A DNA stretch of 63,981 bases from an uncultured Bacteroidales bacterium (GTDB lineage: Bacteria; Bacteroidota; Bacteroidia; Bacteroidales; P3). Shown here piece after piece: positions 1-63,981 of this stretch. The position numbers and the translations under genes are program-made. The notes below the pieces were generated by a model. That model saw nothing but the letters and a program-made list of their open reading frames with translations. It ran no database searches and was not told where the DNA came from. The stretch spans positions 1 to 63,981 of the forward strand of contig ONJY01000011.1 in the NCBI GenBank assembly GCA_900318275.1. Reading direction: 5' to 3'. Each line of letters starts with the position of its first letter. Positions within the stretch are counted from its first letter, which is position 1.

Positions 1-501
1 TCGGCCAACCTCAAGCAGCTCGTGGCCAAGACACGTTTCCTGCACAGCATGATATGTCTCGACGAGGTCTCCCCCACCCTGCGCGAAGCCCTGAGCCAGG
101 TGGAGAGCGGCCTGTGGGGCGTCGACGACGAGGGACAGCCGCACGACCTCGGCATAGCGTCAGTGTTCCTCATCGGCAGTGCCGGCAAAGACCTGCTGCG
201 CTTCGGCCACACCCTCTTCGCCTCGGGGGCCGTGAGCGACCGTCTGCTCAAAGCCCTCACGCCGCTGGGCGACGACATCACGCTAGTGGCACGCGACTTC
301 ACCAAACTGTTCATCACACCCGAAGCCTACAACGACTTCACACGCAAAGGCAACCGTCTGCTGATGCTGCAGCGGTCGCGCCTGATAGCGGTGACCCTCA
401 ACCCCACCTCGCCGCAGGGCTTCCTGCTCGACAGCCGCAGCGCCTGCGACGCACTCAGCGACGCCCTGCAGACACCGGTGTATGATGTGATGAGGATCTA
501 G
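1..501 (+). CDS. C-terminal part of a KamB-like protein (5' end outside window)
   Basis: The reading frame is open from base 1, so the gene starts upstream of the window; 166 residues are visible. The tail reads TLNPTSPQGFLLDS and ends in VYDVMRI, which resembles my recollection of the C-terminus of KamB, a subunit of the lysine 5,6-aminomutase reactivase. Known for that family: KamB works with the MutS-like ATPase KamC to exchange damaged cobalamin on lysine 5,6-aminomutase in lysine fermentation. The next conserved gene here is a KamC-like ATPase, which supports the call. The TAG stop at 499-501 lies at the first base of a 10-bp repeat array, so the natural C-terminus could have been altered there. 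Family assignment is from memory of sequence pattern and context only. Confidence 0.5.
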   Translation, partial: SANLKQLVAKTRFLHSMICLDEVSPTLREALSQVESGLWGVDDEGQPHDLGIASVFLIGSAGKDLLRFGHTLFASGAVSDRLLKALTPLGDDITLVARDFTKLFITPEAYNDFTRKGNRLLMLQRSRLIAVTLNPTSPQGFLLDSRSACDALSDALQTPVYDVMRI

Positions 502-540
502 GGAGTGAGAGGGAGTGAAAGGGAGTGAAAGGGAGTGAAA
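499..540. repeat. Left arm of inverted 10-bp word array (four GGGAGTGA words)
   Basis: GGGAGTGA occurs at 501, 511, 521 and 531, an exact 10-bp period. The array is nearly the perfect reverse complement of the array at 1009-1050: one mismatch over about 40 bases, both ends starting with TAG in outward-to-inward reading. It begins inside the stop codon of the preceding gene. Confidence 0.9.
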
Positions 541-583
541 TGACAAATGAATTAATACGATTATTCACACAGACAAAATAAAC

Positions 584-967
584 ATGGAATTTGGATTTCA
601 ACGGGTTATTGCGTGGCAAAAGGCACATGATTTTGTGCTTTCGGTTTACAGCATTACCCGACAGTTCCCTGACGACGAGAGGTTTGGCCTCACGTCACAG
701 TTTCGTCGTGCCGCCGTGTCGATTGAGGCGAACATAGCCGAAGGCTACAAGAAGCTAAGCAAAACGGACAAACTACGGTTCTTTAACATCGCACAAGGCA
801 GCCTCGAAGAGTGCCGCGACTACATTATTCTGTCACTCGACCTAAACTACATCACAGAGCAAGACTATAACCTCCTATGCAAACAATCTGAGTATACAAG
901 CAGGATGCTCAACTCATATTGCGAAGGGATCATCAACAACAACGCATTAAAGAACGACACAATATAG
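584..967 (+). CDS. Four-helix-bundle protein, S23 / 23S rRNA intervening-sequence family (copy 1)
   Basis: A 127-residue, all-helical protein with the family hallmarks: an N-terminal RVIAWQKAH segment, FPDDERFGLTSQFRRA around residues 28-43, AAVSIEANIAEGYKK at 43-57 and FFNIAQGSLEE near 66-76. Family members were first noticed as ORFs inside 23S rRNA intervening sequences of Leptospira; related Avd proteins assist diversity-generating retroelements. Their function as stand-alone genes is not settled. It is flanked by inverted 10-bp word arrays (499-540 and 1009-1050) and splits two genes that otherwise look like one kam operon. Its last residues, ALKNDTI, resemble those of the second copy at 11058-11414 (LKNDTK). 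No reverse transcriptase or rRNA is nearby. Confidence 0.9.
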   Translation: MEFGFQRVIAWQKAHDFVLSVYSITRQFPDDERFGLTSQFRRAAVSIEANIAEGYKKLSKTDKLRFFNIAQGSLEECRDYIILSLDLNYITEQDYNLLCKQSEYTSRMLNSYCEGIINNNALKNDTI

Positions 968-1008
968 AAAAAACGACAGAAAACCACCACGATAAAATAC
1001 TATTGTCC

Positions 1009-1050
1009 TCTCACTCCCTTTCACTCCCTCTCACTCCCTCTCACTCCCTA
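1009..1050. repeat. Right arm of inverted 10-bp word array (four TCACTCCC words)
   Basis: TCACTCCC occurs at 1011, 1021, 1031 and 1041 with a 10-bp period. It is the inverted partner of the array at 499-540; together they enclose the four-helix-bundle gene. The arm ends 14 bases before the start codon of the next gene. Confidence 0.9.
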
Positions 1051-1064
1051 AAAATAGAACCACC

Positions 1065-2447
1065 ATGAGAATAAAAGAACTGATAAAACAAGACGCTGGC
1101 TTCCAGTATGTCATCGACAGCATGGAGCTGATGTCGGCGGCTGGCCGCCGCGCGATGCTCGACACCGTCTTCAGCACCGACAGCGCATGGCTCGAGGCCG
1201 AATGGGAACGCACTGAGATGGCCATCGACGCCGTCAAAAAATATAAGTACAAGAAGCCCTACATCGACCTGCGCCACTGTCTGATGTGCCTGCACGACCT
1301 GCACGGCACCCTGGCGTCGCTGGCCTCACACACCCCGCTCGACGAGGTGGAGCTCTTCGAGGTGAAGAACCTTGCACAGCTGAGCCGCACGGCCATGGGC
1401 GCCATCGAAGGGCTTGGATTGGCGGAGATGATACATCTGCCATGCACCGACGAGGTGTTCAACCTGCTTGATCCCGACCGCACGGGCATAGCCAACTTCT
1501 ACATCTACGACAGCTACGACCTGCGTCTGGCACCGCTGCGCCGCGAGCTGAACGCCCTGCAGACCTCTGACGGCGACCCCGCACGCATAAGCGAGCTGCT
1601 GGCCATGCAGAACGAGATACAAACCGAAGTGTGCCGCCATCTCTCCGACGAGCTGATCCGGTGGCACGACACCCTCACGACAGCATTGGAGCAGCTGGCT
1701 TACACCGACCTCCTGCTGGCGAAAGCCGAGCTGGCCATAAGCTGGAACCTGACACGTCCGGCGATAGGCGACAGCATAGCATACAAGGGGCTCGTCAACC
1801 CGCGCCTCAAGCAGCGCAACGAAAGCATGGGCCTGCGCTACCAGCCCGTCGACATCACGCTGAAGCCCGGCGTCTGCCTCATCACCGGCGCCAACATGGC
1901 GGGCAAGACCGTATTGCTCAAAAGCATCGGTAGCGCGCAGATAATGGCCCAGTGCGGCATGTTCGTGCCTGCCGAAGAGGCCAAGGTGCGGCTGGTCGAA
2001 GGAGTGTCCACCTCCATAGGCGACGACCAGGACGAGATGAACGGTCTCTCGAGCTACGCCTCGGAGATTATCAAGATAAGCAACATACTCTCCGATTGCC
2101 GCCAACACGAACTGCTTATACTCATCGACGAGCCGGCGCGCACCACCAACCCCGTAGAGGGCAAAGCCTTGGTGCAGGCCATCATCAAGATACTCAACAC
2201 CATGAATTCCTTCACTCTCATCACCACACATTACAGTCAACTAGGTGCCGACTGCCGCCGCATGAGGGTAAAAGGGTTTGTGGAGGATCTGTCCGACCTG
2301 CCGCTCACTCCGCAAAGCATCAACCGCTTCATCGACTATTCCCTCACCGAGGACAACAGCGACGACGTGCCCCACGAGGCCCTCCGCATCGCCACCATCC
2401 TACGGTGCGACCCCGAGATGATCAGCCTCGCCCAAAAGATATTGTAA
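1065..2447 (+). CDS. kamC: KamC-like MutS-family ATPase
   Basis: A 460-residue protein whose C-terminal half is a MutS-type ABC ATPase: Walker A TGANMAGKT at residues 274-282, Walker B LLILIDEP at 350-357 followed by ARTTNPVEG at 358-366, and a late ITTHYSQLG switch motif. It lacks mismatch-binding domain I, and its length suits the lysine 5,6-aminomutase reactivase ATPase KamC better than MutS (about 850 residues) or MutS2 with its Smr domain. By family knowledge it would use ATP to reactivate lysine 5,6-aminomutase in the cytoplasm together with KamB, whose probable gene lies upstream. No kamD/kamE follow within the window; they would have to be upstream. A generic MutS-related ATPase remains possible. 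Confidence 0.65.
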   Translation: MRIKELIKQDAGFQYVIDSMELMSAAGRRAMLDTVFSTDSAWLEAEWERTEMAIDAVKKYKYKKPYIDLRHCLMCLHDLHGTLASLASHTPLDEVELFEVKNLAQLSRTAMGAIEGLGLAEMIHLPCTDEVFNLLDPDRTGIANFYIYDSYDLRLAPLRRELNALQTSDGDPARISELLAMQNEIQTEVCRHLSDELIRWHDTLTTALEQLAYTDLLLAKAELAISWNLTRPAIGDSIAYKGLVNPRLKQRNESMGLRYQPVDITLKPGVCLITGANMAGKTVLLKSIGSAQIMAQCGMFVPAEEAKVRLVEGVSTSIGDDQDEMNGLSSYASEIIKISNILSDCRQHELLILIDEPARTTNPVEGKALVQAIIKILNTMNSFTLITTHYSQLGADCRRMRVKGFVEDLSDLPLTPQSINRFIDYSLTEDNSDDVPHEALRIATILRCDPEMISLAQKIL

Positions 2448-2556
2448 ATCTCGTAAAGGCTGCGCACCCGCGGACAATCCGCGCAACGCAATAATTTATA
2501 GGATTTATAGATTTCGCCGTAGGCAGGCGAATTCACTTTTCACTCCTCTGGACGGT

Positions 2557-2930
2557 TCCTAAACGGCTCCTAGACGGCTGGTAGACGGCTGGTAGACCTA
2601 CTGAAGACGGTCTCTCATATTTGATTAGTTTCTCAATATGTCAATGAACTTTCACCTCTCACTAATCACTGGCCACTGATCACTGTCCACTGACCACTGA
2701 CCACTTGTTTCGAATGCAAAGGTACGAAGGTTTTTCGTGGGGTTCGGTGTTTAGCGGCGTTTAGCGTGCGATTGTTCCCGATTGTTCCCGATTTGCCGCG
2801 ATTACTAACGACAACAGAGACAACAAAAACAACTTTTGCCAGAGCTACGCCTGGCGGGGGGCAGGATCCGGTCAGGCGGTTTTGAGTAGGTCTACTAGCC
2901 GTTTACTAGCCGTCTAGGAGCCGTCTACCA
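2557..2930. repeat. Inverted decamer arrays enclosing about 280 bp
   Basis: The left array at about 2557-2602 consists of decamers such as ACGGCTCCTAG and ACGGCTGGTAG and ends in ACCTACT. The right array at about 2885-2930 begins AGTAGGTCTAC and continues with TAGCCGT words. The reverse complement of the right array matches the left over about 44 bases with roughly five differences. The enclosed segment has no good open frame. Similar words recur at 63553-63590. Confidence 0.8.
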
Positions 2931-2942
2931 ACCATCATTTCC

Positions 2943-2984
2943 ATAACCCATAACCCATAACCCATAACCTATAACCCATAACCC
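2943..2984. repeat. Tandem heptamer ATAACCC, six copies
   Basis: Six head-to-tail copies of ATAACCC; the fourth is ATAACCT. No inverted partner of comparable length is nearby. Noncoding. Confidence 0.9.
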
Positions 2985-3200
2985 TTTTACCCTCAAAACG
3001 GGGTGAATGGGCGTTTCTCCGCGAGGATGATATGTGTGCCAAGTAGGGGGTAAAAGGTCGGAACGAGGGGTTTCTTGTCAGTTTTTGGGGCCTTGGAGAG
3101 GTGAATTTTGATGCATTTTGTTACGAAATAAGGGTTAACAAAGCTGGTGACGGGCGTTATACGATATTGTAATTTGTTGTCTACTCGCCTTTTAGGTAAA

Positions 3201-3384
3201 ATTGCACGACAGACGACAATCCGACAGTTGTTTTTTAAGGGGTACCCATTTCTTATTTTTGACCTCTTATATTTATATATATATATCTAATTATTAATTA
3301 ATTATAAGTAATATAAAGAGGGGCTTTTGAAATTAGGGGGGTACCATTTTTTTAATTGTCGGATTGTCGTCTGTCGTGAATTGC
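3201..3384. repeat. Palindromic element 1 of 3
   Basis: The left arm at 3205-3226 pairs with the right arm at 3357-3378 over 22 perfect bases. The arm repeats the word CGACA three times. The core is AT-rich and itself roughly symmetric, with GGGGTACC near the left, TTAATTAATTATAAGTA in the middle, ATAAAGAGGGG to the right and TTTTTTTAATTG before the right arm. The core is shared with the two elements that follow; the arms are not. Confidence 0.85.
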
Positions 3385-3445
3385 TTCCCCATTCCTTACA
3401 AGGCATTGTTTTTCTGCTTTTTAGGTGAAACTAGATTTACTTTTT

Positions 3446-3619
3446 CCATCAGCCATCAATCCATCAGTTGTTTTTTTGAGGTACTCACTTTTCCTTTCCC
3501 TCATCTTATATTACTTATATATATCTTATTATTAATTAGTTATAAGTATCATAAAGAGGGGTTTCTGAAGTTGAGGGTATCATTTTTTTTAATTGATGGA
3601 TTGATGACTGATGGATTGC
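3446..3619. repeat. Palindromic element 2 of 3
   Basis: The left arm at 3446-3467 (word CATCA three times) pairs with 3593-3614, with 20 of 22 bases complementary. The core resembles element 1 (TTATTAATTAGTTATAAGTA, ATAAAGAGGGG, TTTTTTTTAATTG). After the right arm comes a linker, CTACAAGGCATTG, also found after element 1 as TTACAAGGCATTG, so the repeating unit is about 220-230 bp including the linker. Confidence 0.85.
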
Positions 3620-3672
3620 CGCACACCTTTCTCTACAAGGCATTGGTTTTTAACCTCCTAAGGTGGGTTATA

Positions 3673-3819
3673 ATCACAATCACAGTATCACAGTTTATTT
3701 TTTGAGGGGTATCATTTTTCATACTCTTTATATATATTATTAATTACTAATTAGTTATATAGTATATAAAGGAAAAGCTGGTATCCTTTTTTTAATTGTG
3801 ATACTGTGATTGTGATGGG
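3673..3819. repeat. Palindromic element 3 of 3
   Basis: The left arm at 3673-3692 (word TCACA) pairs perfectly with 3798-3817 over 20 bases. The core is a shorter version of the same AT-rich sequence (TTATTAATTACTAATTAG, GGGGTATC, TTTTTTTAATTG). It lies about 140 bp upstream of the promoter of the restriction-methylation gene. Confidence 0.85.
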
Positions 3820-3860
3820 ACAAAACCAAACATATACTCTCTCAAGGCCTTCCCCGCCGA

Positions 3861-3884
3861 GCGTTACAGCGTTACAGCGTTACA
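3861..3884. repeat. Tandem octamer GCGTTACA, three copies
   Basis: Three exact head-to-tail octamers. A short inverted match (TGTAAC) occurs at 3915-3920. This may be a decayed word-array pair; too little remains to be sure. Confidence 0.7.
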
Positions 3885-3958
3885 GTTCGAAACCTGGAGG
3901 CTCCTGGCTGCAAATGTAACCGCATTTATCGATTGAAAAGTACACTTTAGGAATAAGA

Positions 3959-3990
3959 TTTGGTTGGCTCGGAATTTATTCGTACCTTTG
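3959..3990 (+). promoter_or_regulatory. Bacteroidales-type promoter of the type ISP-like gene
   Basis: TTTG at 3959-3962 and TACCTTTG at 3983-3990, 20 bases apart, match the Bacteroidota -33/-7 consensus (TTTG, TAnnTTTG). Transcription would begin about 15-20 bases before the ATG at 4015. Confidence 0.6.
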
Positions 3991-4014
3991 CAATCGTTTT
4001 AACACGATGTGGTC

Positions 4015-7000
4015 ATGCAAAACAATATTGATTCTTATATCGTAGAACTCAATCGGCAATATGCTACGGGAAAGGCTCATGAGCATTCCTATCGCTCGGC
4101 AATACAGAACCTGCTGAAAGCCCTGCTGCCAAAGAGTTATACCGTTGTCAACGAGCCAACTCGTGAGACCTGCGGCGCTCCCGACTTTATCATTCTCAAA
4201 GGCGAAACACCCATAGCATATCTTGAAACCAAAGACCTTCAAGATTCCGACCTCGACGGCAAGAAAGAGCATAAAGAGCAATTCGACCGCTATCGCGCTT
4301 CGCTCGACCATATCATCTTCACCGACTACCTCGACTTCCACCTCTACGAAAACGGCGAATATGTCGATGCCGTCCGTCTGGCAGATATCCGTGGCGGAAA
4401 GATTGTACTGCTGGAAGAATCCACCGACAAATTCCTGCAACTAATCAAGCATCTGGCCGATGCCGCTCCCCAGCGCATCACCTCTCCCTCTCGTCTGGCC
4501 AAAGTGATGGCCGGTAAAGCCCGCCTGCTTGCCAACGTGATAGAACAAGCGTTGGAGAACGACAAGGAACAGACATCGGAATTGGCTATTCAGATGAACG
4601 TCTTCCGCGAATATCTTATCCACGACCTCAACGGAAAGACCTTTGCCGACATCTACGCACAAACCATCGCCTACGGCCTCTTCTCCGCACGACTGAACGA
4701 CACCACGCCTCAGGACTTCTCGCGCAACGAAGCCAACGAACTGATACCGAAAAGCAACCCGCTGCTCCGAAAGATATTCAACGACATCGCCGGCTACAAT
4801 GTAGACAGCCGTATTGCCTGGATCATCGACGACCTCGTGGCTGCCTTCCGCGTGACTGATATGGCGCGAGTGTTGAAGGATTTCAAGCAAGGCACCCAGC
4901 AAACCGACCCGCTGATGCACTTCTACGAGGACTTCCTCGGCGAGTACGACCCCAAACTCAAGAAGAGCCGCGGGGTTTACTACACGCCCCAACCCGTTGT
5001 TGATTTCATCGTCCGTGCTGTCGACGATATCCTCAAGAAAGACTTCGGCCTCCCGATGGGATTGGCCGACAATTCCATGATAAACCACGAGGTAATCAAC
5101 GACCAGTTCATGCGGGGTATGAGAGGCTCCACAAAAATAATGCAGAAAAAGATGCACCGCGTGCAGATTCTCGACCCAGCTACAGGCACAGGAACCTTCC
5201 TCGCTGCTGTGATACGCCAGATATATGCCAATATGGAAGGGCAACGAGGCGCTTGGAACAGTTATGTGGAGCAGCATCTGCTGCCGCGATTGAACGGCTT
5301 CGAGCTGATGATGGCCTCCTACACCATCGCACACCTCAAACTCAATATGGTGCTGCGCGAGACGGGATACACACCGCAGAGCGACCAACGACTGCGCGTC
5401 TATCTAACCAACAGCCTTGAAGAGTACAACGCCGAAACCGGCACCCTCTTCGCCGCCGCCATCAGTCAGGAGGCCAACGAAGCCAGTCGCATTAAACGCG
5501 ACTGCCCCGTAATGGTGATGGTCGGCAATCCGCCGTACAGCGGCATTTCCCAAAATAATGGTGAGTGGATAACATCTCTCATAGGCGATTATAAACATGA
5601 GCCAGGCACAAACGACCCTCTTCAGGAAAGAAAAATCTGGCTTAATGATGACTATGTGAAATTCATTCGATTGGCGGAAACGTACTTGTCTAATAACAAA
5701 GATGGCGTACTCGCTTTTATCAATAATAACGGTTTTCTCGACAATCCCACCTTTAGAGGAATGAGGTGGCACTTGTTAAAAACATTTGATGAGATTTACA
5801 TCCTTAATTTACATGGTAACTCCATGAGAAATGAGGTTTCACCACAAGGCGGAAAGGATGAGAATGTCTTTGATATTATGGTCGGCACTTCAATCAATAT
5901 CTTTGTCAAAACAGGCAAAAAGAGCGAAGATGATATCGCTGAAGTATATTACAAGGATTTGTGGGGTTTGAGAGATGACAAGTATGCCTATTTGGTCGAT
6001 GCTCAATTTGATAAGACGGAATTTTGCAAACTCACTCTAACAAATCCGTTCTATTTCTTTGTTCCCAAAAATGATGATGGAAGGAGAGAATATGACCAAG
6101 GTTTTAGAATTGACGAATTGATGCAGACGCAAACAATGGGTTTTGTTACAGCAAATGACAAATTGAACATATCATTTACCGAGCAAGAACAATGTGATAA
6201 AATCCATGACTTATTAGAACTGAAAGAGAACGAATGGAGAAGTAAATACCAAAGAGAAAGGGATGCGAGAGATTGGACTTACCAAACAGCGAAAAAAGAT
6301 GCTCTTACATTTGGTAATAAAGTACATAAGGTGGCATATCGGCCATTTGACACAAGGTTCACATACTATACTGGTAATTCAAGAGGACTCTATTCCAGCC
6401 CACAATACTCCATTATGCATCACTTGCAATTTGAAAATATTGGTATATGTTGCATAAGGATAAATAGTCGCGATGAAGAAACATTTTTTGTTACAAATAA
6501 GATAACAGACAAAACGCTGCTTTCTTCTAAGGACAATGCCAACGTCTTTCCATTATTTCTCTATAGCGAAGATGGTACAATCAAAAAGCCTAACTTCAAC
6601 AAGGAAATAGTGCAGAAGATAGAAGAGTCTTTGGATGAGACCATCGACCCAAAGGAACTCTTCGACTACATCTATGCTGTGCTGCACTCGCCCAATTACC
6701 GCACCAAATACAAGGAGTTCCTCAAGATTGACTTCCCGCGCATCCCTTATCCCGAGAACAAGGAGGAATATCACCGTCTGGTCGACCTCGGCGGTCAGTT
6801 GCGCCGTCTGCACCTGATGCAGGAAGTGCCAGCTCCCCAACATGCCAAGTTCGACAACCCCGGCAGCAACATCGTCGACAAGCCAGAGTACAAAGAAGGC
6901 TGCGTCTGGATAAACAAAGAGCAATGCTTCGCCGATGTGCCTGAAAAGGCATGGAACTTCTACATCGGCGGCTACCAACCCGCCCAGAAGTGGCTCAAAG

Positions 7001-7104
7001 ACCGCCGCGGCCGCACCCTCACCTACGACGACATCACCCACTACCGCAACATCATCACCATCATCCTCGAAACCGACCGCATGATGAAGGAGATTGATAT
7101 ATAA
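4015..7104 (+). CDS. Single-chain type ISP/IIG-like restriction-modification enzyme
   Basis: A protein of about 1029 residues; numbering here counts from the GTG at 4009, two codons before the more likely ATG at 4015. An N-terminal PD-(D/E)xK nuclease is seen as GAPDFIILKG (D59) and AYLETK (E73, K75). The adenine-methyltransferase core has motif I ILDPATGTGTF at 387-397 and motif IV NPPY at 507-510, followed by a region expected to read DNA sequence. One chain thus carries cutting, methylation and specificity. Classical type ISP enzymes such as LlaGI are about 1570 residues with a helicase domain; none is visible here, so it resembles the shorter Bacteroidota type ISP/IIG group. No separate methylase or specificity gene adjoins it. 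It has its own promoter, and the repeat-rich spacer lies just upstream. Confidence 0.85.
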   Translation: MQNNIDSYIVELNRQYATGKAHEHSYRSAIQNLLKALLPKSYTVVNEPTRETCGAPDFIILKGETPIAYLETKDLQDSDLDGKKEHKEQFDRYRASLDHIIFTDYLDFHLYENGEYVDAVRLADIRGGKIVLLEESTDKFLQLIKHLADAAPQRITSPSRLAKVMAGKARLLANVIEQALENDKEQTSELAIQMNVFREYLIHDLNGKTFADIYAQTIAYGLFSARLNDTTPQDFSRNEANELIPKSNPLLRKIFNDIAGYNVDSRIAWIIDDLVAAFRVTDMARVLKDFKQGTQQTDPLMHFYEDFLGEYDPKLKKSRGVYYTPQPVVDFIVRAVDDILKKDFGLPMGLADNSMINHEVINDQFMRGMRGSTKIMQKKMHRVQILDPATGTGTFLAAVIRQIYANMEGQRGAWNSYVEQHLLPRLNGFELMMASYTIAHLKLNMVLRETGYTPQSDQRLRVYLTNSLEEYNAETGTLFAAAISQEANEASRIKRDCPVMVMVGNPPYSGISQNNGEWITSLIGDYKHEPGTNDPLQERKIWLNDDYVKFIRLAETYLSNNKDGVLAFINNNGFLDNPTFRGMRWHLLKTFDEIYILNLHGNSMRNEVSPQGGKDENVFDIMVGTSINIFVKTGKKSEDDIAEVYYKDLWGLRDDKYAYLVDAQFDKTEFCKLTLTNPFYFFVPKNDDGRREYDQGFRIDELMQTQTMGFVTANDKLNISFTEQEQCDKIHDLLELKENEWRSKYQRERDARDWTYQTAKKDALTFGNKVHKVAYRPFDTRFTYYTGNSRGLYSSPQYSIMHHLQFENIGICCIRINSRDEETFFVTNKITDKTLLSSKDNANVFPLFLYSEDGTIKKPNFNKEIVQKIEESLDETIDPKELFDYIYAVLHSPNYRTKYKEFLKIDFPRIPYPENKEEYHRLVDLGGQLRRLHLMQEVPAPQHAKFDNPGSNIVDKPEYKEGCVWINKEQCFADVPEKAWNFYIGGYQPAQKWLKDRRGRTLTYDDITHYRNIITIILETDRMMKEIDI

Positions 7105-7217
7105 AGCCCGGAAGATAGGCAGGAAAATGAAGGGTGAATTATGGTAAATCTATGGCGGGGATAAGGTGACAATACTGTATCTATTGCCTCGAAATCATGC
7201 ACATCATCCTGCACACA

Positions 7218-7267
7218 GACAAAAAGAATTGCCGCAAACACTTTACTCGTCAAGCATTTGCGGCAAT
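7218..7267 (-). terminator. Terminator after tRNA-Ser
   Basis: An 11-bp perfect stem (7228-7238 with 7257-7267, ATTGCCGCAAA) is followed on the minus strand by TTCTTTTTG. It lies directly downstream of the tRNA. Confidence 0.75.
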
Positions 7268-7270
7268 CTT

Positions 7271-7361
7271 TGGCGGAAAGGAGGGGATTCGAACCCCTGA
7301 AGCGCTGTTAACGCTTACTCGCTTTCCAGGCGGGCCTCTTCAACCACTCGAGCACCTTTCC
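7271..7361 (-). tRNA. tRNA-Ser (anticodon GGA)
   Basis: Read on the minus strand the sequence begins GGAAAGGTGCTCGAGTGG and ends CCTTTCC-G-CCA, with the CCA encoded. The acceptor stem is seven perfect pairs, there is a long class-II variable arm, and the T loop contains GGTTCGAATCC. The anticodon loop is CTGGAAA, giving GGA, which reads UCU/UCC. The second pair of the anticodon stem is a C/A mismatch (CCCGC with GCGAG), unusual for a functional tRNA. Confidence 0.93.
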
Positions 7362-7391
7362 GTGGATGTTTTTCGTTAGAGAAATCGGGTG

Positions 7392-7399
7392 CAAAAGTA
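7392..7399 (-). promoter_or_regulatory. Possible -7 box for tRNA-Ser
   Basis: Read on the minus strand: TACTTTTG, about 30 bases upstream of the tRNA 5' end. It fits TAnnTTTG; no clear -33 box is seen. Confidence 0.4.
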
Positions 7400-7429
7400 C
7401 TACTTTTTTCCGATGTGACAAAAAAAATG

Positions 7430-7437
7430 TATCTTTG
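7430..7437 (+). promoter_or_regulatory. -7 box of the M49-family lipoprotein gene
   Basis: TATCTTTG fits the TAnnTTTG consensus and lies 42 bases before the ATG at 7480. The -33 region is only T-rich. Confidence 0.55.
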
Positions 7438-7479
7438 CTCCCTGAAACAACGAGCAAACAACCTTAAAAAATATTAATA

Positions 7480-9117
7480 ATGAAAAAGTTAATAATTTGC
7501 ACCATGGCACTGACAATGCTTGCAGCGGTGGGCTGCAAAGGCAAGAAAGCAGCCGAACCGATGACGGAAATTGAACAAAAAGTGGCCGAGTACGCCGAGT
7601 TTGAACTGACGTCGGACCTCATCGCCAACCTCTCGGACAACGAGAAGGAACTCGTCAAAATCTTCATCGAGATTGGCGACGTGATGGACGAAATCTACTG
7701 GGATGAGTATTTCGGCTATGAGAACCGTGCCAACCTCGACACACTGGCCGACCCTGCCGTGCGCGCCTTCGCCAACATACAGTACGGCGCATGGGACCGT
7801 CTCGACAGCGAGAAGCCCTTCGTGCCCGGCTTCGGCGAGCGTCCGCTGGGTGCCAACTTCTACCCCGTGGACATGACTCCCGAGGAGTTTGAGGCCTTGA
7901 ACGACCCGCGCAAGAACGACCAGTACAGCGTGATACGCCGCGATGCCGAGGGCAAGCTCTATGTGCTGCCCTACCACGAGGCTTACAAGAACGAGCTGGC
8001 CAAAGTGGACAGCTTGCTTGAGAAGGCCATCGCCCTTGCCGACAATGCCGGCCTGAAGAAATACCTTGAGGCACGCCGCGAGGCTTTCCGCACCGACGAC
8101 TACTTTGAGAGCGACATGGTGTGGATGGACATGAAAGACAGCAAGCTGGACTTCGTTGTCGGCCCCATCGAAAACTACGACGATGCCCTGCACGGCCTGA
8201 AGTGCAGCCACGAGGCCTTCGTGCTCATCAAAGATGAACAGTGGAGCAACGACCTGAGCAAGTTCGCCGCCCTGCTGCCCGAGATGCAGAAGCTGCTGCC
8301 CTGCGACGAGAAGTACAAGAAAGAGGTGCCTGGCACCGACTGCGACATCAACGTCTACGATGTGGTCTACTATGCCGGCGACTGCAATGCGGGCTCGAAG
8401 ACCATCGCCATCAACCTGCCCAACGACGAGCGCGTGCAGCTGGCCAAAGGCAGCCGCCGCCTGCAGCTGAAGAACGCCATGAAAGCCAAGTTTGACAACA
8501 TCATGGTGCCCATTGCCAACCTGATGGTGTGCCCCGAGCAGGTGGACAGCGTGACCTTCAACGCATTCTTCGGCAACACCTGCTACCACGAAGTGGCCCA
8601 CGGCCTGGGTATCAAGAACACCGTCACCGGCCGCGGCCCTTGCCGCCAGGCCCTCGGCGCACAGTACAGCGCCTGGGAGGAAGCCAAGGCTGACGTGTGC
8701 GGCCTGTTCCTCACCGAGCAGCTCATCGAGCGCGGCGAGATCACCAACACCACGGTGAACCAGAACTACATCACCTTCATCGCCGGCATCCTGCGTAGCG
8801 TCCGCTTCGGTGCAACGGAGGCTCACGGCGTGGCCAACATCATGTGCTACAACTACTTCAAGGAGCATGGTGCCTTCACGCGCGACAGTCAGGGCAAGTA
8901 CGTCATCGACGTCGAGAAGGCCCGCGAGGCAGCCCGCGGTTGGGCAGCCCTTATCATCGCCATGGAAGGCGAGGGCGACATGGCTGCCGCCAAGGCCTAC
9001 AGCGACCAGAACGGCAAGATTGGCGAAGAGCTCCAGAACGACCTCAACGCCATCCGCGACGCCAACATCCCGCGCGACATCGTCTACAAACAGGGCGCCA
9101 AAGTGCTCGGTCTGTAA
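7480..9117 (+). CDS. M49 (dipeptidyl-peptidase III-like) family lipoprotein
   Basis: A 545-residue protein with a lipoprotein signal peptide: KKLIICTMALTMLAAVGC, lipidated Cys19 followed by GKKAAE. Catalytic zinc motifs are HEVAHG (H370, E371, H374) and EEAKAD (400-405), in the order and spacing typical of M49 peptidases of the shorter HExxH type. It is probably a membrane-anchored zinc peptidase acting on short peptides in the periplasm or at the surface; the substrate is unknown. Bacteroidota relatives are often carried under misleading names such as dihydrofolate reductase. It is a single-gene transcription unit, with a -7 box at 7430-7437 and a strong terminator after the stop. Confidence 0.85.
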   Translation: MKKLIICTMALTMLAAVGCKGKKAAEPMTEIEQKVAEYAEFELTSDLIANLSDNEKELVKIFIEIGDVMDEIYWDEYFGYENRANLDTLADPAVRAFANIQYGAWDRLDSEKPFVPGFGERPLGANFYPVDMTPEEFEALNDPRKNDQYSVIRRDAEGKLYVLPYHEAYKNELAKVDSLLEKAIALADNAGLKKYLEARREAFRTDDYFESDMVWMDMKDSKLDFVVGPIENYDDALHGLKCSHEAFVLIKDEQWSNDLSKFAALLPEMQKLLPCDEKYKKEVPGTDCDINVYDVVYYAGDCNAGSKTIAINLPNDERVQLAKGSRRLQLKNAMKAKFDNIMVPIANLMVCPEQVDSVTFNAFFGNTCYHEVAHGLGIKNTVTGRGPCRQALGAQYSAWEEAKADVCGLFLTEQLIERGEITNTTVNQNYITFIAGILRSVRFGATEAHGVANIMCYNYFKEHGAFTRDSQGKYVIDVEKAREAARGWAALIIAMEGEGDMAAAKAYSDQNGKIGEELQNDLNAIRDANIPRDIVYKQGAKVLGL

Positions 9118-9137
9118 CATTTAATGACATAGCGTTG

Positions 9138-9171
9138 AAGGCCCGCAGCGATGCTGCGGGCTTTCTTTTTT
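9138..9171 (+). terminator. Rho-independent terminator of the M49 gene
   Basis: A perfect 9-bp GC-rich stem, GCCCGCAGC (9141-9149) with GCTGCGGGC (9153-9161), loop GAT, followed by a T-rich run. Confidence 0.95.
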
Positions 9172-9190
9172 TACATTCACGCACATTTTT

Positions 9191-9220
9191 TTGTTAATAA
9201 TAAAAAAAAGCGTATCTTTG
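9191..9220 (+). promoter_or_regulatory. Promoter of the surface-glycan operon
   Basis: TTG at 9191-9193 and TATCTTTG at 9213-9220 with a 19-base gap fit the Bacteroidota consensus. I see no inverted repeats around it of the kind that mark invertible capsule promoters in Bacteroides. Confidence 0.7.
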
Positions 9221-9373
9221 CAGTGAACACCTAAAGTGGCCATCTGCCAGTAGCCACTGTGTTACAAAGGGTTGCGGCAACACTCCTGGGATAGGAGCGT
9301 CCGTATGCCGGGCAAAACAAAAAGCTGGCGAACCCCGAAGGACCTCAGGCATTTGTCTGGAGGAGAGGGAGAA
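9221..9373 (+). promoter_or_regulatory. Structured-looking 5' leader of upxY
   Basis: About 150 transcribed bases precede the likely upxY start. Possible hairpins: AGTGGC/GCCACT (9235-9258), CTCCT/AGGAG (9283-9297), GCCGG/CTGGC (about 9307-9328) and CCTC/GAGG (9343-9363). The last would cover the purine-rich GGAGGAGAGGG ribosome-binding region. Known: UpxY proteins act on the 5' leader of their own operon to prevent early termination. The pairings are by eye, and no known riboswitch was recognised. Confidence 0.45.
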
Positions 9374-9856
9374 TTGTGCATCGTGGACAAGCATTGGTAC
9401 GCACTCAAAGTATACTACAACCGTCTGCAGCCGCTCATTGCCGAGTGCAAGGAGACGGGGCTTGAGTTCTTTGCTCCGACGGCAGTGACAAAGTCATTGC
9501 TGTTCCTACACAGCGAAGAGAACGAGACGCAGAAGTTTGTCAGCGAAAAATACGGGAAGGTGTGGCTGTACAGGCAACCCGGCAGCCGGCAGCCGGCGGT
9601 CATTCCCGACAAAGAGATGGAGGTGTTCCGCTTTGTGGTTACTGCCGGACACGACGGCCTGCAGCTGCTGGGCGACGACAAGCCAGAGTACCACGAAGGC
9701 GAACGTGTGGTGGTTACCAGTGGCCCCTTCAAGGGTGCCGAAGGCCATATCAAACGCATCAAGCGCGACCGACGGCTGGTGGTGAGCATACATGGCGTAG
9801 TGGCCGTTGCCACAGCATATATACATCCAAGCTTGCTAAAAAGAGTAACGGAATGA
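9374..9856 (+). CDS. upxY: UpxY-type transcription antiterminator (NusG family)
   Basis: About 160 residues. The NusG N-terminal domain begins HWYALKVYYNRLQPLI, and a C-terminal KOW segment reads EGERVVVTSGPFKGAEGHIK. UpxY-type NusG paralogs are found at the head of capsule operons in Bacteroides, where they bind RNA polymerase at the operon leader and prevent premature termination. The frame is open further upstream, but family length and a purine-rich GGAGGAGAGGG just ahead support the TTG at 9374 (GTG at 9383 is an alternative). The stop overlaps the next ATG (ATGA at 9853-9856). No upxZ-like inhibitor gene follows, so cross-regulation between capsule loci is not evident here. Confidence 0.88.
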   Translation: MCIVDKHWYALKVYYNRLQPLIAECKETGLEFFAPTAVTKSLLFLHSEENETQKFVSEKYGKVWLYRQPGSRQPAVIPDKEMEVFRFVVTAGHDGLQLLGDDKPEYHEGERVVVTSGPFKGAEGHIKRIKRDRRLVVSIHGVVAVATAYIHPSLLKRVTE

Positions 9857-11022
9857 AAAAAGGGCTGTTCCAACTGCAATACGAGCTCGAGAACGTGCAA
9901 CCGTACACAGAGCATGGCAGCGACAATGGCGCAAAGCTGTTTGCCGACAGGCTTGATGAGCCCAATGTGAAGGAGAAAATAGACAACCTCACCAAGATGG
10001 GCTTCAAGGACACCATGAGGTGGCTTAATGCCAACAACGGCATGAAGGGCGAGACATTGGTGTTGCCTCTCACATGCCAGACACCGGAAGCCATCAGCTA
10101 CCGCATTGGCAAAAACAAGCCTAAACTGCTCTGCATCTCACGACCGCTGCACACAATCGAGAATCTCGATGAATGCCTATACGCCGCCAACTGGGCGATA
10201 CCTGACGGTGCCTATCTCTGGTGCCACTCGATGACGGCCCAGCTCAAACGGAAACTGACATTAAAGCGCTATCCCTGGGGTATAAGCCATCTGATAGTAC
10301 TCATAAACTATCTGTGGGACAGAGTATGCCCCAAACTGAAACTGACAAGAAAACTATACTTCGGCATCACCCATGGCAAGAACCGCACCATGAACCGTGT
10401 AGAGCTGATTGGACGCCTATACCGCGCAGGCTTCGAGGTGATAGATGAGAACTTCCACGATGGCGAGTTCTTCCTGACGGCACAAAAGGTAAAAGACCCC
10501 GTGGATGACATGGCTCCGACAGGCTCTCCTTTGATACATCTGCGACGCATTGGCCTCAACGGCAAAGAGATTGTCGTACACAAGTTCCGTACGATGTATT
10601 CATACTCCGAATACGTGCAGCCATACATTTATCACTACCAGAGCCTTGAACGCGGCGGAAAGTTCAAAGACGACTACCGGGTGAATTTCTGGGGACGTGT
10701 GCTGCGGCGGACATGGCTCGACGAGTTGCCGATGATATGGAATATGCTGCGCGGAGACATGAAGTTGGTAGGCGTAAGGCCATTGAGCCGTCAGTATTTC
10801 AGCCTTTACACTCCAGAGATGCAGGAATTGCGCATAAAGGCAAAACCCGGGCTGCTACCACCGTTCTACTACGAGCGGAAAACTCCCGAAACACTGGACG
10901 AGGTACAGGAAAGTGAACGCCGATACATGGAAGCATACCTTAAAGCCCCCTTCGCCACCGACTGGAAGTACTTCTGGGGGATTATCGGGAATATCGTGTT
11001 TCATCGGAAACACTCAAGTTAG
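9853..11022 (+). CDS. Initiating sugar transferase with N-terminal extension
   Basis: 389 residues from the ATG at 9853, which overlaps the upxY stop. The C-terminal half is a bacterial sugar transferase domain: HKFRTMYSYSE, RRTWLDELPMIWNMLRGDMK and LVGVRPL. Such enzymes move a sugar phosphate from a nucleotide sugar to undecaprenyl phosphate and so start the repeat unit. The N-terminal half (about residues 1-190) is a soluble domain with no clear membrane segments except a possible short hydrophobic stretch near SHLIVLINYLW. This arrangement is common directly after upxY in Bacteroidales. The stop codon TAG (11020-11022) touches the left arm of a word array. Confidence 0.85.
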   Translation: MKKGLFQLQYELENVQPYTEHGSDNGAKLFADRLDEPNVKEKIDNLTKMGFKDTMRWLNANNGMKGETLVLPLTCQTPEAISYRIGKNKPKLLCISRPLHTIENLDECLYAANWAIPDGAYLWCHSMTAQLKRKLTLKRYPWGISHLIVLINYLWDRVCPKLKLTRKLYFGITHGKNRTMNRVELIGRLYRAGFEVIDENFHDGEFFLTAQKVKDPVDDMAPTGSPLIHLRRIGLNGKEIVVHKFRTMYSYSEYVQPYIYHYQSLERGGKFKDDYRVNFWGRVLRRTWLDELPMIWNMLRGDMKLVGVRPLSRQYFSLYTPEMQELRIKAKPGLLPPFYYERKTPETLDEVQESERRYMEAYLKAPFATDWKYFWGIIGNIVFHRKHSS

Positions 11023-11056
11023 AGTCGAAAAGGCGAAGAGTCGAAAAGACAAAGAG
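11022..11056. repeat. Left word array flanking four-helix-bundle gene 2
   Basis: Two 16-bp units beginning GAGTCGAAAAG, then GAG of a third. It starts within the upstream stop codon and ends one base before the ATG at 11058. The inverted counterpart with CTCTTCGAC words is at 11423-11457, and closely related words recur at 12322-12364. Confidence 0.8.
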
Positions 11057-11057
11057 T

Positions 11058-11414
11058 ATGGAGAGAAGTATTGAAAATTTATACATTTGGCAAGAAGCAC
11101 GTATTGTTGTCAATGACATTTATACAATGATGCAGAATTGCCATGATTATGGGTTTAAAGACCAAATACAAAGAGCCGCCATCAGTATCATGAACAATAT
11201 TGCCGAAGGTTCGGAGTCCGGTAGTGATGCTAAATTTATCAACTTCCTCTATATCGCCAAAGGAAGCTGCGGAGAAGTCAAGAGCATGTTATATCTCTGC
11301 GAGGATTTTGGGCATTGTACGGAGGAAATTCGGATAAGTCTACAGAATCGAATAAAGAAGATATCTGGAGGCATTGTCAAGATGATTGAAACGCTTAAAA
11401 ATGATACAAAATAA
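11058..11414 (+). CDS. Four-helix-bundle protein, S23 / 23S rRNA intervening-sequence family (copy 2)
   Basis: A 118-residue paralog of the protein at 584-967, with ENLYIWQEARIVV at the start, FKDQIQRAAISIMNNIAEGS in the middle, and YIAKGSCGEVKSML toward the end. Divergence from copy 1 is substantial, so this is not a recent duplication. It is inserted in the glycan operon between the initiating transferase and wzm, with word arrays on both sides. Its stop overlaps the start region of wzm. It has no obvious role in polysaccharide synthesis and is best seen as cargo of the flanking repeats. Confidence 0.9.
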   Translation: MERSIENLYIWQEARIVVNDIYTMMQNCHDYGFKDQIQRAAISIMNNIAEGSESGSDAKFINFLYIAKGSCGEVKSMLYLCEDFGHCTEEIRISLQNRIKKISGGIVKMIETLKNDTK

Positions 11415-12321
11415 TCGCAAAAACTCTTCGTCTCTTCGACATTTAGACTCTTCGACCCCAGTCGAAGATTGGACGACAGTCATCAAGCCAAGAAACAAGC
11501 TCCTTGAGGTCAACCTCAAAGAGATATGGGATTATCGCGACTTGTTGACCCTATTTGTAAAACGTGACATAATCACAAGTTATAAGCAAACCATACTCGG
11601 TCCATTGTGGTGGATTATCCAGCCATTGATGACCGTAGTGATGTACATGGTGGTCTTTGGTGGCATTGCGGGCATCCCGACCGAAGGGGTGCCACAGCCA
11701 CTATTTTACCTCGGCGGCGTATGCATGTGGCAGTATTTTTCCGACTGTCTGACAAAAACCTCCAATACCTTCGTGAACAATGCCGGCATTTTCGGCAAAG
11801 TATACTTTCCACGTATGATAATGCCCATTGAGAACGTCATCAGCAACCTGGTGCGTTTCGGGATTCAGTTAGGGCTGTTCGCCGTAGTATATATCATATA
11901 TGCCATCATAGGCAGCGCAGCATGCCCCAACTGGTACCTGCTGCTCTTCCCACTGCTCGTGGTGATGTTGGCAGGGCTGGCTCTTGGTTTCGGCATCATC
12001 ATCTCGTCCATGACGACAAAATACCGCGACCTGCAGATTCTGTTCTCCTTCATCGTATCTTTGTGGATGTATGCCACACCCATCGTCTATCCACTCAGTC
12101 AGGTGAAAGGCAAGATGGTAGCAGGTTTTGACTTGTATAATATCATGCTCCTCAACCCCGTGACACCCATCATCGAGACCTTTAAGCATGGGGCATTGGG
12201 CACAGGTATGTTTGTTGGCTGGGGCTGGTTAGCCTATAGCTTTGTTTTCATGATGGTACTGATTGCTCTCGGCGTGATTATCTTCAACAAGGTACAGAGG
12301 ACATTCATGGACACCGTTTGA
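11401..12321 (+). CDS. wzm: Wzm-type ABC polysaccharide exporter, permease
   Basis: About 306 residues with six predicted membrane spans of the ABC-2 type. The family N-terminus is clear from LLEVNLKEIWDYRDLLTLF and YKQTILGPLWWIIQPL onward. With Wzt (15401-16651) it would export an undecaprenyl-linked glycan across the inner membrane. The first 20 or so residues (NSSSLRHLDSSTP) are encoded by the right-hand word array of the preceding four-helix-bundle cassette, so the normal N-terminus has apparently been replaced or extended. The ATG at 11401 is chosen; a TTG at 11386 in the same frame is possible. Confidence 0.92.
   Translation: MIQNNRKNSSSLRHLDSSTPVEDWTTVIKPRNKLLEVNLKEIWDYRDLLTLFVKRDIITSYKQTILGPLWWIIQPLMTVVMYMVVFGGIAGIPTEGVPQPLFYLGGVCMWQYFSDCLTKTSNTFVNNAGIFGKVYFPRMIMPIENVISNLVRFGIQLGLFAVVYIIYAIIGSAACPNWYLLLFPLLVVMLAGLALGFGIIISSMTTKYRDLQILFSFIVSLWMYATPIVYPLSQVKGKMVAGFDLYNIMLLNPVTPIIETFKHGALGTGMFVGWGWLAYSFVFMMVLIALGVIIFNKVQRTFMDTV
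11423..11457. repeat. Right word array, inside the 5' end of wzm
   Basis: Words CTCTTCGTCTCTTCGAC and ACTCTTCGAC, the reverse complement of the GTCGAAAAG/GTCGAAGAG words at 11022-11056. It is translated as part of Wzm. Confidence 0.75.
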
Positions 12322-12364
12322 CGAAGTCGAAAAGTCTAAAAGACAAAGAGTCTACGAGACGACA
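12322..12364. repeat. Word array after wzm (GTCGAAAAG type)
   Basis: GAAGTCGAAAAGTCTAAAAG followed by ACAAAGAGTCTACGAGACGAC. It closely matches the words around the second four-helix-bundle gene. It begins right after the wzm stop and faces the inverted octamer array at 12448-12486. Confidence 0.75.
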
Positions 12365-12381
12365 AGTTCTTTTTGTTCTGA

Positions 12382-13431
12382 TTGAAATTGAATAACGAGA
12401 TTGACATAGCATTTGCTTTACTTCGCTGTTCGCTTGAGAATCCCGAGGTCTCGACGTCTCGACGTCTCGACGTCTCGTTGTCTACCAAAGAATGGTGGCA
12501 CCTATTCAGGCTGTCACAGCAGAATCACGTAACTGCAATGATGGCCGAAGCATTACCGCCTGAGACACCACGCGAGGTGCTTATGCCCTGGATGGCAGAG
12601 CAGCAAAAAGCTGCCGAGTGGTATAGATACCAGCACAACATACAAGAGGAGATTGTCGGCACGATGGCTGAGCACGACATAAGCACTTTGGCACTCAAGG
12701 GCACACATATCGCACAATACTATCCCGTACCAGAGACTCGCGAATTCGGGGATATTGACCTATACTTCTATGACAAACATGACGATGCCGACCGTGTTGC
12801 CCACAAATATTTGAGAGTAAGAGTCAACAATAGCTCACACCATCACTCCAAATACAATTACCGAGGCGTAACGATAGAGAGTCACTACGACTTTCTAAAT
12901 ACGCACTACCCTCCTAGCAACCGCCGATATGAGACGCTGCTCAAAGAGTTAGCGCCATCAGCCACTTTTGAGGTATTGTTCTTGCTGCGCCACATGGCAG
13001 GCCACTTCGCCGCAAGCCGAATAACATTGCGTGACGTGATTGATTGGACACTCACATGCCAAGCACTAAAGGACAATGTCGACTGGACTCTGGTTCAAAA
13101 AACCATAAGACAATATGGCATGGAGTCATTTGCCGTAACCATAGGCACCATAGCCGAGCAAAGGCTTGGACAACCGGCGCCACTCTGTGCTGTAGATGGC
13201 GCTATCTCAAGTGGTCAAAAGCTGTTATCACGCATAGAGCGTGACATTGTATATGGAAGTATCGACGACCATAAGAGTGATGGTATCACACGTCTTGGAT
13301 GGAAGTTACGCCGTTGGCGCGAGCTTGCATGGAAACGCCGAATGGTGTACAACGACAACCCGGCCATACTAGCCATAAGCAGCCTGACATCACACACATT
13401 GAAACCACATAGCATACTGCATAAACAATGA
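12382..13431 (+). CDS. Nucleotidyltransferase-fold family protein (PF14907-like)
   Basis: 349 residues from a TTG start. It resembles the uncharacterised nucleotidyltransferase family seen in capsule loci: [22 protein letters not shown] near the N-terminus, then [13 protein letters not shown] and [10 protein letters not shown], the latter giving the D-x-D pair expected of the nucleotidyltransferase fold. The substrate is unknown. The segment [17 protein letters not shown] before the repeat also fits the family, so the frame must cross the 8-bp array at 12448-12486 to stay open. Three octamers equal 24 bases and keep the frame; gain or loss of one would break it. The stop overlaps the gmd start. 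Confidence 0.75.
12448..12486 (+). repeat. Tandem octamer GTCTCGAC within a coding region
   Basis: Three perfect copies at 12448-12471, then a fourth, GTCTCGTT. They encode residues 23-33 ([11 protein letters not shown]) of the nucleotidyltransferase-like protein. The unit is not a multiple of three. Confidence 0.9.
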
Positions 13432-14495
13432 AGAAAGCCCTCATTACCGGTATCACTGGTCAGGATGGAAGCTACCTGGCCGAGTTCCTCATCGAGAAAG
13501 GATACGAGGTGCACGGCGTACTACGACGAAGCAGCTCGTTCAACACAGGCCGCATCGAGCATCTATACCTCGACGAGTGGGTGAGAGATATGCACCGCAA
13601 ACGCCTCGTGGAACTCCACTGGGGAGATATGACCGACAGCAGCAGCCTGATCCGTATCATCAACGAAGTGAAGCCAGACGAGATTTACAATCTGGCCGCA
13701 CAAAGTCACGTGAAAGTGAGTTTTGACGTACCGGAATTCACTGCCGACACCGATGCAAACGGTGTGCTGCGACTGCTGGAAGCCGTGCGCATTACCGGTT
13801 TAACCGACAAATGTCGTATCTACCAAGCCTCCACATCCGAACTCTACGGCAAGGTGCAGGAGGTGCCGCAAAGCGAGACAACGCCATTCTACCCACGTTC
13901 GCCGTACGGCGTAGCCAAACTCTATGGCTACTGGATGATGAAGAACTACCGTGAGAGTTATAATATGTTCTGCTGCAATGGCATCCTTTTCAACCATGAA
14001 AGCGAACGGCGCGGCGAGACATTCGTCACACGCAAAATAACTCTCGCTGCCGCACGCATCTCGCAGGGGTTCCAAGACAAACTCTACCTCGGCAACCTAA
14101 ACGCCTTACGCGACTGGGGTTATGCCAAGGACTATGTGGAGTGCATGTGGCTCATCCTACAGCAAGAACAGCCTGACGACTACGTCATAGCCACAGGCCA
14201 ATATCACACAGTACGCGAGTTCTGCACACTGGCCTTCAGTGAAGCCGGTATCGAACTTCGCTGGGAAGGTGAGGGTGTCGACGAGAAAGGCATCGACGCG
14301 AAGACCGGCAAGGTACTCGTCGAAGTCGACCCCAAATATTTCCGTCCCGCCGAAGTAGACCAACTTCTTGGCGACCCTTCAAAGGCCAAGCGTTTACTCG
14401 GCTGGAATCCCCAGAAGACAAGTTTTGAATCTCTCGTCCGCCTTATGGTACAGCACGACATAAAGAAAGTAAGGAAACTCCATGCAGAAGAATAG
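13428..14495 (+). CDS. gmd: GDP-mannose 4,6-dehydratase
   Basis: 355 residues, the usual length for Gmd. It converts GDP-D-mannose to GDP-4-keto-6-deoxymannose, the first step to GDP-L-fucose. The Rossmann motif [15 protein letters not shown] is at the N-terminus, and the extended-SDR active site is present: the STSELYGK segment and the [10 protein letters not shown] tyrosine and lysine. The ATG overlaps the previous stop by four bases, and the C-terminus overlaps fcl by 14 bases, so the two enzymes are translationally linked. The product feeds Fcl and ultimately the GT10 fucosyltransferase at 30142. Confidence 0.96.
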
Positions 14496-15426
14496 TAAAA
14501 TATACGTGGCGGGGCATCGCGGTATGGTAGGCTCTGCCATCGTACGAGAGCTAAAACGCCAAGGATACCAAAACCTGATTTTTAAGACACATGCCGAACT
14601 GGACTTAACGCGGCAAGAGGCCGTTGAAGCCTTCTTCGAAACAGAGAAGCCCGAATATGTGTTCTTAGCTGCCGCCAAGGTCGGTGGCATCGCCGCCAAT
14701 AGCGCCGCCCTTGCCGACTTCATGTACCAGAACATGACCCTCGAAATGAACGTCATCCATGCCGCTTGGCAGAATGGCGTCAAGAAACTGGAGTTTCTCG
14801 GCAGCAGCTGCATCTACCCTCGCTTAGCGCCACAACCCATGCCCGAGAGTTGCCTGCTGACCTCTTCACTCGAGCCAACAAACGAAGCCTACGCTTTGGC
14901 CAAAATTAGCGGCCTCAAGTACTGCGAATACCTCAACCGTCAGTATGGCACCGACTACATCTCTGTAATGCCAACCAACCTCTATGGTCCCAACGACAAC
15001 TACCACCCCGAGCACAGTCATGTATTGCCGGCCATGATACGCCGCTTCCACGAAGCCAAAGTAGCGGAATCCGAGAGCGTCACCTGCTGGGGTGACGGTA
15101 GCGCATTGCGGGAGTTCCTCTATGTGGATGACCTAGCAGAACTTTGTGTTTTCCTGATGAACAACTATAGCGGCAACGAGACCGTCAATGCCGGTACCGG
15201 AAAAGAGCTCACCATTCGTGAACTCGCCGAAACCGTAGCCGATGTAGTAGGCTACAAAGGCGCCATCCTATGGGATGCCTCTCGTCCAAACGGTACACCA
15301 AGGAAACTGCTTGACGTGAGCAAAGCCACCCAGTTGGGGTGGACATACAAAACCGAGCTCAAAAAAGGCATCCAATTAGCTTACGAAGATTTCATAAAGA
15401 ATGGCAACAGCAATAGAGTTCAATAA
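14482..15426 (+). CDS. fcl: GDP-L-fucose synthase
   Basis: 314 residues, typical of the GDP-4-keto-6-deoxymannose 3,5-epimerase/4-reductase (Fcl/WcaG). It makes GDP-L-fucose with NADPH in the cytoplasm. Visible motifs are [12 protein letters not shown] at the N-terminus, LGSSCIYPR, the [15 protein letters not shown] active-site tyrosine and lysine, and [16 protein letters not shown]. It overlaps gmd upstream and wzt downstream (26 bases). Confidence 0.96.
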
Positions 15427-16651
15427 CATAAGCAAAATCTACCGTTTAGGCTTGGTGTCCACCGGCACTTTGGCGCACGACCTCAAACGTTGGTGGACAA
15501 TGAACATCAGGGGCAAGGAAGACCCATACCTCACCATTGGCGAAACCAACGACCGCAGCACCAAGGGCGAGAGTGAATATGTGTGGGCTTTGAAGGATAT
15601 CAACTTCAAGGTAGAGCAGGGTGACGTCGTGGGAATCATCGGCAAGAATGGTGCTGGCAAGAGCACTTTGCTAAAGATCCTCTCCAAAGTCACCGCCCCC
15701 ACCACCGGCACCATCCGCGCCCGCGGACGCATCGGTTCGTTGCTGGAGGTTGGCACAGGCTTCCATCCCGAGATGACTGGCAGGGAGAATATCTACATGA
15801 ACGGCGCCATACTCGGTATGACCAAAGCTGAAATCACCAAAAAGCTGGATGAGATTGTTGACTTCAGCGGCTGCGAGCGTTATATAGACACGCCCGTGAA
15901 GCGTTACTCGAGCGGTATGATGGTGCGTCTCGGTTTCGCCGTCGCCGCACACCTCGACCCAGAAATATTAGTCGTCGACGAGGTCCTCGCCGTCGGCGAC
16001 GCCGAATTCCAGAAGAAGGCCATCGGCAAGATGCAAGATGTCTCCCGCGGAGAAGGCAGAACCGTCCTGTTTGTCAGCCACAATATGGCTGCCGTTCGAA
16101 ATCTGTGTCATACAGGAATAATTCTTAATAACGGATCTGTCGTTTTCTCTGGCACAGCCGATAAGGCGATAGAAAACTATCTGAAAAGCGACAATCTTAA
16201 GGAAAACATAACAGACAACATAAAACAAATCCACCCAAGACTAAACGTCAAAAGCATAAAAATAAACGGCACTTCTGCATCAATCTCCACATTAAACCCC
16301 ACCCAAGGCCATCTGGATGTTTTGATTGAAGGAGACGCTGAGAAGATATCCAATGCTGACGCGACCATTATTTTCAGAAACAACGACGGCGCCGCACTTG
16401 CGCGTTTTTCATTCAGCGACAAACGTGGATTGTTGAACCTGGATGGACACTTCTGTCTCTCAGCGAAAATGCGGCTTCCCGAGAATATGCATGCCGGCCG
16501 CTTGAAAATAGACATCGCCATACATCAGCCAAACGTTGAATTCTACCTAGTGGCCAGAGAATGCTGTGTTCTGGACATTGAAGGATATATCCCCACTACC
16601 GGACAACTTCAGCCACTTTCCAGCGGTCTTTTGTCATTGACAGAAGAATAA
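15401..16651 (+). CDS. wzt: Wzt-type ABC polysaccharide exporter, ATPase with C-terminal domain
   Basis: 416 residues. The ABC domain has Walker A GKNGAGKS at 81-88, signature YSSGMM at 169-174 and Walker B ILVVDEV at 189-195. The extra domain after about residue 260 is expected to be the Wzt carbohydrate-binding domain that recognises the modified end of the finished glycan in some O-antigen systems. Its partner Wzm is four genes upstream, separated by the nucleotidyltransferase, gmd and fcl. Overlap with fcl shows tight coupling. The terminal modification recognised here is unknown; pyruvyl or acyl groups from nearby enzymes are candidates. Confidence 0.94.
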
Positions 16652-16653
16652 CC

Positions 16654-17826
16654 ATGAAGAAAAAGCTAAGAATAATTAAACGATTCTGCCAACGGTTGCG
16701 TGACGAGTGGTTTCCCAAGAGAGAGAAACCTCATGTCCTACAGATGCCGATAACTTCCCGGTGCAACTCATGTTGTGTTACATGCAACGTATGGAAGCAT
16801 CATGAGAGAACGGATATTGATGCTGCCGTTTTAAAAGATGCGTTGAAAGACCCATTCTTCTCCGAGGTACAATCCGTTGGCATAAACGGAGGCGAGTTCT
16901 CTCTGGTGCCGAATTTCATGGCAATATTGGAAGCTCTTACTTCCCTACCAAACCTTGTAAGCATCTACTTAATAACCAATGGCATCGCCACAGAGAAAAT
17001 CAAAGAGCATACAAGGTCTGCAAAAACCTTCTGCGCCGCTCATGGTATAAGCGTTTCGCTATGCATTTCTCTTGATGGAGTCGGCTCCGTTCACGACACC
17101 ATTCGCGGCATACCGGGCAACTTCGAGAAAACGATACAACTGATCGAAGATATCTCAAGCAACAGAAGCCTCTATTGCGACGAGCTCATAATCGGCCACA
17201 CTCTTTCCCGCTTCAACATAGACAAGACGCATGAAATAGCAGACTTCCTGGCTCCTTATGACGTTACACTTGATGTGCATCTGGCTGTACCCAACAAACG
17301 TATCGGCACCTTTACCGACAGCGAGAAGTACAACGTCCTTGCAGACGAGAAAAGTCGGCAACTTGCAGCAGAATACTTCTACTCCCGTTTCCTTTACGAA
17401 GGCAATCTTACGGCGAAAGCACGCTTCTTTGCCAACTACTACTATCTTAAAAACAAGGGCAAAGGCCGCTTGTCGAACTGTCTCTACCGCTATCGCGACG
17501 TCACAATCGATGAGAGCTTGAACCTGCGGCTATGTGCCACCGCAAGCGAATCCATCGGCAACATCGGGAAAGAAAGTGCAAGCTCCATCATAAAAAGCGC
17601 TCGAACCAAGAAAGAGACGAAACGGCTATTGAAAGAATGCAACAGCTGCATACACTATTCATACTATCCTTTAAGCGTGAAAGGCCGCTTCCTTTTTGCA
17701 TGCGAAGTTGCGAAGCAGCAATACAGCATGACAATATATAAATGCCACAGTCGCAGACAACGTCTTAAATTATATCTCTCCGCGTTGAGCAATATAATCA
17801 AAATGGTGGTCAAATATGATTACTAA
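16654..17826 (+). CDS. Radical SAM protein with SPASM-like C-terminus
   Basis: 390 residues. The radical SAM cluster motif CxxxCxxC is C37, C41 and C44, in SRCNSCCVTCNVW. The fold continues with GINGGEFSL and VSLCISLDGVG. A C-terminal region holds further cysteines (NCLYRYRD, LRLC, ECNSC and FACE), suggesting one or two auxiliary iron-sulfur clusters as in SPASM proteins. Function unknown. It lies in a glycan locus immediately before a pyruvyltransferase-family gene, with an 11-base overlap, so it may modify a sugar or a lipid-linked intermediate. I see no small peptide gene nearby that would make it a peptide-maturation enzyme. Confidence 0.85.
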   Translation: MKKKLRIIKRFCQRLRDEWFPKREKPHVLQMPITSRCNSCCVTCNVWKHHERTDIDAAVLKDALKDPFFSEVQSVGINGGEFSLVPNFMAILEALTSLPNLVSIYLITNGIATEKIKEHTRSAKTFCAAHGISVSLCISLDGVGSVHDTIRGIPGNFEKTIQLIEDISSNRSLYCDELIIGHTLSRFNIDKTHEIADFLAPYDVTLDVHLAVPNKRIGTFTDSEKYNVLADEKSRQLAAEYFYSRFLYEGNLTAKARFFANYYYLKNKGKGRLSNCLYRYRDVTIDESLNLRLCATASESIGNIGKESASSIIKSARTKKETKRLLKECNSCIHYSYYPLSVKGRFLFACEVAKQQYSMTIYKCHSRRQRLKLYLSALSNIIKMVVKYDY

Positions 17827-18940
17827 GATTAAAGCAACCGTCATTGGATGGTACGGAACCGAAACCATCGGCGACCGAGCCATATTGGCCGGCATTATCC
17901 GGCTATTAAGCGAGGTGGCATCCGATATCACCATTGATCTCGGCTCCCTTTACCCCATACTTTCCGAACGGACACTCAGCGATGACGGCGCTTTCTTTGA
18001 ACAATGCGCACACCAGAGCAAACTGAAGATAACCCTTTTTGACTCCCAAAAACGACAAGAGCTGGAGCGCTCCATAAAGCACTCCGATGTCACCATAATG
18101 GGTGGCGGCCCGCTGATGGACATTGAACAAATGTATATGGTTGGATATGCCTTCTCCTATGCACGGCGGAGAAAGAAAAAGACCATCCTGCTTGGCTGCG
18201 GGTATGGCCCATTAGAGCATTCAGAAACCATAGCATGCGCCAACCGGATACTCGACATGTCGGACCTCTCGATCATGCGCGACACCAATGCCCCACACGC
18301 AACTGCCACCAATCTGATAGATCCTGCCGCATTTGCATGCCTCGAGCACCTCAGCAGGCATCCTGAAAAGGCAACCAACGATTTCTATGCCATAAACATT
18401 CGCGACATTTCGGCAGCCGGCGGCCACTATCCAACAAATGCCGACATTGAAAAATACCTCATCGAATGGCTTGGACGATTCGCTGACGAAGCCGACAAAC
18501 CGATACGTCTGGTTCCGATGCACACCTTTTCCGTTGGCTGCGACGACAGAATCATCTTGAACCGGATAGCGAAGAAACTGAAGTCACCCAAAATAGAAGT
18601 CATCACCCTTCCCCCGTCGCTTGACGAGACGATGGACATTTACCGGAACGCCAGCTTGTGTATCGGCATGCGCTTCCACGCCGTCTTGATGCAAACCATC
18701 CTCAACGGCAACAACATCATCCTCGACTATACCGACCCAAAGCGTGGGAAAATCATCGAACTGATGCGACAACTCGACATCGAAGACGTCTACAAAGACA
18801 GATACCTCTCCGCCTGTCAAGTCCACAGCGCAATAACCATCAAGCCCTTCGGAGACACGCCCTACAAACCGGATATGACGCGCATCAAGCAGTTTTTCAA
18901 TACATACACGACTCTCATCACACAAGCATTACAACAATGA
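17816..18940 (+). CDS. Polysaccharide pyruvyl transferase family protein
   Basis: 374 residues of the pyruvyltransferase family (PF04230, CsaB/WcaK type): IGWYGTETIGDRAILAGI at the N-terminus, VTIMGGGPLMD, and the C-terminal half with CIGMRFHAVLMQTILNGNN. Members transfer pyruvate from phosphoenolpyruvate to a sugar as a ketal, adding negative charge; some members have other roles. It overlaps the radical SAM gene upstream and the glycosyltransferase downstream (ATGA), so the three are probably made together. Confidence 0.85.
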   Translation: MITKIKATVIGWYGTETIGDRAILAGIIRLLSEVASDITIDLGSLYPILSERTLSDDGAFFEQCAHQSKLKITLFDSQKRQELERSIKHSDVTIMGGGPLMDIEQMYMVGYAFSYARRRKKKTILLGCGYGPLEHSETIACANRILDMSDLSIMRDTNAPHATATNLIDPAAFACLEHLSRHPEKATNDFYAINIRDISAAGGHYPTNADIEKYLIEWLGRFADEADKPIRLVPMHTFSVGCDDRIILNRIAKKLKSPKIEVITLPPSLDETMDIYRNASLCIGMRFHAVLMQTILNGNNIILDYTDPKRGKIIELMRQLDIEDVYKDRYLSACQVHSAITIKPFGDTPYKPDMTRIKQFFNTYTTLITQALQQ

Positions 18941-20175
18941 AAGTACTGCATATAACATATACCGATGCGGGCGGTGCGGGAATCGCGGCCACGAGGATAC
19001 ACCAATCCTTGCGCCGACAAGGCATAGACAGCTCGATGCTGGTGGCGGAAAAGACATCCTATGACGACAATGTCCTTACCGCCGAGACCTGCTTCAGACC
19101 TTCATACATTCCGCCAAAGAACAAAATACTGAGGAAAATCAAGAAAATGGCGCGCAAGCGCGGCCACTTCCTCAGCACGGAAGAACGCTTCAACCGCCTT
19201 GTAGAGCTGATACCATACTCTCACAAAACCTTCTTCACCTCACCTCTCTCCAGCTACAATCTCGACCAACATCCGGCAGTTATAGAAGCCGACATCATTC
19301 ACCTGCATTGGGTTGCCAACTTCGTCGATTATCCCACATTCTTCCCGGCCATCAACAAACCCATTGTCTGGACGTTGCACGACGAGAACCTCGCCTATGG
19401 CGGCTTCCATTACGGGCGGGAACGCGAACAATACTACCCTTACTACGCCGAAGTCGAAGACGCCTACTGCCGGATAAAGCAATCGTCGTTGGCACAATGC
19501 AAGGACATCCACGTGGTGGCGTTGTCCCGTATGATGAAGGACTTCTACACCACACACTCATTCCTGTCCGACCGCCCAACCACCGTCATCCACAACGGAA
19601 TAGACACCGACATTTTCCGGCCGCTCGACCGGAACATCGGCCGGCAGATATACCACATCCCCGAGCAGAACTATGTAATCGTCTTCTGCTGCGTCAACCT
19701 CAACGACAAACGCAAAGGGCTTGCCGAACTGGTCGAAGCCATAAGCAAGCTGCAACGACCCGACATAACACTCCTCTGTATCGGCGGCGGACGTTTCGAC
19801 ACCGACCTGCCCGTTGACATCAGATACACAGGCCCCATCAACAACCCCTACCTGCTGGCAATGACCTATTCCTGCGGCAACCTATTCGCATTCCCCTCCT
19901 ACCAGGAAGCCTTTGCACAAGCACCGCTCGAAGCAATCGCCTGCGGCCTTCCTATTGTCGCATTCCCATGCAGCGGAATGGAGGAACTGGTCAATCCGCA
20001 AAACGGCATAGTTTGCAAAGACTTTACCACCGAAGCATTAGTGAAAGGGCTTACCGAAGTAACCAGCAAAGAATACGACACCACCATTCTGCACAACGAC
20101 ATCGCACAACGCTTCAACAGCGCCGTAATCGCCAACAACTACATAGACCTATACAACAGTATACTTCACGCTTGA
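18937..20175 (+). CDS. GT4-family glycosyltransferase
   Basis: 412 residues from the ATG at 18937, which overlaps the previous stop; the frame is open further upstream but that part is out-of-frame shadow of the pyruvyltransferase gene. GT-B fold: MKVLHITYTDAGGAGIAA at the start, RKGLAELVEAI in the second domain and the retaining-enzyme EAFAQAPLEAIACGLPIV with the two glutamates. Retaining transfer from a nucleotide sugar to the growing glycan on the cytoplasmic face is expected. Donor and acceptor unknown. Confidence 0.9.
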   Translation: MKVLHITYTDAGGAGIAATRIHQSLRRQGIDSSMLVAEKTSYDDNVLTAETCFRPSYIPPKNKILRKIKKMARKRGHFLSTEERFNRLVELIPYSHKTFFTSPLSSYNLDQHPAVIEADIIHLHWVANFVDYPTFFPAINKPIVWTLHDENLAYGGFHYGREREQYYPYYAEVEDAYCRIKQSSLAQCKDIHVVALSRMMKDFYTTHSFLSDRPTTVIHNGIDTDIFRPLDRNIGRQIYHIPEQNYVIVFCCVNLNDKRKGLAELVEAISKLQRPDITLLCIGGGRFDTDLPVDIRYTGPINNPYLLAMTYSCGNLFAFPSYQEAFAQAPLEAIACGLPIVAFPCSGMEELVNPQNGIVCKDFTTEALVKGLTEVTSKEYDTTILHNDIAQRFNSAVIANNYIDLYNSILHA

Positions 20176-20204
20176 TACAAAGGGCGTCACACAATATCCA
20201 TAAA

Positions 20205-21164
20205 ATGTACGACACCATTAAAGGCAAAATACTAAACAACAGACTTTTCTTCATGGGGGTCGCCATCATATTTGTCGTCCTTTATCACTACTACTGCGCG
20301 GTATCGAACGTACACCTCCTATCCATCTTCAAAAGAGGTTATATCGGTGTCGACATCTTCCTCTTCTTTAGCGGATTGGGGCTCGGCTACTCATACAGCA
20401 GAAACACCCTGAAGCAGTTCTACAAAAACCGCCTATGGAGAATCATGCCGCTATACTGGATATGGGCCATCGTCCATCTGGTGGTAATCGGCATCCAAAA
20501 CAACGTCTTTCCATCCTTTTTAGACATCTTCGGAATCTTCACCACACTAAGCTATTACGGCATCGGCAGCATACGGAGCAATTGGTACCTGAGCGCCATC
20601 CTGTTGCTATACGCCGCCTATCCCATATTATATACGCTCACGAAAAAATTCAAATGGATATTTCTGCTGCTAACGGCTGGCATTACTTTTGTCATCATAT
20701 ACAAGACCCAGCTGAACTGGTATCACAACGTCTTTGTAGGGAGATTGTACATCTTCCTCCTCGGCATCTATATCTATCAAACAATCAACGATGATGACCG
20801 GCATCGCATTTTCGACTACATCGCGATTGCGCTTATTTCAATCGCGGGCTTAGTGTCCCTGTTCGTCAACACCCACCAGTTCGACTATTGGGGAACCAAC
20901 TGCCTGTGCCCCATCCTCATAGCGCTACTCTGCCTCTTCCCCGATAAGATAACGAATTCAAAGATTCTTGCCTTCTGCGGCAAACATTCGCTTGAAATCT
21001 TCATCGCCAACTGCTGGACAATGCTGTTGATGTCAACCATAGACAACTGTGCTGGAAGCATCGTCAAAAGCATAGCGTATTTCATATCCAACGCGCTTTT
21101 TGCATTGGCGCTAATATACATAAACAAGTTGATTACACAACAGCATACAAAAAAGACAGCGTGA
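20205..21164 (+). CDS. Acyltransferase 3 family membrane protein
   Basis: 319 residues from the ATG at 20205. Multiple membrane spans, with a reduced acyltransferase-3 signature: VVLYHYYCAVS near the N-terminus in place of the usual H-based motif, GYIGVDIFLFFSGLGLGYSY and FYKNRLWRIMPLYWIW. These enzymes usually add acetyl or other acyl groups to sugars at the membrane. The start is chosen because earlier codons in this frame overlap the glycosyltransferase gene. It is followed by a gene-free inverted array. Confidence 0.82.
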   Translation: MYDTIKGKILNNRLFFMGVAIIFVVLYHYYCAVSNVHLLSIFKRGYIGVDIFLFFSGLGLGYSYSRNTLKQFYKNRLWRIMPLYWIWAIVHLVVIGIQNNVFPSFLDIFGIFTTLSYYGIGSIRSNWYLSAILLLYAAYPILYTLTKKFKWIFLLLTAGITFVIIYKTQLNWYHNVFVGRLYIFLLGIYIYQTINDDDRHRIFDYIAIALISIAGLVSLFVNTHQFDYWGTNCLCPILIALLCLFPDKITNSKILAFCGKHSLEIFIANCWTMLLMSTIDNCAGSIVKSIAYFISNALFALALIYINKLITQQHTKKTA

Positions 21165-21192
21165 CGCACCAACAAGCAACATACACCGACCG

Positions 21193-21281
21193 TTCGACCA
21201 TCGTTCAACCATCCATCGACCATAGTTCGACCATTACGTATGGTTGAAGGATGGTCGAACGATGGTCGAAGGATGGTCGAA
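21193..21281. repeat. Inverted word arrays forming a large hairpin (ATGGTCGAA words)
   Basis: The left arm at 21193-21234 has four TTCGACCAT-type words. The right arm at 21240-21281 has four ATGGTCGAA-type words. About 34 of 42 bases are complementary, and the loop is only TACGT. No gene lies between the arms. The rest of the 228-base gap (21165-21392) holds a GAAGGGCGA doublet and nothing else I recognise. Confidence 0.85.
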
Positions 21282-21392
21282 ATGCCGAGGGAAGGGCGAA
21301 GGAAGGGCGAGTGAAAAACGACTGGATAACGGCTGATAAACGGAAAAGTACCTATAAGAACCAATATAATAACCAACTGAAAAACGACAATT

Positions 21393-22112
21393 ATGGCAAA
21401 CAGAGTACAAGGATTGAATATCAGCGGACGGCTGAAAGAGAGCGGAATAACGATATATAACCGCAACGGAAGGACTGTAACCCGGACGGCCACGAGCCTG
21501 CAGCCGGAACGGCGCACACGCAAGCAGTTCATAGCGCGCCAGCAGATGCTCCACAGCACGAGGATGTGGAAGCTGGTGAAATGGGCAGGAACGCCGATGT
21601 TCCCCGCACGGCCGACGGCCTACAACCGTTTCCTGAGCCTTATGAGCCGCACGGAGGTGGTATTCCTGCCACAGAACGGGCCGCTGGACGGTGCGACGAT
21701 GCTGCTGCCCGACATGCCGTTGAGCGAGGGCACTATGCCCATTGTGAAGCAACACCTCGGCGAGGTCGACGGCAGCGAGGCGCTCGTCACCAACCTGACC
21801 CGCAGCAGCCTCCGCAAAGACGACAAACTGATACTGTACACCTTGAAGCAGGAGACGAAGGGCAAACCGACGGTGCGCATCTCACGGCGCGAGGTGATGT
21901 CCAACGAGATGACGGCGACAGCCGAAGGCCTGGCGCTGACCGGCAGCGAGTTCGCCGACGAGATGAAGGGGTGGGCGCTGGTGCATGTGCGCGGCGAGCA
22001 ATGCTCGACGCAGACGGCCGTCACGCGCTGCACCTACTACAAACGGTTCACCACCGAGAAAGCCCTGCAGGAAGCCGCCGAGAGCTACGGTGGTTTGACG
22101 GATGACAAATAG
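21393..22112 (+). CDS. DUF6266-family-like protein (copy 1)
   Basis: 239 residues. The N-terminal pattern GLNISGRLKESGITIYNRNG, then RTVTRTATSLQPERRTRKQF, resembles the DUF6266 proteins common in Bacteroidota (SGKLG...Y..NG...R......T..Q...R). There is no signal peptide or membrane segment. The function of the family is unknown. A second, shorter member is at 35710-36342. Both stand among glycan genes without an obvious reason. The gene follows the hairpin array at 21193-21281 and ends 11 bases before the next glycosyltransferase. Confidence 0.6.
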   Translation: MANRVQGLNISGRLKESGITIYNRNGRTVTRTATSLQPERRTRKQFIARQQMLHSTRMWKLVKWAGTPMFPARPTAYNRFLSLMSRTEVVFLPQNGPLDGATMLLPDMPLSEGTMPIVKQHLGEVDGSEALVTNLTRSSLRKDDKLILYTLKQETKGKPTVRISRREVMSNEMTATAEGLALTGSEFADEMKGWALVHVRGEQCSTQTAVTRCTYYKRFTTEKALQEAAESYGGLTDDK

Positions 22113-22123
22113 CCGACAGGAGC

Positions 22124-22891
22124 ATGAAACTCTCTATTATCATACCGACTTACAATAGCGCAACGGTTTTGCCGAAAGCGCTTGACAGCATCGTCGGCCA
22201 GACTTTCGGCGACTGGGAGGTGCTGATAATGGACGGAGTTTCGACCGACGACACCCTGAAGGTCGCCCAATCGTATAACGACAGCCGTATCCGCATCTAC
22301 TCGGAGCCGGACAAAGGCATCTACGATGCGATGAACAAGGGCATCAAGAAGGCGCGGGGCGAATGGCTGTACTTCCTGGGAAGCGACGACTGGCTGCTGA
22401 ACGACAACGTGCTGCACGACGTTTTCGCACAAGACACCGACAGCTACGATGTGGTGTATGGCGAAGTGGAGGCTCCGCATTTGGCTTCCAATCATTCCGG
22501 AGAATGGACCCTGCAAACAATCGACCGCAACAGATGCCATCAAGCCATTCTCTACAGGAGACAAGTTATCAGAAGATTAGGTGGATACAACACAAAATAC
22601 AAAATCTGGGCCGACTACGACCTGAACCTCAAATGGTTTTTTGACAGGAAGGTCAAGAAGAAGCATATCCCTACGGTGATAGCGCATTACGCGGAAGGAG
22701 GCTACAGCTCGGTTTGCGATGCGGAGATGTTGAAAGACCTGTCGTGGATATTACTTGTCAGGGGGCGAAGGATGTTCTCGGGCAAGGAGAAGAAGGAGCT
22801 TATCCACGAAGCCCTGCTGACGGAGAAATCCCCCTTAAAGCGGCGAGTGCTGAAACTGTGGCAATTAGCATTAACAACCAATAAGCAATGA
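22124..22891 (+). CDS. GT2-family glycosyltransferase
   Basis: 255 residues, GT-A fold: MKLSIIIPTYNSATVLPKAL, DGVSTDDT and the metal-site segment FLGSDDWLL. Later WADYDLNLKWFF matches the usual GT2 acceptor-side motif. A short GT2 enzyme of the kind that adds a single sugar to an undecaprenyl-linked repeat unit. The ATG overlaps nothing upstream; downstream the stop overlaps the next start by four bases. Confidence 0.92.
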   Translation: MKLSIIIPTYNSATVLPKALDSIVGQTFGDWEVLIMDGVSTDDTLKVAQSYNDSRIRIYSEPDKGIYDAMNKGIKKARGEWLYFLGSDDWLLNDNVLHDVFAQDTDSYDVVYGEVEAPHLASNHSGEWTLQTIDRNRCHQAILYRRQVIRRLGGYNTKYKIWADYDLNLKWFFDRKVKKKHIPTVIAHYAEGGYSSVCDAEMLKDLSWILLVRGRRMFSGKEKKELIHEALLTEKSPLKRRVLKLWQLALTTNKQ

Positions 22892-23856
22892 CTTCCGTTG
22901 CCCTTTGCACATATAACGGTGAGCGGTATATTCGCGAACAGCTGCAATCGATCTTCAACCAAAGCATGCCGGTAGACGAGGTGGTGATAGGCGACGATGG
23001 CAGCAGCGACGCGACGATGGCCATCATAGAAGACTTCAAGGAGAGATACCCCATACGGGTATTGGAAGGTGGCCACAAGATGGGCGCAATCAGGAACTTC
23101 CTGCGCACAATCTCCGAGTGTCAAGGTGACATCATCTTCCTGAGCGACCAAGACGACATCTGGGTTCCCGGCAAAGTGGAGACGATAGTCGGATACTTCA
23201 ACTCACACGAAAAGATCGACGCCCTTTTCACCGACGCGAAACTGATAAACGCCGACGGCGAGGGGTTCGGGGACGGCTACACATTGTGGGATTATTTCTT
23301 CGACGAGACCGCGCGCAAGCGCTGTGAGATGGGTTTGATGATTGAGGAGTTCTGCACCAGCGCCCACGCTACGGGAGCCACAATGGCCTTCCGGAAACGG
23401 TTGACGGAGCGGTTTCCGAAGACCGACGAGGTATGGCACGATGAGCTGATTGCCCGCCTTGCGGCAGCTTCTCATTCTCTTGCCTACCTTCCCGAATGCC
23501 TCACGTGCTACCGTCTGCACAACAACCAGCAGATAGGTGTTTCTATCTACAAGCCCGGCGTCACGCCGAAAAGGGATTATCGCAAGCCCGAGATGCCGTT
23601 TGCGAACGAAGACTGCTTTTTGATCGACGAGAAGGACAATCGCCATCTTGATTTTCTCCGGTTCCGCTGCAGCCTCAAACACCAGGCGTTCGGCTGGATA
23701 AACGCATTGGCGCACCTGTCGACATATAGAGAGTTCTACCACAAGGAAGCATTTGCGTTTGCGCAGTACGACATGCGTTCGTCGGTAAGGCATACCGGAC
23801 GCAGAATGATAAACAAACTTATTCCATCCTTCGCCAAAGAGGAAGACAACGAATAA
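22888..23856 (+). CDS. GT2-family glycosyltransferase (rhamnosyltransferase-like)
   Basis: 322 residues. SVALCTYNGERYIREQLQSI, VIGDDGSSDATMAII and FLSDQDDIWVPGKVE are typical of the rhamnosyltransferase-like GT2 subgroup. The acceptor side has DEVWHDELIARLAA. It is translationally coupled to the preceding GT2. No dTDP-rhamnose genes are in the window, so the donor cannot be inferred from neighbours. Confidence 0.92.
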   Translation: MTSVALCTYNGERYIREQLQSIFNQSMPVDEVVIGDDGSSDATMAIIEDFKERYPIRVLEGGHKMGAIRNFLRTISECQGDIIFLSDQDDIWVPGKVETIVGYFNSHEKIDALFTDAKLINADGEGFGDGYTLWDYFFDETARKRCEMGLMIEEFCTSAHATGATMAFRKRLTERFPKTDEVWHDELIARLAAASHSLAYLPECLTCYRLHNNQQIGVSIYKPGVTPKRDYRKPEMPFANEDCFLIDEKDNRHLDFLRFRCSLKHQAFGWINALAHLSTYREFYHKEAFAFAQYDMRSSVRHTGRRMINKLIPSFAKEEDNE

Positions 23857-23872
23857 TCAATTATATCAAGCC

Positions 23873-24970
23873 ATGAATTCTCCGAAGATATTGGCATATT
23901 ATCTCCCACAGTTTCATCCCATACCAGAGAATGACAAATGGTGGGGCAAAGGGTTTACAGAATGGACCAATGTGGGCAAAGCCAAACCTCTGTTTCATGA
24001 ACACTATCAGCCGAAGGTTCCGGCCGACTTAGGCTACTACGATCTCCGTGTTCCGGAGACCCGAATAGAGCAGGCCAAGCTGGCAGCACAATATGGTATC
24101 TACGGGTTCTGCTATTGGCACTACTGGTTCGGCGACGGCAAGCAGCTCCTGGAGCGTCCTTTCAACGAGGTTGTGGCTTCCGGAGAGCCAGACTTCCCAT
24201 TCTGCCTCGCATGGGCCAACGAGTCATGGAAAGGATTCGATCACGGATTAAAAAACCGCAAAGTACTTATTGAGCAGAAATACGGCGGAGAGAAAGATTA
24301 CACCGAACATTTCTACTCACTCCTGCCGGCATTCCTCGACAAGAGATATGTCAAACGGAAGGGGCAACCCGTCTTCACGATATACTTCCCACAAAACATC
24401 CCCGACTGCAAAGCGTTCGTCGACTTATGGCAGAACCTCGCGCAGAAAAACGGCCTACCGGGCATCTTCTTTGTCGGGCTGTCACTTCATACCGACGAAC
24501 ACACACTTGCCTCCATGCAGCAAATTGGCATGAACGCGATAACGACTGTCAGGCTCGAGGACTTCTATGGAAAACTTACCCATAGGGTATCTTTGGGTCA
24601 AAAGATAAAGAACAAACTGACAGGGAACGTCCTACCGCCAAGAGCATTCGAGTACAAAGACACCATGAAATATTTCTACAACTCTTTGGATGCCGACAGG
24701 AATATTTATCCCACCATCATTTCGGGGTGGGACCATAGCCCCCGTACCGGATCGGAAGGCCTCATCATGTATAACTACACCCCGGAATTGTTCAAGGAGC
24801 ACACCTCTCAGATGCTAAGCCTTTTAAATGGCAGAGATGATGAAGATTCCTTTGTATTCCTTAAGTCATGGAACGAATGGGCCGAAGGAAACTATATGGA
24901 GCCTGACTTAAAATATGGCCACCAGTTTTTGCAAGCGCTGAAAGAAGCAATAGATAATTATAAGAAATGA
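23873..24970 (+). CDS. WbsX-like glycosyltransferase (GH99-like fold)
   Basis: 365 residues matching the WbsX family (PF14307): ILAYYLPQFHPIPENDKWWG, GFTEWTNVGKA, YGFCYWHYWFGDGKQLLE and AWANESW, with SWNEWAEGNYMEPD near the C-terminus. WbsX proteins occur in O-antigen and capsule loci and share the fold of GH99 endomannosidases; whether they transfer or cleave sugars is not firmly known. The stop overlaps the following GT2 gene. Confidence 0.92.
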   Translation: MNSPKILAYYLPQFHPIPENDKWWGKGFTEWTNVGKAKPLFHEHYQPKVPADLGYYDLRVPETRIEQAKLAAQYGIYGFCYWHYWFGDGKQLLERPFNEVVASGEPDFPFCLAWANESWKGFDHGLKNRKVLIEQKYGGEKDYTEHFYSLLPAFLDKRYVKRKGQPVFTIYFPQNIPDCKAFVDLWQNLAQKNGLPGIFFVGLSLHTDEHTLASMQQIGMNAITTVRLEDFYGKLTHRVSLGQKIKNKLTGNVLPPRAFEYKDTMKYFYNSLDADRNIYPTIISGWDHSPRTGSEGLIMYNYTPELFKEHTSQMLSLLNGRDDEDSFVFLKSWNEWAEGNYMEPDLKYGHQFLQALKEAIDNYKK

Positions 24971-25842
24971 CACCAACGGTTTCTATAGTCCTCCCCTGCT
25001 ACAATGGAGCAGATTTCCTGACTCAATCTATCGATAGTGTCATAGCCCAGACCTTTACCGACTGGGAGCTCATCATTGTCAACGATTGTTCCAAGGACAA
25101 CTCGTTGGAGATAATGCAGCAGTATGCCGGAAAAGAGAACCGCATACGCATCATCAACAATGAACACAACCTCAAACTCCCGGGAGCGCTGAACAGAGGC
25201 TTCCAGGAAGCCAAAGGCAGATACCTCACGTGGACGTCACACGACAACCGTATGGCACCTACGATGCTTGAAGAGTTCGTGTCCTACCTGGACAACAACC
25301 CAGACAAAGGGCTCGTCACCGCCTGCTATGCGGCCTTCAGCCTCAAGAACGGTGAGACGCTATACGAGGTGCACCACCCCGACCCGCAACTGCACCTTCC
25401 CCTCTTCAATTGCGTATGCTATGCTTTCATGTACCGTCGCGAGGTGCTGGATACTGTCGGCGATTACGACACCACGCTCTTCCTCGTAGAAGACTACGAC
25501 TATTGGGTACGTATCTGGCAGAAATATCCTGTTGGCAAGATATACAAGGTGCTATACTATACCGGCGTCGGGGATGATACGCTGACCCTATCCCGCAAAA
25601 AAGAGATTGCAGAGAAACTGGTAGAGATGCGCCTACGGTATTTCGACAGCTTTAACAACGCCCTCTCGACACATCCAGACTTGCAGCGTAAGTTTTATAT
25701 CTCCATCGCAGACAATCTTCATGGTATTACCCGCTTGAAATTCATCTTCCAGCGTGGGGTTGCCTTTGCCGCCTACTATTGGTGCTACCTCCGTCCCAAA
25801 AAGATTCTAGGGAAAATCAAAAGGAAGCTATGCCACGCCTGA
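24967..25842 (+). CDS. GT2-family glycosyltransferase with atypical metal motif
   Basis: 291 residues: VSIVLPCYNGADFLTQSIDS, VNDCSKDNSLEIM, and LVEDYDYWVRIW on the acceptor side. Where most GT2 enzymes have SxDD/DxD, this one reads LTWTSHDNRM, an unusual substitution. Overall fold and length are otherwise normal. The end overlaps the next GT2 gene by 13 bases. Confidence 0.9.
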   Translation: MTPTVSIVLPCYNGADFLTQSIDSVIAQTFTDWELIIVNDCSKDNSLEIMQQYAGKENRIRIINNEHNLKLPGALNRGFQEAKGRYLTWTSHDNRMAPTMLEEFVSYLDNNPDKGLVTACYAAFSLKNGETLYEVHHPDPQLHLPLFNCVCYAFMYRREVLDTVGDYDTTLFLVEDYDYWVRIWQKYPVGKIYKVLYYTGVGDDTLTLSRKKEIAEKLVEMRLRYFDSFNNALSTHPDLQRKFYISIADNLHGITRLKFIFQRGVAFAAYYWCYLRPKKILGKIKRKLCHA

Positions 25843-26843
25843 CGGTACTCATGCCGACATATAACGTTGCCCCGTGGGTTGAAGAATCTATCCATAGTGT
25901 CCTCAACCAGACCTATCGTGACTTCGAGCTGCTGGTAGTTGACGATGCGTCGACCGACGACACCCTCGACCGCGTCCGCGCCATCAACGACCCACGCATA
26001 CGCATTGCCTCCTTCCCCAACAATGTAGGCCTCTCCGAGAACCTCAACCGAGGCCTAGACATCATCGACACCGAGTTGGTGGCACGTATGGACGGCGACG
26101 ATATCGCTGAACCCGACTGGTTAGAAACGGGCGTCCAGGTGTTAGACACCATACCCGATGTGGGTATCTGCAGCTTCGGTTTCCAGTTCTTTGGAGCCAA
26201 GACATCGCTAGTACGTTTCCCCGAACATCACGAGGATTCCAAAGCCCAGATGCTTTTCGGATGCACAGTAATCGTGCCTGTCTTCCGTCGTGCCGTAATG
26301 GCCGACAACCACCTACGCTACAGCACCGAGGCCTTCCCTGCAGAAGATTACATGATGTGGTCGAACGTGTACCCGTTGACACAGATCTACAACGTCCAGC
26401 GCACACTCTTCCACTATCGGACCCACCCCACGCAGATATCCACCTCCCGTAGGGAGGCACAGATTGTGAAATCCAACGAGGTCAGGCTAAAGATGCTCCA
26501 TTGGCTCAATCCCAACTTTACAGACGAAGAAAAACGATTCTTCCTTGATATATTTGTACCTTGTAAAATTGAGTCTAAAGAAGACATTGCCAAACTCAAA
26601 TGTTTTGCACAACTAATCATCAGCCGCAACACCAATGGGAACTACTCCAATGAAGCGTTGCGACATAAGTTCAAACTCCATATAGGCTACGGAGTTTTGG
26701 AATATGTGGAACGCACATATTTCCCACGAAGCTACACCCCAATTGCGTTCCTCCGCTTACTTTCGAGCGGTCTCTACTCCACCCTTCCTGCCAGAAACCG
26801 CCGCAAAATATTGGCCAAAAGCCTGCTACTGAAGAAGAAATAG
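25830..26843 (+). CDS. GT2-family glycosyltransferase
   Basis: 337 residues from the ATG at 25830, just before the stop of the previous gene. Motifs: LTVLMPTYNVAPWVEESIHS, VDDASTDDTLDRV, ARMDGDDIAEPDWLE (DxD) and AEDYMMWSNV. The longer frame that begins at 25779 lies inside the previous gene and is not used. A standard inverting cytoplasmic glycosyltransferase of the repeat-unit type. Confidence 0.92.
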   Translation: MPRLTVLMPTYNVAPWVEESIHSVLNQTYRDFELLVVDDASTDDTLDRVRAINDPRIRIASFPNNVGLSENLNRGLDIIDTELVARMDGDDIAEPDWLETGVQVLDTIPDVGICSFGFQFFGAKTSLVRFPEHHEDSKAQMLFGCTVIVPVFRRAVMADNHLRYSTEAFPAEDYMMWSNVYPLTQIYNVQRTLFHYRTHPTQISTSRREAQIVKSNEVRLKMLHWLNPNFTDEEKRFFLDIFVPCKIESKEDIAKLKCFAQLIISRNTNGNYSNEALRHKFKLHIGYGVLEYVERTYFPRSYTPIAFLRLLSSGLYSTLPARNRRKILAKSLLLKKK

Positions 26844-26850
26844 TCACACC

Positions 26851-27555
26851 ATGAGTTATCTCCGCCGCAAACTGCACAATCTCACACACCCTTTGTTGGG
26901 GCGTGTACTGATGCTGCATCGTGTCGTGGGACAGCGCAGCGACGGCGAAAATCGAGAATTGGAAGTGACTCCACAATTTCTTGAACAGACCATTATAAAA
27001 TACCGACAGCAGGGCTACCAGTTCGTCTCCATCGACGAGGCCTGCGACATCATTTCCAAAGGTCACACCAACACTCCCTTTGCTTGCCTTACCTTCGACG
27101 ATGGATACCAAGACAACTATGATATCGCCTACCCCGTTCTGAAGCAGTACGAAGTTCCCTTCGCCGTATATGTTACCACGGGGTTCATTGACAACCGTCT
27201 CCCAATATGGTGGTATCCGGATGAGCAGTTGGGTATTTCCACCGAATCCTTGAAATCATTAGATGCTGACCCACTCTGCACCATCGGTGTCCACACAGTC
27301 AGCCACCCCAAACTCGACACACTCTCTCCCGAGGAACAACAAAAAGAGATTGAACAATCCCGACAAGAGTTGGAGATGCTCCTCAGCCACCCCATCCGTC
27401 ACTTTTCCTATCCCCATGGTGCCTACGACTCCGACACCTTGAAGATTGTAAACGACAGTCATTTCGTTTCATCCTTGCGAGCATGGGGTGGGAATATCAG
27501 GAAAGGTGATGCCACTCTGCTGGAACTGCCACGAATAGAACTGAAAGAACCATGA
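26851..27555 (+). CDS. Polysaccharide deacetylase (NodB-fold)
   Basis: 234 residues. NodB motif 1 is TFDDGYQDN, motif 2 is HTVSHPKL, and FSYPHGAYD follows, so the metal-binding Asp and two His are present. Such enzymes remove N- or O-acetyl groups from carbohydrates. There is no signal peptide, suggesting action on cytoplasmic, lipid-linked intermediates. It lies seven bases after one GT2 gene and overlaps the next. Confidence 0.9.
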   Translation: MSYLRRKLHNLTHPLLGRVLMLHRVVGQRSDGENRELEVTPQFLEQTIIKYRQQGYQFVSIDEACDIISKGHTNTPFACLTFDDGYQDNYDIAYPVLKQYEVPFAVYVTTGFIDNRLPIWWYPDEQLGISTESLKSLDADPLCTIGVHTVSHPKLDTLSPEEQQKEIEQSRQELEMLLSHPIRHFSYPHGAYDSDTLKIVNDSHFVSSLRAWGGNIRKGDATLLELPRIELKEP

Positions 27556-28484
27556 AGACCTTTGGCAACGGAATAAAAGACAAACTTTCGGTCATCATCC
27601 TCTCATACGCCATAGACGAGGATATCTATGAGATGAACTGCCGGGCTTTGAAATCACTCCTTGATTCCGAGGCCTGGACAGACGACCTGCAGGTGCTGAT
27701 TATCGAGAGCAGGAAAGACAGCACCTATACCTATCCGTTCCCCAACATAGAGGTTCTTATACCCAAAGAAGACTTTGGTTTCCACAAGTTCTTCAATATC
27801 GGTATAGACAAGACTGACGGTGAGTACATTGCCTTCTGCAACAACGACATTATCCTCAAACCAGGTTGGTTCAGCGAAATAAAAAAAGTTGCCAATGCCC
27901 ATAAACGCTTCAAGTGCTTCTCCCCTATCGACGACAGCGGAGACTATCCCAGGATGACACCGGAAGCACTACCCCGCGAGAAAGATTATTACAAAGGCTG
28001 GGAGCACCAGAAGCATTTTGCGCCTTGGTGTTTTGTGTGGAAACGAGAGGCGTTCGACATTACAGGTCCATTCGATGAAACCGTTGACTTCTATGGCGCC
28101 GACTGCGATGAACAGAACATGATGAGCCGCAACGCTCTATGGAGCGTGGTATGTACCAAATCGGTGGTGAACCATTTGGCAGGACAGACAGCCGTCGTAA
28201 AGCAGTCGGGCAAAAACGACCAATATCGCATTACCGACTACGAGAAATACCCACTAACGGAATTCGAAAAGAAGCACAATTACCCACTCTGGATATACGA
28301 CGACTACCGATTCTACGACGGCTATCAGAAATTGAAAAAGAAATGGGGATTGGACAACACGAACAAATGGCTGCAACGGATAATCACCAAACATCCCATC
28401 TTGAATTTCCGCCCTTTGACCCGACTTCTATTCACCAAACAGATGAACTTCTTCTTCTGCCGACTAAGAGGAATAAAACCCTAA
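27552..28484 (+). CDS. GT2-like glycosyltransferase
   Basis: 310 residues. KLSVIILSYAIDEDIYEMN at the start, AFCNNDIILKPGW as the likely metal site (NND in place of DxD) and FYGADCDEQNMMSR on the acceptor side. The N-terminal strand pattern and the NND motif resemble the GT2 subgroup that uses N-x-D type sites. It overlaps the deacetylase gene by four bases. Confidence 0.88.
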   Translation: MKTFGNGIKDKLSVIILSYAIDEDIYEMNCRALKSLLDSEAWTDDLQVLIIESRKDSTYTYPFPNIEVLIPKEDFGFHKFFNIGIDKTDGEYIAFCNNDIILKPGWFSEIKKVANAHKRFKCFSPIDDSGDYPRMTPEALPREKDYYKGWEHQKHFAPWCFVWKREAFDITGPFDETVDFYGADCDEQNMMSRNALWSVVCTKSVVNHLAGQTAVVKQSGKNDQYRITDYEKYPLTEFEKKHNYPLWIYDDYRFYDGYQKLKKKWGLDNTNKWLQRIITKHPILNFRPLTRLLFTKQMNFFFCRLRGIKP

Positions 28485-28487
28485 TCC

Positions 28488-29279
28488 ATGTATAACAACC
28501 ATTCCATCTCCTTCGTTTCTTTCGCCAATAGCCGTTATGCGTCTCAAAACCGTATCAAACGAGAGGCTGAAGAGATGCAATTCTTCGACCACATCTATGT
28601 TGGAGACGAAAAGATGCTTGAGCCTTGGTACTTTGAAAAATACAAAGACCGCTGGCCAGAACGCAGTTTCGGCTACTGGCAATGGAAGCCTTACCTCATA
28701 CGACGCGTCATGGACCGCATGGAGGAAGGCGACTTTCTTGTCTATGCAGACGCGGGATGCACACTCAATCCTCGAGGTATTCCCCGATTGAAAGAATACC
28801 TCCACATGGTGGAGGAAAATGCCTGCGGTGTGCTTGGATTTGACCAGCACTTCCGCGAGGCGGAATGGACCAAAGCCGACCTCTTCGACTACTTCGGTGT
28901 CCTCGGCGACCCAAAATACATGGACCACGGACAGGTGGCATCGGGTTGCATCATCATACACAAAAAGCCAGCTTCGCAGCGTCTCGTTGACGAATGGCAC
29001 TATATCATGCACTTCCAACACGACCTGGCTACAGATTCACCTTCAAAGATTCCCAATGTATCCAACTTCCAGGAGAACCGCCACGACCAAAGTGTCTTTT
29101 CCCTCCTGATGGTAAAATACGGCGGCGTAGAACTTCCTGTAGAAGAATTCTTCACAGAGGGCAATTGGGAAGAGTTGAAAGACTACCCCATTTGGGCCAC
29201 CCGCAAGCGCATGAAAAAACGCACGTGGCAGAAAGAAATAAACTACCGTATCAAGAAACTATTCCATCTCACACGATGA
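28488..29279 (+). CDS. Putative glycosyltransferase, GT-A-like, family not recognised
   Basis: 263 residues. ISFVSFANSRYASQNRIKRE, FGYWQWKPYLIRRVMD and LVYADAGCTLNPRG suggest a nucleotide-sugar-binding GT-A fold with DAG-type metal site. The GYWxWKPY segment is a pattern I have seen in capsule-locus proteins without an assigned family. It lies three bases after a GT2 gene and overlaps a GT8 gene, so a role in the same glycan is very likely; the sugar is unknown. Confidence 0.65.
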   Translation: MYNNHSISFVSFANSRYASQNRIKREAEEMQFFDHIYVGDEKMLEPWYFEKYKDRWPERSFGYWQWKPYLIRRVMDRMEEGDFLVYADAGCTLNPRGIPRLKEYLHMVEENACGVLGFDQHFREAEWTKADLFDYFGVLGDPKYMDHGQVASGCIIIHKKPASQRLVDEWHYIMHFQHDLATDSPSKIPNVSNFQENRHDQSVFSLLMVKYGGVELPVEEFFTEGNWEELKDYPIWATRKRMKKRTWQKEINYRIKKLFHLTR

Positions 29280-30145
29280 GCGCCAACTATGCATATGTCA
29301 CCATGGCCACCAGCAAAAACTACTTGCCTGGTTTGATGGCCATGTACTTAAGTCTTAAGCAAACTGGTACGCATATCCCTCTCTATGCCATGCTGCCTCA
29401 CAACCTCGTTGTTGCAGAACCAAAGGCCATAGACAGTCTTCAGAAAAGCGGAGTCAACATCTTGAAATATAGTCATTCTGTTGATATTCCACAGCAACTC
29501 ATTGACAACAATGCCACTCAAGGCGACCATCGTTTCAGTCACACTTTTGATAAACTGCTCATCTTTGGTCTTACGCAGTTTGACAAAATAGTCTTCCTTG
29601 ATGCCGACATACAAATCCTGCACTCGCTGGATCATCTTTTCAACATGCCCCATATGTCGGCCATGATTGCCGGACGTAGTTACCCCGGAAACGAAGATTG
29701 GATAGATCTCACATCGGGCATCATGACCATCATTCCACAAAACGGCCTTGTTGAGAAGATTGCAAACAAGATACCTGACGTGATTGAACAAAAGGGTGCC
29801 TGTGGCGACCAAGACATCCTGCAATCCTACTATTCCGACTGGCCTCAGCACCCTGAACTGGATATGGGCGAGAAATACGGTATAATAGCCTACTATGCCG
29901 ACTACTATGAGAAGCATCTTGGCTACCATTACACCAACAATATCGAAGACACAAAATCAGTTGCCATCATCCATTATGCAGGAGAGAAGAAGCCCTGGAT
30001 GCAGAACTGGTCTACACTCTCGGTGCTGAAACAGGAGCTACAACTGGCATGGATGCGGTTGATACAAAAACGTGACACCAACACCGTGTTATTAGAATAC
30101 AAACATCTGGTCCGCAAAGCCCAAAAAATGCTCTACGTCAAATGA
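29276..30145 (+). CDS. GT8-family glycosyltransferase
   Basis: 289 residues from the ATG at 29276 (overlapping the previous stop). Glycogenin/LgtC-like features: YAYVTMATSKNYLPGLMAMY, KIVFLDADIQILHSLDHLF (DxD) and the late HYAGEKKPWM motif that closes the active site. GT8 enzymes are retaining transferases for glucose or galactose. The stop overlaps the GT10 gene. Confidence 0.92.
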   Translation: MSANYAYVTMATSKNYLPGLMAMYLSLKQTGTHIPLYAMLPHNLVVAEPKAIDSLQKSGVNILKYSHSVDIPQQLIDNNATQGDHRFSHTFDKLLIFGLTQFDKIVFLDADIQILHSLDHLFNMPHMSAMIAGRSYPGNEDWIDLTSGIMTIIPQNGLVEKIANKIPDVIEQKGACGDQDILQSYYSDWPQHPELDMGEKYGIIAYYADYYEKHLGYHYTNNIEDTKSVAIIHYAGEKKPWMQNWSTLSVLKQELQLAWMRLIQKRDTNTVLLEYKHLVRKAQKMLYVK

Positions 30146-31128
30146 GTCTACGATCCCTCTTCCGACGCTACCGCACCCCATTGACATCCTACGACGGGCA
30201 CATCATCTACTATAACTGGTGGAACAAACAGCCTGTCGACGAAATTTGGTTCTCCACCTTCCTGCACAATAGGGATTATACCAAACGTTTCCCTAAGGCA
30301 CGCTTCGTCTTCTTTTCTTCTCTTGGCAACATAAACCTACTGCGCCTGGACACCTTGGCGCACCCCTTCTCGCACAACCGCAAGCACCTTTATTTCAACG
30401 GCGAGAACAATCACCATCCCAACTTCGCCCCATACCTGCACAACCTCCTTGACTACCGGTCAATTGACCTCAGCCTCGGCTTCGACTATACCGACGACCC
30501 TCGATACCTGCGCTTCCCCCTGTGGCTCTTGGAAATGTTTCCTCCGAAGTCTACCGAGCAGGACATCAAGCGCATCTGCGACCAGCTGAGCCACCAGCAG
30601 TGGGATGCCTCTGCGCGCAGCCGCTTCTGTGCATTGGTTTCCGGCAATCGCGGGCCCAACGACCCTGGGGCACAGCGGCGTACACGACTAGTGGGGAGTC
30701 TCAACGCCATCGCCTCCGTCGACTGCGCCGGGAAACTTCTACATAACACCGATGAGCTGAAGACGAAATACAACGACAACAAAGCCGAATTCCTCAAGCA
30801 GTACAAGTTCTACATCTGTCCCGAGAACGCCTCTGTAGAAGGCTACGTCACAGAAAAAGTCTTCCATGCCATCGGTTCCGGCTGCATCCCAATCTATTGG
30901 GGCGCCAACGGCAACCCAGAACCCGACGTGCTGAACCACGACGCCATCCTCTTTTGGAACCCAGACGGCGACAACACAGGCCTGCTGAAACAGATAGAGG
31001 CGCTGCAAAGCAACGATAAACTCTATCGGGAGTTCTTCGAGCAGCCACGTCTCAAAAACGACGCCTGGCAGGTGATAACTGGGTACTTCAACTCGCTTGA
31101 AAAACATATCGACAACCTCTTTCACTAA
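30142..31128 (+). CDS. GT10-family alpha-(1,3/4)-fucosyltransferase
   Basis: 328 residues. The conserved GT10 donor-binding region is plain: YKFYICPENASVEGYVTEK followed by VFHAIGSGCIPIYWGA. Enzymes of this family transfer L-fucose from GDP-fucose to GlcNAc or Glc. gmd and fcl in the same operon make GDP-L-fucose, so donor supply and use fit. Bacterial relatives in Helicobacter and Bacteroides make Lewis-type or other fucosylated surface glycans that resemble host structures; whether this one does is not shown. Confidence 0.93.
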   Translation: MSLRSLFRRYRTPLTSYDGHIIYYNWWNKQPVDEIWFSTFLHNRDYTKRFPKARFVFFSSLGNINLLRLDTLAHPFSHNRKHLYFNGENNHHPNFAPYLHNLLDYRSIDLSLGFDYTDDPRYLRFPLWLLEMFPPKSTEQDIKRICDQLSHQQWDASARSRFCALVSGNRGPNDPGAQRRTRLVGSLNAIASVDCAGKLLHNTDELKTKYNDNKAEFLKQYKFYICPENASVEGYVTEKVFHAIGSGCIPIYWGANGNPEPDVLNHDAILFWNPDGDNTGLLKQIEALQSNDKLYREFFEQPRLKNDAWQVITGYFNSLEKHIDNLFH

Positions 31129-32060
31129 TGTCACTCCTATCTATTATCATACCGGCTTACAATGCAGAGAACTATCTGCCACGATGCTTGGACAGCATAT
31201 TCATGCAGGACTTCACCAACTATGAAGTTATTGTCATCAACGACGGAAGCACAGATAGGACAGCTGCCATCTTAGATAGTTATGCCATTAAATATGCGAA
31301 TCTACATGTCATAACGCAAAAGAACCAAGGCATGGCTTCTGCCCGTAACCATGGTCTCGCACAAGCTACCGGCGAGTATATCATGTTTGTTGACAGCGAC
31401 GACCGCATCATTGAACATGCCCTCGCAATCCTTGCGCAGCACATCGGCGGAGAGGACATCTTAGGCTTTGGCTCACGGATATTTAATGAAACCGACTGCA
31501 CATATACCAACAATAGCGTAGCGGCCATCGCCTCAACAACAGGTTGGGACTACTTTAATCGCGAACGGCTCATATCCCGACCCGTACATTTTGTATGTAT
31601 CTGGCAGCGCGTCTACCGTAGAGCCTTCCTTGAAGAACACAGCCTCCGCTTCGTCGACGGTTTAAAACGTGCCGAAGACGACCTCTTCACCACAATAGCT
31701 TTCCTACATGCTCGTAGCGTAAAGGCCATTGCCGACAGTTTGTATATATATCATGTGCGGCCTGGCAGCATCACTCGAAGCAGCGACCCGAAACTTGATG
31801 CCGACAGCTGGCGAGTACAGCAAATTCTTGCCGACACCTTCATCCCTATGCTGGGCATCAACAAGATGGTCATCTACCAGGTTTTGGCCTCCAACTATAT
31901 CAACCACCTCTCCATAAAAGACAACACCCTCACCGCAAGCGAGTGGCAACAGTTCAGGGAAGTCTGCGTCACCCCGCGGCATCGGAAACTATATTTTATT
32001 GCCCACATAAGCCCGTCACTTCTTCGACTCTATAATCGCCTATGCTCTTCACTTCGATAG
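31128..32060 (+). CDS. GT2-family glycosyltransferase
   Basis: 310 residues. LSIIIPAYNAENYLPRCLDS, INDGSTDRTAAIL, MFVDSDDRIIEHA and KRAEDDLFTTIAFL give the full set of GT2 motifs. The first base of its ATG is the last base of the previous stop codon. The 3' end overlaps the MBOAT gene by 19 bases. Confidence 0.92.
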   Translation: MSLLSIIIPAYNAENYLPRCLDSIFMQDFTNYEVIVINDGSTDRTAAILDSYAIKYANLHVITQKNQGMASARNHGLAQATGEYIMFVDSDDRIIEHALAILAQHIGGEDILGFGSRIFNETDCTYTNNSVAAIASTTGWDYFNRERLISRPVHFVCIWQRVYRRAFLEEHSLRFVDGLKRAEDDLFTTIAFLHARSVKAIADSLYIYHVRPGSITRSSDPKLDADSWRVQQILADTFIPMLGINKMVIYQVLASNYINHLSIKDNTLTASEWQQFREVCVTPRHRKLYFIAHISPSLLRLYNRLCSSLR

Positions 32061-33448
32061 AGTTTTTCGTCTTCCTGCCGATAGTGTTCGCTCTCTACTG
32101 GCTTCTGCGCCGTCAGCTGCGGTGGCAGAACCTGCTGGTGGTAGCAGCATCTTACGTATTCTACGGCTGGTGGGACTGGCGGTTCCTGCTGCTAATAGCC
32201 TTTACCTCGGCATGCAGCTATTTCAGCGGCCTGATTATCAACGATAGGCGCTGGCGCAAGACAGCATTGTGGGGTAATATCATTATCAATTTGGCCATTC
32301 TTGGGCTATTCAAATACTATGATTTCTTCGCTGCCGAATTGGCCACCTTGCTGGGTTGTAGTGGAGACAGCGTGATGCTGCACCTCATCCTGCCCGTCGG
32401 CATTTCGTTCTACACCTTCCAGGCCCTCTCCTATTCTATTGACATTTACCGCAGCAAGATGGAGCCCACGCGCGACGTGATTGCCTTCTTCGCCTACGTC
32501 AGCTTCTTCCCCCAGCTTGTGGCCGGCCCTATCGAGCGCGCCACCAACCTGTTGCCACAGTTCCATAGGCAGCGGCAGTTCGACTATGCTATGGCTGTCG
32601 ACGGCATCCGCCAGATGCTCTGGGGATTCTTCAAGAAGGTGGTGGTTGCCGACAACTGCGCCACGTTTGTAGACGATATCTGGGGCGATTTCGCAGGTCA
32701 GAGCAGCATTAACATGGCAGTGGCGGCGGCTCTCTTCTCCATCCAGATCTACTGCGACTTCTCGGGATACTCGGACATAGCCATCGGATGTGCCAAGCTA
32801 TTTGGCATCAAGCTGATGCGCAACTTCAACGTGCCTTATTTCAGTCGCGACATCGCCGAGTTCTGGCGCCGTTGGCACATCAGTCTTACTACCTGGTTCC
32901 GCGACTATGTCTACATCCCTCTCGGGGGTAGCCGAGTGGCGAAGTGGAAGGTGGTGCGCAACACGTTCATCATCTTCCTCGTCAGCGGCCTTTGGCACGG
33001 AGCCAACTGGACCTTCATCCTCTGGGGTGCCTTCCATGCGCTACTCTTCCTGCCATTGATACTGATGGGCAAGAACCGCAAATACACCGATATCGTGGCT
33101 GCCGACCGTTGGCTGCCCAGCATCAAGGAGTTGGGGCAAATGCTGCTCACTTTTGTCCTTGCCGCCTTGGGATGGATTCTCTTCCGCAGCCAGAGCATCG
33201 GCGAAGCCATTGACTTCTATACAAGCCTATTTACCGGCGGTTTGTCCGGAGCCAACCTCCCCATGCGAACCATAGTTTTTGTAGCCATCATGCTGCTGGT
33301 GGAATGGTTGCAGCGTAAACGTGAGCACGGACTTGACATGTCGGGGGTGAGAAGCGGGGTGATACGATATATATTTTATGTGTGTGTGCTGGCTTTGATA
33401 TTCGTGTTTGGTGTATTCAACGAGACCTTCATATACTTCCAGTTCTAA
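32042..33448 (+). CDS. MBOAT-family O-acyltransferase (AlgI/DltB-like)
   Basis: 468 residues with about ten membrane spans. Motifs: FYTFQALSYSIDIYR, FPQLVAGPIERA, EFWRRWHISLTTWFRDYVYI and LWHGANWTFILWG with the catalytic His319. MBOAT proteins pass an acyl group, usually acetyl, across the inner membrane to an extracytoplasmic partner. The next gene encodes such a partner, an SGNH-type protein, as in alginate (AlgI with AlgX/AlgJ) systems. Together they probably O-acetylate the exported glycan. Confidence 0.93.
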   Translation: MLFTSIEFFVFLPIVFALYWLLRRQLRWQNLLVVAASYVFYGWWDWRFLLLIAFTSACSYFSGLIINDRRWRKTALWGNIIINLAILGLFKYYDFFAAELATLLGCSGDSVMLHLILPVGISFYTFQALSYSIDIYRSKMEPTRDVIAFFAYVSFFPQLVAGPIERATNLLPQFHRQRQFDYAMAVDGIRQMLWGFFKKVVVADNCATFVDDIWGDFAGQSSINMAVAAALFSIQIYCDFSGYSDIAIGCAKLFGIKLMRNFNVPYFSRDIAEFWRRWHISLTTWFRDYVYIPLGGSRVAKWKVVRNTFIIFLVSGLWHGANWTFILWGAFHALLFLPLILMGKNRKYTDIVAADRWLPSIKELGQMLLTFVLAALGWILFRSQSIGEAIDFYTSLFTGGLSGANLPMRTIVFVAIMLLVEWLQRKREHGLDMSGVRSGVIRYIFYVCVLALIFVFGVFNETFIYFQF

Positions 33449-33459
33449 TTTCAATCAGA

Positions 33460-34401
33460 TTGCAAAAGAAACCCTTGAAACGTTTTCTGTTAAAACTCGG
33501 TATTACTGCCGTTGCCTTGTGTGGTGTGGCCTGGGGGCTTGATTGGGTCATTACACATAATCTTAGGCGTTCCGATGCCCGCATGTTCAGCACCTACAAC
33601 GCCATCTATGGCGACACCCTGCGGTGCGATGCCGTTGTGATGGGGTCCTCGCGCGGTCAGGTACAGTATGATGTACGCATTCTCGACAGCATCGCCGGCC
33701 TCAACTGCTACAACCTCAGCGTCGACGGACGTTGCATCGATGCCGAAGTGGTCATCTACAACGCCTATCGCCACCATGCACCTAAGCCCAAGGTTATAAT
33801 CCAAAACATCGACTGGGGTAGCTTGCAGATGAGCAACGGCTATGAGCGGGAGCAATACCTGCCCTTCCTGGACAAAGACGACCTTTACAAGCAGACGCGT
33901 GACAACGAAGGTTTCAACTGGGCCGACCGTTGGCTGCCGCTGGTGCGCTATGCCGGCTACCGCAATGTGATATTCGAAGGCTTGGGGTTGCCCGCCAAAT
34001 TGGCTCGACCGGCAATATACAAAGGATATGTACCGCGCGACGATGTGTGGGACGGCTCTGCATTCCTGCAGATAGACACCCTTGGCTTCGAGTGCAACCC
34101 CGAGGCGGTGGATATCTTTGACCGCTATCTGGCGCAATGCCAGAAAGACGGCATCCATGTGGTGATGGTATACGCACCGTTCTATATCGGAGCCACACGC
34201 AAGATGGGACCCGCCGTCGACTCGATGTTCGCGCTCTACCAGTCGTTTGCCGACCGCTATGGTTGCGACATCCTCAACTACCTCTACGACAGCATCTGCT
34301 ACGACACTATCAACTTCTATAACGCCAGCCATATGAACCGCCTTGGTGCGGAGCAGTTCTCCACCAAACTGGCGAAAGATTTGAAAGCATTACTGCAATG
34401 A
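33460..34401 (+). CDS. SGNH-type protein, likely O-acetylation partner of the MBOAT
   Basis: About 313 residues from a TTG at 33460; the frame stays open to 33382 but that part overlaps the MBOAT gene. One N-terminal membrane segment (LKLGITAVALCGVAWGL) leaves the rest periplasmic. VVMGSSRGQVQYD provides the catalytic Ser of the SGNH fold, and NASHMNRLGAEQF near the C-terminus provides the His. It probably receives acetyl groups from the MBOAT and moves them to the polymer. The stop overlaps the next ATG. The start codon is uncertain. Confidence 0.75.
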   Translation: MQKKPLKRFLLKLGITAVALCGVAWGLDWVITHNLRRSDARMFSTYNAIYGDTLRCDAVVMGSSRGQVQYDVRILDSIAGLNCYNLSVDGRCIDAEVVIYNAYRHHAPKPKVIIQNIDWGSLQMSNGYEREQYLPFLDKDDLYKQTRDNEGFNWADRWLPLVRYAGYRNVIFEGLGLPAKLARPAIYKGYVPRDDVWDGSAFLQIDTLGFECNPEAVDIFDRYLAQCQKDGIHVVMVYAPFYIGATRKMGPAVDSMFALYQSFADRYGCDILNYLYDSICYDTINFYNASHMNRLGAEQFSTKLAKDLKALLQ

Positions 34402-35498
34402 AACATATCCTCATCGTTTTTGGCACCCGACCGGAGGCCATCAAGATGGCCCCTGTGGTGAAAGAGCTGCAACGACGCAGCCAACAGTTCAAGACCACAG
34501 TATGCGTCACCGGCCAGCATCGCGAGATGCTCGACCAGGTACTCGACATATTCGACATCCGCCCCGACTACGACCTCAACATCATGCAGGCAGGGCAGGA
34601 CCTCTACGACATATCTTCACGCATACTGCTCGGAATGAAGGACGTGCTCAAAGCCGAAAGACCAGACACCGTGCTGGTGCACGGCGACACCTCCACTTCC
34701 ACTTTCGCGGCATTGGCCGCCTTCTACCAGCAGATACCTGTGGGGCATGTGGAAGCAGGCCTGCGGACATACAACATCTACAGCCCTTGGCCCGAGGAGA
34801 TGAACCGCCAGCTGAACGGCCGCCTCTGCACCTGGCACTTCGCGCCCACCGAGCGGGCACGCCAGAACCTGCTGAAGGAGAACATCCCCGACGAGCATAT
34901 TGCCGTCACCGGCAACACCGTCATCGACGCCCTGCATTGGGTGGCAACTTCGGGCAAAGCGAAAGCCCCTCAGTTCGGACGCGACGAAAGCCGTCGGATG
35001 GTGCTCATCACCGGGCACCGCCGCGAGAACTTCGGCGACGGTATGGCCCATATATGCCAGGCAATCAACACGCTGGCTGCGCGGTTCCCCGACGTAGACT
35101 TTGTCTACCCCATCCACCTCAACCCGAACATCCGCAAGCCGGTACACGAAATCGTCGACGGAAGCCTCAGGAACATATACCTGATGGAGCCGCTCAACTA
35201 CCTGGAATTCATCGGCATGATGCAGCAATGCACCTTGGTGCTGACTGATAGCGGCGGCCTCCAGGAGGAGGCTCCCGCCTTCGGCAAGCCGGTGCTGGTA
35301 ATGCGCGACACTACCGAGCGGCCCGAAGCCATCGAGGCCTGCACCGCCCGCCTGGTGGGCACCGACAAGGACACCATCGTCGATGCCGTAGCCCTCCTGC
35401 TCACCGACCACGACGCATACAACGCAATGGCCCATGCCGCCAACCCCTTCGGCGACGGACATGCCGCCGAGCGAATAGCCGATTGTATACGAGACTGA
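34398..35498 (+). CDS. wecB: UDP-N-acetylglucosamine 2-epimerase (non-hydrolysing)
   Basis: 366 residues, the standard length. It interconverts UDP-GlcNAc and UDP-ManNAc. Motifs: MKHILIVFGTRPEAIKMAPV, VHGDTSTSTFA, HVEAGLRTYN, ITGHRRENFG and LTDSGGLQEEAPAFGKPVLV. No UDP-ManNAc dehydrogenase (wecC) is in the window, so ManNAc may be used as such or oxidised by an enzyme encoded elsewhere. It overlaps the SGNH gene by four bases and is followed by a 211-base gap. Confidence 0.95.
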   Translation: MKHILIVFGTRPEAIKMAPVVKELQRRSQQFKTTVCVTGQHREMLDQVLDIFDIRPDYDLNIMQAGQDLYDISSRILLGMKDVLKAERPDTVLVHGDTSTSTFAALAAFYQQIPVGHVEAGLRTYNIYSPWPEEMNRQLNGRLCTWHFAPTERARQNLLKENIPDEHIAVTGNTVIDALHWVATSGKAKAPQFGRDESRRMVLITGHRRENFGDGMAHICQAINTLAARFPDVDFVYPIHLNPNIRKPVHEIVDGSLRNIYLMEPLNYLEFIGMMQQCTLVLTDSGGLQEEAPAFGKPVLVMRDTTERPEAIEACTARLVGTDKDTIVDAVALLLTDHDAYNAMAHAANPFGDGHAAERIADCIRD

Positions 35499-35709
35499 TA
35501 CCACGATTAAACAGCATACCCTCCTCACACCCTCCTCACACCAACCACACATCATCATCACATCCACATCACGATTTGGTGAGGATGATATGAAGCGGAT
35601 TTGTTGTGGAAGCATTGTAGGTATCTACCGACAGGGGTCAACCGGCGAAACGTTTACAGTAAAGACTTCTCTCTAAAGAATAAGGAAAGCACATAAAAGC
35701 AGAAGATTT
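35499..35709. other. Short gap with a CCTCACAC array
   Basis: CACCCTCCTCACACC-type words near 35517-35543 are followed at about 35576-35590 by TTGGTGAGGATGAT, a partial inverted match. This looks like a weak word-array pair ahead of the second DUF6266 gene. Nothing else is recognised in the gap. Confidence 0.5.
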
Positions 35710-36342
35710 ATGGCAAGCATAAAGAAAGGACAAACCGACGGGTTAAGCGGGAAACTCGGTAACATTGTGAGATACAAATGGAAAGACCGGGAATGCGCGC
35801 GCGAATGGGTGATGCCTAACGACCCCAGGACGCCGGCGCAGCTGGCATCACGGAAGATTTTCGGGAAAGTGTCGAGCCTCGGGGCCGACCTGCTGCAGGT
35901 TGTCCGAATCGGGTTCCGCGGTATTGCCGCCGAAAGGAGCACCACCGAGAAGAACGTCTTCGTGCGGTTGAACCGCCAGCATATCAGCATCGTGGACGAC
36001 GAAGCGATTGTGGATTACACCCAGCTTCAGGTCGCCGACGGCCCGTTGGCTGCTGTCGATTTCGGCGAGCCTTCGACTGCCGACGGCCGCACGATACGCG
36101 TGGCCTTCAGCAACACCGCGAAAGCCAACCGGCTCAACTATGTGATGCTTGTCGCCTACCTGCCGGAGAAGCGCAACTGCATGTTGTCGGAGCCTGTGTT
36201 CCGCAGCGCCGGCGAGGCCGAGATTAATCTGCCGGAGAGTTGGGCGGGTTGCACATCCCACATCTACGGCTTCTGCTGGGACGGCAAGGATGCCGTCTCG
36301 CCTTCGAGCTACATCGGTATTGTCAACAACACTTCGGATTGA
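35710..36342 (+). CDS. DUF6266-family protein (copy 2)
   Basis: 210 residues. The N-terminus GQTDGLSGKLGNIVRYKWKD, then PRTPAQLASRKIFGKV, fits DUF6266 clearly. There is no signal peptide or membrane span. A central region (VDYTQLQVADGPL, then VAFSNTAKANRLNYVMLVAY) looks like beta-sandwich repeats. Function unknown. Copy 1 is at 21393-22112. Bacteroidota genomes often carry several of these; here two copies break into one glycan operon. Confidence 0.8.
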   Translation: MASIKKGQTDGLSGKLGNIVRYKWKDRECAREWVMPNDPRTPAQLASRKIFGKVSSLGADLLQVVRIGFRGIAAERSTTEKNVFVRLNRQHISIVDDEAIVDYTQLQVADGPLAAVDFGEPSTADGRTIRVAFSNTAKANRLNYVMLVAYLPEKRNCMLSEPVFRSAGEAEINLPESWAGCTSHIYGFCWDGKDAVSPSSYIGIVNNTSD

Positions 36343-36369
36343 GCCATACCGCAAAGAGAATAATCAATA

Positions 36370-37446
36370 ATGGCTAAAAGCATCCACCTTCCCGGCCTCA
36401 ACGGGCTGCGAGCCATCGCGGCGCTCTCGGTGATGTGGGGCCATACCTTCCAGCGCGACTTCGGCGACTGGGGTGTGGAAGGCTTCAAGCTGCCGGTGGT
36501 GGCCGACGGAGTCACTCTCTTCTTTGTCATCAGCGGCTTCCTCATCACCTACCTGCTGCTGCACGAGCAGGAGCAGAGCCGGACGGTTAGCATCCCCAAG
36601 TTCTATATGCGACGCATATTGAGGATATGGCCCATATACTACCTCTATCTGCTAATCGCGGTGTTCTCCACATCCACCTGGCACGACCCCAACATCTGGT
36701 ACTATTGCTTCTTCACCGCCAACATACCGTTCATCCTGACAGTCGGCATCTGGCCCATAGTGCACTACTGGAGCCTCGGCGTCGAGGAGCAGTTCTACTT
36801 GTTCTGGCCTTGGCTGGTGAAGCTGACCAAAGGCAGACACAGCCGCCTGCTGGTCATTGCCGCGAGCGTGTGTGTCGTATGGCTTGCCTGCAAATGGGGC
36901 CTCTACCTGGCCTACGGCACCAATACTGCCTACCGTTTCTTTGCCGTCACACGCTTCGACTGCATGATGATAGGCGCCATCGGGGCCATACTCTACTTCA
37001 TGAAGAGCAAGCTGTTCACCAAGTTTCTGATGAACCGCGCGCTGGGAGTCGTCTGTTTCCTGCTGCTGCTGTTCTCTCTACCTTGGGCCAATGTCATTCC
37101 CGCGCCCATAAGGCCCCAACTGATTGCCATCCTCTCGCTTGTCTGCATAGCCAGCCAGCTGGACAACCCAATAATCAACCTCGAGAACCGAGTGTGCGAC
37201 TTCGTCGGCAAGATATCCTACGGCATCTATGTCATCCATCCGCTGCTGATATTCGGTCTCTCCGCGCTCTATCGCAACGCCGGCATACAACTGCCGGAAG
37301 CCGCTGCCACAATACTGATATACGTCATCATCACCGCCGCAACGGTGTTTGTCGCCTGGCTGTCCTACAAGTTCTTCGAAAGCCCGTTCCTGCGGCTGAA
37401 GAACAGGTTTGCTATCGTACAGAGCCAAAACTCCATGATGAAATAA
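36370..37446 (+). CDS. Acyltransferase 3 family protein (OafA-like)
   Basis: 358 residues with about ten membrane spans. The signature LPGLNGLRAIAALSVMWGH gives the catalytic His region, and VTLFFVISGFLITYLLL and FYMRRILRIWPIYYLYL follow, as in OafA-type O-acetyltransferases. It would acylate a sugar of the glycan at the membrane. It begins 27 bases after DUF6266 copy 2 and ends one base before the next GT2 gene. Confidence 0.92.
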   Translation: MAKSIHLPGLNGLRAIAALSVMWGHTFQRDFGDWGVEGFKLPVVADGVTLFFVISGFLITYLLLHEQEQSRTVSIPKFYMRRILRIWPIYYLYLLIAVFSTSTWHDPNIWYYCFFTANIPFILTVGIWPIVHYWSLGVEEQFYLFWPWLVKLTKGRHSRLLVIAASVCVVWLACKWGLYLAYGTNTAYRFFAVTRFDCMMIGAIGAILYFMKSKLFTKFLMNRALGVVCFLLLLFSLPWANVIPAPIRPQLIAILSLVCIASQLDNPIINLENRVCDFVGKISYGIYVIHPLLIFGLSALYRNAGIQLPEAAATILIYVIITAATVFVAWLSYKFFESPFLRLKNRFAIVQSQNSMMK

Positions 37447-37447
37447 C

Positions 37448-38392
37448 ATGCCACGATTCTCAGTCATCATACCGCTCTACAACAAAGCGCCTTACGTCGG
37501 CAAGACCGTAGAGAGCGTCCTTGGCCAGACTTTCGGCGACTATGAGTTGATAATCGTCGACAACGGGTCGAACGACGGCAGCCACGAGATTGTGGCAGCG
37601 TTCACCGACCATCGCATCACTATAGTTCGACTGGAAGAAAATGTCGGCGTCAGCAACGCCCGCAACAAAGGTGTCGCTATGGCCACCGCACCCTTCGTCA
37701 CATTCCTCGATGCCGACGACTGGTGGGAACCCACTTTCCTCGAAGAGATGGCCGGACTCATTGATCGTCACCCCGACGCAGGCATCTACGGCACAGGCTA
37801 TTATATCGTGAAGAACGGCAAGAAACGGCTGGCGCCGATAGGTGTTGACGAGGGGTTTGAGGAAGGCGAAATAAACTACTGCGCGGTCTATGCCAAGACG
37901 CTCTGTATGCCACTTACGAGCATAACTGTGGCAATGCCGAAGGCGGTATTCGACGAGACGGGCGGCTTCAAGCCCCACCTGAAGCTGGGCGAAGACTTCG
38001 ACCTATGGGTCCGCATAGCGCTGAAACACAAAACCGTCTTCCTCAACAAGCCGCTGAGCAACTACAACCAGGATGTGGATGTCACCTATCGGGGCACCCA
38101 CCACCTGCGCGACCCCAAGGAGCACATGCTGTGGAACCTCGGCTATCTGGAGCCCGAAGAGAAGACCAATGCCGACTACAAACAACTCATCGACAACCTG
38201 CGCACCTACAGCCTGATGCCCTATCTGCTCACCAAACAATACCGCAGCGCCGCCCGCCAGGAACTGGCCAAGGTGGATTGGAGCCGACAGCCGGCCAATA
38301 CCGCCCGCCTTTATCGATTGCCTGTCGGGATATTGCGTCTGCGCAGATTTGCCCTTCTTACAGGGGTTAAAATAAAAAAGCTTTGCTCATGA
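37448..38392 (+). CDS. GT2-family glycosyltransferase
   Basis: 314 residues. FSVIIPLYNKAPYVGKTVES, VDNGSNDGSHEIV, TFLDADDWWEPTFLEE and KLGEDFDLWVRIAL are textbook GT2 motifs. The stop overlaps the ATG of the next gene (ATGA at 38389-38392). Confidence 0.93.
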   Translation: MPRFSVIIPLYNKAPYVGKTVESVLGQTFGDYELIIVDNGSNDGSHEIVAAFTDHRITIVRLEENVGVSNARNKGVAMATAPFVTFLDADDWWEPTFLEEMAGLIDRHPDAGIYGTGYYIVKNGKKRLAPIGVDEGFEEGEINYCAVYAKTLCMPLTSITVAMPKAVFDETGGFKPHLKLGEDFDLWVRIALKHKTVFLNKPLSNYNQDVDVTYRGTHHLRDPKEHMLWNLGYLEPEEKTNADYKQLIDNLRTYSLMPYLLTKQYRSAARQELAKVDWSRQPANTARLYRLPVGILRLRRFALLTGVKIKKLCS

Positions 38393-39402
38393 AAATCATT
38401 ATCGATCCCGAGGACGACATACAATACATGAGTTTCTACATCAAAGGGCTTGAGGAGATGTTCGGTCGTGAGAGTGTAGTGTTCAACCACAAAGCCTTCG
38501 ATGAGCTGCCGTCAGAGGAACGTCATACGAGAACCATGCGTTTTATTATCAAAACCGGTTCCTCCGAGAGAAGATACACAATCGACACCAACGACAGCCA
38601 CCGAGTAAACGAGGTTCTGTACCAATGGTGCGACGCCTACGGAAGCGTGAACGCCAATTTCAGCAAGACCCCCGAAGCGCTACAGAAGAAACTGATATCG
38701 CTGTGTCCGTCGTTCGCAATACAATACACGCACCCTATCCATGCTATTGTTCCGACTCTCAACGGACTGCTACACACACAACGCAACAAACGGAAATACC
38801 TCGGCTGTTGGAAACGGACCATGCAACGTCCACGGTTGGAGGCATACACCATGCAAGAGCCACGCGAAGGCTATGTCTTCCATCTCTCAACATTGTGGCA
38901 GAGTGACGAATGGAATCGGAATGACGAGGGTGTGAACTTACGACGTGCATTGTTTATCAGAGCCTGCAAAGCATTGGGTGCGGAGATGACTTTTGAGGGA
39001 GGTTTAGTGACATCAAGAACCGGTGACAGCATCGCCCAGTTCACTGACTGTCTGAGCAAAAGGTTGCCTGCCGACGAGTGTCTGCAGAAGACAAAGGAGT
39101 CGACGTTTGTGTTCAACACCCCCGCCTACTGGAACTGCCATGGATGGAAACTGGGCGAATACATGGCATTGGGGAAAGCCATCCTGAGCACCCCATTGAG
39201 CAACGACCTTCCGTCGCCGCTTGTGGAAGGCGAGCATATACACTATGTGGATGTAACCTCGCCGACGGCGTTGGACGATGCCATCAGGCTGCTGCTCAAC
39301 GACAAGGCGTACAGAAAACATTTGGAGAACAACATCCATCGGTATTGGTGCGACTACGGAACACCGCAGGCCTCACTGAGACTGATGGGAATAACACAAT
39401 AA
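38389..39402 (+). CDS. GT-B-like glycosyltransferase, family uncertain
   Basis: 337 residues from the ATG at 38389 (a TTG at 38383 is possible). The N-terminal half is not recognised. The C-terminal part, WKLGEYMALGKAILSTPL, then EGEHIHYVDVTSPTALDDAI, resembles the donor-binding end of GT-B transferases. The position between two glycosyltransferases with coupled starts supports a role in the same glycan. Confidence in the exact family is low. Confidence 0.6.
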   Translation: MKIIIDPEDDIQYMSFYIKGLEEMFGRESVVFNHKAFDELPSEERHTRTMRFIIKTGSSERRYTIDTNDSHRVNEVLYQWCDAYGSVNANFSKTPEALQKKLISLCPSFAIQYTHPIHAIVPTLNGLLHTQRNKRKYLGCWKRTMQRPRLEAYTMQEPREGYVFHLSTLWQSDEWNRNDEGVNLRRALFIRACKALGAEMTFEGGLVTSRTGDSIAQFTDCLSKRLPADECLQKTKESTFVFNTPAYWNCHGWKLGEYMALGKAILSTPLSNDLPSPLVEGEHIHYVDVTSPTALDDAIRLLLNDKAYRKHLENNIHRYWCDYGTPQASLRLMGITQ

Positions 39403-39404
39403 GC

Positions 39405-40127
39405 ATGATACCTAAGACAATACACTATTGCTGGTTCGGGCGCGGAGAGATGCCGCAGCTGGCTAAAGACTGCATCGCCTCGTGGCATAAGCACATGCCC
39501 GATTGGGAATACAAACTTTGGAATGAAGACAACTTTGATGTCGACAGTACCCCTTACACCAAAGAGGCCTACTCAGCAAGGAAATATGCTTTCGTGACCG
39601 ACTATGTGCGACTCTACGCCCTCAGCTCCGAAGGCGGGGTTTATATGGACACCGATGTGGAAATACTGAAACCATTGGACGACCTGCTTCACCTTGATGC
39701 ATTCACTGGATATGAGGGTAGCAAACACAAGCCCCCAGTCACAGGCTTGATGGCCAGCAAAGCTGGGGGGCAATGGGTTGAAGAACAACTACATGCCTAC
39801 GACGGACAGCATTTCTGCCGCGAAGACGGCTCATTGGACACCACCACCAACACCCAACGTATCAGCGCCATCATGAAGGCGAATGGATTTGTCTGCGATG
39901 GGAAGAAAGGACAATACAAAGACCTGACCGTATTCCCTTCGGAATACTTCTGCCCTCACCAGACCACAGGAGAGTACCTACTTACCGAGAACACCTACTG
40001 TAACCACCACTTTATGGGATCGTGGAGCAGCCGTGATACAAAAGGATGGAAAGATCTCATCAAGAACCTCGTAGGCCAACGAGTCATGACATATTTGATA
40101 AAAACGAAACGCAAACTTATTGGTTGA
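39405..40127 (+). CDS. GT32-like glycosyltransferase (DXD sugar-binding)
   Basis: 240 residues from the ATG at 39405. MIPKTIHYCWFGRGEMPQLA at the start, KLWNEDNFDV, then ARKYAFVTDYVRLYALSSEG and GGVYMDTDVEILKPLDDLL with the DxD, as in the capsular-polysaccharide GT32 group. A retaining transferase; the sugar is unknown. Two bases separate it from the previous gene. Confidence 0.92.
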   Translation: MIPKTIHYCWFGRGEMPQLAKDCIASWHKHMPDWEYKLWNEDNFDVDSTPYTKEAYSARKYAFVTDYVRLYALSSEGGVYMDTDVEILKPLDDLLHLDAFTGYEGSKHKPPVTGLMASKAGGQWVEEQLHAYDGQHFCREDGSLDTTTNTQRISAIMKANGFVCDGKKGQYKDLTVFPSEYFCPHQTTGEYLLTENTYCNHHFMGSWSSRDTKGWKDLIKNLVGQRVMTYLIKTKRKLIG

Positions 40128-40129
40128 CA

Positions 40130-41533
40130 ATGGTACCCTATCTGCCAAAGAAAATATCCAACACCGCCATCTACCTCTACCTTGGGGCACTGGCTGCTGT
40201 GACCATATTCTTCATCCGTCACACCATGTCACTGACATTCTACATTATAGGAATAGTGTGGGTGGTGGGATTCTTCCTGCTCAGTTCATATTGCAGTATC
40301 AAATGGCAAACGATTCCCCAAAAGAAGCTTTTGCGCAACCTGTTTCTCAGCGCTTTGGGGCTTCGCTGGTCATGGACTATCTTCGCCTATATTTTCTACA
40401 TGTACAATACAGGGGCTCCTTTCGAGTTCTCGGCTGGCGACTCCATATGGTACTACGAAGAAACCATGGGCAACGTGCATGCCAATATAGCAGATATATG
40501 GCGTTATCTTTTTGTTGACTCCAAAACCATATCCGACTCTGGTTATGTGCTCTACCTTTCGTTGCTGTCTAAAATTACGGGCTATAGTATCCTGCTTCCG
40601 CGTCTGGTGAACGGCATCTTCAGCGCAGTAATGGTTCTATTGGTCTACTTTCTGGCCAAGCGCAACATAGGCGAAGAAGGTGGCCGAATGGCAGCCATCT
40701 TTGCATGTTTCATGCCCAACCTTATCTTCTATTGCGGGTTGCACCTGAAGGAAACGCTGATGATCTTCCTCTTGGTTGCCTATCTCGAGCGCGCTGACTA
40801 TCTGTTGCGTAGCAAGAAATACAATGTTTTCACTATAGCTATCCCTATACTATTGGTCGTCTCACTTTTCACTTTCCGCACCGTCCTGGGCGCCGCAGCC
40901 GTATTCGCCTTTGCTACAGCACTGGTTTTCACCAACACCTCGATTGTAGGCCGGGGGAAACGCATAATGCTCATCGCCTGGGGAGTACTGGCTGTGACAA
41001 CTTTGACTGGCGGAGTCATCAGCAACGAACTGCAAGCAACATGGGAGGATCGTGGCGAGAACCAGGTGGCCAAACGCACACACCAGACCAACAAAGGTAA
41101 CCAATGGGCTAAGTACGCCACCGGTACTGTCATGGCTCCCATGATGTTCGTCATGCCGTTCCCTACAATGGTGGATGTAGACCAACAATACAACCAGCAG
41201 ATGATCAGTGGAGGAAACTATGTACGTAACTTCTTCGGAGTCTTTGTATTGATAGCCGTGTTCAGCGCTATTTTCATTACCAAGAACTGGCGCGACCTCT
41301 CTTTTATAGGTTCCTTCGCCATTGCATACTTAGGCATCATCTCGGCCAGTGGATTCGCCAACTCGGAACGTTTCCTACTGCCAGCACTGCCGGTCCTGCT
41401 TATCATGGCGGCTTACGGCATAACTCTGCTCAACGCCAAAAACTACAAGTTTGTCAAGATGTGGTACTATGTCGTACCCATTATGGCCATAACTTGGGCA
41501 TTCTTCAAGCTTGGTTCCCGAGGCCTGTTCTAG
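40130..41533 (+). CDS. Polytopic membrane protein, GT39-like or polymerase candidate
   Basis: 467 residues from the ATG at 40130, with about ten to twelve membrane spans. A long extracytoplasmic segment after the second span group (GDSIWYYEETMGN) and the pattern LPRLVNGIFSAVMVLLVYFL, then FYCGLHLKETLMIFLLVAYL, resemble GT39/ArnT-type glycosyltransferases and the Wzy-like proteins of Bacteroidota capsule loci. It could polymerise repeat units or add a lipid-carried sugar. No Wzx flippase is seen, so a classic Wzx/Wzy route is not complete here. The stop TAG is duplicated in the tandem repeat that follows. Confidence 0.6.
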   Translation: MVPYLPKKISNTAIYLYLGALAAVTIFFIRHTMSLTFYIIGIVWVVGFFLLSSYCSIKWQTIPQKKLLRNLFLSALGLRWSWTIFAYIFYMYNTGAPFEFSAGDSIWYYEETMGNVHANIADIWRYLFVDSKTISDSGYVLYLSLLSKITGYSILLPRLVNGIFSAVMVLLVYFLAKRNIGEEGGRMAAIFACFMPNLIFYCGLHLKETLMIFLLVAYLERADYLLRSKKYNVFTIAIPILLVVSLFTFRTVLGAAAVFAFATALVFTNTSIVGRGKRIMLIAWGVLAVTTLTGGVISNELQATWEDRGENQVAKRTHQTNKGNQWAKYATGTVMAPMMFVMPFPTMVDVDQQYNQQMISGGNYVRNFFGVFVLIAVFSAIFITKNWRDLSFIGSFAIAYLGIISASGFANSERFLLPALPVLLIMAAYGITLLNAKNYKFVKMWYYVVPIMAITWAFFKLGSRGLF

Positions 41534-41653
41534 CTAACCGAACTATCCGAAACAAGCCAAACAACTTCTTCTCTAACAGAATCATACGATGTTCTAGCTA
41601 ACCGAACTATCCGAAACAAGCCGAACAACTTCTTCTCTAACAGAATCATACGA
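41527..41653. repeat. Tandem 63-64-bp repeat containing CCGAA words; left flank of GxxExxY gene
   Basis: Two head-to-tail copies (41527-41590 and 41591-41653), identical except CCA to CCG inside. The first copy includes the final TTC TAG of the preceding gene. Each copy carries CTAACCGAACTATCCGAAAC followed by AAGCC(A/G)AAC, i.e. the CCGAA word at 9-base spacing. The inverted partner is at 42161-42190. Confidence 0.9.
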
Positions 41654-41666
41654 AAAAGCCTAAATC

Positions 41667-42086
41667 ATGAATATTAAGAATGATACGTTGGCCTACATGG
41701 TTATTGGATGTGCAATGGAAGTATATAAGGCTCTTGGTCCAGGACTATTGGAGTCTGTTTATCAAAAAGCTTTATTAAAAGAGTTGGCGTATAATGAAAT
41801 ACAAGCAGAGTCAGAAGTTCCAATAGATGTTAGTTATCGAGGAGAGAACCTTGGTATTGGTTTTCGTATGGATATTTTGGTAGAGGATATTATAGTGCTT
41901 GAATTGAAGTCGATAGCAAAACTTGAAGATATCCATTACAAACAATTACTTAACTACCTTTTACTCACAGATAAACCTTTGGGATACCTTATCAATTTTA
42001 ACGTTCCTAATTTCACTTTGGGACAAGGGTATGACAAGATTCGCAACCTACGCTACAATAAACCCATCCCCGACTGGGTCATATAA
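41667..42086 (+). CDS. GxxExxY family protein (PD-(D/E)xK-like fold)
   Basis: 139 residues. The name-giving motif is GLLESVY at 26-32. Nuclease-like residues D69, E79 and K81 in FRMDILVEDIIVLELKS fit the PD-(D/E)xK pattern, and the family is thought to share that fold. Function unknown; members are frequent as isolated genes in Bacteroidota and other environmental genomes. Base composition is lower in GC than its neighbours. It interrupts the glycan operon and is flanked by inverted CCGAA word arrays, just as the four-helix-bundle genes are flanked by theirs. Confidence 0.9.
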   Translation: MNIKNDTLAYMVIGCAMEVYKALGPGLLESVYQKALLKELAYNEIQAESEVPIDVSYRGENLGIGFRMDILVEDIIVLELKSIAKLEDIHYKQLLNYLLLTDKPLGYLINFNVPNFTLGQGYDKIRNLRYNKPIPDWVI

Positions 42087-42160
42087 TTTGGGTTCATTCG
42101 GCTTTTTAGATTAGAATTTAAGTATAAATACTTTTATCCGGTTAGAATCCTAAATCAAGG

Positions 42161-42190
42161 ATTTCGGTTATTTCCGTTTTTTTCGGTTAG
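42161..42190. repeat. Right CCGAA/TTCGG word array, abutting a start codon
   Basis: TTCGG, TTCCG and TTCGG words. Its reverse complement begins CTAACCGAA, the same as the left flank at 41534-41542. The array ends immediately before the ATG at 42191. A short AATCCT/AGGATT hairpin lies just before it. Confidence 0.8.
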
Positions 42191-43198
42191 ATGAATATTC
42201 TGATAGTATGCAATTATAAGCCTGGTGTCGGAGGAATCTCGGGGCAGGTGGAAATTCTGCAGCGGAAACTGCGGGAGGATGGCCATATTGCCGATATATT
42301 CTCCACCCAAGCCTCTGTCTTAAAACGGCTGCTGCTCCCGCTCAAGCTCCGTTCTGCAGCCAAACACTACGACGTTTTACATATTCATTGCTGTTCTCAC
42401 TGGGGCTTCCTGCCTGCTATAGTTGGTGTCACTGTTGGACGGCGATTGGACAAACGTATCGTGCTGACCTACCACGGTGGTGGTGGAGAGAAGTTCTTTG
42501 ACAAGCATACCCGGTTGGTGCGCCACTTTATGACCCGTACCGATGCCAATATCGTTCTCTCGGGCTTCCTCGCCAGCGTCTTCGACAAACACCAGCTCCC
42601 CTACTCTGTAATCCCTAACATCATAGAACTTGACGACACTCATTATCGTCTGCGTGGCACCATTAAGCCCAACTATATATGCACCCGTGCCCACGAGACA
42701 TTATACAACATCCCTTGTATTCTGCGAGCATTCCAAAGGGTACAAGCCGAACACCCAGAAGCCACTCTGACTCTTGTAGGCAGCGGCAATGAACACGAAA
42801 GTCTCATCAAAATGTCAGAGAAACTTGGCTTACACAATATAACCTTTACTGGAAGGGTCGACAATAAGGACATCTATTCATACCTTGACAAAGCTGATAT
42901 AATGCTCTCTTCTCCAACGGTGGACAACATGCCAGTGTCTCTACTCGAAGCAATGAATGCTGGATTGCTGGTAATCTCAAGCAATGTAGGAGGTGTTCCA
43001 TACATGGTGAAAAACAACAACACCGGCCTGCTCTTCGAAAGCGACAACAGCGATGAATTAGCCACAAAGATGTTATGGGCCATTGAGAACCAATCTATTG
43101 CCATTACAATAACCATGCAAGCACACAAAGATGTCGCTCGCTACCGATGGGAGAATATCAAAGACCAACTCTACACTGTCTATGGCATTCGTTCATGA
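42191..43198 (+). CDS. GT4-family glycosyltransferase
   Basis: 335 residues, GT-B fold: MNILIVCNYKPGVGGISGQV at the start, GSGNEHESLIKMSEKLGL, and SPTVDNMPVSLLEAMNAGLL followed by VISSNVGGVPYMV. It starts directly at the end of the right CCGAA array. It overlaps the next gene by 17 bases, beginning the last, tightly coupled module of the locus. Confidence 0.92.
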   Translation: MNILIVCNYKPGVGGISGQVEILQRKLREDGHIADIFSTQASVLKRLLLPLKLRSAAKHYDVLHIHCCSHWGFLPAIVGVTVGRRLDKRIVLTYHGGGGEKFFDKHTRLVRHFMTRTDANIVLSGFLASVFDKHQLPYSVIPNIIELDDTHYRLRGTIKPNYICTRAHETLYNIPCILRAFQRVQAEHPEATLTLVGSGNEHESLIKMSEKLGLHNITFTGRVDNKDIYSYLDKADIMLSSPTVDNMPVSLLEAMNAGLLVISSNVGGVPYMVKNNNTGLLFESDNSDELATKMLWAIENQSIAITITMQAHKDVARYRWENIKDQLYTVYGIRS

Positions 43199-44462
43199 AC
43201 ATATAATACTGCCTCTCAGCGACCTACTCAGAGGGGAATCGGTGCACAAATATTTGCGGATACTCAAAGAGTCAGAGCACTGGACACCCGACCGGATGAC
43301 CGATTTCCAGCAGCAACGTCTGCGAAATCTTCTCAAATATGTCGCCAAGGAGGTACCTTTCTATCGTGACTGGTTCCACGACCAGCGACTTAATCCACAA
43401 GATGCCACTCTCAAACAGATGCCTATAATCAACAAGGCTATCATGCGCCAAGAAGGCATTGAACGCTTTTCTGCCACATACTTCCCCCAGAAAGACCGCA
43501 GCCTCTCACGTTCAAGCGGCTCCACAGGAGAGCCTTTCTCATTCTATGTTTCACGCGAGGCTTCGTCAGTCAACACAGCAGCAAAACTACGCACATGGTA
43601 CCAAGCCGGGTATCGTCTTGGCGACTGCTACATGAAGATTGCCAACGGTGAACGCCATGGGAAAATGAAGAAATGGCAAGACCTGATAAACCATTGTATA
43701 TATATACCCTTCTATTCCATTGACGACACATCGCTCAGCAACATTCTGAACACCATCGAAAGGGAGCAGCCTCTATACATACGCTCCTATCCGGCACCTA
43801 TTTATTTGCTTGCACGCTACCGCAACAGCCACACAGGGTACACATACAACCCACGACGGATATTTACCACAGGATCAACGTTGCCCGACGATTACCGCGA
43901 GGAAATAGAGAAGGCCTTCGGTTGTGATATCATCGATTCCTACAGTTGCGAGGGCACTCCAAACACCTATGAGACACCAAATCACGACGGTTACCATGTG
44001 TGTGGCCACTATGGCATCATCGAAGTGCTTGACAACGATGGATACCAAATCTCTGACGGTATCGGCCGTGTGGTCAGCACCGACCTCTGGAACATGGCAC
44101 TCCCCTTCATACGCTATGATACCAAAGACCTTGTCGAAGTCCACAACGGGAAAATTACACGTATTATGGGTCGCGAGAGCGATGCTTATCTTGCCAATGG
44201 CGGTGAGATATACACGGTGCATAATTTCTCACATTACTTCATTTATGACATCCCGGGGGTGGACTGCTACCAAATAGTACGCCATCGTGACGACTCTATA
44301 ACATTCAATATTGTTACCAACAAAGATTTTGACTCCTCAAGAATCCAGGATATTGTCGATTATTGGCAGCCAAGACTCGGTGCCAGCGTTTCCGTCAGTC
44401 TTGTAGACGATATACCCCTCATGCATAACAACAAAAGGCGAACCATCATCTTCGAACCATGA
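43182..44462 (+). CDS. CapK-like adenylate-forming family protein
   Basis: 426 residues from the ATG at 43182; the frame is open upstream inside the glycosyltransferase gene. It resembles the phenylacetate-CoA ligase/CapK group: SLSRSSGSTGEPFSFYVSRE (Gly/Ser-rich nucleotide loop), RIFTTGSTLPDDYREEIE, DSYSCEGTPN and FIRYDTKDLVEV. CapK-type proteins are common in capsule loci. They probably activate a carboxylic acid for attachment to the glycan; the substrate is unknown. It overlaps the FemAB-like gene by four bases. Confidence 0.88.
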   Translation: MAFVHEHIILPLSDLLRGESVHKYLRILKESEHWTPDRMTDFQQQRLRNLLKYVAKEVPFYRDWFHDQRLNPQDATLKQMPIINKAIMRQEGIERFSATYFPQKDRSLSRSSGSTGEPFSFYVSREASSVNTAAKLRTWYQAGYRLGDCYMKIANGERHGKMKKWQDLINHCIYIPFYSIDDTSLSNILNTIEREQPLYIRSYPAPIYLLARYRNSHTGYTYNPRRIFTTGSTLPDDYREEIEKAFGCDIIDSYSCEGTPNTYETPNHDGYHVCGHYGIIEVLDNDGYQISDGIGRVVSTDLWNMALPFIRYDTKDLVEVHNGKITRIMGRESDAYLANGGEIYTVHNFSHYFIYDIPGVDCYQIVRHRDDSITFNIVTNKDFDSSRIQDIVDYWQPRLGASVSVSLVDDIPLMHNNKRRTIIFEP

Positions 44463-45460
44463 AACTTTTAACACACTACTCCCAAATACCGTCAGACCAG
44501 TGGGATGCCTTGGTAGGGAACTCACCGGTAACCTCGTGGTTCCAGACGCGAGAAGCCTATAACTTCTTCGATAGCCTCAGTTTCACGGAGCCCTTTGTGT
44601 TTGGGGTGTCCGACAACAACCAGATTGTATGTCTGACAGTGGGTTACCTGCAAGGCGATGGGGGGTGGCTGAAACAAAAACTCTCTCGTCGTGCCATCAT
44701 CATTGGAGGTCCTCTTCTTACGTGCCAAACCACCGAGGCACACCTCTCCTCCATGCTCTCCGCCTTGCGGGAGAACCTTCGCAAACGATGTATTTACATA
44801 GAGACACGCAACCTCAACGACTATTCGTCGTGGAAGAGTGTCTTTGAAGCAAATGGCTTTTCGTACCAGGCGCACCTAAATTTTCACCTCGACTCCACTT
44901 CCTTGGATGTTATCAACAGCAACCTGAGCCGCACACGTAAACGCCACATCCACGTAGGTTTACGCGATGGAGCAACTCTGGAGACAGCATCCTCGGATAA
45001 CGATATCAATGAATTCTACAAAATTCTCCTCGACCTGTACCAGACGAAAGTCAAGAAGCCTCTGCCCCCCCCCGAATTCTTCCATAAACTACACCATCTT
45101 GATTCTGCGAAAATCCTTGTTGTCAGATACAACAGTCAAGTAATTGGCGGTATGGCATACGTCTGCCTCAACAAAAAGGTTGGCTACGAATGGTATGTGT
45201 GCGGTAAGGACGAAGCATTCAAAAATCTCTATCCATCGGAACTCGCCACCTACGCCGGCATCAAGGCTACAGCCGACAAAGGATGCCCTCGTTTTGACTT
45301 TATGGGTGCCGGCAAGCCAGATGTGGAGTATGGGGTACGTAACTTCAAAGCCCTTTTTGGCGGCACGCTTGTGGAACATGGCCGATTTCTGTTCACCTGC
45401 CAGCCATTGGTTTACAGTGCAGGAAAACTATTCATGAAAATAATCAGTAACGTAAAATGA
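44459..45460 (+). CDS. FemAB/GNAT-fold acyltransferase
   Basis: 333 residues. The C-terminal GNAT-type region is [20 protein letters not shown], then [20 protein letters not shown] and [20 protein letters not shown], like the FemAB-type proteins of polysaccharide loci. Such proteins transfer an acyl or aminoacyl group to an amino sugar. Following a CapK-like activating enzyme, it could use the acid that enzyme activates. It overlaps the next gene by four bases. Confidence 0.82.
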
Positions 45461-45933
45461 CAATAAAGAATCTTTATACACGCTGCCGAAACGCATTCCT
45501 ATACAAGGTAATGCAGCGTATGCCTTATAACAAAATACGTATATGGGCCCTCCGCAAGCAGGGCTATTCGGTAGGACAAAACGTATATATCCCATCTGAT
45601 GTTTGTATTCCACACAACTTCGTCAACAAACGTGGCTCGCTGACCATAGGCGACCGGGCATCCATCGCCCCAAGGGTAACATTGATCTTATCTTCACATA
45701 GTAACGCTTCATCGGCATCTAAGCACGTGACACATCACGACAATACAATCACCATCGGCAACGATGCCTGGATTGGTGCCGGAGCAATCATCATGAACGG
45801 AGTGACCATTGGCGATGGAGCCATTATCGGTTGTGGAAGTGTGGTGATACGGGATGTGGAACCCCATACCGTCGTCGCCGGCAACCCGGCTAAAGTAATC
45901 AAGAAAATCACATTAGATGAACATACTTATTGA
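45457..45933 (+). CDS. Left-handed beta-helix acyltransferase (LbH), short
   Basis: 158 residues. Hexapeptide repeats: [13 protein letters not shown], then [20 protein letters not shown] and [16 protein letters not shown], and the terminal [16 protein letters not shown] trimeric O- or N-acetyltransferase of the WbbJ/MaT type, probably modifying a nucleotide sugar or lipid-linked sugar. It overlaps both neighbours. Confidence 0.92.
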
Positions 45934-46969
45934 CATCGGACACCCAGGGCATGTACATCTGCTGCATGGGGTAGCGGAAGAGATGATTGCGAGAGGACAT
46001 AAGGTGTTCTACTCGGTAAGAGACATTCCTGTCGCCAAGCGGTTAATGGAGCACTACAGGATGAGTCCATGGGTAGACCTTGGCGGCAAGAAAGATAGCC
46101 TGACCGGCAAAGCACAGACCGTACTGCACCAAGACATTCAGCTACTTAAGTTTGTACAGCGAAACCATATCAACATCGGTTTAAGCAGCGGCATTGTGCT
46201 CAGTCATGTGTCTAAACTAACCTCTATGAAGGCCTATGTGTTCGACGACGATGACGACGCTGCGGAGCCTTTGATAGTTAAATACGGTCACCCTCTGAGC
46301 GATGTGGTCTTCACCCCCGACTGCATCCGGAGGAAGACAAAACATGCCGTCTACTATGCTGGTACCCATGAGTTGGCTTATCTGCACCCAAAACGCTTCT
46401 CGCCCAATCCTGTTGTTTTGCAACATGCTGGTATACAAGAAGGCGAGCGCTTCTTCATCATGCGCTTCGTGGCACTGAAAGGTCACCACGATGTGGGACA
46501 GCAAGGTTTGACGATGGACCAAAAGAAAGCGCTGGTAGCGTTATTGAAAACGCATGGCCGCGTCATAATCACTTCTGAGAGAACCATCGAGCCTGAGTTT
46601 GAGCAATACCGACTGCCGGTACCACCGGAGGAGATACATTCACTGATGGCTTACAGTGCTATGTTCCTCGGCGACAGTCAGACGATGACCTCCGAAGCCG
46701 CTGTACTTGGAGTGCCTGCACTGAAATGCAACACCTTCGCCGGACGGCTATCCGTGCCCAACATGCTGGAAAACAAATACGGACTCTGTTACGCTTACCA
46801 ACCACAGCAATTCGATGAAATGTATCATCACATTGAACAACTGCTGGCAAAAGACCCCGAAGAACTCAGAAACGAATGGCACGCCAAACAACAGCGGATG
46901 ATAGATGACATGATTGACCCTACCGACTTCTTCGTCAACTATATAGAGAACAATGAAAGCTTATCTTGA
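45917..46969 (+). CDS. DUF354-family, glycosyltransferase-like protein
   Basis: 350 residues. [20 protein letters not shown] and [20 protein letters not shown] are typical of DUF354 (PF04007), which has a GT-B-like fold related to UDP-GlcNAc 2-epimerases and glycosyltransferases. It may transfer or epimerise a sugar; the activity is unproven. It overlaps the acyltransferases on either side. Confidence 0.85.
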
Positions 46970-47504
46970 ACTGAAGCGGCAACCATTGCCGCACTATAAA
47001 CGAGCAAACCTATGGGCAACCATACGTCAATCGGCTCGCGTACACGGATATCGTTGTGCCTTGTGGTTTGCTATCATACGTTGGAAGGATCATGTGTTCA
47101 ACCAGTGGGCAATGCGTTGCCCTTGGAACGCCCTAAGAATAAGACTACAACGATGGCGCGGAGTGCAAATAGGGCACAACGTGCACATCGGTCCAGGATG
47201 CACTCTCGACTACCCATACCCCTACTTTGTCATCATTGAAGACGGCGCCTCGTTGGCTGGCAACAACTATGTGTTAGCGCATAGCACACCTATGGAATAC
47301 CACAAACAATGCATGGAATCATTTGTAGCACCGACAGTTATAGGACGTAACGTATGGGTTGGGGTGAATGCCACAATCCTTCCTGGCGTCACACTAGGCG
47401 AAGGGGCTATCGTGGCCGCCGGCGCAGTAGTAACCAAAGACGTACCTCCTCGGACACTGGTGGCCGGTGTTCCCGCAAAGGTTGTAAAACAACTTAATAT
47501 CTGA
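46953..47504 (+). CDS. Left-handed beta-helix acyltransferase (LbH)
   Basis: 183 residues with an N-terminal helical extension, then hexapeptide repeats: [38 protein letters not shown] and [16 protein letters not shown], ending [14 protein letters not shown]. An acetyltransferase acting in the same module; the substrate is not known. Its last base is the first of the next ATG. Confidence 0.92.
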
Positions 47505-48241
47505 TGGACTTTACTGTTGAGAAATACAAGGAACTACTGGAGGCCCTGAAAAAGCATAAATGCTTTAGCCTCAGGCACGATGTCGATCTAAGACCTGACT
47601 TCTCGCTTCGCATAGCGCAAGTAGAGGCTGCCTCAGGTCTCACCGCCACATACTACTTCCGCACGGTGCCGGAGAGTTACGACGAGGCAATTATACAACA
47701 AATAGTCTCCCTGGGCCATCGGGCTGGCTACCACTATGAATGCCTTACCACATGCAACGGCGACATGAAGGCTGCCTACGATGACTTCTGCCTTAATCTG
47801 GAGAGACTACGAAAGATCGTTCCCATCACCACCGCTTGTGCACACGGCAGCCCCAGGTCTCCTTGGAACAGCCAGGATATCTGGCTGCATAACGAAATAC
47901 ATGCACTGGGAATAGACTATGAGCCTATGCAGGATACCGACTTCAGCAAGACCCTATACCTTACCGACACTGGCCGGCGCTGGGATGGATATAAGGTGAG
48001 TGTCCGCGACAAGGTACCTCGATATCAAGAACAATGGACTGCCGAAGGTCTTGTCTTCCACAGCACCGACGATATTATCAACGCACTTAACAACCCGCAA
48101 CACCCCATACACCTTAAATCACTCCTCGTCAACACCCACCCTCAGCGCTGGATGCCTTTCGGCATACAGTGGATGATGGAAGCCGGCCTACAACAAGCGA
48201 AGAACATCGCCAAACGGGTCATCGTAATCACACGTCACTAA
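47504..48241 (+). CDS. Polysaccharide deacetylase-fold protein, last gene of the glycan operon
   Basis: 245 residues. SLRHDVDLRPDFSLRIAQVE supplies the Asp-rich NodB-like start, then ATYYFRTVPE and GHRAGYHYECL. The pattern matches the deacetylase-like proteins found near FemAB-type genes in exopolysaccharide loci. Metal-site residues differ somewhat from classic NodB enzymes, so deacetylase activity is plausible but not certain. It ends just before the shared terminator. Confidence 0.8.
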   Translation: MDFTVEKYKELLEALKKHKCFSLRHDVDLRPDFSLRIAQVEAASGLTATYYFRTVPESYDEAIIQQIVSLGHRAGYHYECLTTCNGDMKAAYDDFCLNLERLRKIVPITTACAHGSPRSPWNSQDIWLHNEIHALGIDYEPMQDTDFSKTLYLTDTGRRWDGYKVSVRDKVPRYQEQWTAEGLVFHSTDDIINALNNPQHPIHLKSLLVNTHPQRWMPFGIQWMMEAGLQQAKNIAKRVIVITRH

Positions 48242-48257
48242 CCACACAATACCACAC

Positions 48258-48299
48258 AAAGAGAGAGGGCCGCGACAGATGTCGCGGCCCTCTCTCTTT
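48258..48299. terminator. Strong bidirectional terminator
   Basis: A 19-bp perfect stem, 48258-48276 with 48281-48299, loop AGAT. A-runs on the left and T-runs on the right let it serve both the plus-strand glycan operon and the minus-strand ompA operon, which converge here. Confidence 0.95.
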
Positions 48300-48304
48300 T
48301 GCAT

Positions 48305-49732
48305 TTATCGTACGTTCCTGTACTTCTCCATCCACTTGTTCACAATCGCTTCTGTCTGCGGCGTACGCTGTATTATCAGCGCCATACGGTTGTTCTCCTG
48401 CGGATCATACTCCATGATACCGCCAACAGGCATCAGCAACAGCTGGTTGGAACTGACATTAAAGTCGTTGACAAGGATGTTATAGGCAGCTTCGCATCGA
48501 CGCTCCGACAGCCACTGGTTATGACGTATCGAACCGGTTATCGAGTCAGCAGCACCGATAACATAGTATTCTATCGTGTCGTCAAGGTTGTTGACTTCCT
48601 TGGCAAACTTCTGCAACTTCTTGCGACCGTTATAGTCCACGTCGTACTTGTCAAGCTGATAGTAGACTATCGTGGCCGGGAGACCCAGCGACTCATTGGA
48701 CTGCAACAGCTCTTCTATGACGTTCACCGGCGCACGGCCCAAGAAGTCCTCCACCGAATCAAGACGCTGCTGCAGGCTGTCGCGCTCCTTGCTCATATCC
48801 ACCAACATCAGCGAGTCACGCTCACCCTTGACATGCGAGAGGTTCTGCACCGAGTCTATGGCGTTGTTCAGGTGGTCTATCCTACCCTGCAGCGTCGACA
48901 CAGTGTTGCGAGTACCGAATGACAGGAACTCATGGTTCACCTTCTCGCGTGCCGACGTCTTGGTGTAAGGATTGAACTTGGTGATACTCTTCAGCAAGTT
49001 AAACTTGACACCTATATTCAAGCTGGGGTTAAGGTCAAAGATTGAGTAATCGTTCTTGTAGGGCGTCCAGTCCCATGTCGACTCCGAGCCGAACAAATCA
49101 AGATGCGAGTGTATCGTCACATGCTCTGAGATAATATACTCGACGCCGACGCCGAGCGAGAAGGCCAATTCCAGATTACGACGGAAGCTACCCACTTCAT
49201 AACTGCCCACAGGGTTGCGCTGTATGCCGTAAAGCATTGACATACCAAGTCCTATAGGAGTAAATACATGCCATCTGTTACGCTTTCCCGACTCATATCC
49301 CATAACGAAGTTCGTCCAGTCAAGAGTCACAAAACCCAAAATAGCTGCCGCATGGGCATGGAACGGAGTATAGCCGTTATCATTCCTCGCGTCCGTAGAA
49401 TAGTCAACGAAGGGCTGCCTGCCATACTGTGTCTGTCCGTCGACATTGAAGAAATATAGCCTCAACGACACCGCGATATCGGGTATAACCCACTTACCTA
49501 TCTCTATCTTGGCGTTGAAGTTGAGCTTGTTCATACGTGCCGATGCCACAAGCTCATTACCGATAAAGGTCTGGATACCGCCCGATAACGCAAGATACCA
49601 GTTATCAAAGGGCGAGGCAATAATGTATTGCAAGGTATCCCTATCGGCACCGAGGGCAAACCCCCTACTTCTCTGGCCAGACACACTTACAGTAGCCAGA
49701 AGCAATAGAGCAATTACAGTAAACCTTCTCAT
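48305..49732 (-). CDS. OmpA-family outer-membrane protein
   Basis: 475 residues. A signal peptide (RRFTVIALLLLATVSVSGQ) is followed by an N-terminal beta-strand-rich region (about 20-265) with aromatic strand ends, a coiled-coil-like stretch with DSVQNL and ERDSLQQRLDSVED, and a C-terminal OmpA-like domain (about 345-470: VYYQLDKYDVDYNGRKKLQ, and LSERRCEAAYNILV) that should bind peptidoglycan. Last gene of the tnaA-wza-wzc-ompA group, nine bases after wzc. It may anchor or organise the envelope around the export machine. Confidence 0.9.
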   Translation of the reverse strand: MRRFTVIALLLLATVSVSGQRSRGFALGADRDTLQYIIASPFDNWYLALSGGIQTFIGNELVASARMNKLNFNAKIEIGKWVIPDIAVSLRLYFFNVDGQTQYGRQPFVDYSTDARNDNGYTPFHAHAAAILGFVTLDWTNFVMGYESGKRNRWHVFTPIGLGMSMLYGIQRNPVGSYEVGSFRRNLELAFSLGVGVEYIISEHVTIHSHLDLFGSESTWDWTPYKNDYSIFDLNPSLNIGVKFNLLKSITKFNPYTKTSAREKVNHEFLSFGTRNTVSTLQGRIDHLNNAIDSVQNLSHVKGERDSLMLVDMSKERDSLQQRLDSVEDFLGRAPVNVIEELLQSNESLGLPATIVYYQLDKYDVDYNGRKKLQKFAKEVNNLDDTIEYYVIGAADSITGSIRHNQWLSERRCEAAYNILVNDFNVSSNQLLLMPVGGIMEYDPQENNRMALIIQRTPQTEAIVNKWMEKYRNVR

Positions 49733-49741
49733 CTCTTTTTA

Positions 49742-52219
49742 TTAGTTTTCTTTAGTATTAGTATCTGTATTATTCACTCTTTTATGTTTCTCCGTTTTTT
49801 CCTCATCCTCTGCACCATAGCCGTAACCGTAGCCATAGCCATAACCGTAACCATAGCCATAGCCATAGCCATAACCGTAGCCATAGCCATAACCGTAGCC
49901 GTACTTACGCTCGTAAGGCATCAGCTTGCGGTAGTGCACATCGTTGAGCAGCAGCGCCATATTCGGGAAAGCATGACCCTGGTACAGCTCCTCGATATTA
50001 TCAAGCATACGCTTGTCGAACTTACCCGAGCGGATGACGAAGAATGTGTTGTCCACCAAGTGTTTGATGACATCGGTGTCCACCACCAGACCCGTCGGCG
50101 CCGAGTCGAGGACTATATAATCATAGCGTTTGCGCAATTCAGCGACCAAAGCATCCAGTCGGCCATTGCCAAGCAACTCTGTGGGGTTGGGAGGTATGGG
50201 ACCGGTGAAGATGGCATCGACACCACGGCTCACGAGGTCATGCTTTATAATATCCTCTATATTGTCCACCTTGCCCACCAGGTAATTGGAGAGACCTGTA
50301 TGGTGGCGCGAATAGAACAGACGTGTCAGCGATCCGCGCCGCAGGTCGAGGTCCAACACCACCGTGCGCTTGCCGGCAAAGCCGAAGCTGGCGGCAAGGT
50401 TAGACGAGATGAACGTCTTGCCCATACCGGGCATGAGCGATGTAATAAGGTACACGCGCGAAGAGCCTTGGTCCTTGTCGGTGCCGAGGAAGTCGACCTT
50501 GGCGCGCAACAGCCTGAACGACTCGCACATCGCGTCATGTCCGCTCTCCGACACCACGATGGAGCGGTCGTCATCCTTCTCGCGCGACGGTATCTCGCAC
50601 AGGAAGGGCGCTGAGGTGGCGTATATTATGTCGTTGTGGTACTTCACCTTGGTGTCAAACAGACGCCTCAGGAAGAAGATGCCCACAGGTATCAGAAGAC
50701 CTACCAACAAGCCCAGCAGCGTGGTGCGGCTCTCGTTGGGAGCCACAGGGGTGCGGTTGATGCGCGCAGGGTCTAGCACCTTGCCGTTAGGCTCGATCGA
50801 GGGCTGGCTGATCATCAGCTCCTCACGACGGCTCAGCAGATGCAGGTAGAGGTCTTCTTTAATCTTCGACACACGCTCCAAGCTCTCTATGTAGAGCTGC
50901 TGCTGCGGCACACGGCTCATCTTCGAGCTCGCCATGTCTGCCGTTATCTGCGCTTCGGCTATGCGCTCCTGCAAAACGCTGACATACACGTCGAGCAGCG
51001 TGTTCATATCGCTCTTCAGCGTAGCCAGCTCAGCCATCTTCTGCCTCACCACAGGGTTGTTCTGGCTCTGGTATTTCTTCAGTTCGAGCACCAACGCATT
51101 GTGCTTGGCAATAAGCTGCGTGATGTGCTCGTCATCGACACCCACATTGTTGGGTATCAAGTGAGTCTCATCGCTTTCGTTTGTCTGTATCAGGTAGCGC
51201 GCCGTGGTGAGCTGCTTGTTCAGGCGCTCTTTCTCTTCCGAGCTCTGTATGCTCGTTGCCAGGTACGACTGGCCGTACGACGAAAGGTCGAGCAAACGGT
51301 TCTCGCGCTTGAAGTCGGCCAAGGCGTTCTCCTGCACACCGAGGTCGCTCTGCAACAGCTTCAGACGTTCGTTGATGAAGTCGTATGTGTAGGCGATGAT
51401 GCGCTTCTTGTCCTTGACGGCGTCGTCATTATAGACGCGTATGGCTTCGTTGATGACGTCGGTGGCACGTATGGGCGAAGCATCCTGCAACACAATCGAA
51501 ATGATGGTGTTGAAGTCATCGTCGCGGAACACCTGCATGGCGGCACGGTAGTAGTCGGCCACAGCGTTCATGCTGCGATGCTCCACATGCAGGGTCTGAC
51601 CGACATAGGACTCCGACATGAACCAGGTGGGATGCACCACGATGCGACCAAACGGCATGGCCACAGTGTCCTCACACTCAATCTTTATCGGCTCGTAACC
51701 CGCCTGCGTGGCGGTAAGCGACGACGTGCTGTTGAACACCACATCAAACGCCACAAAGTCGTCCTCGCCGTTGTCTATGAAGTCAACCTTTATCGGCGAC
51801 TCACCGTAAAGGTCCTTCACACGGTTCACATACTTGGTCTTGGAGGTATAGAATACGTTGAGCTCCAGCGTGCGCGCCACCTCCAGCATCGCCGACTTCG
51901 ACGAGAATATCATCATCTCGTTGTTGATGTTGCTGTTGTACAGCGCCTTGGTGGCGAACATATTCTTTATCGAAGCCTCACGGATGGAGTTGTCGTTACC
52001 GCCGGTCGTCGAGCCCTTGATGAGCACTCGTGCCGAACTTTGGTAGACGTGGTTCTGGTGACGCACCCAATAACCGGCCACAAAGGCTCCCACAGCGGCA
52101 CAGAGTATCAGCCAGTGAAGGTTGCGCAACACTATAAACATTATATCCTTGACGTGAAGCTTGGGTCCTTTCTTCTCGTCGAGGAATGCCATGTTGTTAT
52201 TTTCTTTGCCGTCTGCCAT
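49742..52219 (-). CDS. wzc: Wzc-type polysaccharide co-polymerase / tyrosine autokinase
   Basis: 825 residues. Wzz-type N-terminal chain-length domain with membrane spans near residues 30-50 and 510-530 and a coiled-coil periplasmic part. The cytoplasmic BY-kinase has Walker A GMGKT at 598-602, A' VVLDLDLR at 620-627 and Walker B YIVLD at 701-705, plus PPNPTELLG. The C-terminal tyrosine cluster that BY-kinases autophosphorylate is here 15 consecutive Tyr-Gly dipeptides (residues 773-802), far more regular than usual, followed by an acidic/basic tail. It works with Wza in capsule or exopolysaccharide export and length control. It follows wza by 12 bases. Confidence 0.94.
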   Translation of the reverse strand: MADGKENNNMAFLDEKKGPKLHVKDIMFIVLRNLHWLILCAAVGAFVAGYWVRHQNHVYQSSARVLIKGSTTGGNDNSIREASIKNMFATKALYNSNINNEMMIFSSKSAMLEVARTLELNVFYTSKTKYVNRVKDLYGESPIKVDFIDNGEDDFVAFDVVFNSTSSLTATQAGYEPIKIECEDTVAMPFGRIVVHPTWFMSESYVGQTLHVEHRSMNAVADYYRAAMQVFRDDDFNTIISIVLQDASPIRATDVINEAIRVYNDDAVKDKKRIIAYTYDFINERLKLLQSDLGVQENALADFKRENRLLDLSSYGQSYLATSIQSSEEKERLNKQLTTARYLIQTNESDETHLIPNNVGVDDEHITQLIAKHNALVLELKKYQSQNNPVVRQKMAELATLKSDMNTLLDVYVSVLQERIAEAQITADMASSKMSRVPQQQLYIESLERVSKIKEDLYLHLLSRREELMISQPSIEPNGKVLDPARINRTPVAPNESRTTLLGLLVGLLIPVGIFFLRRLFDTKVKYHNDIIYATSAPFLCEIPSREKDDDRSIVVSESGHDAMCESFRLLRAKVDFLGTDKDQGSSRVYLITSLMPGMGKTFISSNLAASFGFAGKRTVVLDLDLRRGSLTRLFYSRHHTGLSNYLVGKVDNIEDIIKHDLVSRGVDAIFTGPIPPNPTELLGNGRLDALVAELRKRYDYIVLDSAPTGLVVDTDVIKHLVDNTFFVIRSGKFDKRMLDNIEELYQGHAFPNMALLLNDVHYRKLMPYERKYGYGYGYGYGYGYGYGYGYGYGYGYGYGYGAEDEEKTEKHKRVNNTDTNTKEN
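49814..49903 (-). repeat. Hexanucleotide-type repeat encoding (Tyr-Gly)15
   Basis: Fifteen head-to-tail six-base units alternate TAT/TAC with GGC/GGT codons. The unit length keeps the frame, so copy-number changes would alter only the number of tyrosines. Confidence 0.95.
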
Positions 52220-52231
52220 TAGTATTAGTTA

Positions 52232-52996
52232 TTAGTTCTTACTCAATGCCCTGTATAGTGCTATGGAGGTCAGCAGCGATGCCATCGAGAGTATCGTCGA
52301 CACCATGCCCGTCCAGAAGGTTATCTCGTTGCGCATCGTGCCGCCGTTCACGCCGTCGGTGATGATGAAATCGTTCTGATGCAGCATGAAGAAGGGGTCG
52401 TTGAACACATCCGACGAGCGCGGGTCAAGGTAGCGCATCACCATCTTGCCGTTCACCTCGCGCATCACGGCGATGCGGTCGCGCGGCGTGAAGTTGTCGA
52501 GGCCGCCGCTCAACGCCAACGCCTCGAGGAAGGTGCAGCGCTCGTTCGGCACATTGATTACCTTGCCGCCGCCAGCACCTATGAAGAATATCTTGAAGGT
52601 GTTGAAGCGCACCACGACGAAGGGGTCGTCGAGGTACCCACCGCGCGTCAGCCGCGCGATGATGGTGTCTTGCAGCTGCAGACGCGTCAACCCGGCCACA
52701 TGCATCTTGCCCAGCACCGGGAAGTCAATGTTGCCGTCCACATCCACAAGGTAGCCACCCTTGGTGTCTCGCACCACGTTGAACGGAGCCACAAGCTCCT
52801 GGTTCGGCTGCGCACTCGACACGACGATGCTCAGGTCGTCGTAGGGTGTTATACGGGCCTCGAAGCGGTCTTCGAGCTGTATCTGGCTACCATGCGTCAT
52901 GTCCTGCAGGTAGTTGACGCGTCTGGGGGTGACGCACGACGCCAACGTCATTATCGCCACCCCTAACGCAATCGCTTTAACAATTTTCAAGCGCAT
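52232..52996 (-). CDS. wza: Wza-type polysaccharide export lipoprotein
   Basis: 254 residues. A lipoprotein signal peptide ends LASC with lipid Cys21. The polysaccharide-export domain (ARITPYDDLSIVVSSAQP, and FPVLGKMHVAGLTRLQLQD) is followed by an SLBB-like segment (INVPNERCTFLEALALSGGL) and a C-terminal membrane-spanning helix region (FWTGMVSTILSMASLLTSI). Forms the outer-membrane channel partner of Wzc. It starts 21 bases after the tnaA stop with no terminator between. Confidence 0.93.
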   Translation of the reverse strand: MRLKIVKAIALGVAIMTLASCVTPRRVNYLQDMTHGSQIQLEDRFEARITPYDDLSIVVSSAQPNQELVAPFNVVRDTKGGYLVDVDGNIDFPVLGKMHVAGLTRLQLQDTIIARLTRGGYLDDPFVVVRFNTFKIFFIGAGGGKVINVPNERCTFLEALALSGGLDNFTPRDRIAVMREVNGKMVMRYLDPRSSDVFNDPFFMLHQNDFIITDGVNGGTMRNEITFWTGMVSTILSMASLLTSIALYRALSKN

Positions 52997-53017
52997 CTTC
53001 TCTGATTTTTCACTTTA

Positions 53018-54394
53018 TTAGCCGAGTCTCTTGAACTGGCAGGTGAAGTGGCGCATCAGCTCAGCCTCCCAGGTGATCTCAAGACCGCGTTTGATGCTGT
53101 CGCGACGGTCGTAGACGTTCTTCAGGGCTGCAGCGATGACGTCCATGTGGTTGTTGGTGTACACTCGACGCGGGATGCAGAGGCGCACGAAGTCGTTGCC
53201 GCCGAAGCGGTTCTCGCGGGTCACAGGGTCGCGGTCGGCCAGCACATAGCCGATCTCGCAGGCGCGGATACCGGCCTCGAGGTACAGCTCGCAGGTCAGC
53301 GTCTGGGCGGGGAACTCCTCCTTCGGTATGTTGGTCAGCACCTTGTCGGCGTCGACGAAGATGGCGTGGCCACCGGCGGGACGCTGGTAGGGGATGCCGT
53401 ACTCGTCGAGCTTGGCGGCCAGGTAGTGGACCTGCTTGATGCGGGTCTCGACCATCTCAAACTCAATGTTCTCCTTCAGACCGACGGCCAGAGCGTCCAT
53501 ATCGCGGCCGTTCATACCGCCGTAGGTGAGGAAGCCCTCGAAGGGGATGCAGAACATCTTGGCACCCTCGTACCACTCCTGCTTGTTGGTGGCGATGAAG
53601 CCGCCCATGTTCACCAAGCCGTCCTTCTTGGCGCTCATGGTCATGCTGTCGGCATAGCTGAACATCTCCTTGCAGATCTCACGCAGGGTCTTGTTCTCGT
53701 AGCCTTTCTCACGGGTCTTGATGAAATAGGCGTTCTCGATGAAACGGGCGCTGTCCACGTTCACCGGCACACCGTACTTGTGGCAGAGCTCGCAGGTCTC
53801 GCGGATATTCTGCATCGAGACGGGCTGGCCGCCGACGGTGTTGTTGGTGACGGTGAGCACTATGAAGGGCACATTGCCCTTGTTCTCTTTCAGTATCTTC
53901 TCAAGCTTCTCCAAGTCGACATTGCCTTTGAAGGGCACCTCAAGCTGGGTGTCGTAGGCCTCCTTGACGGTCACGTCGATGGCGAAAGCCTTGCGGCTCT
54001 CGATGTGGCCCTTGGTGGTATCAAAGTGGGCGTTGCCGGGAATGATGTTGCCGGGCTTCACCAGGTAGCTGAACAGCACATTCTCGGCTGCACGGCCCTG
54101 GTGGGTCGGGATGACATACTCGAAGCCCGTGAGCTCCGTGATGGTGTCTTTCATGTGGTAGAACGAACGGGCGCCGCCGTAGCTCTCGTCGCCCATCATC
54201 ATGGCGGCCCACTGGCGGTCGCTCATGGCGCCGGTGCCGCTGTCGGTCAGCAAGTCGATATACACATAGTCGCTCTTCAGCATGAACACATTCTGGTGGG
54301 CTTCGTTGAGCCATTTCTCACGCTGTTCGCGAGTGCTTTTCTTGATGGGTTCTACCATCTTGATTTTCCATGCTTCTGCAAAGGGAAGTTCCAT
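53018..54394 (-). CDS. tnaA: Tryptophanase
   Basis: 458 residues from the ATG at 54394; the longer frame to 54472 starts with an implausible basic extension. A PLP enzyme of the beta-eliminating lyase family; the PLP lysine is in MSAKKDG (K257). It cleaves L-tryptophan to indole, pyruvate and ammonia. The close relative tyrosine phenol-lyase has Thr and Arg at two specificity positions. Here they are Asp125 (HFDTTKG) and Ile381 (RACEIGY), as in tryptophanase, so I call TnaA. It heads the same transcription unit as wza-wzc-ompA, judging from spacing. A transporter gene such as tnaB is not adjacent. Confidence 0.9.
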   Translation of the reverse strand: MELPFAEAWKIKMVEPIKKSTREQREKWLNEAHQNVFMLKSDYVYIDLLTDSGTGAMSDRQWAAMMMGDESYGGARSFYHMKDTITELTGFEYVIPTHQGRAAENVLFSYLVKPGNIIPGNAHFDTTKGHIESRKAFAIDVTVKEAYDTQLEVPFKGNVDLEKLEKILKENKGNVPFIVLTVTNNTVGGQPVSMQNIRETCELCHKYGVPVNVDSARFIENAYFIKTREKGYENKTLREICKEMFSYADSMTMSAKKDGLVNMGGFIATNKQEWYEGAKMFCIPFEGFLTYGGMNGRDMDALAVGLKENIEFEMVETRIKQVHYLAAKLDEYGIPYQRPAGGHAIFVDADKVLTNIPKEEFPAQTLTCELYLEAGIRACEIGYVLADRDPVTRENRFGGNDFVRLCIPRRVYTNNHMDVIAAALKNVYDRRDSIKRGLEITWEAELMRHFTCQFKRLG

Positions 54395-54506
54395 AGTTTT
54401 TTTATTTTTAATTTTACGTTTTGGGTTAACTGAATATGCACGAAAACAAACTTTGCGGCCTTTTTTTACCACTTTTCAAGTCCTTCAACACATGCCGCTC
54501 CGGTAT

Positions 54507-54587
54507 CTACAACACCACATAAACATCTCTTCTCTTGATGTTTAAGAAGAGCTTATGCAGCGTCATATTGGGGTTGTACTTCGTCAT
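54507..54587 (-). CDS. Possible 26-codon leader ORF upstream of tnaA
   Basis: On the minus strand an ATG at 54587 opens a 26-codon frame, MTKYNPNMTLHKLFLNIKRR followed by DVYVVL and TAG at 54507. It starts about ten bases after the predicted -7 box. E. coli tnaC has a key Trp and a Pro before the stop; neither is present here, so a TnaC-like mechanism is not supported. It may be chance. Confidence 0.25.
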   Translation of the reverse strand: MTKYNPNMTLHKLFLNIKRRDVYVVL

Positions 54588-54597
54588 ATCCAAAGCG

Positions 54598-54625
54598 CAA
54601 AGATACGAATATTTTTAAAATACAA
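54598..54625 (-). promoter_or_regulatory. Promoter of tnaA operon
   Basis: Read on the minus strand: TTG at 54625-54623 and TATCTTTG at 54605-54598, 17 bases apart. This leaves a leader of about 195 bases before tnaA. Confidence 0.6.
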
Positions 54626-54883
54626 GAAAAAAAGTTTCGCATACACGCACAAAAAAGATCCCCAGCGGTCCTTCGGCAATCCTTCGGCAATCCTTCGGCG
54701 ATCTTTCGGCGATCCTTCGGCATTTCTTCAGTAGTTCTTCAGTGTTCTACTGAAGAACTGCCATACCGGAACGCTACTGGTGCGCCGCCGCACCTAAACC
54801 CGTCCTAAACCCGTCCTAAACCGCATCAAACCGCCCACAACCAAGACAAAGATTTTTGACCCACGACACAATAATCCACGCCC
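54626..54883. repeat. Repeat-rich gap: 11-bp array, hairpin and decamer array
   Basis: Five 11-bp units of TCCTTCGGCAA type lie at 54669-54722. A hairpin at 54724-54769 has an 11-bp perfect stem AGTTCTTCAGT/ACTGAAGAACT, then GCCATACCGG. A CCTAAACCCGT array lies at 54793-54834. The hairpin recurs in the same orientation at 63621-63667. No clear promoter for the following gene was seen. Confidence 0.85.
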
Positions 54884-57800
54884 ATGCGCGTTGTATTTGC
54901 TGTTATGCTGAAAAAGGCGCTCATATTGACGGCCTTCCTGCTGACGGCAGTCCTCGCTGCGGCACAGACACCATGCGACTCGCTAACGGTGCCTATGCAC
55001 GAGGACTTCGACAGCTACGGCAACGGCGTGGAGGCGCTGCCAGCCTGCTGGGTGGCACAGCGCAACTACGACATGGGCTACCCGCCCCACCTTTCGCCAC
55101 AGCCCGCCCGCAGCGGCACGGCCTCGCTGGCGCTCTACCCAGGCACCATCGCCGAGAGCCACTACAGCATAGCCATCGCCCCGCCGTTGGCGGGCCTGAC
55201 CTCCTTCGACGGACTCTTCCTGCGCTTCTACCTCTACTCCACCTCAACGGCGGCACGCCTCGTCGTGGGCTTCTGCGCCGACACCGGCCGCTACACACGG
55301 GCCTTCGAGCCCATCGACACCCTGCACGTCGACCAAGGCTCACGCTGGCAAGAGATGCTCATCGACCTGTCGGCCTACGGCGGCGACGGACGACGGCTGG
55401 CATTCCGCATGGAACGCGGCCTCCAACCCGACGCCACAGGGGTCTTCATCGACGACGTGCGCATAGGCAGCTGCGGCACCACCGTGCCTACGGTCTCCCA
55501 TGTGGGCAGCACACAACTGACGCTGCACTTCGAACCGTTCGGCAACGGCTTGGTGGAGGTGACCTACGACGGCGACACCGTGAGCCCCGCCGTGTCGCCC
55601 CTGACGCTCACCGGCCTCACCCCCGACCGCCTCTACACCTTCGAGGTGGGCTGCTCGGGGGGCGAGAAACAGAGCGTAAGCGTGCGCACCATGGAGAGCG
55701 CTGCCATGGAACTGGCTTACTACGAGAACTTTGACGCCACCGACAGCGTGGTACCGCGCCACTGGCGCCGACCGACGGCCAACAAGCCGCAGGTGGTCGG
55801 CGGCATGCTGCGCATGATGCCCGCAGCCGACGACAGCTGCATGGCTGTGATGCCCCTGCCGGCTTGGGCGGCGCTGTCCGACCTCACCCTCGCGCTGCGC
55901 TACAACGCCACAGGCACGGCACGCCTCGTGGTGGGTGCTGTGGAGTTCCCCGAGGAGGCCGCCACATTCATAGCCATAGATACCCTGCAACCGTCAGCCA
56001 CCCAGCCCGTTGTGCTGCCGCTGCACAACTACGCGGGCGTTGCCGCCTACCCCGCCCTGCTGGCCGTGGGCAGCGGCACGGTGACGGTGGACGAGCTGCG
56101 ACTGGCACGCTGCCTGCTCAGCGGACAACGCGTATACAACATCACCGAGAGCGAGGCCACGCTGGCATGGGACACCCTGTTGATGGCCGACGCCGCCGCG
56201 GTACTGGTGGAATACGGCCCGGAGGGATTCACCCACGGCACAGGGACGCTCGTCACGGCGACCCAATGCCCGCTGACGCTCACCGGCCTGCCGAGCAACA
56301 GTCCCATAGACCTGTACGTATGGCCTTCGTGCGGCGATGCACCTGCGCCATGCGACCACCTCGGCTTCAGCACCTTCGCACATGCCGTAGTGCCGCCCTA
56401 CTGCGAAGGTTTCGAGGGCAACGGCACCATGCCCATGGGATGGGTGGCCAACAGCGGCGCCACGATAGGGTCCGACTCCTACCAAGGCAGCCGCGCCCTG
56501 ATGCTCGCGGCCGGCGGCACAGCCACCATGCCCCTGCTGGACGACGCCACACCCGACACCTGTTACCTTGAATTCTACGCCATTGGCAATGGCCGTCTCG
56601 TCGTGGGACGACGCGCCACTCCCTACGAACCGGTGACACCTACCGACACCGTCTACGGCAACGGCACCTGGCAACGCTATGTGGTGCCCGTCGTCGACGC
56701 CGCGGGCATCTGTCTGTCGTTCACCGCTTCGGCGGCATGGAGCATCGACATGCTGAGTCTGCGCACAACGGTCATAAACTCCGCTGCCGTCAGCGCCATC
56801 AGCCAGACCTCGGCACATGTGGCGTGGACCTTCCTCGACGGCGAAAGCGCCATGGTGGAATATGCTTTGCTGACGGGCAACACCAGCGACTTCAGCGCAG
56901 GTAACGGCACCGTGCTTCAGGCCGACAGCTGCCTGACCCTCACGGGCTTACAGCCCGCCTCACGCTATGCCGTGCACGTATCTCCTCTCGACGGTGGCGA
57001 CATTGCTGCGTGCAGCCATATCACCTTGACGTTCACCACCTTGACACCACCACTTGAAGTGCCTTTCTGTCAAGACTTCGACGCACTAGCTGCTGGCTCC
57101 TACCCCGATGGATGGAGACGGCTGTCACAGGTGGGCACCTATCCTATCGTCAGCAGCCAGCGCAACCTTTCGGGTGGCCGCTCGCTGCTCTTCACGGCGC
57201 AGGCGGGCAAACCCACGGTGGCCATCCTGCCCGATGCCGACAGCTGCCTGCCAGCACGCACAGTAGCCTTCTGGGTCAACAGCACGACGGGCCACACCGC
57301 AGCACGGATGCTGACGGGTTACATCACCGACGTCACCAACGCTGGCACTTTCGTGGCTGTCGACACCATGACCTTCAGTCAGGCCGACAGCTGGCAGCAC
57401 CACATTGCACACCTCGACAGTCTGCCGGGCCATCTGGCGCTGATGCTCGTCACCGACGGCACCACGGCGACGGCTTACCTTGAGAATATCTGTGTGGAGC
57501 CCTGCATAGCCTATAACATAAGGGTCGGCGACCTCGACAGCACCTCCGCCACGGTCTACTGGGATGCCACCGACAGTCTCGAACTGCTCTGCCGATACAA
57601 CGTCAGCGGCCAGCAGCATATCGACACTCTGCGCTCGTCGCCAGCCACCATCACGGGACTTGACGGCGACAACACCTATACGCTGAACTTCGAAGCCCTC
57701 TGTGCCTGCGGCACCTCGGGGGCGGCATACTACAGAGGCTATGGCTCCACGGGCAACACAAACAACAACGGCCGTACGTCGGTGACCATAAACACGAGGC

Positions 57801-60800
57801 CACCGCTCTATGACGCGCCTTATTGCATCAATTTTGACAGCTACCTCACCGGCTGGACGCCATATCATTGGCGCATGCGTGGCGGTGGCGCCGTTACCGA
57901 CCGTAACCTCTACCGCGGCAGCCACAGCCTGCAGCTCACGGGCGGTACACCCGTCTCGCTGCCACCCATCAGCGATGTCTCGGGCACAGTGATGAACTTC
58001 TACCTCTACGGCATGCACGAGAGTCTGCTGAGCGACACCGCCATAGTGGTGGGTGTGATGACCGACCCCGACTCGCTCAACACCTTCACGGCGGTAGACA
58101 CCTTGCGTCTGACGGCCTTGGGCCGCTGGCAGCATCTGGTGGCTGATATGGCCGGGTACGGTGGCGAAGGACGTTATATCACCCTGCGTACGCCGACGGG
58201 CAGCGGCACACTCTACCTCGACGAGATGAGTGTAACCTCCTGCGCCATAGGCGAGGCAGCGACGACGGCGACAGGGAACGTGACGTGGCGGTCGTGGCAC
58301 GGTGTCGACAGCGTGCTCATAGAGTATGGGCTGGCGGGCTTCACCCCCGGCGACGGCAGCGGTCAAACCGACACGGCGCGCATCGGCGGCAGCGACGGCA
58401 TGCACACGCACCCCCTCACGGGTCTCGTCGAGGGCAACAACTACGACATATACCTCACACCTTTCTGCGGCTCCTCCGCCACCTGCCAGCGCCTGATGAC
58501 GACAATAACGGCAGCCACAGCGACGCCTTATTGCGAAGATATGGAGGCGGCGCTTCCGGCAGGCATCCCCTTCGGCTGGGCCGTGGGACGCAGCAATAAT
58601 GGCACACCTGTGATGGCGACCTTCGGCGGCAGCCAGACACTACACCTACATAGCACCGCAGGCAACGCACCGATAGCCGTAATGCCGTTGCTGGCGGTAA
58701 CTGACATAGAGACTCACCAGCTAACCCTGCAGCTTCGCACCAGCAACCACAACCGTGCCCGCCTCGTGGTTGGACAGATGGCGACTCCTACCGACCCCAA
58801 CACATTCACGCCACACGACACGCTGGCAGTCACAGCCACAGGGCAGTGGCAGACGCTGCAACTACCGCTTACTCGCTTCAGTGGTACCGACAATATAGCC
58901 TTCATGGCTATGGCTACGACGCAAAGCGTGGACCTCTGGATGGACGACCTCTCGGTGACGCGCGGCCTGGCACCCACAGTGGCTGTGGTGTCGGCACGCA
59001 GCGTGCTGCTGACAAACAGCGATACCGACTATTACATCGACTATGCGCCTGTGGGCACAGCTGCCGGACAAGGCACCGCGCTTCATATCACCACAGCGTC
59101 GCAGCTCATCGGCGGCCTGCAGCCGGAACAGAGCTACCGCTTCTACAGCAGCCACGACGGCACAGTTACATGCCTGGCGCCGACGGTGGTGACCATGCCG
59201 TCGGAGGAGAGCCTCCCCTACTGCCACCGTCGCGACACCGTGAGCAGCCTCATGCTGCCCGAGGTGGCCATTGACAGCCTGTGGCGCCTGCACCTCTACT
59301 TCCGCCTGCGTGGCGGCACGGCGGTAGCCGTGGGCGTGCTCTCGCAGCGCGGCGAATGGGACAGCTTCACGCCCATCGACACCGTAGAGGCACCGGCAGG
59401 CAGCTGGGGAGACATGCACGTAAGTCTGGCATCCTACGGCGGCGAAGGACGCTTCGTGGCACTGCGCACCGTTGGAGGCGGCAACGCCATCATCGACGGC
59501 CTCACGGTGTCGCCCTGCGAGCTACCAACGGTGTCGCTGACGCCCGACAACAGTGCCATGATAGAGGGTACAGGTGTTGTGGAATACGGTCCTGCAGGCT
59601 TCTCGCAAGGCACCGGCACCATGGTGGCAACGCCGGCGACGGTGACCCTCGCCAACAACACCACCTACGACTTCTACCGGCTCTGCGACAGCACCACTGC
59701 CACCTGTGCGGCACCGCAGCAGTTGACGACGGCCATTGACCGCTGTCCGCTGCCCGACAGCCTGACGGTGGCACAGCCCGGCAACGGCCGTGTGGAGCTG
59801 AGCTGGGATGCTTCCTACGGCAGTTTCTGGATAGAATACATGTATGCCGGCAGCGCAGCCGGCAGCGGCACTACAACGCACGTCACAGCACCGCCGCTGG
59901 CGTTGATACTGGACCCTGACACCGTCTACGACATCTATGTGCGCTGCGACTCGGCAGAGCTCACCGACCGCGCACCGCAGCGCGTGGCCACACTGGCTTC
60001 GTCGGCACCGCTGCCCTACTGCGAAGGCTTCGAAGAGCCTCTGGCAGGATGGCGCGTGCTGACCGACCGCAGCGGCAACTACGCCAGCATCACCACGGGC
60101 AGTGCCCACGGCGGTACGGCAAGCCTCAAAGTGAGCAACTACTTGGGGACCACCTACCTGGTGCCGCCACAGCCCGACGTCGACAGCTTGCGGCGTCTGG
60201 CGGTGACATTCTATGCACGCTTCACGGGCAGCAACGGCCACAGCCTCACCCTCGGCACCATGAGCGACGCCGGCAACCCGCAGAGCTTCGACTCGCTGGC
60301 CTCGTTCACCTCGCTACAAGGGTCCTACCATCGCTGCTTCTTCGACCTCGCCAACTACTACGGCAACGGCCACTTCATAGCGCTGCGCTTCAAGGATGAC
60401 GACATTGCCTATATCGATGACCTGCAGGTGACCACCTGCGCCGCCTACGGTTTCCGCATGACGGAAATGGAGGCCGACCACGTGACCATAGAGTGGCAGC
60501 AGACGGGCACGCCGACGGTGAGCATCAGCTACCGCCCCATCGGCGACACCACGCTGACGACGGTGCACGCCACCACGTCACCCTGCCGCATCGACGGCCT
60601 CCTGCCGCTGACCAACTACGTGATATACACCACCCACAGCTGCGCCGAGAGCTGCGACAGCACGGCGGCGATGCCCATAGACACCTTCTACACCTTCACG
60701 CCGCAGGGCGGCACAGGCTGCATAGACTATACCGACCTGCATGCCGCCTACGTGACCTGCAGCTACGGCAGCTTCAGCAACCCCACAGCCGACGTCGGGG

Positions 60801-63481
60801 CGGTCGACAACGGCTACCTCAGCGCCAACAGCCGCCACACGGTACACTTCGACACCACCGAGCGCGACGCCCGCACCGGCGGTCTGCTGCGCACCATACC
60901 GCAGGGCGAGAAGGCCTCGGTGCGTCTCGGCAACTGGAACAGCGGCGGCAACGCCGCTCCCGAAGCCGAAAGCATCACCTACGGCATGAACGTAGACGCC
61001 GACGACGCCGACCTGCTGGTGCTGCGCTATGCCGCCGTACTCCAAGACCCTGAGCACTCGCCGTCGCTGCAGCCTCGCTTCCGTCTGGAGATACTCAACC
61101 AGTACGGCCAGCCCATAGACTCCTGCTCGGTGGCCGACTTCATAGCCAACGCCGCCCTCGGCTGGAACCAGGCCCCCAACGAGGTGCTGTGGAAAGACTG
61201 GACCACCGTGGGTATAGACCTCACACCCTACAACGGCCAGACCATCTTCGTGCGCCTCACCACACGCGACTGCGGCGAGGGCAGCCACTTCGGCTACGCC
61301 TACTTCACCCTGCGCTGCGGCTCACGACGCATGCAGACCGAGGGGTGCAGCACGGTGCCCAACAACCGCTTCACGGTGCCCACAGGCTTCTCCTACCGCT
61401 GGTACACATCGGCCGACACCACAGCCACCATCTCCGACTCAGCCAGCATCTGGGTGCGCAGCGACAACAGCATCACCTACTTCTGCCAGCTCTCGTTCAT
61501 CGACAACCCACAGTGCCACTTCACCATGAGCGCCTTCGCCGGCGCACGCTACCCCTTGGCGCTCTTCGACACAACACTCACGGTTGAAAACTGCCAGTTC
61601 GACCTGCAGCTCACCAACCGCAGCACCATCAGCGGCGACGGCGTGACGCCGCTGGGTACCGGCGAGCCCGTGGAGACCTTCCGCTGGCTGCTGCCCGACA
61701 GCACCGAGAGCTCGGCGACGGCTCCCAGCGTGCACCTCGCCGACACCGGCGACGTGCTCATCACCCTCATAGCAGGCATCGCCAACAACCAATGCATAGA
61801 CACCCTGCGGCGCACCATCAACGTGCAACGCCCCTACCCCGCCACCGCCATCGACGGCCGCAACGACCGTTGCCGCAACGACGGCACAGACACCCTGCGG
61901 GTACTCAACGCCACCTCCTACGGATGGCTGGACGGCGCCTTCGGAAGGGCGGCGACGATAGACAGCAACGACGTGATACTGACAGGCTTCACCTCGGCCG
62001 ACACCACCCTGACGTGCTTCACCGTCGACTCCAACGGCTGCCGCGATACCCTGCGGCACACCGTCAGCGTGCACCCCACCTACTACCGCCACTACAGCGA
62101 CTCCGTATGCTCGTCGGACCTCACCTACGCGTGGCTCGACACCACAGTAGGCTTCACTTCCAGCCAGTCGGACATCACCGCCAACCTCTACCGCCACACA
62201 CAGCACGGCTGCGACAGCACCATGACCCTGAGCCTGCACCTGTGGCCTTCCTACTACCACCAGCCCGTCGACTCCATCTGCGACGACGCATCACGCCCCT
62301 TCTTCGACACCGTGCTCAACACCACAGGCCACTACACCCACCACGACACCACGACGTTGGGGTGCGACAGCGTGGTCACCCTCGCACTCACCGTCATGCC
62401 TAGACGCTTCACCACCGACCGGCAGGAGGTCTGCGACTCGCTGCGTTGGATAGACGGTACACTCTACACCGCCGACACCACAGGCGTCGACGACACCCTG
62501 CACACCACCTTCGGCTGCGACAGCATCGTGACGCTCAACCTCACGGTAAACAGCTCATACTATAATATATACTACGACACCTTCTGCGCCACCTCACTCT
62601 ACTTCTTCCGAGGCAACGTCTACACCCAGAGCGGCATCTATGCCGACACGCTGCAGACGATACGCGGCTGCGACAGCGTGCTGGCCGTGGGGCTGACACG
62701 CCTCGAGGTGCCGCAGCTCGGCGTGGACACTATATACCATTGCGACGCCCTGAGCTACAGCCTCGTGGCGCACTCGTCGGTACCCTACCTGCTGTGGACA
62801 GCCGACACCAACGACACGCTGCTCGACAGCCAGCGCCATAGCGGCACGCTGACCGTAGCGCCCACAACGACAACAACCTATACCCTATTCACCGACTACG
62901 CCGACAGGCCCATGTGCCCGGCAAGCACACAGGTGACCCTCAACCCTCTCACGCGCCCGACGGCAAAGATGCACGTGACGCCGGCACAGCTGACGCCGCA
63001 GAGCCTAACCTTCGAGGCAAGGGACATCAGCCCAGCTGGTTACGCATCGCGTGCGTGGTTTATCGACAGCGTCGAGCAGCCCACCAGAGCCTACACTCTC
63101 TACGGCGAGGCGACGGACGAGGCCGACACCGTGGAGGTGTGGCTCGTCGTCTATGATGGCCATTGCAGCGACACCGCCATAGCCCTGCTGCCCATACGGC
63201 GCAGCGACCTCATCATGCCCAACGCCTTCATGCCGGGCGTAGAGGGCAACGAGCGCTTCACGGTGGCCGGACTCAACATATCGGGCTATGAGATAAGCAT
63301 CTACGACCGACGCGGCATGATGGTGTACCACAGCGAGGACATCGGCCAAGGGTGGGACGGACGCAACATGCGCGGCGAACCCTGCCCCCCAGGCAACTAC
63401 ATCTACCACCTGCGCTACTCCACCACCTACCGGCCGTCGTCCTACCAGAAGGTCATAGGCTCCGTGCTCCTCATCCGTTAG
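54884..63481 (+). CDS. Giant secreted modular protein with T9SS type B sorting domain
   Basis: 2865 residues; the start at 54884 or, more naturally, the ATG at 54905, whose product begins MLKKALILTAFLLTAVLAAA, a good signal peptide. The body has repeated modules of about 200-270 residues, six of them opening with PYC/PFC (near residues 504, 726, 979, 1215, 1445 and 1710), each a jelly-roll-like domain (VAVGVLSQRG, GGEGRFVALRT) followed by a fibronectin-III-like strand set. Later, around 2440-2600, come short repeats with GCDS. The last 85 or so residues (LIMPNAFMPGVEGNERF, then YDRRGMMVYHSEDIGQGWDG and PPGNYIYHLRY) form the gliding-motility/type B CTD that directs export by the type IX system. 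Probably a cell-surface or secreted adhesin-like protein; no catalytic site recognised. Confidence 0.9.
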   Translation: MRVVFAVMLKKALILTAFLLTAVLAAAQTPCDSLTVPMHEDFDSYGNGVEALPACWVAQRNYDMGYPPHLSPQPARSGTASLALYPGTIAESHYSIAIAPPLAGLTSFDGLFLRFYLYSTSTAARLVVGFCADTGRYTRAFEPIDTLHVDQGSRWQEMLIDLSAYGGDGRRLAFRMERGLQPDATGVFIDDVRIGSCGTTVPTVSHVGSTQLTLHFEPFGNGLVEVTYDGDTVSPAVSPLTLTGLTPDRLYTFEVGCSGGEKQSVSVRTMESAAMELAYYENFDATDSVVPRHWRRPTANKPQVVGGMLRMMPAADDSCMAVMPLPAWAALSDLTLALRYNATGTARLVVGAVEFPEEAATFIAIDTLQPSATQPVVLPLHNYAGVAAYPALLAVGSGTVTVDELRLARCLLSGQRVYNITESEATLAWDTLLMADAAAVLVEYGPEGFTHGTGTLVTATQCPLTLTGLPSNSPIDLYVWPSCGDAPAPCDHLGFSTFAHAVVPPYCEGFEGNGTMPMGWVANSGATIGSDSYQGSRALMLAAGGTATMPLLDDATPDTCYLEFYAIGNGRLVVGRRATPYEPVTPTDTVYGNGTWQRYVVPVVDAAGICLSFTASAAWSIDMLSLRTTVINSAAVSAISQTSAHVAWTFLDGESAMVEYALLTGNTSDFSAGNGTVLQADSCLTLTGLQPASRYAVHVSPLDGGDIAACSHITLTFTTLTPPLEVPFCQDFDALAAGSYPDGWRRLSQVGTYPIVSSQRNLSGGRSLLFTAQAGKPTVAILPDADSCLPARTVAFWVNSTTGHTAARMLTGYITDVTNAGTFVAVDTMTFSQADSWQHHIAHLDSLPGHLALMLVTDGTTATAYLENICVEPCIAYNIRVGDLDSTSATVYWDATDSLELLCRYNVSGQQHIDTLRSSPATITGLDGDNTYTLNFEALCACGTSGAAYYRGYGSTGNTNNNGRTSVTINTRPPLYDAPYCINFDSYLTGWTPYHWRMRGGGAVTDRNLYRGSHSLQLTGGTPVSLPPISDVSGTVMNFYLYGMHESLLSDTAIVVGVMTDPDSLNTFTAVDTLRLTALGRWQHLVADMAGYGGEGRYITLRTPTGSGTLYLDEMSVTSCAIGEAATTATGNVTWRSWHGVDSVLIEYGLAGFTPGDGSGQTDTARIGGSDGMHTHPLTGLVEGNNYDIYLTPFCGSSATCQRLMTTITAATATPYCEDMEAALPAGIPFGWAVGRSNNGTPVMATFGGSQTLHLHSTAGNAPIAVMPLLAVTDIETHQLTLQLRTSNHNRARLVVGQMATPTDPNTFTPHDTLAVTATGQWQTLQLPLTRFSGTDNIAFMAMATTQSVDLWMDDLSVTRGLAPTVAVVSARSVLLTNSDTDYYIDYAPVGTAAGQGTALHITTASQLIGGLQPEQSYRFYSSHDGTVTCLAPTVVTMPSEESLPYCHRRDTVSSLMLPEVAIDSLWRLHLYFRLRGGTAVAVGVLSQRGEWDSFTPIDTVEAPAGSWGDMHVSLASYGGEGRFVALRTVGGGNAIIDGLTVSPCELPTVSLTPDNSAMIEGTGVVEYGPAGFSQGTGTMVATPATVTLANNTTYDFYRLCDSTTATCAAPQQLTTAIDRCPLPDSLTVAQPGNGRVELSWDASYGSFWIEYMYAGSAAGSGTTTHVTAPPLALILDPDTVYDIYVRCDSAELTDRAPQRVATLASSAPLPYCEGFEEPLAGWRVLTDRSGNYASITTGSAHGGTASLKVSNYLGTTYLVPPQPDVDSLRRLAVTFYARFTGSNGHSLTLGTMSDAGNPQSFDSLASFTSLQGSYHRCFFDLANYYGNGHFIALRFKDDDIAYIDDLQVTTCAAYGFRMTEMEADHVTIEWQQTGTPTVSISYRPIGDTTLTTVHATTSPCRIDGLLPLTNYVIYTTHSCAESCDSTAAMPIDTFYTFTPQGGTGCIDYTDLHAAYVTCSYGSFSNPTADVGAVDNGYLSANSRHTVHFDTTERDARTGGLLRTIPQGEKASVRLGNWNSGGNAAPEAESITYGMNVDADDADLLVLRYAAVLQDPEHSPSLQPRFRLEILNQYGQPIDSCSVADFIANAALGWNQAPNEVLWKDWTTVGIDLTPYNGQTIFVRLTTRDCGEGSHFGYAYFTLRCGSRRMQTEGCSTVPNNRFTVPTGFSYRWYTSADTTATISDSASIWVRSDNSITYFCQLSFIDNPQCHFTMSAFAGARYPLALFDTTLTVENCQFDLQLTNRSTISGDGVTPLGTGEPVETFRWLLPDSTESSATAPSVHLADTGDVLITLIAGIANNQCIDTLRRTINVQRPYPATAIDGRNDRCRNDGTDTLRVLNATSYGWLDGAFGRAATIDSNDVILTGFTSADTTLTCFTVDSNGCRDTLRHTVSVHPTYYRHYSDSVCSSDLTYAWLDTTVGFTSSQSDITANLYRHTQHGCDSTMTLSLHLWPSYYHQPVDSICDDASRPFFDTVLNTTGHYTHHDTTTLGCDSVVTLALTVMPRRFTTDRQEVCDSLRWIDGTLYTADTTGVDDTLHTTFGCDSIVTLNLTVNSSYYNIYYDTFCATSLYFFRGNVYTQSGIYADTLQTIRGCDSVLAVGLTRLEVPQLGVDTIYHCDALSYSLVAHSSVPYLLWTADTNDTLLDSQRHSGTLTVAPTTTTTYTLFTDYADRPMCPASTQVTLNPLTRPTAKMHVTPAQLTPQSLTFEARDISPAGYASRAWFIDSVEQPTRAYTLYGEATDEADTVEVWLVVYDGHCSDTAIALLPIRRSDLIMPNAFMPGVEGNERFTVAGLNISGYEISIYDRRGMMVYHSEDIGQGWDGRNMRGEPCPPGNYIYHLRYSTTYRPSSYQKVIGSVLLIR

Positions 63482-63620
63482 CCTTATTTCATTGGACATT
63501 ATGCGGCACCGCACCACACGGGCGCCCCTTCGCCCTCTTCATGCCTTCTTCATGCCGTTTACTAGCCGTTTAGTAGCCGTTCAGCCGTTTGTCCGGAGCC
63601 TCTTCGGAGTCCCTATGTCA

Positions 63621-63667
63621 GTTCTTCAGTAGTTCTTCAGTATAACACTGAAGAACTGCCATACCGG
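63621..63667. repeat. Hairpin repeat (second copy)
   Basis: Stem AGTTCTTCAGT/ACTGAAGAACT with loop ATAAC, preceded by an extra GTTCTTCAGT and followed by GCCATACCGG. The first copy at 54724-54769 has the loop GTTCT. Everything outside the loop matches except the first base. Confidence 0.9.
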
Positions 63668-63727
63668 CTCCGTAGGAACTCCGAGGAGAAAAGGAGGCGG
63701 CGAGAGAAGGGGAAATAAATAACTTTT

Positions 63728-63759
63728 TTGTGCCATGTTTGAAAAAAAGTGTATATTTG
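63728..63759 (+). promoter_or_regulatory. Promoter of the last, partial gene
   Basis: TTG at 63728-63730 and TATATTTG at 63752-63759, 21 bases apart, fit the Bacteroidota pattern, with a leader of about 110-140 bases before the candidate starts. Confidence 0.55.
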
Positions 63760-63877
63760 CATTTTTCTCATAGCGCGCTCGAACGTATAAAAAATTAAAT
63801 AACAACTACGTGCGCGAAATGCGAATATATAAAATATCATCCACAAGGGAGAACATTATATTAAGGCAATCGTAAAA

Positions 63878-63981
63878 ATGATCAAAACTGCCACAACTGA
63901 AAACAAACTAATGCGACGCAAAGCGCTCACATTACTCTTGACGATGCTCATGCCGCTGACTATCTGGGCACAAACAACTGA
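63878..63981 (+). CDS. Start of an exported protein (3' end outside window)
   Basis: The frame is open to the window end. Two in-frame starts exist: 63878 and 63911. The second gives MRRKALTLLLTMLMPLTIWA followed by QTT, a clear Sec signal peptide, so 63911 is the likelier start. The mature protein is not visible. It may be another T9SS cargo like its upstream neighbour, but nothing here shows that. Confidence 0.6.
   Translation, partial: MIKTATTENKLMRRKALTLLLTMLMPLTIWAQTT

Follow-up and report, generated by a model that had tools for sequence, protein, structure and literature searches.

The arms of three adjacent palindromes in the window, the whole 63,981-nucleotide stretch of uncultured Bacteroidales DNA analysed here, read from sequence as protein-binding words (iterons) arrayed in inverted orientation on either side of an AT-rich core, and most likely represent replication origins. 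The assignment as inverted iteron arrays follows from a tie between two bases of the arm word and residues 407 and 408 of the protein encoded by ORF2, the gene beside intact arrays, and from the prediction of both bases in further loci. We consider it probable that the arrays are origins read by the ORF2 protein of an integrated replication module of the Bacteroidales.

Layout of the palindromes and of their family

The first-pass annotation had described three adjacent palindromes, and these are real: each copy carries a pair of arms of 23–25 nt that are 92–96% complementary. The arms measure 25 nt in copy 1 (96% complementary, 124 nt between arms), 25 nt in copy 2 (92%, 121 nt) and 23 nt in copy 3 (96%, 98 nt). 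All copies lie in reverse orientation with the corresponding gene order on the minus strand, along which a half-copy relic is followed by copy 3, copy 2, copy 1 and an ORF2 remnant.

3017..3124, minus strand: ORF2 remnant, residues 19-54 (own-genome protein search, E 3.0e-4, 53% identity)
3203..3380, minus strand: origin-like copy 1, word CGACAR, arms 3205-3229/3354-3378 (family-model match)
3230..3353, minus strand: AT-rich core of copy 1 (read from the sequence)
3389..3428, minus strand: inter-copy junction, where the 3' end of ORF1 is fused to the leader and start region of ORF2 (read against the intact locus L012)
3443..3617, minus strand: origin-like copy 2, word CATCAR, arms 3445-3469/3591-3615 (family-model match)
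3626..3663, minus strand: second junction of the same kind, repeat family D9 (by reading of the sequence)
3670..3819, minus strand: origin-like copy 3, word TCACAR, arms 3673-3695/3794-3816 (family-model match)
about 3860..3885, no strand assigned: putative half-copy relic, half of a fourth copy, with three GTTACAG words and no partner arm

Direct comparison of arm pairs and words bears out that the arms pair inside each copy and differ among copies, every arm in the window being one word written three times. The threefold use reported earlier thus stands, but the proposed five-base unit is better described as the inner part of a word of about 7 nt, P-T-X-Z-C-A-R, and the claim that it recurs at the same offsets fails, as word offsets vary between copies. 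The core is indeed common to the three copies, all of which belong to the 43-nt direct-repeat family D1, with matches of 86% and 79% to its reference copy, but it is not free of the word: over related loci, a further copy of a locus's own word recurs in the core more often than in shuffles.

This recurrence was measured over 69 related loci, whose cores average 25% G+C against 53% in the window (some core bounds being mis-picked). Of the 69, 15 repeat the locus's own word in the core half that faces ORF1 (shuffled mean 2.7, maximum 9 in 2000 shuffles) and 24 in the half that faces ORF2 (mean 12.1, maximum 20, likewise in 2000 shuffles). Some of the 15 ORF1-side words are arm words of the TTT class, and leaving that class out gives 8/61 and 21/61 on the ORF1 and ORF2 sides, respectively (shuffled means 1.9 and 12.0; maxima 7 and 19). 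Extra core words are confined to one side in 33/69 loci and occur on both sides in 3/69. The helical phasing of the two iteron sets yields a resultant of 0.73 at periods of 10 and 10.5, a value driven by a single mode at 101-104 and including some mis-picked gaps, and it was given no weight.

A DNA search with the first copy hit related sequences on numerous contigs of its own genome, and a family model was built from 44 related sequences. With the arms left variable and only 7 base pairs in the model, the search returned many copies with a common core and differing arms, the pattern that the annotation had expected of such a family. With E up to 0.01 the model gives 71 matches, counting both strands, which correspond to at least 49 places in this genome, a lower bound because 150 of 391 candidates were scored. 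These places carry 20 different majority words (that of C53:568 comes from locus L003 and was added manually). Under stricter filters and with E up to 1e-4, the model matches 3 of 295 genomes of the order, namely this genome, G398 and G299; the strong array match in G299 lies at C24:74180-74331, and that genome yields no ORF2 at E up to 1e-100. In keeping with the earlier statement that no named repeat family behaves in this manner, the array has no Rfam match, a tRNA being the only hit in the window at gathering thresholds.

None of 14 neighbouring pairs within 600 nt shares a word, against 5.0% of random pairs, which is no departure from random neighbours; the lack of shared words nonetheless argues against recent tandem duplication. 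Tandem units measure about 672-677 nt in genome G003 and 215-240 nt here. Modules of different specificity may have gathered side by side and subsequently lost their middle parts.

Several further repeats and genes lie nearby. A remnant resembling the half-copy at 3860-3885 adjoins another array on contig C26 (L010), and a Type ISP/IIG restriction-modification gene (PF18135; PADLOC REase_MTase_IIG) at window positions 4009-7104 adjoins the array described here; by frame reading, restriction or Rlo-like genes also occur near several intact modules elsewhere (L197, L201, L204, L205 and L208). Two 11-nt tandem arrays, apparently inverted copies of each other, occupy 2551-2597 and 2890-2928, with 7-nt arrays between and beside them at 2660-2705 and 2941-2984; more short tandem arrays, mostly of 11-nt units, are present at 21191-21310, 54665-54822 and 63532-63642, and a 64-nt unit occurs in two copies (98%) at 41526-41653. 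The same genome also holds a second array group with words at a period of about 8 nt (GCGTTACA, GCGTAACA, TGGGACA and TGCTACA), located in G000 on C8, C15, C18, C20, C25:42254, C26:122012, C33, C34, C35:1028, C37:31411, C39, C51, C53:29530 and C56, for which no initiator was found.

The intact module and its genes

Many copies are flanked by remnants of two genes, ORF1 and ORF2, and the intact form is found on contig C37, where ORF1 (152 aa), the palindrome and ORF2 (436 aa) follow one another. One full-length ORF2 was found in this genome, and many of its arrays have no matching ORF2, which counts against the origin reading, although the assembly is 88.6% complete. A scan for ORF2 kept 80 loci, nearly all from Prevotella, Bacteroidaceae or other Bacteroidales/Bacteroidetes and mostly of ruminant origin, together with one weak Streptomyces match; cultured carriers include Xylanibacter ruminicola Ga6B6 (L102) and Prevotella sp. 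P6B1 (L104). Once duplicates had been removed (98 to 73), 73 distinct ORF2 genes remained whose upstream sequence was long enough, and an array was present just upstream of 70 of them; leaving out L071, L095 and L180 gave the 70 loci analysed below. L180 and L071 are ORF2 genes without a proper upstream array, and at L071 other repeats seem to part the right arm from ORF2; L179 (43% identity) failed the filter and has an untidy array visible upstream.

By prediction, the ORF2 protein is MCM-helicase-like, combining an AAA+ fold with a winged helix at its C terminus. ORF2 is followed by a primase gene, two scanned examples of which match the DnaG zinc ribbon PF01807, and the primase family is present in all 12 wide contexts (19.5-19.9 kb), 11 of which also contain ORF1. 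Genes of the HU-HIG type (PF18291) are common after the primase. Each of the 12 contexts has one array place and outer neighbours that are mostly unlike, and the idea that the module is bracketed by two arrays was accordingly discarded. The primase at L068:4301-5245 matches the PADLOC RTasDnaG-like model, which is filed under DRT systems (E 6.3e-59). The ORF1 fold was predicted with a pTM of 0.40 and has no structure match at E up to 0.001; a sequence search of solved structures with A2 gave one irrelevant match (E 0.085), and ORF2 relatives are absent from the plasmids, phages and IMG/VR entries searched.

Association of the arm word with ORF2 residues

Across the 70 loci, base P of the word tracks ORF2 residue 407, Arg going with G and Tyr with C, and base Z tracks residue 408, with Lys, Gln and Val corresponding to C, A and T, respectively. 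Among 289 alignment columns, residue 407 ranks first for P (z 23.3) and residue 408 first for Z (z 23.7). Columns at a distance reach z 10-14 for Z and 15.0 for X, so that shared ancestry adds to these scores. Exceptions are L063 and L115 (Arg407) and L049 (Tyr407) for the P rule, and L067, L051 and L091 (Lys408) and L100 and L188 (Val408) for the Z rule. Natural pairs that differ at these residues are L097/L098 (Lys/Gln408) and L056/L054 (Arg/Tyr407).

The base rule was fixed in advance and applied to 16 further loci, which are relatives of the first set rather than independent draws. It gave P correctly in 15 of 16 (shuffled mean 6.9; reached in 0 of 100000 shuffles), a count that includes L187, where the middle words must be omitted (5/6 words say G) and which otherwise lowers the score to 14/16. 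Z was correct in 11 of 13 (shuffled mean 5.0; 68 of 100000 shuffles). A third rule, in which residue 410 sets base X, had been suggested by the first set and failed in the further loci: its 8 correct calls of 14 (shuffled mean 5.8; 2301 of 100000 shuffles) fall below the 9/14 obtained by always guessing T, and the rule was therefore rejected. Lys410 occurs with all four X bases among the 70 loci, and columns far from the helix associate more strongly with X. As X is not predicted, the code is partial. ORF1 and the primase were also considered as readers of the word, and both associate with it more weakly than ORF2 does (comparison after removal of ORF2 proteins at least 97% alike, 58 to 54). 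We regard it as very likely that the words are read by the ORF2 protein.

Any sequence-specific binding would yield the same word-residue association, and the ORF2 protein might thus bind the arrays as operators that control its own operon, with no replication start involved, a role consistent with the array's position, which in the sense of transcription is immediately upstream of ORF2. A core of 25% G+C enclosed by two inverted sets of iterons, with about 100 bp between the sets, nevertheless suits an origin better, as do the predicted MCM-like AAA+ fold and the primase adjoining in 12/12 wide contexts, and we consider a purely regulatory role rather unlikely.

The annotation had offered two alternatives, joint rewriting of both arms or strong selection for their pairing. 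The data agree with selection acting on both arms, but the word, which is tied to recognition-helix residues of the adjacent ORF2 protein, seems to be what is kept rather than the pairing. Among 44 loci with three same-triplet words in both arms, word spacing is equal between the arms in 27 and unequal in 17. In the 27 loci used for the R-site and spacer counts, the 81 R positions include 20 with A opposite C and 11 with G opposite U. Arm pairing is probably a by-product, given that the two arms of those 17 loci are spaced differently and that A opposite C outnumbers G opposite U.

These observations bear on whether the copies act as RNA hairpins (a leader, an attenuator or a non-coding RNA) with pairing kept by selection. 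RNAalifold returns 7 pairs, 5 of which have two-sided changes as such a hairpin would, but none of the 7 shows a one-sided (G-U) change, and the compensatory changes through G-U intermediates in a conserved register that mark structured RNA were not seen. The unequal arm spacing, the R-position mismatches, the one-sided placement of extra core words at 33 of 69 loci, the tie of the word to protein residues and the lack of an Rfam match further speak against a hairpin, which we hold to be very improbable.

Arm-to-arm conversion (quasipalindrome correction) without selection would account for arms that agree in a copy and differ among copies. Pooled spacer identity is slightly higher within loci (76/87) than between same-word loci (341/420), in the direction that conversion predicts, but within- and between-locus identity is equal in the three groups that comprise several loci, a like-for-like comparison of little power since the spacers are only 3 nt long. 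Conversion also leaves both the tie to ORF2 residues and the unequal spacing unexplained, and we give it hardly any credence. Taken together, the spacing, R-site, RNAalifold and extra-core-word results point to words read by a protein more than to pairing as RNA or to conversion between arms, and the evidence favours selection that keeps the word rather than the pairing. Finally, that a single genome holds at least 49 such places, and that most of them lack an intact ORF2, recalls MITEs, non-autonomous transposons whose arms would be terminal repeats read by a transposase, but the arms are not fixed (20 majority words at 49 places, hence no shared fixed terminal inverted repeats), similarity runs beyond them into ORF1 and ORF2 remnants, and the neighbouring gene is predicted to be MCM-like and is no transposase, so that this reading can practically be set aside.

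Proposed origin function and relation to known systems

We propose that the ORF2 protein reads the arrays as origins in an integrated, possibly mobile Bacteroidales module consisting of ORF1, the array, ORF2, a DnaG-type primase and often an HU-like gene. The array would comprise an AT-rich core of about 100-130 bp between two inverted sets of three short P-T-X-Z-C-A-R iterons, read by the C-terminal winged helix of the MCM-like AAA+ protein through residue 407 at P and residue 408 at Z. ORF2 would load on either side of the core, melt it and begin replication with the primase. Where the recognition helix changes in a lineage, all iterons would follow, so that copies from different lineages would carry different words in the same core and architecture; the arms would pair because both strands bear the same word, one in each arm, with similar spacing. 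Accordingly, the three copies in the window may be relics of modules with three different specificities.

By analogy, this system would work like the SaPI Rep/ori pair and SCC Cch2. In SaPIs, iteron sets flank an AT-rich stretch. Both systems combine, as the modules here are predicted to do, a helicase-like initiator (here AAA+) that has a C-terminal DNA-binding domain with short iterons that adjoin the initiator gene and, here, vary in sequence with the initiator. The part of PMC7581432 drawn on here describes SaPI Rep as a helicase that acts as initiator and recognises, through its C-terminal domain, an origin of short iterons, with a primase in the module (citing Ubeda et al. 2007, 2008), places SaPI origins directly downstream of rep, assigns the SaPIbov1 and SaPI5 primases to the AEP type, and presents Cch2 as a helicase whose C-terminal domain binds direct repeats next to its operon, a region that contains three five-base iterons. 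Measured against that partial account, the array here lies upstream of ORF2 rather than downstream and the primase is of DnaG rather than AEP type; host and sequence also differ from SaPIs, and, unlike in SCC Cch/Cch2, the array is inverted and doubled. On reading the frames, no phage-packaging genes came to notice, and neither did a Ccr recombinase, an integrase or a relaxase. No Pfam match to the DUF927 or D5/Primase_Cterm helicase domains was found in 51 ORF2 members at E up to 0.01, and the SCCmec Cch structure 5dgk appears in the fold list at rank 25 (E 0.033), a weak fold match only. The upstream array, the other primase type and a helicase sequence outside their families thus argue against SaPI or SCC membership.

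Compared with MCM replicative helicases, the ORF2 model is shorter, aligns to the AAA+ part only, with 9% identity, and has a winged helix that appears to read specific DNA words. Closer in sequence are large DUF3987-like Bacteroidales proteins (about 750-912 aa) with roughly 30% identity to ORF2 and a similar C-terminal helix motif; in the Pfam scan at E up to 0.01, 1 of the 51 ORF2 members matched DUF3987, weakly (E 0.0021), and the portion of PMC5862659 consulted describes this family as a predicted helicase of mobile elements. Among 14 loci of large relatives (L153/L172 and L151/L173 being the same places, and the longest frame at L151/L173 another gene), a similar array occurs upstream only at L148 and an inverted repeat array downstream at L157, the rest having none of note within 450 nt. 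At L148:188-370, an inverted array of TTTCACA/TTAACAG words with an AT-rich palindromic core precedes a distant ORF2 relative of 750 aa, so that the system may extend beyond the ORF2 family; the array at L157 is a G+C-richer inverted repeat array downstream of a large relative. The BrickBuilt MITE of Porphyromonas gingivalis, in the portion of PMC4596501 that describes it, likewise contains short repeats and occupies intergenic sites in many copies in the genome of a member of the Bacteroidales, but its 12-nt terminal repeats are of one kind and its tandem unit is 23 nt, and that portion gives no link of a word to a protein.

No account of the array or the code appeared in the titles and abstracts searched in the open-licence literature, and as far as these searches show, three things are new: the code at the level of single residues, the layout of two inverted sets, and the large number of orphan arrays that a single genome carries. 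Palindromic repeats dispersed through Bacteroidales genomes from the rumen and gut, which the literature searched left unexplained, gain a candidate function from the arrays. More tentatively, a residue-level code may let a family of MCM-like initiators move step by step from one origin specificity to another, and genomes may keep tens of orphan origins of many specificities (here 20 words at 49 places) that work in trans, either as satellites copied by the initiators of incoming modules with a matching word or as decoys soaking them up, a proposal we regard as possible rather than likely. How an initiator and its iterons change jointly without losing replication is an open problem in origin evolution. 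The 70 natural protein-array pairs, in which two bases track two amino acids, and the sister pairs that differ at few helix positions make this question directly testable by binding assays.
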